This document shows positions 1 to 64,000 of a stretch of 64,000 bases of DNA, piece by piece. Source of the DNA: Tubiluchus corallicola (taxonomy: Eukaryota > Priapulida > Priapulimorpha > Priapulimorphida > Tubiluchidae); the NCBI GenBank assembly GCA_030141605.1, contig JAQGDQ010000130.1, positions 205,974 to 269,973 of the forward strand, given 5' to 3'. The position numbers and the translations under genes are program-made. Under the pieces are notes generated by a model, which ran no database searches, was not told the origin of the DNA, and saw only the letters and a list, made by a program, of their open reading frames with translations. Every line of letters starts with the position of its first letter. Position 1 is the stretch's first letter.

Positions 1-2700
1 GCTAATGTGTTTTACGTAGCTCTTGCTACAGAAAGAATTATTTTGCTATAGTCTTTGTTAAATATGTAGTCATAACTGTTATACACTACACAAGTTGTAA
101 CGTCTTTGTTTTGTTCGTCTGTGCCATTCTGTTTCTACAATGCACTAGTGTACTTGTACTTTTTGTTCTGTTCGTTCTATATTAACTATCCATATCTCAG
201 TTTTGCCAACGTACTTAGCCATGTGTGGATTAAACCACAGGGGTAACAAGTCCTTTCTTTTTGACATTTGGTCCTGCTTATAATATCCAATTCTTTTGGA
301 CATGATTATCAAAAACATATTATGCCAAATTTTATGCAATTCAGAAAAGTGGTTGCATCTGAATATGTTGTTTAGTTCCATTATTCATATCATATGTTAC
401 TGTTTGAACATGATATTGGTTATTTACATCATATATATATAACATGTTGTAATTTGTTAGGTGTATTATACAGATTATAGCTATATAATTTATGCTCTAT
501 AATAATTGGTTAGTTTTTATATTTTGTGTTTCTTTATGCATTCGTATTTAACCAAATGACACATCTCCACGTAATTCTTTATTATTTTATCCCAAAAATT
601 TGCGTTTATCGATCAAATGTAGATATTTACAACAACCAAACATTAGCACAAAAATCGTGATTTAATAACATTGTAGAAAAATATTTCTCTATGTACATAT
701 TGGTCTCTGTAACGACCGTAGTGATTCGACATGTAAAACAACCAATGAATGGAAACCAATAATTACTAATAACTCGAGAATACTTAGTTCTTTTACGTAA
801 CAAAGAAAATGCTCCTACATATACAATTTTGTCCATGAAACTATATCCACGGGTTCTATATGGTTAGCAAAACAGGTACAGAAACATGCCTACAATGTAA
901 AAAAAATGTGTGGAAAATGTCTCCCAAAAACAGTAAACAAAAAATGAGATTTAACAATTATAGATGGTATAACTAGTGAAAGCAAAATCGTTACAAGGTT
1001 CAAAATACTCAATATTTTTTGTAATGTTAACTAATCATGGAAAAAATGTTTGAGTGTTGCACGTTACACGTACTTGCATGAAAGTTTTCCTATTCATTCA
1101 TCAATTTCGTTTTTGCAAATGTAAAACAGTCCTGAAATGGTAAAAAAACTGATCAACTGACAAGAAAATGGTTTCCTAATCATGACATGTCATTGGAAAT
1201 TTGAATAAAACATCTGTAACAGTCCGCCTCAGTTATGGTGTGATAACATAACAGCTATATAGAACAGGCCTTTACCATAGAAAAGCTTCCTTTTGGACTT
1301 TTGACTAACAAAAGTACTCAGACAAGTACCGAATTTCCAAAATTTTGAAGCAACAAAAAGCAAAACAATGTACAGTACTCGGTACTACAGTACAGTAACA
1401 CGAGGACAAAAGAACATTTCAGGAGAGTGCAAATACATAGACAACAAAGCACAATATGTGTGAAAACAGAAATCCAAAAGATCTAGATGAAACATTATTG
1501 TACATTGAAGAACAAAACTCATGCACTTACAATTTTTTTTAACTTTTTTGGATAATTTGCTAAAACAAGAATACATAATAATAGTTTTTCATAGGATAAA
1601 AGTCACTAGTGCAGAATTCTTATTTAGATTACAGTACATTAACCAGCAGCATTATGTTATTGTCGCTGGTGTACTGCCATTCAATTAATTAGCTGTATAG
1701 TATCAACAAATTATTCACTAATAAATTATTTACTCTATAAACAATCAAATTATGCTTCTAGTCCAGCTAGGCTTCACTCAATTAATTTCTGAAAATAACA
1801 AGACTAAATATTTTGCATTAATTCTTAACATGAATAAACATAAATAACAGTTTAAATTAACAAATGAAATCATTGCCTAACAATAATAAGCACTTACACA
1901 CAGTATTTTATTAAATAGATCAAGTCCAATCATTAGTGTAGTATTTAACATGTTATCTCAGTAACTTGTTATCTGGATAACGTCTTGGAATCCTTTTACG
2001 AACTTTAAACACAAAGCTAATGACACTGCACGACCTCACAACACTGACCAAGAGAAAATGTTCATACAAAATAAATACTACGTTATCAAAAAGTCACATA
2101 AAGTGTCATCCCTGAACAGTCACAACATTTTGACATAAGTATGCAAAAATTTGTACAATTTAGAAGACTCACAACCATAAAACTCATCATCTTAGCTCGA
2201 TGATTGACTCGTTTTAAATCAATTTATCAATTAATAATAAGTAACAAAACTCAAAAAGTATCACAAGAAAAATGGAGAACAACGATTTCACACTTGGATT
2301 AGTCAGAAATTGTGGTAAACATATGCAAAAATCACAGATATGGTGCTGTATGTTTGTGGTGCAAATTCTATTAACATACTTACATAATCTATGTGCAACC
2401 TACGTGTACAAAAAATGCAGCTGCAATATAATTTTAAGTGTGGAATTCAGCACAATTAACACTAGGCGTACACACAATTTCTACTGCATTATGGTTCTGA
2501 AAATTGAGTATGATTGAAATTTTTTCGTACCATCATATGTTTAACAAGTTTCTGATTTTCGTTTTTAATTCCGACAGCACAGAATTTTCAATTTTTTAAT
2601 GTTAACCTGGGCAATTTACATCACCTCACGCACATGCCTAATATGCTATTGTGAGCATTGACTTTACAGTGCCCTGACAGTATTGTCTACAAGTCTGTAA
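1..2700. other. AT-rich intergenic sequence, no gene seen
   Basis: I see no exon with family resemblance, codon bias or paired splice signals in this stretch. The longest open frames are under 120 codons, cysteine/phenylalanine-rich and typical of chance frames in AT-rich DNA. Part of it may be the 3' UTR or downstream flank of the SH2D4-like gene, since that minus-strand gene stops at 3011. A minus-strand AATAAA (plus-strand TTTATT) lies near 1907. Confidence 0.5.
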
Positions 2701-2712
2701 TTAATGCCTGTA

Positions 2713-2939
2713 CAGGGTGTTCCAAAAGAAATAGTGCATTCGCAAATCCTATAATCATAGCAATATAACACTGTACAAAATGCAGTAAGTGAGGTCACAG
2801 TAAACAGCATGCACTTCCAGCAGTAACAATAATCTCTTATCATAACATCTTCACACTGAACTTTATTTTTTGTGATTTGATCGGCATGTTTCAGCACATC
2901 AGTATATTTATACGACACTGTTTCTTCTGAAACATCCTG
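2713..2939. mobile_element. Mariner-type MITE, copy 1
   Basis: A non-autonomous inverted-repeat element. The left end reads CAGGGTGTTCCAAAAGAAA and the right end is its imperfect reverse complement, ending TTTCAGAAGAAACAGTG when read inward. Both ends are flanked by TA, as expected for Tc1/mariner-class insertion. It is about 227 bp with no transposase. Similar ends occur at 30127-30382 and 34309-34542, so this is a family. It lies just past the SH2D4-like stop codon and may be in that gene's 3' UTR. Confidence 0.65.
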
Positions 2940-3010
2940 TACTATCAAAATGAAAAAGGCAAGTGTAAACTCTAAATAGACCAATTCTAATTCTGATGTG
3001 AGAAGACTCA

Positions 3011-14355
<11,345 letters not shown>

Positions 14356-14949
14356 TCAATGGATAAGAATGCAAGAATCAGGTAACGCTGTTGCTTTCAC
14401 CTACGCCACCAACCACATCAAACTGTGAGTAGATGCTAGATTTTCGCAAGTTTGAGTCAAGCAATCAATAAGGGAATCATCGCTGAGCTATTAGTGATAT
14501 TAAGCTATTATGCAACCCTCACTCTACTGTTGACTGCACAATGTTGGCAACAGTTTTAAGTGGCAAGCAGACCTTCTAAAAATTCTCCAAACCCGACTGT
14601 TACTTCTGCCTGTAAATCTGAAACTACAAACAAACATTAAACAGCACATTTCATTATGTATAGCATGTTAGCAAATCTATCTATCCAAGTGTCACCCAGA
14701 ACAAGTAGCACTTAAATTGTAGTTAAATTACTAGTCTAACAACTAAAGTGCTAAGCCGCACTACATTTTAGAAATAAAAAAGCCGAGCTCCCATAACGAA
14801 GCATTACGGTTCTCATCTCGTACACTTACAAGTTACTAGACATCTATAAGTTTGAATAAACTAATTAATATATGTAGCAAAAATTAATGACTTAGTTACC
14901 ACGAAGAAGAAACTTCAAATTTTGTCTCGTCCGAACTACATACTGTCAT

Positions 14950-15075
14950 TAAGGCAAGTTGTGTAGCCGAGTGGTCACAGAATACACAAAGCAACCAAAG
15001 TTAAGCAACACTGAACCTGGTCAAGTGCTACATAAGTCCAATGTTCATTTTTTGAGAGGTTTTCTTTGCCATAAA
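14950..15075 (+). repeat. 5S-rRNA-like SINE head
   Basis: TGTGTAGCCGAGTGGTCAC (tRNA A-box-like) is followed by CCAAAGTTAAGCAACACTGA and CCTGGTCAAGTGCT, which match in order the 5S rRNA internal control region (GAAGTTAAGCA...CCTGGTTAGTACTTGG as I recall it). The body downstream is degenerate. Confidence 0.5.
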
Positions 15076-15654
15076 GATTCTAGGTATTTATCAAGGAGAG
15101 AACATACAGTACACGTATGCAAACGAGGCAAATAGTACTGATGGCTCATTTTTAACAAAAATTCGTTAAAAATGAGAAACAATCATCATCGCTTAGTTTC
15201 TGTTTCTATCACAGAAAAGATATTAGTGATACCCATAAGCACTTTAGTTAGTCAAAACTAACTAAGTTACCAATTTCCCCAAATAATATGTTTGCTATTT
15301 TTCTTCCGTTCTTTGAAACACGAGTACTTTTTTATATAAACATATTTATTTATCAGCATTAACAATGAAGCATATTTATATATATATAGATTGCCTAACT
15401 GAAGTTTCTGCTGGTGTTGTTTTTTGTTGTAGTTACCCTCAAAACACACACACACACACCGCTCTTACTATACAAAATAACAAAAGTTCAGAGCAAGGTC
15501 ATTCTGTCACACAATAAGTGAAAAAGCAAACTGATTTGATACAGCTGTATAGGACTGACGTAGGTAAAAAATAATAGCTACAAATACATAAATAGATTCT
15601 TCTGTCACAAATATAAAGCGGAAAAAGAAACAGGTTGCTCAAATTTGTCAGTTG

Positions 15655-15682
15655 TATTTTTATATATATATATATATATATA
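15655..15682. repeat. (TA)n microsatellite
   Basis: A simple run of alternating TA of about 25 bases. Comparable short (TA)n runs occur near 8597, 15379, 30755 and 43375. Confidence 0.9.
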
Positions 15683-18363
15683 TTTTATCAGAAACATGTC
15701 AGATCCACATAGTAATAACTTTGTTTGTTCATTTAAGTCAAAGAATTAAAAAATTAAAACGTGGCGATAATAGATGATAAATGTTAGGTCATGAGACGTG
15801 TCTGATATCGTTGTATTTTCACATTGCAATAAAAACTGAGTAGTGTTTGTACGTTGTTATTTAGTAAACTTACTCACTGCAGACCACCTTCATTTTGGCC
15901 GAATTTTATTATCAATTCCATCAGTTACATTAAATACATAACTTAGCTGCTCACAGAATACTAATCACGCATTGCGTAAACACTGCCATTGTTAAGCAAA
16001 TAAAGCATAACCTGTAGTTATTTGGTTCACTTATAATACCTACAGGCATAGTTTGAAACATTGTGTATGGGTCAATATCTGACCACAGCACCAAAATTTG
16101 ACAGTAAATTAACATTTAAATGCGGTAGATGATTCTATATGTCACATACGACACGAATGAACTATATATGTATATCATGATCACTGTCATCACCTTCATC
16201 GCAGTCACTACTATGAACATCATACTCATTTTAATCAGCATCACCATTCTCATCATCACTGTTGCTCTCCTCCTCATTGCTGATAATCACCGCATCACTG
16301 TCATCATCATCACTGTCAAAACCACCATCCAGCTTATTCACTTACAGCGTATTATGTACTCACGGCCATAGTTTATTAGTTTAATTTTCGCTTATCAAAA
16401 CATTTGAACTCTACAAGGTAGTTCCTTATGATAAGTAATGTAAGAAAATGGTAGCATTATAAGACATAGAAGAACCAATGAAGATTAAAATCCACAATGG
16501 AAAATTTTAAAAAACGAACCTTTACACAAATCAATCTACAAAACAAATAATTAATACATTTATGACAGTATCAAAGTTGTAGTGTCATGAATGTATTAAC
16601 TTGTTTTGGTTTGATAACTAGCATTGAAAATGGCAGTTGCTTTCGAAACGATCGTCTGTGCTTAATAAACACCTTGTTTATTCCTAAAGGCTAGCTCTTT
16701 CATGTATTTAATCTACATTAACCTACAGTATGTATGTAAAAAACATTAGTTACGTCACATGATGATTCAAATCGGTGAATACCAATTTAAAAAAACAAGC
16801 AAAATGTTCTCCCAAAACACTAAGCAACTTTAAACAGTAAACACCTGTTTTAAACAGTCTTGCATTTTGCTGTAGAACAGTACAATAAGTACTGTAGCTA
16901 ATAAAACATACTAATCACATGTGCACATTGCATACACTGTAATCAAGAATCGACAAACTTACCTTAAAAGCTACTATAAATACCTCTGGGACGCGCCTAT
17001 ATAATAAAACATACACGACGCTGTACAGCATGCAATAAAATTTAATCCTGTGGGATAAGACCCAATCCCTGAAACTACCGAAGCACGAAACACAGAGACG
17101 TACCAACGCTGATTTACCCAACGAATCTGCTTTTCTAACAAAAAGGTTCGTAGACAAATACCACGCAAAGTAAATACACAGCTACACAACACAATAAATC
17201 CAGGGCTTGTTCAACTTACTGTATAATATCCATGAGATATGTGCAAATACACGTTGCTGTACAAAACCTCTAGAATCTGACCCATATTCAGAAGTCGGCA
17301 AAGCGTAGAGAGGCTGGTGCTTACATAGCTTGGTAATATCATTAAAACTACAGCCCTGTTGACCTAAGCAAAGAGTATAATAGTTTTTGAAAAAGCCGAT
17401 TAAGCGCGCTAGGTGGGTGCTTACCTCGTGGGATATCTAACAGCAGGAAAGGCTGATAACGCCAGCAATTTTCAAAATTGGAGTTCGAGAGCCAAGCTTA
17501 CGGGGGTACCCACTTCCGGGAACATCAAACCACTATCGAAATAACTATACTTGTACGCTTGTGTCTATACATTAGTGAGTAATGAAAACCAACACACCAT
17601 TTTCTCACAATACATGCTAATTTTCCAGTACAGTAAAAAGCGAACAGAGCATACTACCGTGAAGAGAAATTCAATATGATCTAGTAGAAAACAGGTGAAA
17701 TAATCCGCCTAGTTTATAAACTGCGAGGCTACGAGCATAAAACAGCCGTCCCACGCTAAAGAAGGAAATGATTTATGTCTTGCTTTATGGACACAATTTA
17801 TCCACGAACTGATGGAATTTTTCAACAAGCTGGAAAATAATTACAAACAAAATGCCACAAGGCTTCGCGATCTTTTCAGCAAAGGCGAGAGACTGAAATC
17901 AAACAAGTTTCATAAAGTTCCAGATGAAATATCTTCGCGCACAGCTATTCATGGCTTTGGTGGTGTAATGAATAGGTTTAAACTCATTAAAATCCCACCT
18001 TACAAATAATCTTTCAATCGTAAGTAGTTAGATCAACACAATTTCTAAGGCTTGAAAAATTTTGTGAAGACATGAACTTTTGTGCCAATTTTCATTACTT
18101 TCTTGCCTGTACCATAAGAAATTTATAGCTTCTGAGCTTTAGTATCAAATTATTAAACGATGTTTATCATATCATTTGAGAGAGAACTAGAATTCCCATA
18201 AAGTAAAAAACAGCGTCGTATTGTATTTAAAAATGTAGTAGAAATTACAAGCAAAAACAGTTAACTGTAGAGAATCAGTTTCTACTCTTATTACTATTAT
18301 TGAAATCATCATTTTGCTACATTATAAACGGATAAAATTCGAGAACAGATGCGAAAAACTGAT

Positions 18364-18411
18364 TAATGTAATTTAAATAACATTAATAATGTAATTTAAA
18401 TAACATTAAAA
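18364..18411. repeat. Two-copy tandem, internally palindromic AT repeat
   Basis: The unit AATGTAATTTAAATAACATTA occurs twice in a row with a short linker, and each unit is close to its own reverse complement. It probably forms a hairpin. No function can be assigned. Confidence 0.7.
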
Positions 18412-19214
18412 GAACAGCAATGAGGTATAATCAATGTGAATTTTAAAAGAGATCATAGATACTACAAGCAATGTTATCTTGCCTATAATCAACAGAACTT
18501 TTTGGGCTCAAAACATTCAGAATTTCCATGCCAAACATGTGTAATTTCCAAAATATGTATGTAAACATGCTCTACTAACTTTGTGCAATCATCAAAAATA
18601 AAATTCTGTCAAACTTACTTACATTTACAAAATTTTCCCAAGTTCCCTTCAAGCACATTCACCAAAATAAAGATGTCTATGAGTCAGTGTAAATGTTCCC
18701 CTTATATTTACCATGAGAATTTACCAATGACGTCGTACTGACTCGACATTACATTTTAGCAATGTGAGGAAACGTATATCATAAGGTTACTTATTGACAA
18801 ATAACTCTGACTAAGTGCATTGACTTAGCAATAAAATACTTAAGTAAACAACCAGACTGGTTTTTCTCATATAAACTTATGTAACCAAATGATTAAATAA
18901 ACACAGATATTTAAAGTAAGTAGAAGACTCAAGACTGTTGTCTAGTGGAATTAGAAAGTTCATTCTTCGAGCTTTAAAGAAACGCCGTAAGAAATGTTGC
19001 TTAAACTCAAAGTTGAAATCTTAAGCTTTGGAGATAACTATGTGAAGACCGGAAAGGGAAGGGAAATGTGTTAATCAAAGAGGCATTGTTAACTCAGAAT
19101 TAGTAGGCTTGCATCTTAATCCATGTTTAATCTGAAAAACTCATGTATCTTCAGTTCTAACATGGGCAAAAAGCACCAAAAAACACTCTTTGTAAATGAA
19201 GCTTAAAGTCAAAC

Positions 19215-19555
19215 TAAACCCTCACTATGCTATAAGCGTTTACAACTTAAAATCCTACTCGCATTACGAATATTCGTTTTATTTTATTATAAACTTACTG
19301 TAAAACTTGCTACTTTGATTTTTATCTCTTCGTTGTTAGCGGTATGAAATTTGAAGAATTAGCATTTTTTGTTGCACGAGACCAATGACGTTATAAGAAG
19401 AGTCACGAAGTCACCAAAGATCGGTAAACAAACATCAGTAACTAAAGACGCTTTCTGTATGTCGTACGTCATCCTCGCTCACGCCCGCCAAACACACAAA
19501 ATATGGCGATGGCAATCTTTACGGCAATGCACGGTTCGAAATTCACCAGAAAAAG
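19215..19555 (+). repeat. Dispersed repeat Q, full-length copy
   Basis: Its left half (AAATCCTACTCGCATTACGA, ATTTTATTATAAACTT..TGTAA, TTTTTTGTTGCACGAGA) matches 53660-53830. Its right half (ATGGCGATGGCAATCTTTAC, GGCAATG) matches 55063-55135. No coding potential was found. It is about 340 bp and stands directly before repeat P copy 2. Confidence 0.55.
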
Positions 19556-19705
19556 ATAATTTATTTAATTTATGTTTCCTTTGTTTAATAATAATTATAA
19601 ATTCTTTGTGTAATTATAATAACAAGTTAAAAAAACTTCAATTTCTGTTGGGGTTACATGGGCCTTTAAAAAATTCATTGGATACAGAACCTTGTTGACA
19701 GTAAC

Positions 19706-20105
19706 AATGTATAAAACTTGTTAATTTAAGTTCCCGTGATTACTGTTAGATGCAGCCACTTTAACCGCAAGTCATTTGAAACAAGTTTAGATAACATTGC
19801 TTAAAGTTTGGAAAAATAATCAGAGCATTCATAACACACCTCACTAACTAAGCAAGTTTAAATTACTTTATGTTGTCAGTAAGATTAAAAATAAGCTTTT
19901 AGTGAACAAGGGGTACTCACCGGGAAACCATTAGCATTGCTGTTTTACCAGGTAGCATGAATATTTCAAATTATTAAGAATTTTCTTTTCCAATTACAGA
20001 AGTCTTTTAAACAGCTAAGTGTAATGCCAAGTAATATAACTTTGTAAGGAAAGTTTTTTTGAGACATACTTTAATAAAATAACCTTTTCTTCCTGTTTAA
20101 ATTAT
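19706..20105 (+). repeat. Dispersed repeat P, copy 2
   Basis: A homologue of 12275-12640 in the same orientation, slightly longer because of small insertions in the middle. Identity is obvious by eye over the block AAATTATTAAGAATTTTCTT and its 3' continuation. Confidence 0.6.
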
Positions 20106-20329
20106 GAAACTCGAATTATGTAAAATTGTTTGGCCAGACCTTATGAGATAAGAAAGATTTTACATAGATTTTTATGATTTTTCATTCTGTGACCATGACA
20201 TCCTACCCCCCATACCAATTACACAATTCCCCCTATTCTCAAAGTGGAAAAGTGGTCAACAAGTCCAGCAAACAGTACAGACGACTCATTAATAAGATTA
20301 ATATTTCCATTTCCTCTAACTGTGATAGT

Positions 20330-20445
20330 CAAAGTGCATGGCAGAACGTAGCAGGTACCACTTGTAAATCTTTGCAATTACACAACTTCAGAATCGAACC
20401 CCCAACCTTACTACTGAGCTAGCCCATTGTCGTAAAACAAACTTT
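20330..20445 (-). repeat. tRNA-derived SINE head, minus strand
   Basis: On the minus strand the sequence reads GGGCTAGCTCAGTAGTAAGG then GGGGGTTCGATTCTGAAG. These are a good A box (TAGCTCAGT) and B box (GGTTCGATTC), but they are too close together and lack stem pairing for a real tRNA. The unique-looking body continues toward lower coordinates. Confidence 0.55.
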
Positions 20446-20939
20446 TGATAAGACGGTTACCTCGGGTAAAAATCTTTATGAAACCATTGCATAATTCAAG
20501 TCTCCCACTATCCAAAAGCCATCAAGTTAATGTTCAACAGTCGCTCATTAAAAATTGATTCACAGTAGCGTTTAAATGCAACCAATGTTATTATGATAAC
20601 AATGATTGATAACCGCAATTAATAATTTATCGTGCAATAAAGTGCGGTGATCAGGCAAAAGCTTACTGCAGATTTTAATTAAAATGTTTATGGTGAGCAT
20701 TACAAGTACAGGAAATAGCACTTTAGGACTTAGGCATGTGATATAAATCCTGATAAAAGTGATCACCTTTCAAATTAGGCCTAACTAAATGCCACATAAC
20801 TTAGTTAGCTGTGACAGTTTTAATCCACCCCATTATTATAATTAACCGAAGCTGCACAATTTTTAATCATTATTAATGAAAATGCCTTTTCAAATATGCT
20901 TTCACTTCAGTTAACATATCTGTGCCATAATAATAGGGG

Positions 20940-21060
20940 AAGAGTTGTGCAGTTACTGGACATACTTGGTGGCAAAAATTAAGCAATGCTGGTCTGAATA
21001 GTAAGTGTATAGGTGGTCATCAGCAATCCGACTACTTGTTACTGAATGCAAGATACCTCA
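20940..21060 (+). repeat. 5S-rRNA-like SINE head
   Basis: The core AAAAATTAAGCAATGCTGGT then CTGAATAGTAAGTGTATAGG corresponds to the 5S A-box/C-box region (GAAGTTAAGCA.YGYTGGGCCTGG.TAGTACTTGGATGG). It is one of several 5S-like heads in the window. Confidence 0.5.
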
Positions 21061-24000
21061 AGGGCTTATGTGCAAAACTGTGAAAAAAATATTGAAATTT
21101 CACTGCAACCAGGCTATTAACACCACCAGATGTTATTTTTAACAAAACATATATGTATAGTAAATTAATTCACACATGGAATAGGTCTACCTTATGATAA
21201 ATAAAATGTCTAGCAGCTTTAGAACTTTGATTGAAAAAACTAATTCTGAGTAATTGTTTCCTCACATCTCATGAAAAAAAGAAACTGCCCACTTAATTGC
21301 TGTAGAAATAACCATAGCCCGTGCCAATTTAATCATAACTGAGGTACCAATGAGATAGTTATTAAGCTTTCTCACAAGTTTAACTCAGCATGTAAGATAG
21401 TACTAAAAACCATGGCCAGTAAGACCAGTAATTTGTAAATTATTTAAAAATGGATGACAACGAACACAAATTTTTAAAAAGCATCAAAATAAAATGTAGA
21501 ATTCCATAAATCGATTTAATCTTGGGAGCTAACGTTCTTGGGACTTCATCTTCTTGTCTTAGTAAAACTTTATTTATAATTTACACAACTGCAAGGGCCA
21601 GTCTGCATAAACAGAACAAGTTAATTAAAGTGTAATGTTTATATTTATTTTATTGCAATATGCAACTAGTTTAGTACTCACGTTACAGTAATCAAACACT
21701 ATTTCAATACTTATGATCTTCCAGCTACAGATCAATTGTTTTATAATTCTCAATTTAAATTGAAGCTACAATTACGTGGCCATCTTGACTTTGCAATCTG
21801 AGGAGAATGTTGAACGGAAACATACTAATTATTCAAAAATCACTTACATGAAAGAATTATTACCACAAAAAACACAATTCGCGCTCGCATGGCTAGTTCG
21901 TAACTGTTAAATGCACTTCGTTATTTACATGGGCACTAATGCCTGCATTTAGTAAACAAAATTGCACAAAAGACAGGTGCTATGCCTTCACAGCTGCTCA
22001 TTTTTGACGTAGGGCACACATTCGAGAGCTCATAAGTGAACACAGCAGTAAATTTCAAGTTTGAAATTTTATCTTAAAACATGCAGTTTTAGTATAACGC
22101 ACTGAATCTCATACAGTAACACTGAACTTCAATTTTCACTTTCGCATACATGTGCAACATGCTCATGGAATGCTTGTGCTGTTGAAAATTATGATCATTT
22201 GTGATGTCATCAATAGTTGGGCTCACCGTTAATTAAGTTTTTATCAAGTATTATTTAATTATCAAAAATGGTTTGCAATATTATTGGTGTTAAGTAGTAT
22301 ACTTTTTACTGTACTTCAAAATAGGATAAGATATGAAAAATTATCCTTAATATTTCCTTTAAGAAAATAAAAAATTTTGAGGCTTGTTGTTCATTAATTT
22401 CACAACGTTTGCAGACGAATGCTATACCATACCAATATTTTACTATCTGTTTGTTAAACTGCCATGTTTAACTTTATATTCCCAGCTATGCAATAATTAA
22501 AAATCAACTGTTTATATGAGCAATAATTTTGGTGAGCTGCTATGTTGCGACTGTTATAGCTTATGTGTATAACAAAGTTGAGGAACAATATGTCATATTA
22601 TACGCCGTCGTTTTGCTACATTTAAAATATTAGGCCACAAGTGAAATACGTTAGTTTTATAATCGCAAGTTCTTAAATGTAAATGTCAGTTAGAGTATAG
22701 ATTTACAAGAACACACTACATGCGATGAAAGGTACGAGAAAAACGTAATGAGGCTTTAAAATCGTAAAATTTGCATTAGTGTTTTGATAGTTCTTGTATT
22801 CAACATATGATTTTAGTCGCACGCAAGCTGCTCTAGTATTAACTGTTAATTATACTATTTGTATGAGAGACAGTCTCTTCGCAGACTTTGTAAGGAAGAT
22901 AATACCGTGTCCATATATCATGGAGTTCAATTATTATTATTTAAGTAGTCCTGACTCCCGGATTAACACTGTGATTAATTTACAAACATTTTGGTAAATA
23001 CCTGATACTATGCAGCCATAGTGCCACTGACATAATATGTAGAATAATATGACATACGTCTATAGCTTTATGTATCTTAATTAATACTAGGTGTGTTATT
23101 ACACCAGAATTTGTATGTAAGGAATAAATGAGTTACACTATGAATTAACAACGCTGTCAATATCACAGCCAATACTACTACTAAGTCACTACACAGGCCT
23201 TAATTTCTAGCCAACTTTTAGTAGCATTTGACGCGCGTTGGAAGTAAAAGAAATATACTTGTACAGTAAACTCTCATTAGTGACAAAACGAGTGGCCTTA
23301 TTCACTTTTCGGATTCTCATTATTTAACCTCAAGCTCTACCGTCAAGTACCGTAAGTTACAATTACAGTTTATTTGAAAGTATCGCCTTCAAATACACTT
23401 ACCAAATTCTTTCTATGACAAAAAAACGGCAAGCACTGTTTGTATAACAAAAGATACACTTTAAATTATCTCTAAATCAAAATCATGCAATTCACTCTGA
23501 TTTAAGTAAATCGGCTATAATCAGCACTACAGCAGCGTTTGCTTGAAGCACCGAAGCGGAAACAGCATAGTAACTGATGTTGAAAAAGCAAAGTATATTC
23601 ATGAAACTGCACCTGTTCCGATGGCCACTCTTCGCGACTCTTACCATGCCTTTTCATCGGTAGTATCAAAGCAAATGTAAGTTCTGTTCGAGCTAAATCG
23701 AACAAGATCTGGTCGGACTATTTAATAATAAAAAGCGATAATAAATTCGAGGGAGTACAAACGCAATAAATGTGTTCAACTGCATCATAGTTCATAATAC
23801 ACGAACTAGTAAAAAATAAAAATGAAACTGTACATTATAACTATAATTATAGCTTATTTTTAGTTATTATTATTCATAACTTTCGCATATCTTTTATTTT
23901 TTGTGTAATTTTTTATTATAATTTCTGCAAATAAATTGAAGCAATCTTTTCTAATAAAGTTACACATTACAAAAAACCAAACTTTTTGTGTTCAATGAAA

Positions 24001-25900
24001 TGAGATTAATAGACGCACGTATCAATGCCCCTTCTCACTAAACAGAATTAACAAGGCAACTTTACCACTCTTGTACTATGTTACTAAAGAATTTAACAAT
24101 CTCATACTCAACCAAGCAGTTTCAACCAAATTCACAAAAACCAGTAATACTCTGCAACAGTCCAAATAATTGTCATTCACAGTAGTGATTCATAAAATTG
24201 TTTTCATCTTCAAAGTTAACATTTGACTTTTATATGAAAACAGCAACCATAAAAATAACAATTAGCTTGACTACAGCAATAATGATTTATAAGACGATTG
24301 TTTTCTACAAACATTAGAATGTAATAAATAATGAACAGAATTTTCCTACAGTGAAGGTCAGACAAAAATCTGCGGTAAAATACAGTTGTTTCCTGGTCAC
24401 ATAATTTATTTTCTAATGTGTACAGTAAGAGCTGATAACAGCTCAGCTAAAAAAGTAACATTACCTATAAACTATAAAAGAGAAAAATCCTATTATTTGC
24501 ATGATTTGAAAGATAGAACATAAGCCTCAAAATAAGCAAGCAACAAAATTAGACGAATAATAACAAATAAACTTTACTGAGCTACAGGATCAAGACCAGT
24601 AAAAAGTATCCCAAATGATAAACTCAAAACAATCAAAACTTATCACAAATATAATTGTAGTTCAGGAAAACTTTGTGTTCGTTCACTGTTCAGTGCTAAG
24701 AGACATTGCAACGCAGGTAAAGTTAGCATGATAAAAGCGTTAACTAGAAAATTCTGCTCAGCAAGATCTTATAACTAGTGCACCAAGAAAGTCTTCACCG
24801 AGCAACACCAGAGACATCACACAATTAACAGTAAAGTGAAACAAAAATAAATAAATTTTTCAATTTCAAATTACATTATCACACAAGCATTATTTAAAAG
24901 AACTGGTGACTACAATACAGTTACTCTCCAGGATAAAAAAAATGCAAATACACTGCTATTAATAACCCAGAGATAATTTTTTTATTACAACTAATGTTTA
25001 TATTTGATAGCCAACTCTCCTCACCTGTAGTAAGATATACAACTCAACAGTTGCCAAATGAATAAAATATTCACATCTATGTGGCACTATGACATCGATA
25101 AGGCAGTAATACTAAACAGCATAAAGTTAGATAACAATTGTTAATAATAGTAACAACAAACAACAAATTTAGAGCTACTTAAGAATTCTCACGTAATGGT
25201 ACGGTTAATTGGTTACAGTATGTTTCTGAAACTACGGTCAGTTAGTTAGTTGCAGAAAAGTGACTTGTTTCAAATACAGCACCAATGATCCAAAAATGTT
25301 TACATTCATTTACACCTTGTCTTAAAGATTGTCATTTTACATACACAACAGTCAGTATAAAATAAATAACAACACTTAATCAACAAATTATAACATCAGT
25401 CACAATACAATAACAAATTTACAAACTATCAAATGAAGTTATTGTTATATTTATAAGTACATGCCTTCATCTAAAGCCGAGAATGCAGAGCTTGTGCTAA
25501 AACATACAACAGTTAAGAGTATCTTGTATTTGCAAGTAATGAGACAAGATCGGGTATACAATATGTAGTCATAGGAGCAGGAATCTGGCAAAAAGACATT
25601 GCGTGAAAATGATTCCTGCACTGAGAAACAGCCTTGTAAAAAAACTGTACAGGTATCATTTACAGAGATGCCATTTCTAGTGAACTACGTGTTGCGTGTA
25701 CACAAAGTATTTACAGTAAACTAAACAGCTAAACTAGTACACGTTTCCAGGCAAGCATCATGCAGTGAGTATTTGAAAATATACAATCACTACACTAACT
25801 ATATCACGTTAATGCGTAATAACTGCTGACAAGTTTTGAATGATGCAAGTACTAGTCACTATTATGTATTTCTAGACTATACAGTCTAGCTATTTTAGAC
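21061..25900. other. Long intergenic stretch, no gene found
   Basis: I see no coding exon with family resemblance on either strand. Open frames are below 70 codons. The right end may include the distal 3' UTR of the EPS15-like gene. Confidence 0.45.
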
Positions 25901-25909
25901 GATCCTTAT

Positions 25910-25915
25910 TTTATT
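25910..25915 (-). terminator. Candidate poly(A) signal of the EPS15-like gene
   Basis: A minus-strand AATAAA lies about 240 bases past the stop codon at 26153. It is a consensus hexamer at a plausible distance. Many AT-rich alternatives exist, so this is only a candidate. Confidence 0.35.
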
Positions 25916-26152
25916 GTATACTGGAAACGTTGATGAGAATCGAACATGTACAACAGCCAGACTGCCATTCAGACTGACAGAACTTATTTGAAAGCTAAAC
26001 TGACATGATCTCCTGCACCAGCATGTATGGGGTCATGTTATATAATAACACTGTGTGTCCCCACATGCAGTTAGACAGTTAGATAGTAATTAGTTTTTAG
26101 ATAATTATTATCACGACATAGCTTATAATTATTATTAATACGGTTGCTATAG

Positions 26153-27252
26153 CTACGGATTAGCTTCTGCTTTGCTAAGTGCTATTGCTAGTTCTAGATC
26201 AGCCTGCTCTTGGATTTCAAGTTGTCGACGTTTCTCGTCTTCGATCCTCCGACTCTCCGCCGTCGCCCACGCCAGCTGTTCCTCTTCTGACATTCCCTTC
26301 TTGCTCTTGAATGCAGACTTTTTATTCTTGGTGGCAGGAGCTGCAGGCACCGGTGGCACTTTGCTTTTACTGTTTGATTTTCTCAGAATGCCAAATGCTG
26401 ACCTTGAACTTTTGCTGGTGACCACTGGCGGGGATTCCACCACAGGTGGCGTTGGAGTTTGTGATTCAAAAGCAGAGCCAAAATTTGATGACCCAAAGTC
26501 GGCAAAATCGGCAAAGCCAGAATTAGATGAAGTAAACGGGTCGGTACTGCTAAATGGATCTGAAGTTATCGAGTCAACTGGCGAAGCACTTCCCCAAGGA
26601 TCATTCGGATCGTTGACAGGAACAGCATTCGGTTTTTTACCTGCTGGACTGGGGGCACGTGGGGGTACAGGTCGGGGAGGTTTTGGTGACTTTGGTCGAG
26701 CTGGCGGTTGAGGCGACCTCGAACGAGGAAGCTCTGGTCTTGGAGGTGGACCAGGTGATTTCGACCTGGGTGGTCCAGGCCGTGGCGGAGGACCTCTTTT
26801 CTTAGCTGCTTCAACAAGGGATTCAGCAGGGGCAAACGGATCAACAGTAAAACCCCAAGAGTCAGGAGATGTTGACGCATTGCCAAATGCATCAAACGTG
26901 GTTTCTTTAGCACTACCAAATGGATCAACACCACCAAAAGGATCAGCTTTATCATTTGTCCCAGCAAACGGATCACTGCCAAATGGATCAGAAGATGAAC
27001 CCAGTCCGCCAAATGGGTCAGACTTGAAGGGGTCACTTTCTATAAATGGGTCGTCAGGTAAAGTAGTACTGTTCGCTGCCGACCCAAACTGCGGAGTATT
27101 AGAAAATGGATCTGCAGATTCTATACTAGCACCATCAACAACAAAGCCATTAGATATTGTTTTTAAACTGTTCAGTTGTTGTTCCAGTTCTGGTTTAAGC
27201 ACAAATGTTGCACTCAAATCTTTGTCAGACACGTTTGTGAGACAGTTGATAT
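26153..27252 (-). CDS. EPS15-like: Last exon of the EPS15-like gene (DPF/PRD/UIM tail)
   Basis: One 1,100-nt exon encodes the entire disordered tail. DPF clusters come first, with one run having [17 protein letters not shown], then a Pro/Arg block of GPPPRP and PPARP repeats that could bind SH3 domains, then further DPF motifs, a basic stretch and the UIMs. Antisense open frames across it are reflections of the biased codons. Confidence 0.93.
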
Positions 27253-30200
27253 CTAAGGATGAAAAAATATAGATGGTTTTGTTAAATGATACGTGGTGTG
27301 TAACTTTACTTGACAAAAAGAATGGAAATTTCCAAGATGTTGATGATAATCAACACCAACGTAGAAAATAAGAACAAAACTTATAATTAAAGATAAACAG
27401 TACTTCAAAGTGAACATGATTATTTTATTTCATAACTAATTATTTTGTCATATTTGATAAATTATAAAGTTAAACTTTGGTTTTGTTCAAATTGGGCCTT
27501 AAATTTTGGTTGATTGTGCCTGATTACAAATCGTCCGTTCTGAAAATACGTCGCATTACTCTTAGAAATTGACATTGTTGCTTTGCACGAAAATTTCGCT
27601 TGATTTAAACTGTTATAGCCATGTTTTTTCAGTGATTATTAACCTATTATTATTCACAAAGAAAAGGTTCACTAACTGGATGAATACTAGGGGGCTAAAT
27701 ACAGGAAAATAATAACAAAAATGGTAAAAATTTCAAATAAGAAACTTAATGAATTTCGACCAAAACAAAAGTGAACCTAGAGTGAACTATTGGTACGGTA
27801 GGGTTGTTACCAAAATGAACTCGGTAACAACTCTGATTGGAGGAGGAAATTTCAAGAGTCTATTACCAAATGATGCTACTATGAATAAGCACAAAATCAA
27901 GCAAATAAGAGGAACAGAAGATGTATAGCACTTACCATTAGCTAAACAGGCATCAAGACGTGACATGAGCACTTGCATGGCTTCATACTGTTCCTCAGCT
28001 TCACGCACCTGATTCTGAAAGCTCACAAGTGCATCCTGGGGATCCTTCAATGTTCCTTTCATCCTGACAAAATGAAAGAAATGATAAACAGGAAAAAACA
28101 TCTCCTTTTCATGAACAAAATAGTACTTCTGAGGCAAAATCAAACAAAATGAATCAAGTCGTTTAGAAGAATAAGATAAATTTAGTTAGAGTTGGATAAA
28201 CTTACTAGAAAACCTATAGCGAAATATTATGTTACCAAAGTGCAACTTGTTCCAGTTTTTTACTGTAAACTGACCTTATCTTTGGACACGGTCATTTTCT
28301 AGTTACTACCCTACCAAAGTTACTACCCTATGTGGCAGTGTAAGAAGCCAATGTTTGGTTGCCCAATTTAATGCGATTTTTTACTTTTAAACATATGTTT
28401 GACCAGGAACTACCCATTTAAAATCTATTCCCCATTTTGTACAATAAGCATCCACAATTTTCTTGGCTGACTCCTTGCGGTTTTTGAGTTATAAACCTTT
28501 TACAGTTTTTGTAACAGACTTATATTACTGATGTCTAAAAAAGTCTAAAATAGCGACAAGAAAGATGACAGCAGCAATAACAACAACAACAAAGCAACTG
28601 TAACCAATAAGGTAACAATCATAATCAATTCGACATAAACAGGTATCAATACCGCTCTCCTAAGACAACAGCAAAGATATTATTTTTAAAATTATGCATA
28701 CATCCGATGCAATAGCATAAGTAAAACCAACTTTCAGGCTGTTTAACTGTAAATATGCTCTTTAAGCTACACATCTATTTAAGCTACTAATTAAATCAGG
28801 ATCTCAATGGATGCAGAGTCAAAACTGGGTGTACAGTTAAGCCAAACTATACTTGTGGCTCTTAGTGAAAAACAGTACAACATTACCTGCTTGAGTGTCC
28901 TTTATAAACAGTTAAGTAGAATGCACCTTGATGCAAAACTAATTCAGGTATATCAGTAAAATATTTTCCGGTTTAATAAAAATACCTTGAGTAATCAACT
29001 GAAAATTTCGACATTTCTTTTTGGATCTTCTCAACAAAACCCCGACCAAAATGTTATATTGTATCCAATTATCCAAGACTAGATGAAATCTATGAGTCGC
29101 TTTTCGCCAATTGATTGTATGTAGTATTATTAACGTAACATCAATAGTTACTTCATTACTAACACGTAATTGTCACGCATCATATTTTGCAGCATGCATT
29201 TCTTTTGCATTACAGACTAAGATATTATTGATCAGTTATGTATAACTGCATACCAAAGGTTATGATAGATGAAAAGATAAAATGTTTAGACAAAAAAAGC
29301 TACATACTGAAGACAAAAATACACACACAAGTTTAAGTTAAAACACTGTAAAAGACAAAGAAGCACAGAGAAAGGCACACAAATGAAAATGCACCTTTGT
29401 AGCATTCGTTCTTCTACGTCTATTTCCTGTTGCAGTTTCATCTCCTCTGTTCTCAGCTTTGATAATTCTTGTTTCGAATCAGTCAGCTGATCCTCCTGAC
29501 TTCGAACAGTAGATTCCTAATATGACAAAGGTTTCCATTATTGCTTTTCGTAACACCATGATGTGAGTTCATTACATTTTACCTGTAAATTATGCCTTAA
29601 TTTTGTTGCTGTCAATACTTGAGGTCCAACATACCCACTCTCAATGTTTTAGGTCTGAAGACAATTTTGAAAGAAGAAAGATATTTCAGATTTGTTGAAG
29701 GATTTATGATGATGAGTTTACTATAGAAAAAGCCTGCATTAACTACTATGAGTTTAGGTTAATCAAACAAATAGTTATTATTAAAAACACCTAAACAACA
29801 ATAAATGTAATATGCCTGTAAACTTTCTACAAAGTTTCATCAAGCAGAAATATCAGTTTCACATCATATCTTCAGAGTCAAAATATAATAACAATAATCT
29901 TTATATAAAGTTGGCTATTTAAAGTCCAGTTATGGTGACTTTTCTTTGCAACATTATTAAAGTCTCCCAATAAACATGATGCACTAACACCAATGTATAT
30001 TACACAGTTAAATCATTAATGAAAAGCACAAAAAGACTTCTGAATATTTGAAATTCTTACATACTCAATGTGGCAGCTACTAAATGGGGCAGCTGAGCCA
30101 GATTTATCCTTAAAAAGTTTCTAATACAGGGTCGTCTAGAAAAAACATTCCCTAAAATTCACTTGTAACCCACCATCGCATTTGTAAAACAGATCTACAA

Positions 30201-33200
30201 TTCTACATTGTTGCATAGACTGGTTTCTACTATTTCCAAATAACTGTAAATTTTTCGCCAAGATGGCACTCCTTTAACGGCAGGTGAAATCAGAGAAACC
30301 AAGCTACACGATGATGCGTTTTTCAATTGCAAGTGAAGTGTAACTAGTTTGTTTGGAACAATGTTTTTTCTGGATGACCCTGTACATCAAACAGTACCCA
30401 TTCAGGTATTATTATTGTTGTTATTATTATTTATATAATTATCATAATTTATAGATTCATATGAACAATAAAAATTGAAAGCATTGCAATGTTCAAGAAT
30501 GTCCAGTTGGTTTAATAAAGATCCATACCCAGCACCCCCCTCGGCCCGTTCCCGTTCTCTACATCTCAGCCGTATAACTTTTGCAAAAAACGGCGGAAAA
30601 ATGGCCATTTTTGGAGGTTTTTTGCCCCCCTTCCTCGCGGTTGGCCCAATTCGAAAAATAAACCCCCAATGAGACGACACTAGATCTAGACCTTTCGTTT
30701 GATGTATAGATCGCCGCAAATGGTGCCGTCGTCCAGGCTGTAGCCTCGAATCTTATATATATATAACATACCAAGAATATTAATAAATAGATACTACCAA
30801 CAATGATTCTATATTTAGTGCAGAACAGGTTGCTAGGTATACCTGTAAAACAAGTTGTTCATGATACTCTAGTATAGCCCTAGACTCTTCTTCAGACCTT
30901 TGCTTTGAGTCCAGTGCAGTATTCTCTAGTTTTGATCTGCAATAAATACAATTAAAATTACCGGAAACAAATACTGAAAAAATGAATGAATGTTAGAAGA
31001 TGCACTTTTGAAAACCGACCACAAACATTTAGGTAGTTCTGTAGGGCCAAAAGAGGTAGTGACTATTAAACAAAGCAATAACACAGTGACAGAGTTCATA
31101 GCTAAGTGGTTATGTGTGCATGCTATGTGATAATGGGTTGTCACCGCATGGTTTAGATACTCACTCAGAGTGCTTTTATACGCCATATCGATTCTGGCTG
31201 CTTATACCTCGTATCTGCCAATTCTGTGGCTTACCTTAGAAGGATGTCCTTGATAATGAGCAAGGCTCCAGTCATGCCACAAATATCGTACTGAGCAGGC
31301 TGTGCCTTTGAATGCTGGTTCCGACTTACAATGAGCCTCAATTTAAAGCAGTTGGACAAAAGCATTTTTGTCACAAAGTCAATGGTAAAAAAATCTAATT
31401 GAACATGTCAATTAGCTATTATGAAAGAGTTAAAATTCTACGTTTAATTACAATCCTATTAAGTTCCACATGTGGGAGACAGGTTGTGCTACACTAAGAG
31501 ATTATATATGAAACTAGTCCACAATACGAAACATTGTATTACTCACTATTGAATATTTTCTGCCCGGCATATAATTTATCGTTGCAATGGAATTTGTTTT
31601 ACTGTAAAAATGTCGAATGCGGAGTAACTCTATTGTGATGTCACAACATAAAACCTGGCAAAAATCTTATTACACGAATGAGAAGAACAACATCACCGCA
31701 AAACAGACAGCTTTACAGAGTTATCCACAAGTGAATACGTGTTATCGTAAAACCTGAATTATCGAAATAACTCTAGTAATGCCAAAAAAATCACAGTCAT
31801 TACAGTAAAACTTGCAAAACAAATATACCGCTGAGTATCTAACTCATCCAGGCGTTTTTGTGCTTCTCCTTTCTGAGTCTCTAACTGAGTGAGAGTGGCA
31901 GATAACGTGTCTAGTTCACTTTGCAAAGACTTCATTTCGCCAGTTCTAATTTTGATGTCAGCCTACAAACATTACATGAAAATAATGACAGAATAACTGC
32001 CAACACAGCCAACAGGTGGCACTGTTGTGGGTAAAAACATGGCAGTACTGTTTAACACAAAACTATGGCAAACTATTTATATGCAAATATAAAAATATTG
32101 CTTCCCACTTGCAGCAAATAATCGGCAATGAAAAGCTTCGAGGTAAAACACTACAAAAAGTTTTTATGCTTAAAAGGGAAACAGCAAAGAAAAGAAACAT
32201 TGAGCAAGCATTTTGACAATGCGCAATAACTATTTTTACCTTTACTGTATGGTTAGTGCCAAGCTAAAAGTCGGGAAGTTGATTTTTGATGACCAATTGG
32301 TCCTTTGTTACCCTTTCTCCTTATTGCAATTATTAATTAACTATAGCACTTATTGTTTATCTTGTAATTCTGGTGTTAATTAGGAGATAAATAAAAAATG
32401 TCTATGTCTATATTCGTGGTAGAAATAGTTCTGTTTCCTTAAAGCCTAATTGTTTCGCAGCTGCCAACACTACTGACTCAGCAGTAATGTTTTCCAATAA
32501 GGTAAAGTGTTAATGTAATAAAATTAATAATTAACGTCTCATTGGATTGATTGCTAGCAAGTTAAGCAAGTTAAGCTCACTTTTTTCTGTGCAGTCACTA
32601 AAACCCATATTATAGTGATTCCTGAAGTGAATTAATTGTGCCAACAACACTAAACACTAGTTATAATACAACAATAGAGTTAACGGCTCAGTATTACACT
32701 AATTCCGCTCTGAAAATTCTGCATGTCTGGCACAGAGAAAGCAGTTAAAATTTTAGTCTTTGTTAATACTTGACCGGGGAGTTAAATCCACAAGCTTCTG
32801 CAAAATACTCTATAGCAATATCAGTAACACTAACAGTACAGAATGTAGTTTTTTGTTGATAAAAAATACAAGTGCACTTAGTTTTAGGGCACTTCAGAAC
32901 ACATGCAACAATAATAGTGCATAACTGCTTTTGTATTAAAACAAAAAAGTGAGGAGGCTTATCTAAGAAAAATTCATTAAGTAACCAGATGAAAAACAGC
33001 ATAACCAAAAACATGTCTAACTACCATGGCTAGCCCATAAGAAGAGCAAGCGCCAGAGGAACAAAAACGTTTACAATTTTTTTAGTTTCTTAAAGAAAAA
33101 TTTTATCTGTACAAACTATACAAAAAAACAACAACATAAGGAAGTGTGGCAGTTGAGCTGATAATAAATTGCATCAAACTGGTGTGGCCGTGACACTGAT

Positions 33201-36200
33201 GGGGCTGTCAATAAAAACAATATGGTAAATAATCTAAATAAATACACAATACTGGAATCACACATTAATTTAGGAAGCTGTGCAAATTGCAAAAGTTAAC
33301 TATTAAATGCATGATCAAACTTAAATCAGTCAAGTCAACAGTAAATGTTAGTTAACTGGGGACTTGCAACTTCAACTAATAGTAATTGAAACTAAACAAA
33401 AGACCAAATTTGCTGCAAACTAAAGAACAAACAGACAAATACAATAGGCTATTCATGGCACTGACGATTGCAGAGTTTGTTTGGTTTACCAGGAATAATT
33501 ACACAGATCAATGAATACCTGCAGTTGAGCAATGTCTTGTTCAAAATGTAACTTTTCACTAGCTAGTTCATCTAGTTCTTTATTTGTTACATCTAATTCT
33601 TTAGCAATTGCAGGATCACCAACAACAGATCTATCTCTCTGCAAAATAATCATTTACTGTTATATTAAGAATTTCTAGTCATACAATCATACCATTTGTC
33701 AGAATTTTTCATGCAAAAAGCAAAGTCATAAATCTTCCAATACTGCATTTTTGCCCAATTTCCTAAAAAAACTGGCAATTCAAAAATTCATAAAGCAAAA
33801 GTAATTTCACAATTGTCATCTTTTAATGATTAAGAATAATTGCTACATTGTTCAGGAATTCATAAATTAGTTTGAACTGACAAGTAAGCCTCTAATGTAA
33901 GTTCTCACTGCAGAGATCAAATCACTGAAAAGATTATGGGTTATATATGACAGGACACTATATGGTGACTCTGGCTGTACATATACAATCAATAAGAACC
34001 AGAGACATAAATTTTATTGGACCAGAGCTGGTGGAAGCCTTACACTGACTGGTTGACTGGTGGTGGCATTTATTTCATGGTCCAATATAATTGATCAGAA
34101 GTCAAGATTGTCACATTTGACTGTGCTGCTGTTAATTAGTGCAGCTTGCTAAGTAAATATAATTATTAACATTGGTGATGAGGCAAACGTTGCAGAATGT
34201 CTTCAGTTCTTATGCGAATGAAAAAAAAGTAGATATTTGGATATTAAAAATTAAAAAGGAAGTGCAATAAATTTGAAAAGGAAGAGTTATTGGTTTTCAT
34301 GTGCAATACAGAGTGTTCCAAAATAAACAGTGAACTAACAAATGCCATCCCTATATCAATATTACACCATATAAAGTTTGGTATAGTAAGTGAGTATGGT
34401 AGAAAAACTGAAATAAAGATGTAAAAGATATTTTATTATTGTATATACAGTTATATTTTTATGTCATTTCGATATCAATGCAGAATATGATGTAAGGTTT
34501 ATTTTGTCATATCTCTATTGCACTGTTTTTTGGGACACTATGTACAGTATATTATCAACTTGGGTTTCAATGAAATATTTGCAATACAGATGATTATAGT
34601 TAAGCAAATATTACATACACTATTATGTTAACTACAAACAGAAAGAGCAAAGTGAACTTAGCATGAAATGCTTAAATGAATTACACAACAAGACAATAAT
34701 TACGTATTAATCTCGATGGCATTTTGAAAAACTCATACCATAGGTCGTAAAGATGGCGGAATCATTTCGCTGGTCAATCCATTAGGAGGATCGATTCCCT
34801 GCAGTTTTCTCTCAACAAAGTACATTGCCAACGCAAACTGCTCTTCATTGAGTTTTCCTAGAAACAGCAAGTATATTCTCGAAGCCTTTCTACCTTAAAA
34901 ACTGAACTTTATACATTGGAGATAAGTAAATAACTAAAGTGTATAGTAGCTTTCATTTTTTGTACATTTACTCTCTTGCTACATCTAATCGCTCGAGTGT
35001 AGGTCAGTGCGGTGTGAATAGCCAAGTGATAATGCGCATGTGCTTCGCGACAGAAATTATGTCACACAGTGGCTGGTCACTAGCAAGCCGGACTAATGGT
35101 ATCGCGTGCTTTAGGGCCTAAAAGCATTTTAGCTATAAAGCCTGAAGCTAAACTCACATGCAGATATTTCAGTCAGTGTGTATTACAATTCTGGTAACAT
35201 TTTTTTAAGATCTTAAATGTCAGATAAACAAACATATGCATGCAGATTCAGAATTACTTTAGTTTAAATAATACCTAGAAGTAAAAATATTCTTCTGCAC
35301 TTTTTGTGGGCTTAATTTCAAACGCATGGGCCTTCATTTAAATTTATAAACATTAATTATTTTCTGCGATAATTTTGTTTTTAAGACATAGATCCAGCTA
35401 TAGCTTAAAATTTAATTGAGAAAACAAGTTGTTTAACTTTACAACAAAAACACAAAAGAATAAATCTTTAATATTAAAGAGCACAATTCTATTCAAGTTT
35501 AATCTGTAATCAGTCTTTTTTGCAGTTTTTTGTCGGTCTCTGGGAGGGGTGAGGGGAGAGGTTAGTCTTTGGCCCTTAGGCTAGAGGGTAACCTTGATAA
35601 CATAATGCTTAATCCACTACTGGTAACTAGTCAGTAAAGCAGTCTTGACTGCCTGGCTTTAATACTTGTTCACTGGCCAGACCAGGTTTTACTGCCCATA
35701 GTGGTTTACTGTTTATCTCACTGAGCAAGGAAGCACATACACCTGGGAGTAGGTAAGACTCCCTTCTGTTGGTGCAAGTCATGTTCTACCATTCAAAAAC
35801 ACATCTGTATTTGAGTGGTTGTGGTACAACTGGAATTTAGTCATCATCAAGGACAATTCTCTGCGAAAAGTCAGTGAATTGGCATATAAGCATTTTAGCC
35901 AAATTCAGAAGTGTATACATGACACATCACGTCCCCAACAGGGCAAACCCACGGCAGTATGACAGACGAAACCATCCAGAAGTAGTTTTACATTTAACTA
36001 GTCTATCATCAATAAACTGACTACATGGTCAGAAGTAGTGATAGGCAATTAACAGATTAATCGAATTAATCGAGATTATAACTATGTATAAATTGATATA
36101 ATTGAAAATTGAACAGTAATTCAGTTAATCGAGAGCAAAATATACGTGTTACACACCGACTAAAAGGCGTGTTTTAGCACAAATAAACAGAATCCTTGCA

Positions 36201-37676
36201 TTTTTTCTTTGTTTTTCTCAAATAAACAAGGTGCAGAATTGCAAACTACAGTGATGCAAATTAGGGGCTTCAAATTAGTTTTCACGTGACATGTGTAAAG
36301 ACATAGTAATAGAGAAGTTAATGAATGTGTGTGTCTATAAAAATAGTTTGGAGTACAAAAATGGCAGACATCGACGAAAGTTCAGACGTTTATAGGCCAA
36401 ATTTCAGTGCTACAATGTTTGAAAAATACGGCTAAAACACTAAAAAATTCCGAAAAAAACCATGATACTGAATTACAAGAACAAGATTATAATCGAATCA
36501 CAAAATTTCAAAATCACCCATTACTACTCAGCAGCACTTAGTCGCCTTGTTACTTAATGATCACTCGGGTATTTCATTTGCCTCAGGAGTTAAATCATTC
36601 TTTATAATTAGTTTAACCGCCTTCTAAAATCTTTAACTTTGAGTGTATTAGAGAAAATATGTTAAACGTGACATTTTGTACCACTGAAACCAAATCTTTT
36701 CCGCCTAAATGCTCTTATTTATAGACAACATGTCAATTTTGTTTCACAATCTGTTTAGACTGCACAAAAACAGGTTTATGTAAAATGACATTTAATTACC
36801 TGTCTGACTAATATCAGCAAGATTCCATATGTGTGCAAGTACCGGTTGCTGGACTCCCGACTGTAAGAACACGTCTCGCAAATCTGTTCCTGTTACGAAA
36901 CCATCGAGATCTCGATCCAGGGTCTTGAACATGGAATCGTATTTGATCTTCTCAGCTGACTGGACAATCCATGAAGCTCCGTGTTGCGGACTGTTTGCAC
37001 TCGCAGGTGACATGGTGCCAATCGGCAGTGAGTCAGCTCTTTGTTTTTGTTTTGATAATGGAATGAGGCTCAACGGAAGAGACTGTGGAAGCTCCTCCTT
37101 TGCTAGGCTAGCATTAATGAGATGCATGGCCACACAGAATTCATCTTTGTCAAGATTCCCGTCTAAGTCCATGTCACTCAGATCCCAGATCTTACTAAGA
37201 ATTTCAACGGGTAAATTGTAGCCCATCATGACCCCTTTGGCTTTATCACCGGTTAGGAGACCATTTACGGGATCTAAAGAGTTAAACATTTGTTCAAATT
37301 TTAACCAGTCTGCTTCAGATATTTCCCACTTGTCGACCACCATGGAAGTAGTGGGAATATCGCCCACAGATGGCGCTGGTATAGTGTTGTCCAGGATGTT
37401 GAGTAAGCTGACCTCTTTACCGTTCTGAGCAAGAGCGATTAATTTCAGTGCAATGAAGAAACCATCTTTGTCCAAGAACCCCCGGGCGCCTTTATCTGAA
37501 AGGTCCCAAATTTTGCCCAAAACATTGTCAGAAAGTTTTGATCTCTTGAGAAAATCTGCCGCATGTACAGCGCCTATGCTTCCCACATGGTCGGCATCGA
37601 CCAGCCGCCATAGAGTCTCATATGTGCTATGATGATGGCCAGATATTTGACTCAGAAGAGGTGGAGAGGTAGTCAT
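26153..37676 (-). CDS. EPS15-like: EPS15/EPS15L1-like endocytic adaptor (eight coding exons)
   Basis: Exons on the minus strand: 37676-36800, 34857-34739, 33638-33519, 31962-31829, 30936-30843, 29516-29395, 28063-27936, 27252-26153 (stop). Phases agree throughout; the total is 2,694 nt, 897 aa, close to human EPS15. EH domains lie at about residues 10-100, 115-205 and 248-330 (KIWDLSD and HIWNLAD helices; EF-type loop [12 protein letters not shown] in EH2). Residues 332-531 form the heptad-rich coiled coil. The tail carries eleven DPF motifs (AP-2 appendage ligands), a PxxP-rich run of PPRP/PARP segments, and C-terminal ubiquitin-interacting motifs ([12 protein letters not shown] and [15 protein letters not shown]). 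In the known family, EH domains bind NPF proteins and the UIMs bind ubiquitinated cargo in clathrin-coated pits. An acceptor at 37689 implies a non-coding first exon upstream. Confidence 0.95.
30127..30382. mobile_element. Mariner-type MITE, copy 2
   Basis: The left end CAGGGTCGTCTAGAAAAAAC and the right end GTTTTTTCTGGATGACCCTG are inverted repeats with two mismatches, flanked by TA on both sides. The element is about 256 bp with no ORF, and sits within an EPS15-like intron. Confidence 0.75.
30530..30745. other. Locally GC-rich homopolymer-rich block in an EPS15-like intron
   Basis: This block contains runs of C, G and A (CACCCCCCTCGG, GGCGGAAAAATGGCC, GGAGGTTTTTTGCCCCCC) unlike the AT-rich intron around it, and ends in a (TA)n run. 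It looks like an inserted, unidentified repeat rather than an exon, as the open frames have no splice sites that fit the gene. Confidence 0.4.
31080..31330 (+). repeat. SINE, near full-length copy
   Basis: An A-box-like TTCATAGCTAAGTGGTTA starts the element. A degenerate middle follows, then CTGCCAATTCTGTGG and the shared 3' core GTCCTTGATAATGAGC, then CAGTCATGCCACAAA. About 245 bp, in an EPS15-like intron. It links the tRNA-like head to the tail repeats seen elsewhere. Confidence 0.5.
32255..32415 (+). repeat. LINE 3'-end-like segment
   Basis: The block around GGTCCTTTGTTACCCTTTCT resembles 7750-7790 and is followed by TTAATTAGGAGATAAATAAA, like the 3' terminus of a CR1/L2-like LINE with an A-rich tail. 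There is no ORF. Confidence 0.35.
34309..34542. mobile_element. Mariner-type MITE, copy 3
   Basis: The left end CAGAGTGTTCCAAAATAAAC and the right end ending TTTTTTGGGACACTATG are inverted repeats, flanked by TA. About 234 bp, no ORF. The ends match those at 2713 and 30127 with a few changes. Confidence 0.7.
35005..35100 (+). repeat. Degenerate composite tRNA/5S SINE head
   Basis: TGTGAATAGCCAAGTGATAA is followed by GAAATTATGTCACACAGTGG and CTGGTCACTAGCAAG. Order and spacing match the heads at 4437 and 14950. Confidence 0.4.
35815..35925 (-). repeat. SINE tail/core repeat, inverted copy
   Basis: On the minus strand it reads ATTTGGCTAAAATGC, CCAATTCACTGAC, then TGTCCTTGATGATGAC and a degenerate TACCACAAC. 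This matches the copy at 52622-52740 over the left part and 31240-31325 over the right. Confidence 0.5.
36036..36526. mobile_element. hAT-type MITE candidate
   Basis: The left end TAGTGATAGGCAATTA and the right end, read inward, TAGTAATGGGTGATTT resemble the TAGTGATGGGC termini of hAT transposons. The flanks GTCAGAAG and CTCAGCAG agree at six of eight positions, as expected for an aged 8-bp hAT target duplication. AATCGAATTAATCGA motifs lie inside. It is about 491 bp, without a transposase. Confidence 0.55.
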
Positions 37677-37688
37677 AATGAAAGGTTC
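36800..37688 (-). CDS. EPS15-like: First coding exon of the EPS15-like gene (EH1, EH2, start of EH3)
   Basis: A single 877-nt coding block starting [20 protein letters not shown] holds two full EH domains and the first part of the third. The acceptor TTTTTTCTATAG ends at 37689, leaving 12 nt of 5' UTR before the ATG. The exon ends ISQTG at GTAATT, and the next exon resumes [13 protein letters not shown], completing EH3. Confidence 0.9.
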
Positions 37689-38640
37689 CTATAGAAAAAA
37701 ACAAAAGTAGTATCAGATTTTTTTTAGAATAAAGACCAATAAAAACTCTATTCATAGATACCAAAATTCATACATGAGATATTGTAAAATAGTTTTGCAA
37801 TAATAACATGGCTTCATACTGACGTTGTTTCTTTTGACATCCAAATTATGATTTGAAATACTACAAAAAAATAAAACTGTGAGTATTATGATGTATATAA
37901 AGCACATACAAACTATTACACTGTTGGGCAAAAATGGAATTTAAAATATAGACAAAGTAGTATAAAAATTGAAATCAAACACTATACAGTATTCAGAAAC
38001 TTGAGAATGCTACTAAATGATTATAACTAAATTTTCAGTATTTCAAATTAATAAAACAAGGTATATTGTAAGACAATAATTATCATGATAAGCACGTGAT
38101 AGGCCTACTACTAGCTACGTGCCTATCTGCAACTGTTGAATAGTGTAGACACGATAACAACGCTACTAACAACATTAACAAAGTTCAGATTGGCATGGTA
38201 GCTTTTTGTGATAAGTGGCCTACCAGCCTGATACCGTTTTCATATTGACCTGGAAGCATTCATTAATGAAACAAAAAATAGCTAATCCTTAATTTTTAAG
38301 CATTTGGGTGACCAGCATACGTAAATAAGCTAATTTAGACGATAAGTCAGTAAAAAGTTCACCAACAACACTTGACAAGCCAAAAATAACAGAAACTATT
38401 ACCTATTTTCAATCAATTTACTATTTTGAAAAATCACTTTAGTTCAGATCGATTAGACGCCATAACAGCTCAACAGCGATTCAAGCAGCTGGGCAACTCC
38501 TTGTCTATTCAATGTTGTGCCATCTATTGGTTGCTTTAAGAACTTTATCGTCATGTTGGGTGTATTTCTAAAAGTTGAAAAAGTGTTTAACATGTATCTG
38601 TTGCATAAAATTAAATATTAATGAAAATTTTTAAAAAACG
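37689..38640. promoter_or_regulatory. 5' flank / first intron and promoter zone of the EPS15-like gene
   Basis: The acceptor at 37689 shows that transcription starts farther upstream. The stretch 38440-38530, which is less AT-rich (TTCAGATCGATTAGACGCC, ACAGCTCAACAGCGATTC), is the most exon/promoter-like segment on the minus strand before retrotransposon debris begins. No TATA or initiator can be assigned. Confidence 0.3.
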
Positions 38641-38689
38641 TTTATTTTGTCTATTTGGTACACAATACTATGTTTTGTGCATGATGTAT

Positions 38690-38985
38690 TAGGCATAGAA
38701 ACCATCAGACAAATATTTTTTCACCGACAGACATATCATGGTACCAGAGGTCACTCTTACAAAATCAAGAAGAGAACAGTTCCCGAAAGGTGGAACAGAA
38801 GAAGATTCACATTCGCAAGGCGAGTAATTAATGAGTGGAACAAGCTGCCTGACCATGTAATACAAGCACCCAATCCTGCCCAGTTTAAGTCTCGTCTCGA
38901 TAGACTTTGGAAAAATAATCCTGAAAAATATATAGACCCCAGGTTGCCACAATGGCAACAAGAAACCTTATGCTTCACTTCGTGA
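38690..38985 (+). pseudogene. Jockey/CR1-like reverse transcriptase C-terminal fragment
   Basis: An open frame contains TRGHSYKIKKRTVPERWNRR, RRVINEWNKLPDHVI and FKSRLDRLWKN. This is the classic C-terminal end of jockey/CR1/L2-type LINE ORF2 proteins (RGH..KL......R..FF..RV...WN.LP..VV......FK..LD..W). The polymerase core is absent, so it is a 5'-truncated dead copy. It ends at TGA near 38985. Confidence 0.75.
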
Positions 38986-39654
38986 TCGCAGTGTCGCCAC
39001 CCATTATGTATTCTTAAATAGTGATAAAAGTAACAAGGGAGAATGGAGAGGTTTATAAGCTATGTATGCTTAACCTCTATCCTTCGACGGTAACGGTAAC
39101 GGTAATGTATCGGCATGTAACATGTTTAAAGTTAAATGTATTACAAAGTTTGAGGACTGTTGAAAATAAATGCAGCCTGAAAGGAATTGTACGATCATAT
39201 AAAATATAAGATTTCTCGTCTTTATGTTGCAAACCTACCAGAAATGTATATTCATAGTTATTTATATTACTACACTAAGTTTACTACGTCTTACTATGTT
39301 TATATTATTATTATATAATAGATGTATGTATTTATTAATCATTCCTATTTTGTAGTGTTCTAAGTTTTGTTTTTACTTGAGACGATTTATTGCTTTAAAT
39401 TGTCTTTCATTTTTCTTGACTTGTATTCAATGAAAACTAGAAAAATACTTTACTTACATCATTAAAGTACAAGTCAAGTTTTTCCAGGGCTTTTATATGA
39501 TGAAAAGGGTGTGGCCCGTGTCGTAAAAATGGCGGTTTGAACATTTTGTCGTCCAGTAAAATTTTATCAAAGGAAAGTTTTTTAACTGATGAAATTCGAG
39601 TAAACATTCGAATTAGGCACTGTAAACTGAATTTAACTCATAGAAAATGAAAAT

Positions 39655-40252
39655 CGGATTCCGGTTTCCCATATTTGTTTTTGTTCAGCATGACTTGTTA
39701 GCAACAGATATATCGAGACGGAAGATAATGGCATTATCAGCTTACTCAAAACTCACAAAAGTTTTTGAGAATAGGAAGATTTCTTTGGAAACAAAAATTA
39801 GAATATTCTCAGCTTTAGTTGAAACTGTATTTCTGTATAACTCTGAGCTCTGGACATTAAAAGCAAATCATAAAGCTGAAATCAATGCGTTTCAAAGTCG
39901 AAATTACAGAAACATTTTGGGTATTAGATGGCCAAAGAAAATTTCAAACAAAGATCTACATGAAAAAATAGAAGAAGAACCTTGGACAAGAAAAATAAAA
40001 AGACGCTGTTTAAGATGGATTGGCATATGCTTAGACTACATGATGATATCCCAGTGAAGATAGCTCTTCAACTAGCCATAGAACCAGCTAAAAAACCTGC
40101 AGGAGGACAAATGTTAACATATTTAGATTTTGCACGGAAAGATTTAAACACTTCAGCATTGATCCTTAGAAATAAATGCACTTGGGGCTTTGCGGCAAGC
40201 AGGGAGTCCTGGCATTGGAAGGTGAGCAAAATTATGTCCCTGGACGTATGAT
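39655..40252 (+). pseudogene. Second LINE: endonuclease-reverse transcriptase C-terminal fragment, frameshifted
   Basis: The frame has KISLETKIRIFSALVETVFL, then YNSELWTLK, then NILGIRWPKKISNKDL and KRRCLRWIG, which resemble the thumb and C-terminal region of type-1 retrotransposable-element polymerases (LLYG.E.W, RILGI.W, RR.WRWIGH). Near 40022 the frame shifts to carry MLRLHDDIPVKIALQLA and GGQMLTYLDFARKDL, so one indel broke the ORF. Clade and motifs differ from the fragment at 38690, and the end motif resembles the remnant at 6100. Confidence 0.7.
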
Positions 40253-42908
<2,656 letters not shown>

Positions 42909-43369
42909 CTGGCTGTAAGAGTTATTTAAATGCAGTCATGTTCTGATGACACTGTTTATATCATTTAATATTTTTTGCTCTGTAGTTTACCAGTATAATA
43001 GTTTCGAGTCATTACATAAAGTATTTTCAGAAAATGAATGTTTGAAAACAGAGGTCCACCAGTAGTGAACTGTCATTTCAGTAAAATTTTCTAGAGGCAA
43101 TTAGGATTTATTCAGAGTTTAGGGCAGGAGCAAAAGGATAACTTGTCTACATTTGTTTGGGCAGTGACTACAATCTTAAATGTCACAAGAGATTTTCAAA
43201 CTCGATGCTGCAGAAATTGTTGTCATTGTGTAATAACAAAAAATGTAATCATGATCTTTATATAGTTTTTTACTAACACTATTGACTTCTTGAGTTTTGC
43301 ATTCTATTAACTTAGATTCGATGTTATTTTCCACAATGGACCAAGACTAAATATCACGTTTTGGATAGA

Positions 43370-43375
43370 AATAAA
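43370..43375 (+). terminator. Candidate poly(A) signal of the ZCCHC10-like gene
   Basis: AATAAA lies 462 bases past the stop codon, followed at once by a (TA)n run of about 20 bases. It is the first consensus hexamer of the 3' flank that I noticed. Confidence 0.5.
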
Positions 43376-43399
43376 TATATATATATATATATATTAGGC

Positions 43400-44389
43400 T
43401 GTGTCATCATTTTTTGTTTATTACACATTAATTTATTCAATATTATTTATTGAAAAGTTGGCATACAGAACATAATAATATATTTTGCTATAGTACAACA
43501 TAAATTATAGATCAAGCTATTTATACTGATCTTGATTTTTGTTTTGAGAAGAAATACAAAAACATAAATAAGTAAATAAGTTACTTGATGGACATTAACA
43601 TTAGAAAGTAGTGACTAAAATAACAGTTATTGTAACAAATTTTGCACATTAAAACATATTATTAGCATTTTCTAATCTTGCATTTGTGGGTTTTATGTGT
43701 ATAACCTATTCTAACCTATAGTGAACTCTTCGAATATTATGTTTTAGAAAAATTGTTTATTTGTTCACAAGTTGTATATAGTAAAGGGCACTTTTATAAA
43801 AACATTAGAACAGTACTTGACTAAGAATGAGGTAAGCAACTGTAGTTCGCATTTGGTTGAAACAGCTGATTGCAGAATTGCAACTACATCATGGGATGAT
43901 GATCAAATACCTAATGGATGTACTTTTCCTGGGCTTAAGAAAATGCTAGAGTCCCTGCCAAAAAATTTTTCCTGTAGAAATATTTTTTACGTGAAAGCTA
44001 GATAAATGAAAACATGAGAAGAGGTTATTATGATGGTGTTTATACTGAACGAAAAGCCTTTTGTTTGTGTTGTCCATCTGCAACTAACTGATGCCTGTAT
44101 AAAAGTTTAATACACCATATAATTCTTTGGAGATAGCTAATGATTTCATTGTAAAGAATGACAGCAAGTCGGATTTTGCAGATGCGATTGGTAAAGTGTT
44201 AACTTACTGATTGTCAACCAGTAACATCTCTTCATAATTGGACAATAATAGTACGCCTTTCTGTTTTCTTCGCTGTGAAATTTGTAAACTATTTAAAGTA
44301 TGATATTTCTAGAAACCTAGCTTAATAACAAATAATTTATAAAGTGTTATAAAGTTAGGAAAAGGCTAGTTTCATGTTATCCACACTGA
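43400..44389. other. Gap between convergent genes, nothing coding seen
   Basis: This is AT-rich sequence between the 3' ends of the ZCCHC10-like (plus) and STOX-like (minus) genes. The 77-codon plus-strand frame at 43772-44005 has no recognisable family and no fitting splice context. Confidence 0.5.
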
Positions 44390-44395
44390 TTTATT
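44390..44395 (-). terminator. AATAAA overlapping the STOX-like stop codon
   Basis: The minus strand reads GGCAAATAAATCAG: the stop TAA (44393-44391) lies within an AATAAA hexamer. Whether it is used as the cleavage signal is unknown; a used site would give a very short 3' UTR. Confidence 0.35.
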
Positions 44396-47300
44396 TGCCA
44401 GCTGCACAGTGCGGTGCATGTATCACAGTTGACTCTGAGCTGGACTTACTGCCGCTAACGGAAGCATCAGATATTTCACCTGGGACCTTGGCAAGTATTT
44501 GACTAGCTACTGGTTTAGCGGTTCCAGTTGGTTCCACTTCACTAGCTGAAATAGAGCTGCGCTTGTCTGAGCTGGAACTGGATATATCCGTGCTTGGGAC
44601 GGAAAGTCCAGAGTCTTCCTGTTTTTCCACCTGATCTGTGTTTGCTGGAAGCAAATTCTTTTTGGCTTTAGGTGATTCAAATCCGCTGTCTCCCGTGTTT
44701 TCCGGTTTGTGTTTGTCTTTTCCCTTTCCCGCCATTGTACTTTCCATTTGAATCTTGGGCATAACTTCATTTGTAACTGTGCGATCTGTTTTATTACTCT
44801 TATTATCTGCTAGTTTGCTATTGGCATTTTTGCTCTGACTGAGTTCCTTTGTTGGTATAACCTTTCTTGATTTACCATTCTCCGGGCTTTTTAGATGTGA
44901 CCTGCCCATCTTTTTTGATTTCTCATATCCCTGTTTTTCTTTTTCAGTTTTTGAGCGCAAGTGCTCGTGGTACTTTTTCCAAACACGTTCGTTAATGCCT
45001 ACTGCATTCACACCACTCTCACACGATTTGTGATGTGGTTCTTTTCGCAGTGACGGTACCACTTCCGTTGTTGGAGAAATGACGATGTCATTACTGTACC
45101 CTGCTCCGTAACAACTATAAAACATCGGGTTTGGACTTTGACTAGTAGTTGTTTCTGGTGATGTTGGTTGTGAATCGTTTAAAAGTCCTTCTTTATAGCC
45201 ATAAGGACTAGAAGTCACACTGCTTGGAACATAATGCTCCGGGCTTGACAAAGGGCTGTTCTTCTGAGCTCGGTTAGGATGCCTTCGTTTTTGCTGACTA
45301 GATCGTGAGCTTTTATTACCAAATGGAGACCTTTCATCGGCAAAGGAACAACTGTGCCGTTGCAGGCTTTGTGGCCTAGAATAAACCTCTGCAGAAACCG
45401 TGATACCACCTAGTGTCGCAACAGGGACAACCATGTTATCTGGATAGACACCAGGTGCAGTACCGGGTGGAAGCGATTGTCGTTTCTTTGAATGCATTCG
45501 ATGTTCTCTTAGAAAATCCTTTTCTCTTCTGTGGAACAGGGTCTCTAAGTCTATATCAGGTGGTGGAAACTGTGCAGAAAATGTTGCATACTGTATGCCA
45601 TTTTTTGGATGAGCACCTACTGGTGTCGTCCTTTCTTTTGATTTTGTTCTTCCAAATAGTTTACTCAGTATTGATCTCTTTTCACCTAGAAACAAGAATA
45701 AAGCCTCGTGTCAATCAAGAAAAGATAAAGATTAAACAAATGCAATTGGCACATAATTAATTTTCTGATTTTTTGCCGAGCCCCCTTATGTTGTCGTGAC
45801 ATAGTAAAATGTGAATGAACAAGATGTGCAAGCGCAACTAAAAGTGGTGAACTCAGCGAATATTTCTTCTGCACAAAGTTGTCAGCAGTCTTGAAATGAT
45901 TTTCTTCAAATGAGAGTAAGCAACTGCGTACATACATACTTAAAGCAAATCAATTTACCCCTTTCTACAGACTCCTGTCGCAATGGGCTAGTGCGGAGTA
46001 TGACGTCATTTGGCGAGTCGCCACCATTTTGCTGCAGTGACCGACTTAAGGAATTACTCCTCAGCTTGTCTTCATTAAGGATCTTGAACAAAATGTTTCC
46101 AATTAACGAAAAATATCCCATAGCAATGTTTCGATTGCCATTACATTGATAAAATCATTGCAACTTACAGAAATGTACATATATTAAACCAGGTAATTAA
46201 GTTAAAAACATTGATAAAATCTTTTCAATTTCGAGTACCTATGAAAAGTGCTTCTCCAGTGAAATATTCCTAAAACCTAAAATTACCTTTTCTCTCTGTA
46301 AGGAGTTGCTTCTCTTTGACCTTCTGTCTCTTTTTACTGGTGTAAGATCACTTCCTTTTATCACTTCTTCTTTGTTTTTGATTGGTGATACCTTCGTGGG
46401 AGAAGTTTCTAGAAAAAGCAAAATTTGTGTTAATAGCTTTATGTAGAGAGTATTCATGTGTCACGTCTCTGCTGCCATTTCTAAAATGGACACACTCTGT
46501 GTGTGTGTGTGTTTGTGTGTGTATGTGTGTGTGTGTGCGCGTGTGTGCGTACGTGAGTGAGTGTGTGTATAGTCTGTTAGTTTCCAGGTCAGATTACAAC
46601 AACTTTTGCTGCACGCAACTGTGACCGTTGTGATGCACAGACAAAGTAAGTAGCATGGTCAGTTAGTTGCCATGTCATATTTCTGTCACAGCTTCTGCTA
46701 CACATAAATGTAACGCACTGACAAAATAAACACTGTGAGTAGTAGGATACGTTTGTCTACGCATCACATCTCTTATCAACTTCTACTGCATATAAGCATG
46801 TTGCATAATCTGATTAAACATAATACTTACTTAGTAATTTGGAAGCTGAGAACTGCAAAATTACAAATGATTTTTGAAATGGCAATTTCTGTTTAATATT
46901 GAAACCCGTATAGCCCTAATGGGCAGATTAAATTTTTAGGCTTTTAAACTCGTTTTTAATTCTTATCTTGACGTTAAAATACCCGCACTTATGTAAGTAT
47001 GTTTCAATTCTATGCGTGTTTGTAGATACCAAACCTATCAAAACAAAACTATTAAAAGTGCTTCCAAATAAAGAGGTATTAACATTTGTTATATAAATTA
47101 CTGATTAATTCTGGATGCTACAATAAAAAATCACCTGGTGTGTTCTCTAATGAGTAAATTAGTACGTCTTCTTCCTGTGATGTTCCAGAATAGGTTTCTG
47201 GAGTAACAATAAAGTAGCCTGTAAAATAATTTTTTGATTAAATATTATTAAATGATGAGTAAACTCATTATTGTAGTAAACTGCAACCCAATAGACCAAC

Positions 47301-48253
47301 CGTTATACAAAGTTTTACAGTCATTGTCTGCGGTCACTGTTAAGTTTAACATAAAAATTTTTAATGAGGAATGGCTGTTAAAAGAAATTTCATCAAAAAC
47401 TTTTTTATGTGCTACTGTATTCTGCAACATTTAGGCCTAGCTGAGTTTTATCCACAATCGGTCTATGCAGTTGAAACGGCAAATTCAGTCGCTTCGGTGA
47501 CCATGGAACAAAACTAGATATTGAAGCATTTTAGGATTGAATTTTCTTTATATAGATGGCGGGTGCAATCAACCGTACAGTACCTAGGTACTTTAATCAA
47601 CCTCTCGGCAGAATGTGAGAGACTGGGGTCAGGCTGGTTACTTGGGAAAGGGAATAAAAGGTTAGAATAGAAGTACGAAAATATAAATACGGGTGTATCT
47701 AGAAAAATAGAGTTAAGCAAGAGATACCCGTTGAAGTTGACAGGGAAACAATTTTCTGCTAAAGATTTACACAGATAAAAAAACGGTGGTCACAATGAAA
47801 ACTTTTGCCCCACTAGACGCCTACCCAGCTCTTATTCCTCATTTAATTTCAAAACAACCTCTAAGTTCGGACCACATAAAAGATATCGATTAAAAACTTT
47901 AATTTATATGCTCCTCGTGTTTTTAATTGGAATAATGTTATTTTGTTAATTCATCGCACAAAGCAGCTGTTTCGTTCAAGTAATTATTTTCGTGAAAACC
48001 GTTTTTTCAGTCATACCTTCATTACTTTGGAATATCTTTTTCTCCTTCACTAAGTTAATCAAGGCCGTGAATAGCACTTCTTCCGTAGGTACCGAGATAC
48101 CCGGAAATTTCGCCGGAAGTTGCCTCATGATGACCGGAAGTGTGGATTTTTCATCGTGTCTGTTTAGCTCAGCAATGATGATACAAGTCGCCTCAGCTAA
48201 CGGCACAAACTGTGTCTGTGGGAGAAGCTGCAGCTCCGCTCCGTGGACTTCCC
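44391..48253 (-). CDS. STOX-like: Storkhead-box (STOX1/2-like) winged-helix protein, 5' exon(s) missing
   Basis: Exons on the minus strand: 48253-48017, 47218-47135, 46408-46287, 46082-45959, 45685-44391 (stop). They encode 619 residues plus one split codon, and the phases agree at all four junctions. The first encodes most of the winged-helix storkhead domain (LLPQTQFVPLAEATC, FPGISVPTEEVLFTALINLV, KEKKIFQSNEG) and continues as GYFIVTPETY in the next exon, the family hallmark. Later family features are a basic SILSKLFGRTKSKER segment, the motif ATFSAQFPPPDIDLE, and GDSGFESPK near the C terminus. STOX proteins are nuclear/cytoplasmic FOX-related DNA-binding factors. The first exon found starts with two bases of a split codon, so an upstream coding exon must exist; it was not recognised in 48254-51400 and may lie in a long intron or be too diverged. 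Confidence 0.9.
46495..46572 (+). repeat. (GT)n microsatellite
   Basis: An interrupted run of alternating TG/GT, with occasional TATG and GCG units, in a STOX-like intron. Its Cys/Val open frame is an artefact of the repeat. Confidence 0.9.
48017..48253 (-). CDS. STOX-like: Winged-helix exon of the STOX-like gene
   Basis: The exon begins in phase with EVHGAELQLLPQTQFVPLAE and ends IFQSNEG at a GTATGA donor. LLPQTQFVPL is essentially the vertebrate STOX motif. The junction splits a Gly codon and joins YFIVTPETY, which closes the wing. Confidence 0.92.
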
Positions 48254-48639
48254 CTAAACATAGTAAAAAAACTTCTTACATTGCATGTTATAACACAAAG
48301 TATCTGTAGGATCCTACTGGAAGGGGAAATAATTGGGAAAAAAGCAAGAAGACGACCAAGTGCTACAAAGATGGACAACAAAATGAGCTGAATATGAGTA
48401 TGAAGCAATAAAAACACCTGTCCTTCATCCAAATTTAATCACTTTGATGGGATTTAGCTTTGTGCAAAGTTTTGTGACTTTAGACGAAGTGAGCACGTTT
48501 CTGCCCTTCTACAAGAGACTATTATTTTGGGATCAACGTCAATTTCAAGGTGCTGTCAAGACGGCTGAGGCAGCTAGTGTAACACATTAGCTAAGTTGCA
48601 TGTTCTAAGGCAGACAGGATAATAATTTTGGTATTTAGA

Positions 48640-49110
48640 TATAGGGCTTTAAAAGCAAGTGTCCAATAAGGCCGTCACTTTCAAAATGGCCAACAAGATT
48701 TCTATCGCTAGCGTAGTTGTCAGAGCAGATTTTGGTCTGCAAACGTAGTTTTTCAAGGTCAAGGAATCCGCATTTGATGCTACGGCAGTGATCAATGCCT
48801 GGACCAACAGTGCCTGCCTGATATACTACTTCCCTGGTATGCCCCTAACAGTGTGGTATATGTTGGAGGAATAGTCATAAAAATATTTCCTTTCTAGTGA
48901 ACAAACCTTTACGTGCTTTGCAAACTGACATCAAAGTGCTAGTTTTGTCATACAGGAGTACAACAAAACGTTCGGGCACAATTATGAGTTCAATCAATAG
49001 TTCTGCTCTAGCAGTGTTTCTTAAAGGTACAAATGCTTCTGTTATGTGGGCCAAGCCATCTTTTTCTCTGTTTCTGTAAAAACTGAAGGCTGGTCGCAAA
49101 CGTATTGCAT
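48640..49110 (-). pseudogene. Degenerate copy of an unclassified repeat-associated ORF
   Basis: A minus-strand frame carries VPERFVVLLYDKTSTLMSVC and KARKGLFTRKE, then after a frameshift IPPTYTTL and, in another frame, HTREVVYQAGTVG. The combination ERF.VLLYD.TS...S.NEARK.LF..K......PPT...L..H...A.YQAG is one I recognise from uncharacterised, multi-copy ORFs in animal genomes, probably of mobile origin. Here it has at least two frame breaks. It lies just upstream of the located STOX-like exons, possibly inside that gene's first intron. Confidence 0.4.
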
Positions 49111-51393
49111 ATATTGCTTATAGAGCTGTTTTTTCAGAATCAATGGCATTCACATTTTCATATGGCGTAAGATAATTGTGGTTTTTATAATCTAGCAACA
49201 GCTACCATTGGCAGTACGCTAAATCCTTGACCTTTAAGGGTTTAGTACATACAGATACTAATATTATCGTCCTATTTACCTTAGGTCGGCCAATATAGTT
49301 AATATATTACACAAGCGACTACAAGTATTTTGGCAGCCATCTTGAAATCCTAACTTAGGTGTTGTCGTAGGTGTTTCTGGGCGTCTGAAATTGATTCTTT
49401 GAAATTGAAAACCCAATCTATGCTTAGACACCAAAGTTGTCATACTAACTGCGTCAAGAGTTAGAATATGGCTTTCAAAACCAGAAATTAAAAGTATCGA
49501 TCTTGTCAATCATTTTGAAAATGGCAGCCATATTGGATGATGTTCGATTGGGCTCAGAATTAATTACCTTTTTTGGCTTAACATTGTAAAAAGTTTTGTA
49601 ACTTAAGCGAAAACACCAAGTTTTTTATCACTCTGCTAGACAATTATGTCAGGATCCCGTCGGCTATTGTTTTACTTATTGGGCTGTTTGAATCGCTTTC
49701 CATTATTTTGGGGGTAGTAGCAGCCTTCTGGATTCAAGAAGGTCCAGTTGATGTAATAACTTTTGTTTTTTGTAAGTATAATAAATTTTATGACGAAAAC
49801 GGTGCATTTTTTAAATGAAAATGACAGGAATGGGCTCCTTCTGTCCAACTACCCTGAAATAGATGTAATATTGGATGTAATGTTAAATTTGCTGAAATTT
49901 CTCTTAATTTACTTTTTGCTAAAACTTGGCGGCTATTTTGTATTTTTTGCGTTCTTGGCCCTTTCCGCTAATTTTTCAAACTGGCAGCAGCGTTTTTCTA
50001 ATTCAGCATAGTCAAATTGATAAGACTGGCTATGTTGTCCACTTTAAAAAATGCCTCTAGGGTTCCACTTTTCTGAAAATGGGACTAGACTAGATGGAAA
50101 TCTGTCATTTCGTCTTACCCTGCGGGACAGAACAAAAGAAGAAAAAGCATTTCTCATAGTATCAGGAAAATCAACAAAGGATAATGTTATTAAGTTTATC
50201 CAATAGGTAGGATATTTATATATTGACACGCTTCAACTTTAAAAACACGCCGCAGAACGCTGAATAAGGCCTCGAAAATAATGACGTATTCGTTTGACTT
50301 CATTATAAGACTCTAGACACTAATAATTTAATCTTTACGGGGGCAACAGACAGACAGTCACAGACTTCGAAGTGACAACAGAAAACAGCATGTTATACAA
50401 TATACTAGACACAAACGGGTGTTCTCGGTGTGAAATATACATGTACAATAGTACATGTAACATAATTATATCGCTTGAGATATAAGAAATATTCATTTTC
50501 TACTGAACTTACACACGTATGTAGTATAAGACAAAATATAACTTTATCCGTATTTATCCGTATAACGAGATTTCGAAATCTTTCTGTCTTCATGTAATGG
50601 ATAAACTCGCTTTACCTAAACTTTTTTAATAAGATGCACGTGCAGGAGCAAAAAGTACTAACAAGATATAAGAAGCTTGTCAGATTAGGAAACTCTGCCA
50701 TCTTTTTTTAATTACTAGTTCCTTTGCTACCCCAGCTTACTAGACGTACGGTTGTTGGTTGATAAAATTACCAGCGTGGCTTTTATTTTAGAGTGAAAAA
50801 TGCTTAAAGCGCATTAATAGCTAGAATTCAGCATTTAATGTCATTAATTGCGGTAGGACCGAAACTCATCCATGAAAAATAAAGAATCTGCAGAGGTGTA
50901 GCATTAACAGAAATAAGAGCAGTATGGTCAATGAAATGACCAAGGAGTTTCCCAATGGCCAAATTTTCCCAGTGGCCACTCATTTGTATACATGGGAGAC
51001 ATAGCAATGCTTAACTTCGCCGCTGAGTATTCACCATATGAACACTCAACTTTTGCCACTAGTCTACTATTCATTTATTTGTGCTAGATTTACTATCGTT
51101 TCGTGATTTCCATTTTCAAACTGTTTGTTTTGAAATTATTTTAAGCTAGTCAGACACACCGCGCTATTTTCTGAAGCTGCGGAAAAGGTGCTGTAATGGA
51201 AGCTTTTAGTCTATGAAAACAAGCAGACGTTATTGTAGATTAATAATCGGCTTTCTGGCATATAGAATTTTGTTGAAAGATGGGTAGAAGCGGCTGCCAT
51301 TGAGGTTTTTCTAATACTTAAAATACACAAACAACGTGAAAGCTGTAAAAACGCAAACGCTTGATTCAGCATTAGACTTAACAAGTTTGCTGT
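49111..51393. other. Divergent intergenic region between STOX-like and EGF/TM genes
   Basis: It includes repeat-like sequence with ATGGC.GCCAT...TTGAAAT segments at about 49320-49540, and probably the promoter of the plus-strand gene near its right end. The missing STOX-like 5' exon could be here but I could not identify it. Open frames are short and unlike any family. Confidence 0.4.
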
Positions 51394-51537
51394 ATGCTTA
51401 ACAACGAGCGTTGCGACGGAGAGCGGATCGCATCATGGCAACCAGATATTACATCACTTTACTATTGCTACGCTCCTCAACAAGTTACCTTCTCCATAGA
51501 GCCACAGCTAATAAAAAGTGACCGTCTAAACGAGGCC

Positions 51538-54500
51538 ATGGATTTTCGCATGAAAATAATTTTCCATTTCTATGTGTGCTGTTATTTTCTCTCAGCAAAA
51601 CAGATAAGTAGACCCAGGGCACCTGTGCAGGCAAAACCGACTGAGATACGAAAGATTGAGGGAAATCTTGTTTCTCTTGCCTCTTCAGAGAATGCAAAAC
51701 AGCCTGAGGATGACGACGTTCAGGAGAGGCTTGATGAAATCATGCGCGACGAGGCTAAAAAAATCGAAAATATTCTTCGTGCTCAGCATCAGGAAAGGAA
51801 ACGAGTGTTTAACAATTCAGAAGCTAGTATGCGTTACATATGTATTATAGTTTTTTTTATATTTAAATGTACACGTTTAGGTCAGTAATCAGAAGCGTAT
51901 ATCCACCAAAAATGTATTAACGTAATTCAAAAGGTAATTTAATTGATCAAAATTATGATTTGATTAACGAGCCCAGCTTTCAATGTCAGGGCTTGCTTAA
52001 TGTATGTAGGCAGTTGTGAAGGAATCATTCCCAAAACTTAATAATTCTATATTTAACGTCATTTAATGACATAACTGGTGAGGTTATTATATTACTGCAA
52101 ATAAGAATTACCTCTTACTTATTTGCTACATTAATTTAGTATATCTACTCACATTACTATCCACTGACAAACACTTTCAGTGTGAATGTACATACTAAAA
52201 GATTATATTTCGTTGTAGTAACAATTACTATTAGTGCTAGTGTATAAAACGGTAGTAAGTATTGTTGTTGTAAAAACCGAACAAGATTTTTTGACAATTG
52301 TAGGATGTGGTACTCGCAAAAAAACATGCCCTAAAAACTCTGTGTGTAAAGTTACTAACGAAACAATGAACTGCGTCTGCCTGGAGCTCTACATCAAAAT
52401 TTTTGATAGTTGCATTTGTAAGTTTTTGAGAAATATTTATGTAAATTAGAGAAAATAGTCTTAATATTGCCTAAGATTCCTCTATCAAAGGATCAGGGTC
52501 AGAAATGGATCAGCTTTTGAAACCTGTGACCATTAGCGATTAGGTCAAATTCACACGTACACGAATTAAATTGATTCATACGTGTACTAATGTTTTTGTT
52601 GTTTAGTCCAACGCGCAGTGATGGGACCCAATGTAGATGCTTGTGGCAGGACTGAAATTTATCTCATCAGAAATAGTCTTTTAAGACGTGTCATTGAATT
52701 GGCAGAGGCATCTTAGCCACATTCGGATGTGAACTCATCCTCCCTCTATATTGAAGTAAATAGTCTGATCTGGTCAATGAAGTTACCTGCAGCGAGGTGG
52801 TTACAAATTATTTCCGTTAAATGATCAGAACTGGCATTAACTAATTTCATAGCGAAGCATACACCACGACCGATTAACTCCTTCCAACATTTAAATATTA
52901 AAATTCGTAATTTGTAAATTAGCTTTTTTGAGCGCGATGAGTTACACAAAGCGTATGACGTTACCCTCCCTCGTTTCTAGACTCATAATTGTAATCTATT
53001 GTAAAAGGTAATTAATACATCACTAAATTATAGACTTATTTTTATGCAATGCTCTTTTTATATTATCCATTAGGCAATGTCCACATGTCTATTTCTTTTC
53101 AGATAAAGCAATTGTTCTGACAATTTATGGCGTGATTAGTGTCTTTATACTGATTGTAGTAACACTCGCCACATGTACCTGCAAAAAGTACAGGTAGTAT
53201 TACACGAACTATATACCTATGTAGCACATACTAAAAGCATATGATAGGTGAATATGATAAAAGTACAGATTTAAGTTCTACAAGTTTTTTGCATTCTGTG
53301 TTATCAGACTTTTATCGTATTGGCTGTTCCCAGTTTTAGATACTAAATACTTTTGATCACGACATTATAAGAAAATAATAGAATCGTTTGAAAATTACCA
53401 CACTGATGTTGCAAACGCTTTTGTGTAAATACCAGAAATTTTAGGTCAATCCCTTAGCGTTTTTTCCAATGATGCAGAAGTTTTAAAACAGTAAATGAAA
53501 AATAAAAAACGAAAAAAAATTGTATCACAGTTGTTAAAATTTAAGACGAAGGTGTTTCTTCCAACAGCCGACAAGTTTTGTACTTGTTGAAGGAAAATTT
53601 GGCTCCAGCGCTCAACAATTTTTGTGTTCAAAGTCATAACTAATCCTTCACTAAAACATAAGCTTTTACAACCTTAAATCCTACTCTCATTACGAACATT
53701 CAATTTATTTTATTATAACTTGCTGTAATACTTATTTATTTTGCTTTTTTATCACTTCCTTGCTAACGGTATATTTAAAACTCCGCCATATTTTTTGTTG
53801 CGCGAGATGGATGACGTATTGAAGTATTTCTTTACGCATGAGTAAGCATATTTCTCGGTTGTCCTTCATCATTTAATGGCTTCATCAACCCTGACTTACT
53901 GACTCCATGCGTAGTAACGTAGGTACCATGTTCCCAGTCAAAAAAATCTCTGTTGTGTATTTTTTGGCTTCTTTGTTGTTACTTTCAAGTGGAGTTACAG
54001 TATCAAAATACTAGCTGCCTCCATGTATAAACTGCTGGCTACTCTGCTGACTGCCACTTGGGCATCACAGTCTTTATTGTCTCTGCACTAATCTCTGGAC
54101 TTTCGTGCCTCAAACTGCTGAAATAAATTTGTTGCTAAAGTGTATCACGTGCTAACTTCTTTTTAACACTGTTTGCGAGATGGGTGTGTTGGTAAAAATC
54201 TTCTCAGTAAGCACATCTTGTTTTAAATTAAAATAATTCCATATGCAGATTTTATCACCGGACTTTTTAACAACAGCGAAATCAAATTCCACTAGCTCAT
54301 TTATGCAAAATACTGTGCAGAACACTCAAAATTCATCCACGTCTGTGAACGCCAGGGCACAATACGGGTAAGAATGGCAAGGATTTTTTTCGTTACAGCT
54401 AACGTTACTTTAAAATTTGTGAACCGTATAAGCAGTATCGTAAATCAACAACAAGAGACAGTTACCGATCCTCCCATTATTGTTTCTACCATAAATGACA

Positions 54501-57500
54501 ATTTTCCATCCTTTTTTATCGAAGAGCCTGAAAACATTGAAATGACTAATGATGCCTTTTCAGTAAATGAGGTGTATCTCAAACTTATTAAGTTGGAGCC
54601 TTTTAAAGCCACAGGCCCGGATTATGTTCATGGTTTTATTCTCAAAACCTGCGCCCCCCCAACTTGTTTTACCACTGTTTTTGATTTAAAAAAAAGTCTT
54701 GACTCAAATGTCACTCCTATTCCAAATAAATCTTCTGCAACTCCTTCATGAGATGATTTAAGGCCTATTTCTCTAACACCGGTTGTCGCCAAATGCATTG
54801 AGTCCATTATATGGGATGAGGTACTTCTATTTCTTGTCAATTCTGAGCATATCTGCAAAACCCACCATGCCTCTTTACCAAATCGCTCTGCTGTAACTAA
54901 TTTATTTTCTTGCTTAAATGAATGTACTGAACTTTTCGATGATGCATCCTTACCTAGTATTGATATTTTACGCTTAGATTTTAGAAAAGTACCATTTACA
55001 GATAGTCACCATCTTACGTCCTTTGGGATAAAATATTCTTATTAATAACGTCATTCTTAATTGCACGAAACATGGTGATGGCGGTCTTCACGGCAATGTA
55101 CACATTCGAAGTTCACGTGAAAAATACCGGAGTTCCTGGGATAAATGCCAATTTTTATTTTTAGTAACAAATCTTTATCAGTCCTTTATTTTCAGATGAC
55201 ATCGCTCCACATTTAAATTTATATACATATGCATGTGCATGTGTGTGCATATGGATTATAGGTAAACAGTAAGTTTATATACACGTTTATAGCTTACTAT
55301 TAATTTTATTATGTTTTTGTAGAGGTATTCTCAATTCTAAGTTTTAAGCGTTTTTTATGATTTCTGCACTACTTCATTTAATTTTTATACTATATTACAG
55401 AAATTCATTTCTGTACACTGTACAACTACAGTATACTATAAAGTAAAATATTAGAATAAGGGCAACATGTACAGGAATTTTATGTTGCATCTTGACGTAA
55501 TACCAATACTGTATATGTGTGCGAGATAAAAATGATTCTATTCTATTCTATTTAACTTTCAAGAGTTTGCCGGCCATAACTTCAAAACTACAGAACTGTA
55601 AACTTGTAATTTTTAAAATCAAACAACCAAAATGAATGAATCGTAATATCATGCTGTGAAATTGCAACTTTGCAGAACACTTGCTTCTCATACTATTGTA
55701 GCCTAAACTTCGACATAGTATTTCTGCATCATCCGATATAAAGATTGGCTTTCATACTGCAGGAGTGACAAAAAGAGAGAAAAGATTTCAATACAGGAAT
55801 CCACTTCAAAGCACGAAACGTCTTCAAACCAGGAAAAGCAGGACAATATCAATGATGATGGAAAGGAATTTATTTCAATAAATGAGTAAGCATATTTCTC
55901 GGTTGTCCTTCATCATTTAATGGCTTCATCAACCCTGACTTACTGAGTCCATGCGTAGTAACGTAGGTACCATGTTCCCAGTCAAAAAATCTCTGTTGTG
56001 TATTTTTTGGCTTCTTTGCTGTTACTTTCAAGTGGAATTACAGTGTCAAAATACTAGCTGCCTCCATGTATAAACTGCTGGCTACTCTGCTGACTGCCAC
56101 TTGGGCATCACAGTCTTTATTGTCTCTGCACTAATCTCTGAACTTTCGTGCCTCAAACTGCTGAAATAAATTTGTTGCTAAAGTGTATCACGTGCTAACT
56201 TCTTTTTAATACTGTTTGCGAGATGGGTGTGTTGGTAAAAATCTTCTCAGTAAGCACATCTTGTTTTGAATTAAAATAATTCCATATGCAGATTTTAGGA
56301 CCGGACTTTTTAACAACAGCGAAATCAAATTTCACTAGCTGATTTATGCAAAATACTGTGCAGAACACTCAAAATTCATCCACGTTTGTGAACACTTGAT
56401 ATAGAGCGAGGGCACAATACGGGTAAGAATGGCAAGGATTTTTTTCATTACAGCTAGCGTTACATTAAAAATATTTTAAATCGTAAATCAACAACAAGAG
56501 ACAGTTACCGATCCTCCCATTATTGTTTCTACCAAAAATGACAATTTTCCATCCTTTTTTATCCAAGAGCCTGAAAACGTTGAAATGACTAATGATGCCT
56601 TTTCAGTAAATGAGGTGTATCTCAAACTTATTAAGTTGGAGCCTTTTAAAGCCACAGGCCCGGATTATGTTCATGGTTTTATTCTCAAAACCTGCGCCCC
56701 CCAACTTGTTTTACCACTGTTTTTGATTTCTGCACTACTTCATTTAATTTTTATACTATATTACAGAAATTCATTTCTGTACACTGTACAACTACAGTAT
56801 ACTATAAAGTAAAATATTAGAATAAGGGCAACATGTACAGGACTGTATGGTCGTATGTTGCCCTCGCATTTGGAATTTTATGTTGCATCTTGATGTAATA
56901 CCAATACTGTATATGTGTGCGAGATAAAAATGATTATATTCTATTCTATTTAACATTCAAGAGTTTGCCGGCCATAACCGCAAAACTACAGAACTGTAAA
57001 CTTGTAATTTTTAAAGTCAAACAACCAAAATGAAGGAATCGTAATATCATGCTGTGAAAGTGCAACTTTGCAGAGCAGTTGCTTCTCATACTATTGTAGT
57101 CTTAACTTCGACATAGTATTTCTGCATCATCTGATATAAAGATTGGCTTTCATACTGCAGGAGTGACAAAAAGAGAGAAAAGATTTCAATACAGGAATCC
57201 ACTTCAAAGCACGAAACGTCTTCAAACCAGGAAAAGCAGGAAAATTTCAATGATGATGGAAAGGAATTTATTTCAATAAATGAGTAAGCATATTTCTCGG
57301 TTGTCCTTCATCATTTAATGGCTTCATCAACCCTGACTTACTGAGTCATGCGTAGTAACGTAGGTACCATGTTCCCAGTCAAAAATCTCTGTTGTGTATT
57401 TTTTGGCTTCTTTGCTGTTACTTTCAAGTGGAGTTACAGTGTCAAAATACTAGCTGCCTCCATGTATAAACTGCTGGCTACTCTGCTGACTGCCACTTGG

Positions 57501-59897
57501 GCATCGCAGTCTTTATTGTCTCTGCACTAATCTCTGAACTTTCGTGCCTCAAACTGCTGAAATAAATTTGTTGCTAAAGTGTATCACGTACTAACTTCTT
57601 TTTAATACTGTTTGCGAGATGGGTGTGTTGGTAAAAATCTTCTCAGTAAGCACATCTTGTTTTAAATTAAAATAATTCCATATGCAGATTTTATCACCGG
57701 ACTTTTTAACAACAGCGAAATCAAATTCCACTACCTGATTTATACAAAATACTGTGCAGAACACTCAAATGATTCTGATAAAAATGATTCTATTCTATTC
57801 TATTTAACATTCAAGAGTTTGCCGGCCACAACCTCAAAACTACAGAACTGTAAACTTGTAATTTTTGCAATCAAACAACCAAAATGAATGAATCGTAATA
57901 TCATGCTGTGAAATTGCAACTTTGCAGAACACTTGCTTCTCATACTATTGTAGCCTAAACTTCGACATAATATTTCTGCATCATCCGATATAAAGATTGG
58001 CTTTCATACTGCAGGAGTGACAAAAAGAGAGAAGAGATTTCAATACAGGAATCCACTTCAAAGCACGAAAAGTCTTCAAAGCAGGAAGAGCAGGAAAATT
58101 TCAATGATGACGGAAAGGAATTTATTTCAATAAAAAGTATGTAAGAAATTTAATTCGCAAATTTTAATTGCTATTTAAATTGTTACCATTAGGAGACCAA
58201 TTCAAAAACTAATCAACAATGATAACATTTTACCTGAAATTATATTTAACACATAACACACTTTAAAGCATACAAGAATGATATAGATTTTGCTACTGCT
58301 TTACAATACAGATAGCAATAGTGGCGAGGCAACACTAGCAAAAGTGATGTCTCCAGACACGGATTCATCGTTCTCGTACACTACTCGCATATTAACATCA
58401 GGCACAACTGGGCAGCAGATATGTGTTCATCCTCAAAACAGGGTTTCATCACTGTACAGTGGTGCAGTACCCACATATAACCCTTGTTTGATGGCGAAGC
58501 GCAGCAAATCATTATCATCCCAGTGTAGAAAACCAGATCATTATAATATATATAACAGACTAGAGTACGACACATACATGGCTATAGCACACGAGACAGT
58601 ACCATCGGTCAACCGAACTTTCCAGAACAAGCCACCATTTAAGCAGCAACCAAGACTTGGGGGTGATCAGCTCGTTATGTTGCATAGTCAAAAAGAAGCA
58701 ATGATGTCACAGTTACCAAGGCCTGGTCATGGTGGTGATGAAGCTCAGGTTTCAAGGTCTAGTCAGGAACAGTTAAAAGTTAAACAGCCAATGCCAGTAC
58801 GAGCTAGTCAAGGGCAAAAGCCAGTTAAGGTCAAACCACCTTTTCAAGGTCAATCACCAAGTCAAATGCTGCTGCATCCTGATCGGGAAAGTAAACAAAG
58901 TGAACACATACTATATTCTAAACAAAGCCGCAAGGAACAACAACAGGTGGGTAGTGAGCATAAGCCACCAACCAAGCAGCGACTGAAGCGTAGTCCAGAA
59001 AAGTCATCAGTCATTAAAAGCTTATTTAATCGTGTTAAGACCAAACAACAAACTAAGCATTTATTGAAGGGTGATAAAAACAAATCATCATCTGACCAAC
59101 CGCCAAAGTCTAAAAAGAACAATCCAGTAAATAAACTGGCCGACCCTAATCAAGGACAATCCCAAAATCAACGCTTTGATCAAAGCCACCTTGAGCAACC
59201 ACAAAAGTCTGGTCAGATCAACGAGATCATATATAATGAGGCGCAAAATCCTGGTCATAGTGAATCACTAGCTGAGCAATCAAAACTTGGCCAGACTAGG
59301 CCACTGCCGAATGAAGTTCCAAAAAGTACTCAGCCACCGATTCTTGGTTCTAACATGACATCACCCAATCAGTTACCGATGAGTGATCGTGATAAAGGCC
59401 TACTTGACCAGTCATCAACTCGTGGTCAAGGCACACCATTACTAAGACATGGCCAGGGCAAGCAACCACCTAAGGAAAACCCATTAATACTGTCAAGAAA
59501 ATCAGATACAGTAGATGGCCCAGTAAGCCCCGTGCCAAATCAGTTACCGATGCATGGTTGCGATAAGCGACTACCTGGTCAGCCATCAACTCGTGGTCGA
59601 GGTACGCCAGTACTGAGACGTGGTCGGGGCAAGCGATCACCTAAGAAAAACCCATTAATGGTGTCAGGAAAACCAGGTACAGTAGATGGCCTAGTAAGCC
59701 CCACGCCAAATCAGTTACCGATGCGTGGTCGTGGTCGTAGTCGTGGTAGAGTACAACTTGGTCAGCCATCGACTCGTGGTCGAGGTACGCCTTTAGTGAA
59801 ACGTGGTCGGGGCAAGCGGCCACCTAAGGAAACTCGGTTAATGAAGTTACTAAAATCAGAAACAGTAGATGATCTACTAGGTAGTCCAATATTATAA
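51538..59897 (+). CDS. Orphan type I membrane protein: signal peptide, EGF-like module, TM helix, triplicated cytoplasmic exon, basic repeat tail
   Basis: Model exons: 51538-51826, 52304-52417, 53103-53193, 55763-55885, 57161-57283, 58015-58136, 58312-59897. All are GT-AG, phases agree, 2,448 nt, 815 aa. The N terminus MDFRMKIIFHFYVCCYFLSA looks like a signal peptide, then an acidic helix-prone region. One EGF-like module follows with cysteines at 98, 105, 111, 120, 122 and 133 (C-x6-C-x5-C-x8-C-x-C-x10-C) and an NET glycosylation sequon. A TM helix spans about 137-159, followed by the stop-transfer CKKYR. Inside, three near-identical 41-residue copies precede a 528-residue Gln/Lys/Pro/Arg-rich tail with a tyrosine cluster (Y365, Y368, Y373, Y376; YNRL fits YxxPhi sorting) and three RG-rich repeats at 639-813. 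I recognise no family. A receptor, ligand or adhesion role is possible but unproven. An upstream in-frame ATG at 51394 exists, but it would bury the signal peptide. Confidence 0.65.
52304..52417 (+). CDS. EGF-like module exon of the orphan membrane protein
   Basis: One exon carries a complete EGF-like cysteine pattern, opening CGTRKKTCPKNSVC and closing NCVCLELYIKIFDSC. It is flanked by phase-1 introns on both sides, the usual arrangement for mobile EGF exons. The C-x-C between cysteines 4 and 5 is typical. There is no calcium-binding consensus at its start. Confidence 0.75.
52622..52740 (-). repeat. SINE tail/core repeat, inverted copy in the EGF-TM intron
   Basis: On the minus strand it reads TTCACATCCGAATGTGGCTA, CCAATTCAATGACACG, then AAATTTCAGTCCTGCCACAA. 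It corresponds to the tail repeats at 35815-35925 and 4630-4715. Confidence 0.5.
53103..53193 (+). CDS. Transmembrane exon of the orphan membrane protein
   Basis: The exon encodes a 23-residue hydrophobic helix (AIVLTIYGVISVFILIVVTL then ATC) and the cytoplasmic anchor TCKKYR. It begins in phase 1 after CTTTTCAG and ends in phase 2 at GTAGTA, which fits directly onto any of the three copies of the duplicated exon downstream. Confidence 0.7.
53660..53830 (+). repeat. Dispersed repeat Q, left half
   Basis: Matches the first half of 19215-19555 (AAATCCTACTCTCATTACGA, TTTTTTGTTGCGCGAGA). It ends exactly where duplication unit 1 starts. Confidence 0.5.
54369..55560 (+). pseudogene. Non-LTR retrotransposon remnant in duplication unit 1
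   Basis: Broken frames include EVYLKLIKLEPFKATGPDYV and LRPISLTPVVAKCIE, matching the finger region of LINE reverse transcriptases (K..GPD.I...LK; RPISL......K..E). A frame break and a stop (TGA after SATPS) interrupt it. Sequence downstream ends with GATAAAAATGATTCTATTCT, an (ATTCT)n tail typical of a LINE 3' terminus. The catalytic YXDD region is not present. A shorter copy of the same fragment is in unit 2. Confidence 0.65.
55055..55140 (+). repeat. Dispersed repeat Q, right half
   Basis: Matches the second half of the copy at 19215-19555 (ATGGTGATGGCGGTCTTCAC, GGCAATGTACA). It is embedded in the LINE-derived intron of unit 1 and missing from units 2 and 3. Confidence 0.5.
55763..55885 (+). 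CDS. Duplicated cytoplasmic exon, copy B1
   Basis: Follows CATACTGCAG; encodes a 41-residue hydrophilic segment beginning SDKKREKISIQESTSKHETS and ending KEFISIN. It has 123 nt and is phase 2 at both ends with donor GA|GTAAGC, so it can be included or skipped without frame change. Confidence 0.6.
56500..56960 (+). pseudogene. Duplicated, internally deleted copy of the LINE remnant in unit 2
   Basis: It is the same as unit 1 up to CCACTGTTTTTGATTT, then jumps to CTGCACTACTTCATTT, skipping about 670 bases present in unit 1 (54690-55360). The shared GATTT at both edges marks the deletion breakpoints. The (ATTCT)n tail is present at about 56936. Confidence 0.65.
57161..57283 (+). CDS. Duplicated cytoplasmic exon, copy B2
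   Basis: Differs from B1 at only two bases that I can see, with GAC AAT ATC in B1 and GAA AAT TTC in B2, both changing residues. It has the same acceptor, donor and phases as B1. Confidence 0.6.
58015..58136 (+). CDS. Duplicated cytoplasmic exon, copy B3 (ancestral 3' end)
   Basis: Has 122 nt and ends ATAAAAA|GTATGT in phase 1, which is the only copy able to join the last exon (starts AT AGC, phase 1). It differs from B1/B2 in several codons, all still open. It probably retains the original exon end; B1 and B2 have a junction-derived end. Confidence 0.65.
58312..59897 (+). CDS. Last exon: cytoplasmic tail of the orphan membrane protein
   Basis: The 1,586-nt exon starts after TTTACAATACAG in phase 1 and runs open for 528 residues. 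Codon use and absence of stops over this length in such AT-rich DNA support coding. The tail is strongly basic and disordered: a tyrosine cluster near its start, then Lys/Gln/Pro-rich sequence with recurring PPKQ/KQPP and GQ motifs, then the RG-rich repeats. It ends SETVDDLLGSPIL. Confidence 0.8.
59364..59888 (+). repeat. Three in-frame tandem repeats in the membrane protein tail
   Basis: Repeat 1 at 59364-59534, repeat 2 at 59535-59705 (each 171 nt, 57 aa), repeat 3 from 59706 with a 4-residue insertion. Each has PNQLPM, a short charged link, STRG.GTP, a basic RGRGKR.PK-type segment and a (T)VDGLVSP-type end. Repeat 1 is the least basic (GQGKQPPK), repeat 3 the most. The RGRGKR pieces resemble AT-hook or RG nucleic-acid-binding segments, but the AT-hook core GRP is not present. 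Confidence 0.9.
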
Positions 59898-59947
59898 TTT
59901 ATGAATTTATTTAAATTCTAAATCTGTGTAATGACTAATCTTAAGAA

Positions 59948-59953
59948 AATAAA
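59948..59953 (+). terminator. Candidate poly(A) signal of the membrane protein gene
   Basis: AATAAA 51 bases after the stop codon. Further hexamers lie near 60083 and 60151. Confidence 0.45.
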
Positions 59954-61496
59954 ACAAGAAGTTAGAAATGATTCTATTTTTAGAAGTACATGTGTCAGTC
60001 AAAATCATCTTACATTTGTACTGTGTAGTAAATGACTATTTGTGAATTTAGCATTTGCTGTCTATTATTATAACTATCAAAAGAAATAAATAACCAAAAA
60101 ACGTTCATTTCGTAACACCAAATTATGTAATTTTTTCATATATTTTGTAACAATAAAGTTATAAATTACGCAGGTTTTCGGATTCTGTGAATTTATTCAT
60201 CATGCTAACTACTTGTGTACAACATTGCTAAGAAATACATTTATTATGTACTATAATAAAAATTAATTACAGTTTACCACAAAAAAGAGACTTCAGCACA
60301 AGACGGGTTAGTGTTAAACAATATAACACAAGTTTTTTCTCATAATCTAATAGAGAAAAGCAACAGAAAATCACAGTAGAAATGATAAGTTAATATTAAA
60401 TGTTCCAGCGTATGAAAGAGTATGAACAGCAAGTGGATATGTGTGCAAGACTGTCCCTGTAGGTGTATGCATGTTTGTTTATATAACAGTTAAAATGCAT
60501 GTTTGAGAAGCCTTACTTCCCTGGACAGGCGTCTGGGGCATAGCCAGGTTCTAAAGTTCAGGGAGCAAGTACATAAAAAAGGCGCCGTAACACATACCAA
60601 ATAATGTTTAACGCATTGATTATACATTTTAATTTTGTGTTTAAGAGCAAAACACGAGAAAGATACAGTTTTTAAAGGAAGTACATACTTGTTACCTTGT
60701 ATTAAAGCACAATAAAAAGTTTTACAGTAAGCTCTTAAATCTTAAAACGTGACGAAAACATGTGTGTTATTTAATTATTTTAATTTTAAGCGTAAAATAA
60801 AAACAAAATAAGCATTGTGAAAAATGTATCATGAAAGAACTACAGCAGTCTCCTTCGTCTGAGCTTCATTCTAGCAAAGTATTCTGTAACTACATTATAA
60901 TCCACTTCGGTAGCCAACTTTTTTTCAATGGACAATAAAGATAACCCAGACAATTTAACCTCGCCCATTGTAGACCGAAGGTAGGACTTTATCTATTTCA
61001 GCCGACTAAAGGTTGTTCAGCAAACGCACAAATGAACTAAAATATTTTTGAAACGGTGACAATTTCGGTTGCTCCCCTCAGCCCATTAGCTACGTTACCG
61101 GCTCGCTCATCGTTGAGTCTGTTTCCAGTGAAGATGCAATAGGCATTATTTCACATAAAGGCGTTAGACCGTGCCTGTTTTGCACAAAGTACCTCTCAAT
61201 AAAATGTAATTATCTGCCTTCTGAAGATAGTTTACCTTTTGTCATAGAACTGTTACCTTACACTAAAAAGTGAGACGGACTACAGTTGTATAAATTGTCC
61301 GAATCTTGAAAAATGTATACATGTACAAGCATGTTATACTCATCCATTCATTCGTTCAATCATTCATTTGTTCTTTCCTTCGTTTGTCTATTCGTTCGTT
61401 CAATCATTGCTTATTAGCTAACTTAATTAAAAAATTCAAACCAACCACACCCCGATCTTCTATATAAATGGACAGCGATAAGCTAGCTGCAGAAAC

Positions 61497-61535
61497 TGCC
61501 CCTCCCTCCCTCCCTCCCCTCTCTCTCTCTCTCTC
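61497..61535 (+). repeat. (CCCT)n/(CT)n microsatellite
   Basis: A run of CCCT units followed by CT dinucleotides, fully pyrimidine on the plus strand for about 40 bases. Confidence 0.9.
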
Positions 61536-62939
61536 TCGCTCTGTTTACAGCTAATCAAATATGCAGCAATATTTTCCATTCGTAAAAGTCGAAACAGACA
61601 AGCAACAACCAGTAATTCGGCAGCACTTGTTCAAGTCGAGAGCTTGAGGATGAATCAATAGTTGGACTGCTGACGGAGATTCCTGACTGGAATTCTAAGA
61701 AATGCGAACAGATGCGAAAGAAACTCAGGAAAAGCTAGAAAATTACATAGCAAAAAAAACAGTACGGTAATCTTATGAAGACTAACCCATTTGTCTTAAA
61801 TTACAAATATGCTGCTATTACAGAAAATTGTCCTGTCTTTGCTAAATGAAAAGTTTATTTTTCTCTCAGAGGCGGGCACTGAGCATGAAATTGGAAAATT
61901 AGTTTCACAATTTTGTTACTGGCTGTTTTATAAAAAGAAAAACTTATAAATGTTTGATGATAATGCGTAATTAAATTATTAGGATAAAAAATTGTTATAG
62001 AGATTTTTATATTGATTATAACTATATATTATAACTGTATATTTTCTCTTGCCTTTTCTTTATTTTCTCATCAGAATGCTTGTAACTCCTTGTCGGCTTT
62101 ATCTTTATATAATAAGCATTACAATTTTGCGTAAACTGTAGACTATGGATCTGTGTTGTAATTAAAATGACGATTTACTTCGCTAACCAATAAATAAATA
62201 TACTTGTAGGTGTTAAAATACTGCGCCGTCACCTATTTGTTCAGATCCTATGCACACAGTTCCACAAGCTCCGTAGTCCACATAGAAAGCAAAAATATGA
62301 CGGATTCACGCGGGCAGAAAAGCCAATAACAAATGACCCTACAGACGCCACATCTTCTTAACACACAGCATTTCCGGGAAGAAATTTGTCGCGTGGAAAT
62401 TTCCTGTTTTTAGCATGTTATGAGGTTCGTTATTCATATAACTTCCTGCTTCTGCGACTGCATGACAGTATTCCAGTGTCCATTAAGCAACATTACTAAG
62501 CAATCTGCATTTCCTCCAAGCTCTAACGTACATCCATGGCTTCAGGGCAGCTAAATGTAAATGTCGTTCAAATGGATTTTGCTTTGGAACTATTTGTATA
62601 ATGCGGTGAGGAAATAATAAATCAAATATTTCTTTCCCGTTCAGAGAGCCTCAAGAAGGCCAACGGTCACTCAAAGAGTATGGGGTTAAGGTTAAATGCT
62701 GAGCAAATGAATATCTAGGTCCAGAAAAATAGAATTTTTATTTTCCCAATGTTGCAGACGAAACTGCTCCGGTGCAGCTTTCCTGATGGCCATCTATCGA
62801 TTTACTGACCAAGTATGACGTTACTTGATTTCTGTCTCTGAGTAAATCCGTGATCTCTTTCCAAACTGCATTATTGCACAATAACTATGATAGTGGTTGA
62901 AATGATGTTGGCAATGACAATGGTGACATCGTTGATGAA

Positions 62940-63105
62940 AATTGATGATGATGATGATCATGATCATGATCATGATCATGATAATCATGATCGTGATGAA
63001 GATGATCATGATGATGATGATGATGATGATGATGACGACGACGACGATGATGACGGCAGCGGTGGCGGTGGCGGTGGCGATGATGATGATGATGATGATG
63101 AGTCT
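62940..63105 (+). repeat. (GAT)n trinucleotide repeat with palindromic GATCAT block
   Basis: GAT/GAC repeats with an internal block of ATCATGATCATGATC units that is self-complementary, then GGC/GGT units (63057-63079) and GAT again. The poly-Asp frame on the plus strand and the poly-Ile frame on the minus strand follow from the repeat and are not treated as genes. Confidence 0.9.
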
Positions 63106-63542
63106 GTTATAGAGACTTTGGATGCGCATCGCATCGTGTATGTATTCTTCTCAAGACAGATTAATTAATAGATTACCCTGACTGCAAGATTTTCTGTAAT
63201 CAATATTTTGTCAAAGAAACCGCAACACATGAGACGACGGCGGCTTTTGCCCTCTGAGGGGAATACTCCCGGATATAACCAAGTTTTCTACTTCAATTTG
63301 AAGTCAGATTTGATTATTGCCGCTCTAATTTAGCTGATGGTGACTTTAGAGTTTGCTGCTGCTGAGGGATGAACAGAGATGTTATCAAAACAGACAAGTG
63401 GCTGATGCATATGGATGCTGGGAGCGGTATGAAAAAAGTCGTGATTATAAAAAAACTACATTCAACGCATTACATACCAGCTAGTGAAGATACAGAACGC
63501 AATTAAAAACAACGAATAGAACAGCCAAGCGACAAGTCAGCG

Positions 63543-63608
63543 AACTTTGTGTGATTATTGACCGAAGCTAAGCAGTGATGCGCCTGGACAGCAAACGGAT
63601 AGGTTTCG
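63543..63608 (+). repeat. 5S-rRNA-like segment
   Basis: GACCGAAGCTAAGCAGTGAT, GCGCCTGGACAGC and GGATAGGT match in order the 3' half of the 5S rRNA internal promoter (CCGAAGCTAAGCAG..., GGGCCTGGTCAGTAC, GGATGGGT). It is the clearest 5S homology in the window. Flanks do not complete a 5S gene, so it is a SINE head or 5S pseudogene. Confidence 0.55.
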
Positions 63609-64000
63609 CTTTCAGTTAGCTAAAGCGTTTCTGTCGGTTCAGTTTTTCATAAGGCCACAATTATCAACGTAATGAGCAGGCGCAATAACTGTACCAAACA
63701 CGAGCGAGGAAGAAAGAACTTCAGCAAGAGAGTGACAAGTAAAAGTGCAGCAACAACGGGTGTACGAGTTCTAAACGTTGATAAACAATGTCAAATACAC
63801 AAACATTGAAAGTTCACGCTTGTACACATAATGGTTGATGCTTCAATATGCAACAACTTCAAGTTTCAAGTTCAAGATAGTGCAGTCATAGAAAAATGCG
63901 ATTTTGTTTGCGAAATGTAGCTAATAAGCTTACTAGTCAATTATCTGGTAAGCTGCCCGCTTTAAATAATAAAAAATAAAAAGAGTTATCTTTTCAATAA

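Follow-up and report, generated by a model that had tools for sequence, protein, structure and literature searches.

How can an exon whose two ends lie in different phases come to be repeated in tandem while the reading frame is kept? Exon duplication is usually thought to require an already symmetric exon, and a locus in the priapulid Tubiluchus corallicola raises the question of how an asymmetric one might become stackable. The window analysed here is a stretch of 64,000 nucleotides (C1198:205974-269973) from a 343.5-Mb assembly with about 33-37% G+C. It carries on its forward strand a receptor-like gene in which a signal peptide, an EGF-like module, a TM exon, three copies of a short exon (B1, B2 and B3) and a long tail exon follow one another in that order.

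Elsewhere in the same assembly, the sole 18S match to a universal 3' pattern (L053, C560:244300-246400) looks 5'-truncated and lies beside other sequence, which suggests that this assembly lacks the rDNA array or has collapsed it. A search of the assembly for the COX1 family gave no match.

Structure of the gene and its family

The features of the gene are collected in Table 1. Exon 1 supplies the start codon, a signal-peptide-like N terminus and a charged ectodomain, and it leaves in phase 1. A Pfam search of the receptor returned EGF-like models alone, all below cut-offs. The last exon of the window gene contains a 171-nt repeat in 2.9 copies, at 59367-59871. AATAAA, a possible poly(A) signal, is found at the end of all B copies (55877-55882, 57275-57280 and 58129-58134); exon B of the C403 paralog has AATAAT in this place.

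Paralogs were sought by protein search of the same genome, which identified two further full-length members, C403 and C246. When joined at homologous splice sites, the C403 gene can be read without interruption as a protein of 845 aa, with one B in the order TM-B-last exon. Its last exon holds an 87-nt (29-aa) repeat in 16 copies with 93% match (L047, positions 1766-3164, minus strand), which forms most of the C403 cytoplasmic tail and is absent in the window gene. The C246 gene also has a single B, with in-frame stops in exon 1. Over exons 1, 2, TM and B, the dN/dS between the window gene and C403 is about 0.67, so the family is coding, if only under weak constraint. The indels that separate the window, C403 and C246 copies of B keep the frame, which supports B itself as a coding exon.

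Table 1. Positions of exons, tandem units and repeat insertions at the locus, numbered from the first letter of the window
Feature	Position	Strand	Remarks
Exon 1	51538..51826	+	ORF with GTATGC donor; 59% identical exon in C403, 54% in C246
Exon 2, cysteine-rich EGF-like module	52304..52417	+	splice-joined ORF; conserved in C403 and C246
TM exon	53103..53193	+	exit phase 2; 70% aa identity in C403, which has the same splice sites
Dispersed-repeat insertion, intron 3	53504..55117 (approximate ends)	+	absent from the equivalent intron of C403 and C246
Nested LINE reverse-transcriptase fragment	~54368-54989		based on RT-like ORFs in related copies
Tandem unit 1	53838..55881	+	2044 nt; begins at the ancestral breakpoint, which lies within the dispersed repeat
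Exon B1	55763..55885	+	123 nt; phase 2 in, 2 out; ends with ATGA (4 nt), which like the GTAAGC donor derives from the start of unit 2
Tandem unit 2	55882..57279	+	1398 nt; internal deletions
Exon B2	57161..57283	+	123 nt; phase 2-2; fused end as in B1
Tandem unit 3	57280..58133	+	854 nt; larger internal deletion
Exon B3	58015..58136	+	122 nt; phase 2 in, 1 out; ancestral copy; needed to pass from TM to last exon
Last exon	58312..59897	+	long basic low-complexity cytoplasmic tail; entry must be phase 1

Tandem units and their junctions

Three adjacent units carry homologous B exons, where each of three paralogous loci has a single one. Blocks of about 300 nt recur in up to three copies with 96-98% match, beginning at the unit starts of Table 1. 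The aligned units differ at 41 of 1354, 28 of 851 and 33 of 851 positions (3.0-3.9%). Each also has private deletions, the largest of about 1.2 kb, and those of units 2 and 3 account for their shorter lengths. Together with the shared junctions and the different ends of B1/B2 and B3, these blocks confirm the tandem duplication with a breakpoint inside an exon that the initial annotation had proposed, while its start for unit 1, 53836, has been corrected to a position two bases later.

Exons B1 and B2 end in TTTCAATAA followed by ATGA/GTAAGC (the slash marks the exon end), and B3 ends in TTTCAATAA followed by AAA/GTATGT. One A is common to both sides of the breakpoint, which places the cut after AATAA or AATAAA. 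The sequence joined at the cut starts with ATGAGTAAGC and yields the ATGA/GTAAGC end, 1 nt longer than that of B3. One breakpoint lies within exon B and the other within intron 3, and the GTAAGC donor lies in a formerly intronic repeat. Both internal junctions are identical to the base; the fusion therefore took place a single time, and copying followed.

The dispersed repeat in intron 3 has the 8-mer TGAAAAAT on both of its sides (53496-53503 and 55118-55125), resembling a target-site duplication. At the insertion point the window lacks about 70 bp that the paralogs have. Further copies of the repeat occur in C4 (L018), in C1209 (L020) and elsewhere. Nested within this repeat is a LINE reverse-transcriptase fragment; related copies have CR1/L2-like motifs, and the one in the window is interrupted by stop codons. 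A Pfam search of the ORF inside the window repeat gave no match.

Reading frames across the array

To see which exon series remain open, all combinations were joined. The frame is open to the stop at 59897 with B3 alone (733 aa), B1-B3 (774 aa), B2-B3 (774 aa) and B1-B2-B3 (815 aa), so every isoform with B3 accommodates the extra copies. Series with no B, B1, B2 or B1-B2 are out of frame at the last exon. Because only the combinations containing B3 stay open, B3 appears obligatory, and B1 and B2 are predicted to be free additions of 41 residues each. A mutually exclusive exon cluster was considered and rejected, since B1 or B2 alone shifts the frame and the series must end with B3.

The 1 nt gained at the fused end turns exit phase 1 into phase 2, and the fusion has thereby converted the exon from phase 2-1 to 2-2. 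Had the entire exon been copied with its native donor, splicing to the next copy would in every case have shifted the frame; hence a breakpoint within the exon, or an altered donor, was needed. The joined series bear out the earlier claim that the B3 end is the sole fit to the last exon, and the exon ends and the single-B paralogs support the claim that the new GA/GTAAGC donor shifts the 3' phase from 1 to 2. The series TM-B1-B2-B3, TM-B2-B3 and TM-B3 had been listed as in frame; all three are, and the list had omitted B1-B3, which is also open.

Donor strength and predicted use of B1 and B2

The splice donors were scored with two matrices, both crude: a generic human matrix, and a family matrix derived from 11 donor sites within this gene family. 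With the generic matrix, the new donor scored 0.07 versus -0.81 for exon 1, 0.38 for the TM exon and 2.30 for B3, and 37 of the 367 GTs in 53195-59900 scored as high. With the small family matrix it scored 8.42, a value reached by 4 of the 367 GTs, including its own two copies. The new donor is the top-scoring GT in or near B1 and B2; its exon side (TGA) is poor.

Our preferred reading, to which we give a probability of roughly 75%, is that a tandem duplication together with a repeat-derived donor, followed by exchange between the copies, produced the array, and that B1 and/or B2 would be included before the obligatory B3. One sub-case of this reading holds that B1, B2 and B3 are always included, so that the tail is longer by a constant 82 residues and there is no alternative splicing. 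It contradicts the word 'cassette' in the initial annotation, and we regard it as a serious possibility that falls somewhat short of an even chance. All three B acceptors are identical, and the family lengthens its tail by other routes as well, with the 29-aa repeat in 16 copies in C403 and the 171-nt repeats in the window gene; nevertheless, constant inclusion and cassette use fit the sequence equally. The extra B exons would suit a disordered tail tolerant of length change.

A stronger form of the preferred reading supposes that the breakpoint turned an asymmetric, obligatory phase-adaptor exon into symmetric cassettes, stackable before it in any number, whose regulated inclusion (none, one or two) would set the length of the juxtamembrane tail. 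This is a doubtful extension.

The duplication may also be real and B1 and B2 dead, skipped by the spliceosome so that TM-B3-last alone is made. Such skipping would be harmless, as B3 alone restores the frame, and it is in keeping with the weak exon side of the new donor and with the lack of any sign of constraint on B1 and B2. Since the duplication, 7 sites have varied in about 118 exon columns versus 36 in about 733 intron columns, and the B1-B2 differences both alter residues; exon and intron have diverged alike, and conservation of the B copies does not exceed that of the intron around them. However, the duplication is too recent for selection to be informative on exon use: a divergence of about 3% leaves little time for decay, and absent constraint says little. 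Both copies moreover retain an acceptor identical to that of B3 (GGCTTTCATACTGCAG), have no stop and no indel, and possess the best-scoring donor of the neighbourhood. Loss of both exons from the transcript is therefore judged unlikely.

Reality and direction of the duplication

An assembly artefact such as merged haplotypes would explain why the units differ by only 3-4%, but it is very improbable. The copies differ, each unit carries private deletions and substitutions, both junctions fall at the identical base, the outer flanks are single-copy and the locus is found on no second contig, which together speak against a simple duplication in assembly.

The direction of change was read from the paralogs. 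Two indels, of 15 and 9 nt, and many substitutions separate the C403 exon from B3, yet it is still phase 2 in, 1 out; the C246 exon differs from B3 by indels of 15, 9 and 3 nt. A third locus, C2279, retains no more than B, the last intron and the beginning of the last exon, and its indels break the frame. Window sequence upstream of the repeat showed a similarity to C2279 no better than that of shuffled sequence, so this locus is taken as a fragment only. The B donors are TGG/GTACGT in C403, CGA/GTACGT in C246 and AGA/GTACGC in C2279, all of the B3 type, and each B runs on into a last intron homologous to that of the window. Intron divergence is 15-23% between the paralogs and the window and 3-4% between tandem units, indicating that the single B is the older state. 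As all three single-B loci have the B3-type donor and the last intron, the B3 end is ancestral.

The left edge was placed with the other repeat copies. The alignments of L018 and L020 start at about 53613-53630 of the window and pass through 53838 with small indels only, and the left edge of unit 1 is therefore ancestral too. Both outer edges thus consist of ancestral sequence, which leaves the two internal junctions, with their GTAAGC donor, as the derived state. The single-B paralogs and the repeat copies that cross the left breakpoint thus support the evolutionary claim made at the outset, that the fusion created the B1 and B2 ends. The reverse polarity, with the B1/B2 end ancestral and the B3 end acquired, is rejected as practically untenable: the donors of C2279 and C246 (GA/GTACGC and GA/GTACGT) superficially resemble GA/GTAAGC, but in these loci the alignment continues through the last intron with B3 and fails to do so with B1 or B2, single-copy B ends like B3 in C403, C246 and C2279, and the dispersed-repeat copies show the left edge of unit 1 undisturbed.

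The C246 locus (192201-193961) has about 10% intron divergence from C403, the exon 1 stops and little of the last exon, and is probably a decaying copy.

Proposed sequence of events

In the scheme that best accounts for these data, a single ancestral exon B, phase 2 in and 1 out, would have joined the TM exon to the cytoplasmic tail, and the dispersed repeat would have inserted into intron 3 prior to the tandem duplication. A tandem duplication in which the two sites shared no more than 1 nt would then have joined a site 3 nt short of the end of B to the interior of the repeat. The upstream copy would have lost its native donor and gained a new one 4 nt into the repeat (ATGA/GTAAGC), the added nucleotide making it phase-symmetric (2-2). 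The one shared base (A) at the breakpoint suggests end joining or template switching for this first step.

Later exchange between the copies, presumably homologous, could have produced the third unit with its identical junction. To see whether one unequal crossover gave rise to the third unit, variable sites were polarised within the array. In the left part, 3 sites group U2+U3 versus 2 for U1+U2; in the right part, 3 group U1+U2, 2 group U1+U3 and 1 groups U2+U3. These sites hint at a hybrid middle unit, though they are too mixed to carry such a claim. In the resulting gene, B1 and/or B2 are predicted to be spliced between TM and B3, each adding its residues to the juxtamembrane tail, where they may serve as spacers of tail length.

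How often such a fusion might be expected was estimated by going through the pairs of breakpoints in exon B and intron 3. With the donor required to lie within 12 nt, 2.2% of pairs produced a symmetric exon whose donor equalled or surpassed the new one; the share was 5.5% for a limit of 60 nt and 7.5% for 150 nt. With about 2-7% of break pairs sufficient, comparable cases should exist yet be uncommon, and a systematic search is possible.

Comparison with known systems

In classical tandem exon duplication, symmetric exons give rise to adjacent, near-identical coding copies with their introns, and the frame is kept. The present locus is alike in its neighbouring near-identical coding exons and introns and in the kept frame; it differs in that the ancestral B was asymmetric and its symmetry was made by the breakpoint. 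In transposable-element exonization, repeat-derived sequence provides splice sites. Here, too, the donor comes from a dispersed repeat, although the repeat contributes just the predicted 4 exonic nt and the donor, placed by duplication and not by in-situ mutation.

The closest parallel is the potato RdRp gene, where a tandem duplication across an intron-exon boundary combined an inherited acceptor with a newly activated GTAAG donor from formerly exonic sequence, and where the duplicate was proved by reads (PMC4974935). In both loci the duplicated stretch spans from the intron interior into the next exon and brings its acceptor, tract and branch site along, a cryptic GTAAG donor lies near the junction, and the copies differ at a few bases. 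In the priapulid gene, by contrast, the donor comes from an intronic repeat just beyond the fusion, 119 of the 122 nt of the exon are copied, there are three units, the phase changes from 2-1 to 2-2 and the splicing is predicted from sequence. The Rogers/Hellsten model, also set out in PMC4974935, in which a segment of exon bearing AGGT gives rise to an intron, likewise obtains a new spliced interval from a tandem duplication; here there is no AGGT exonic segment, and the acceptor and intron body pre-existed.

A text search of open-licence literature found no title or abstract with a change from asymmetric to symmetric phase. The class of event, tandem duplication across an intron-exon boundary, is thus known, and the repeat-derived donor and the change to phase symmetry are unusual. 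The locus, whose two ancestral edges survive in outgroup sequence, shows a route from an asymmetric to a stackable exon: a breakpoint deletes the donor, repeat sequence close by provides a replacement, and a 1-nt change in length sets the phase.
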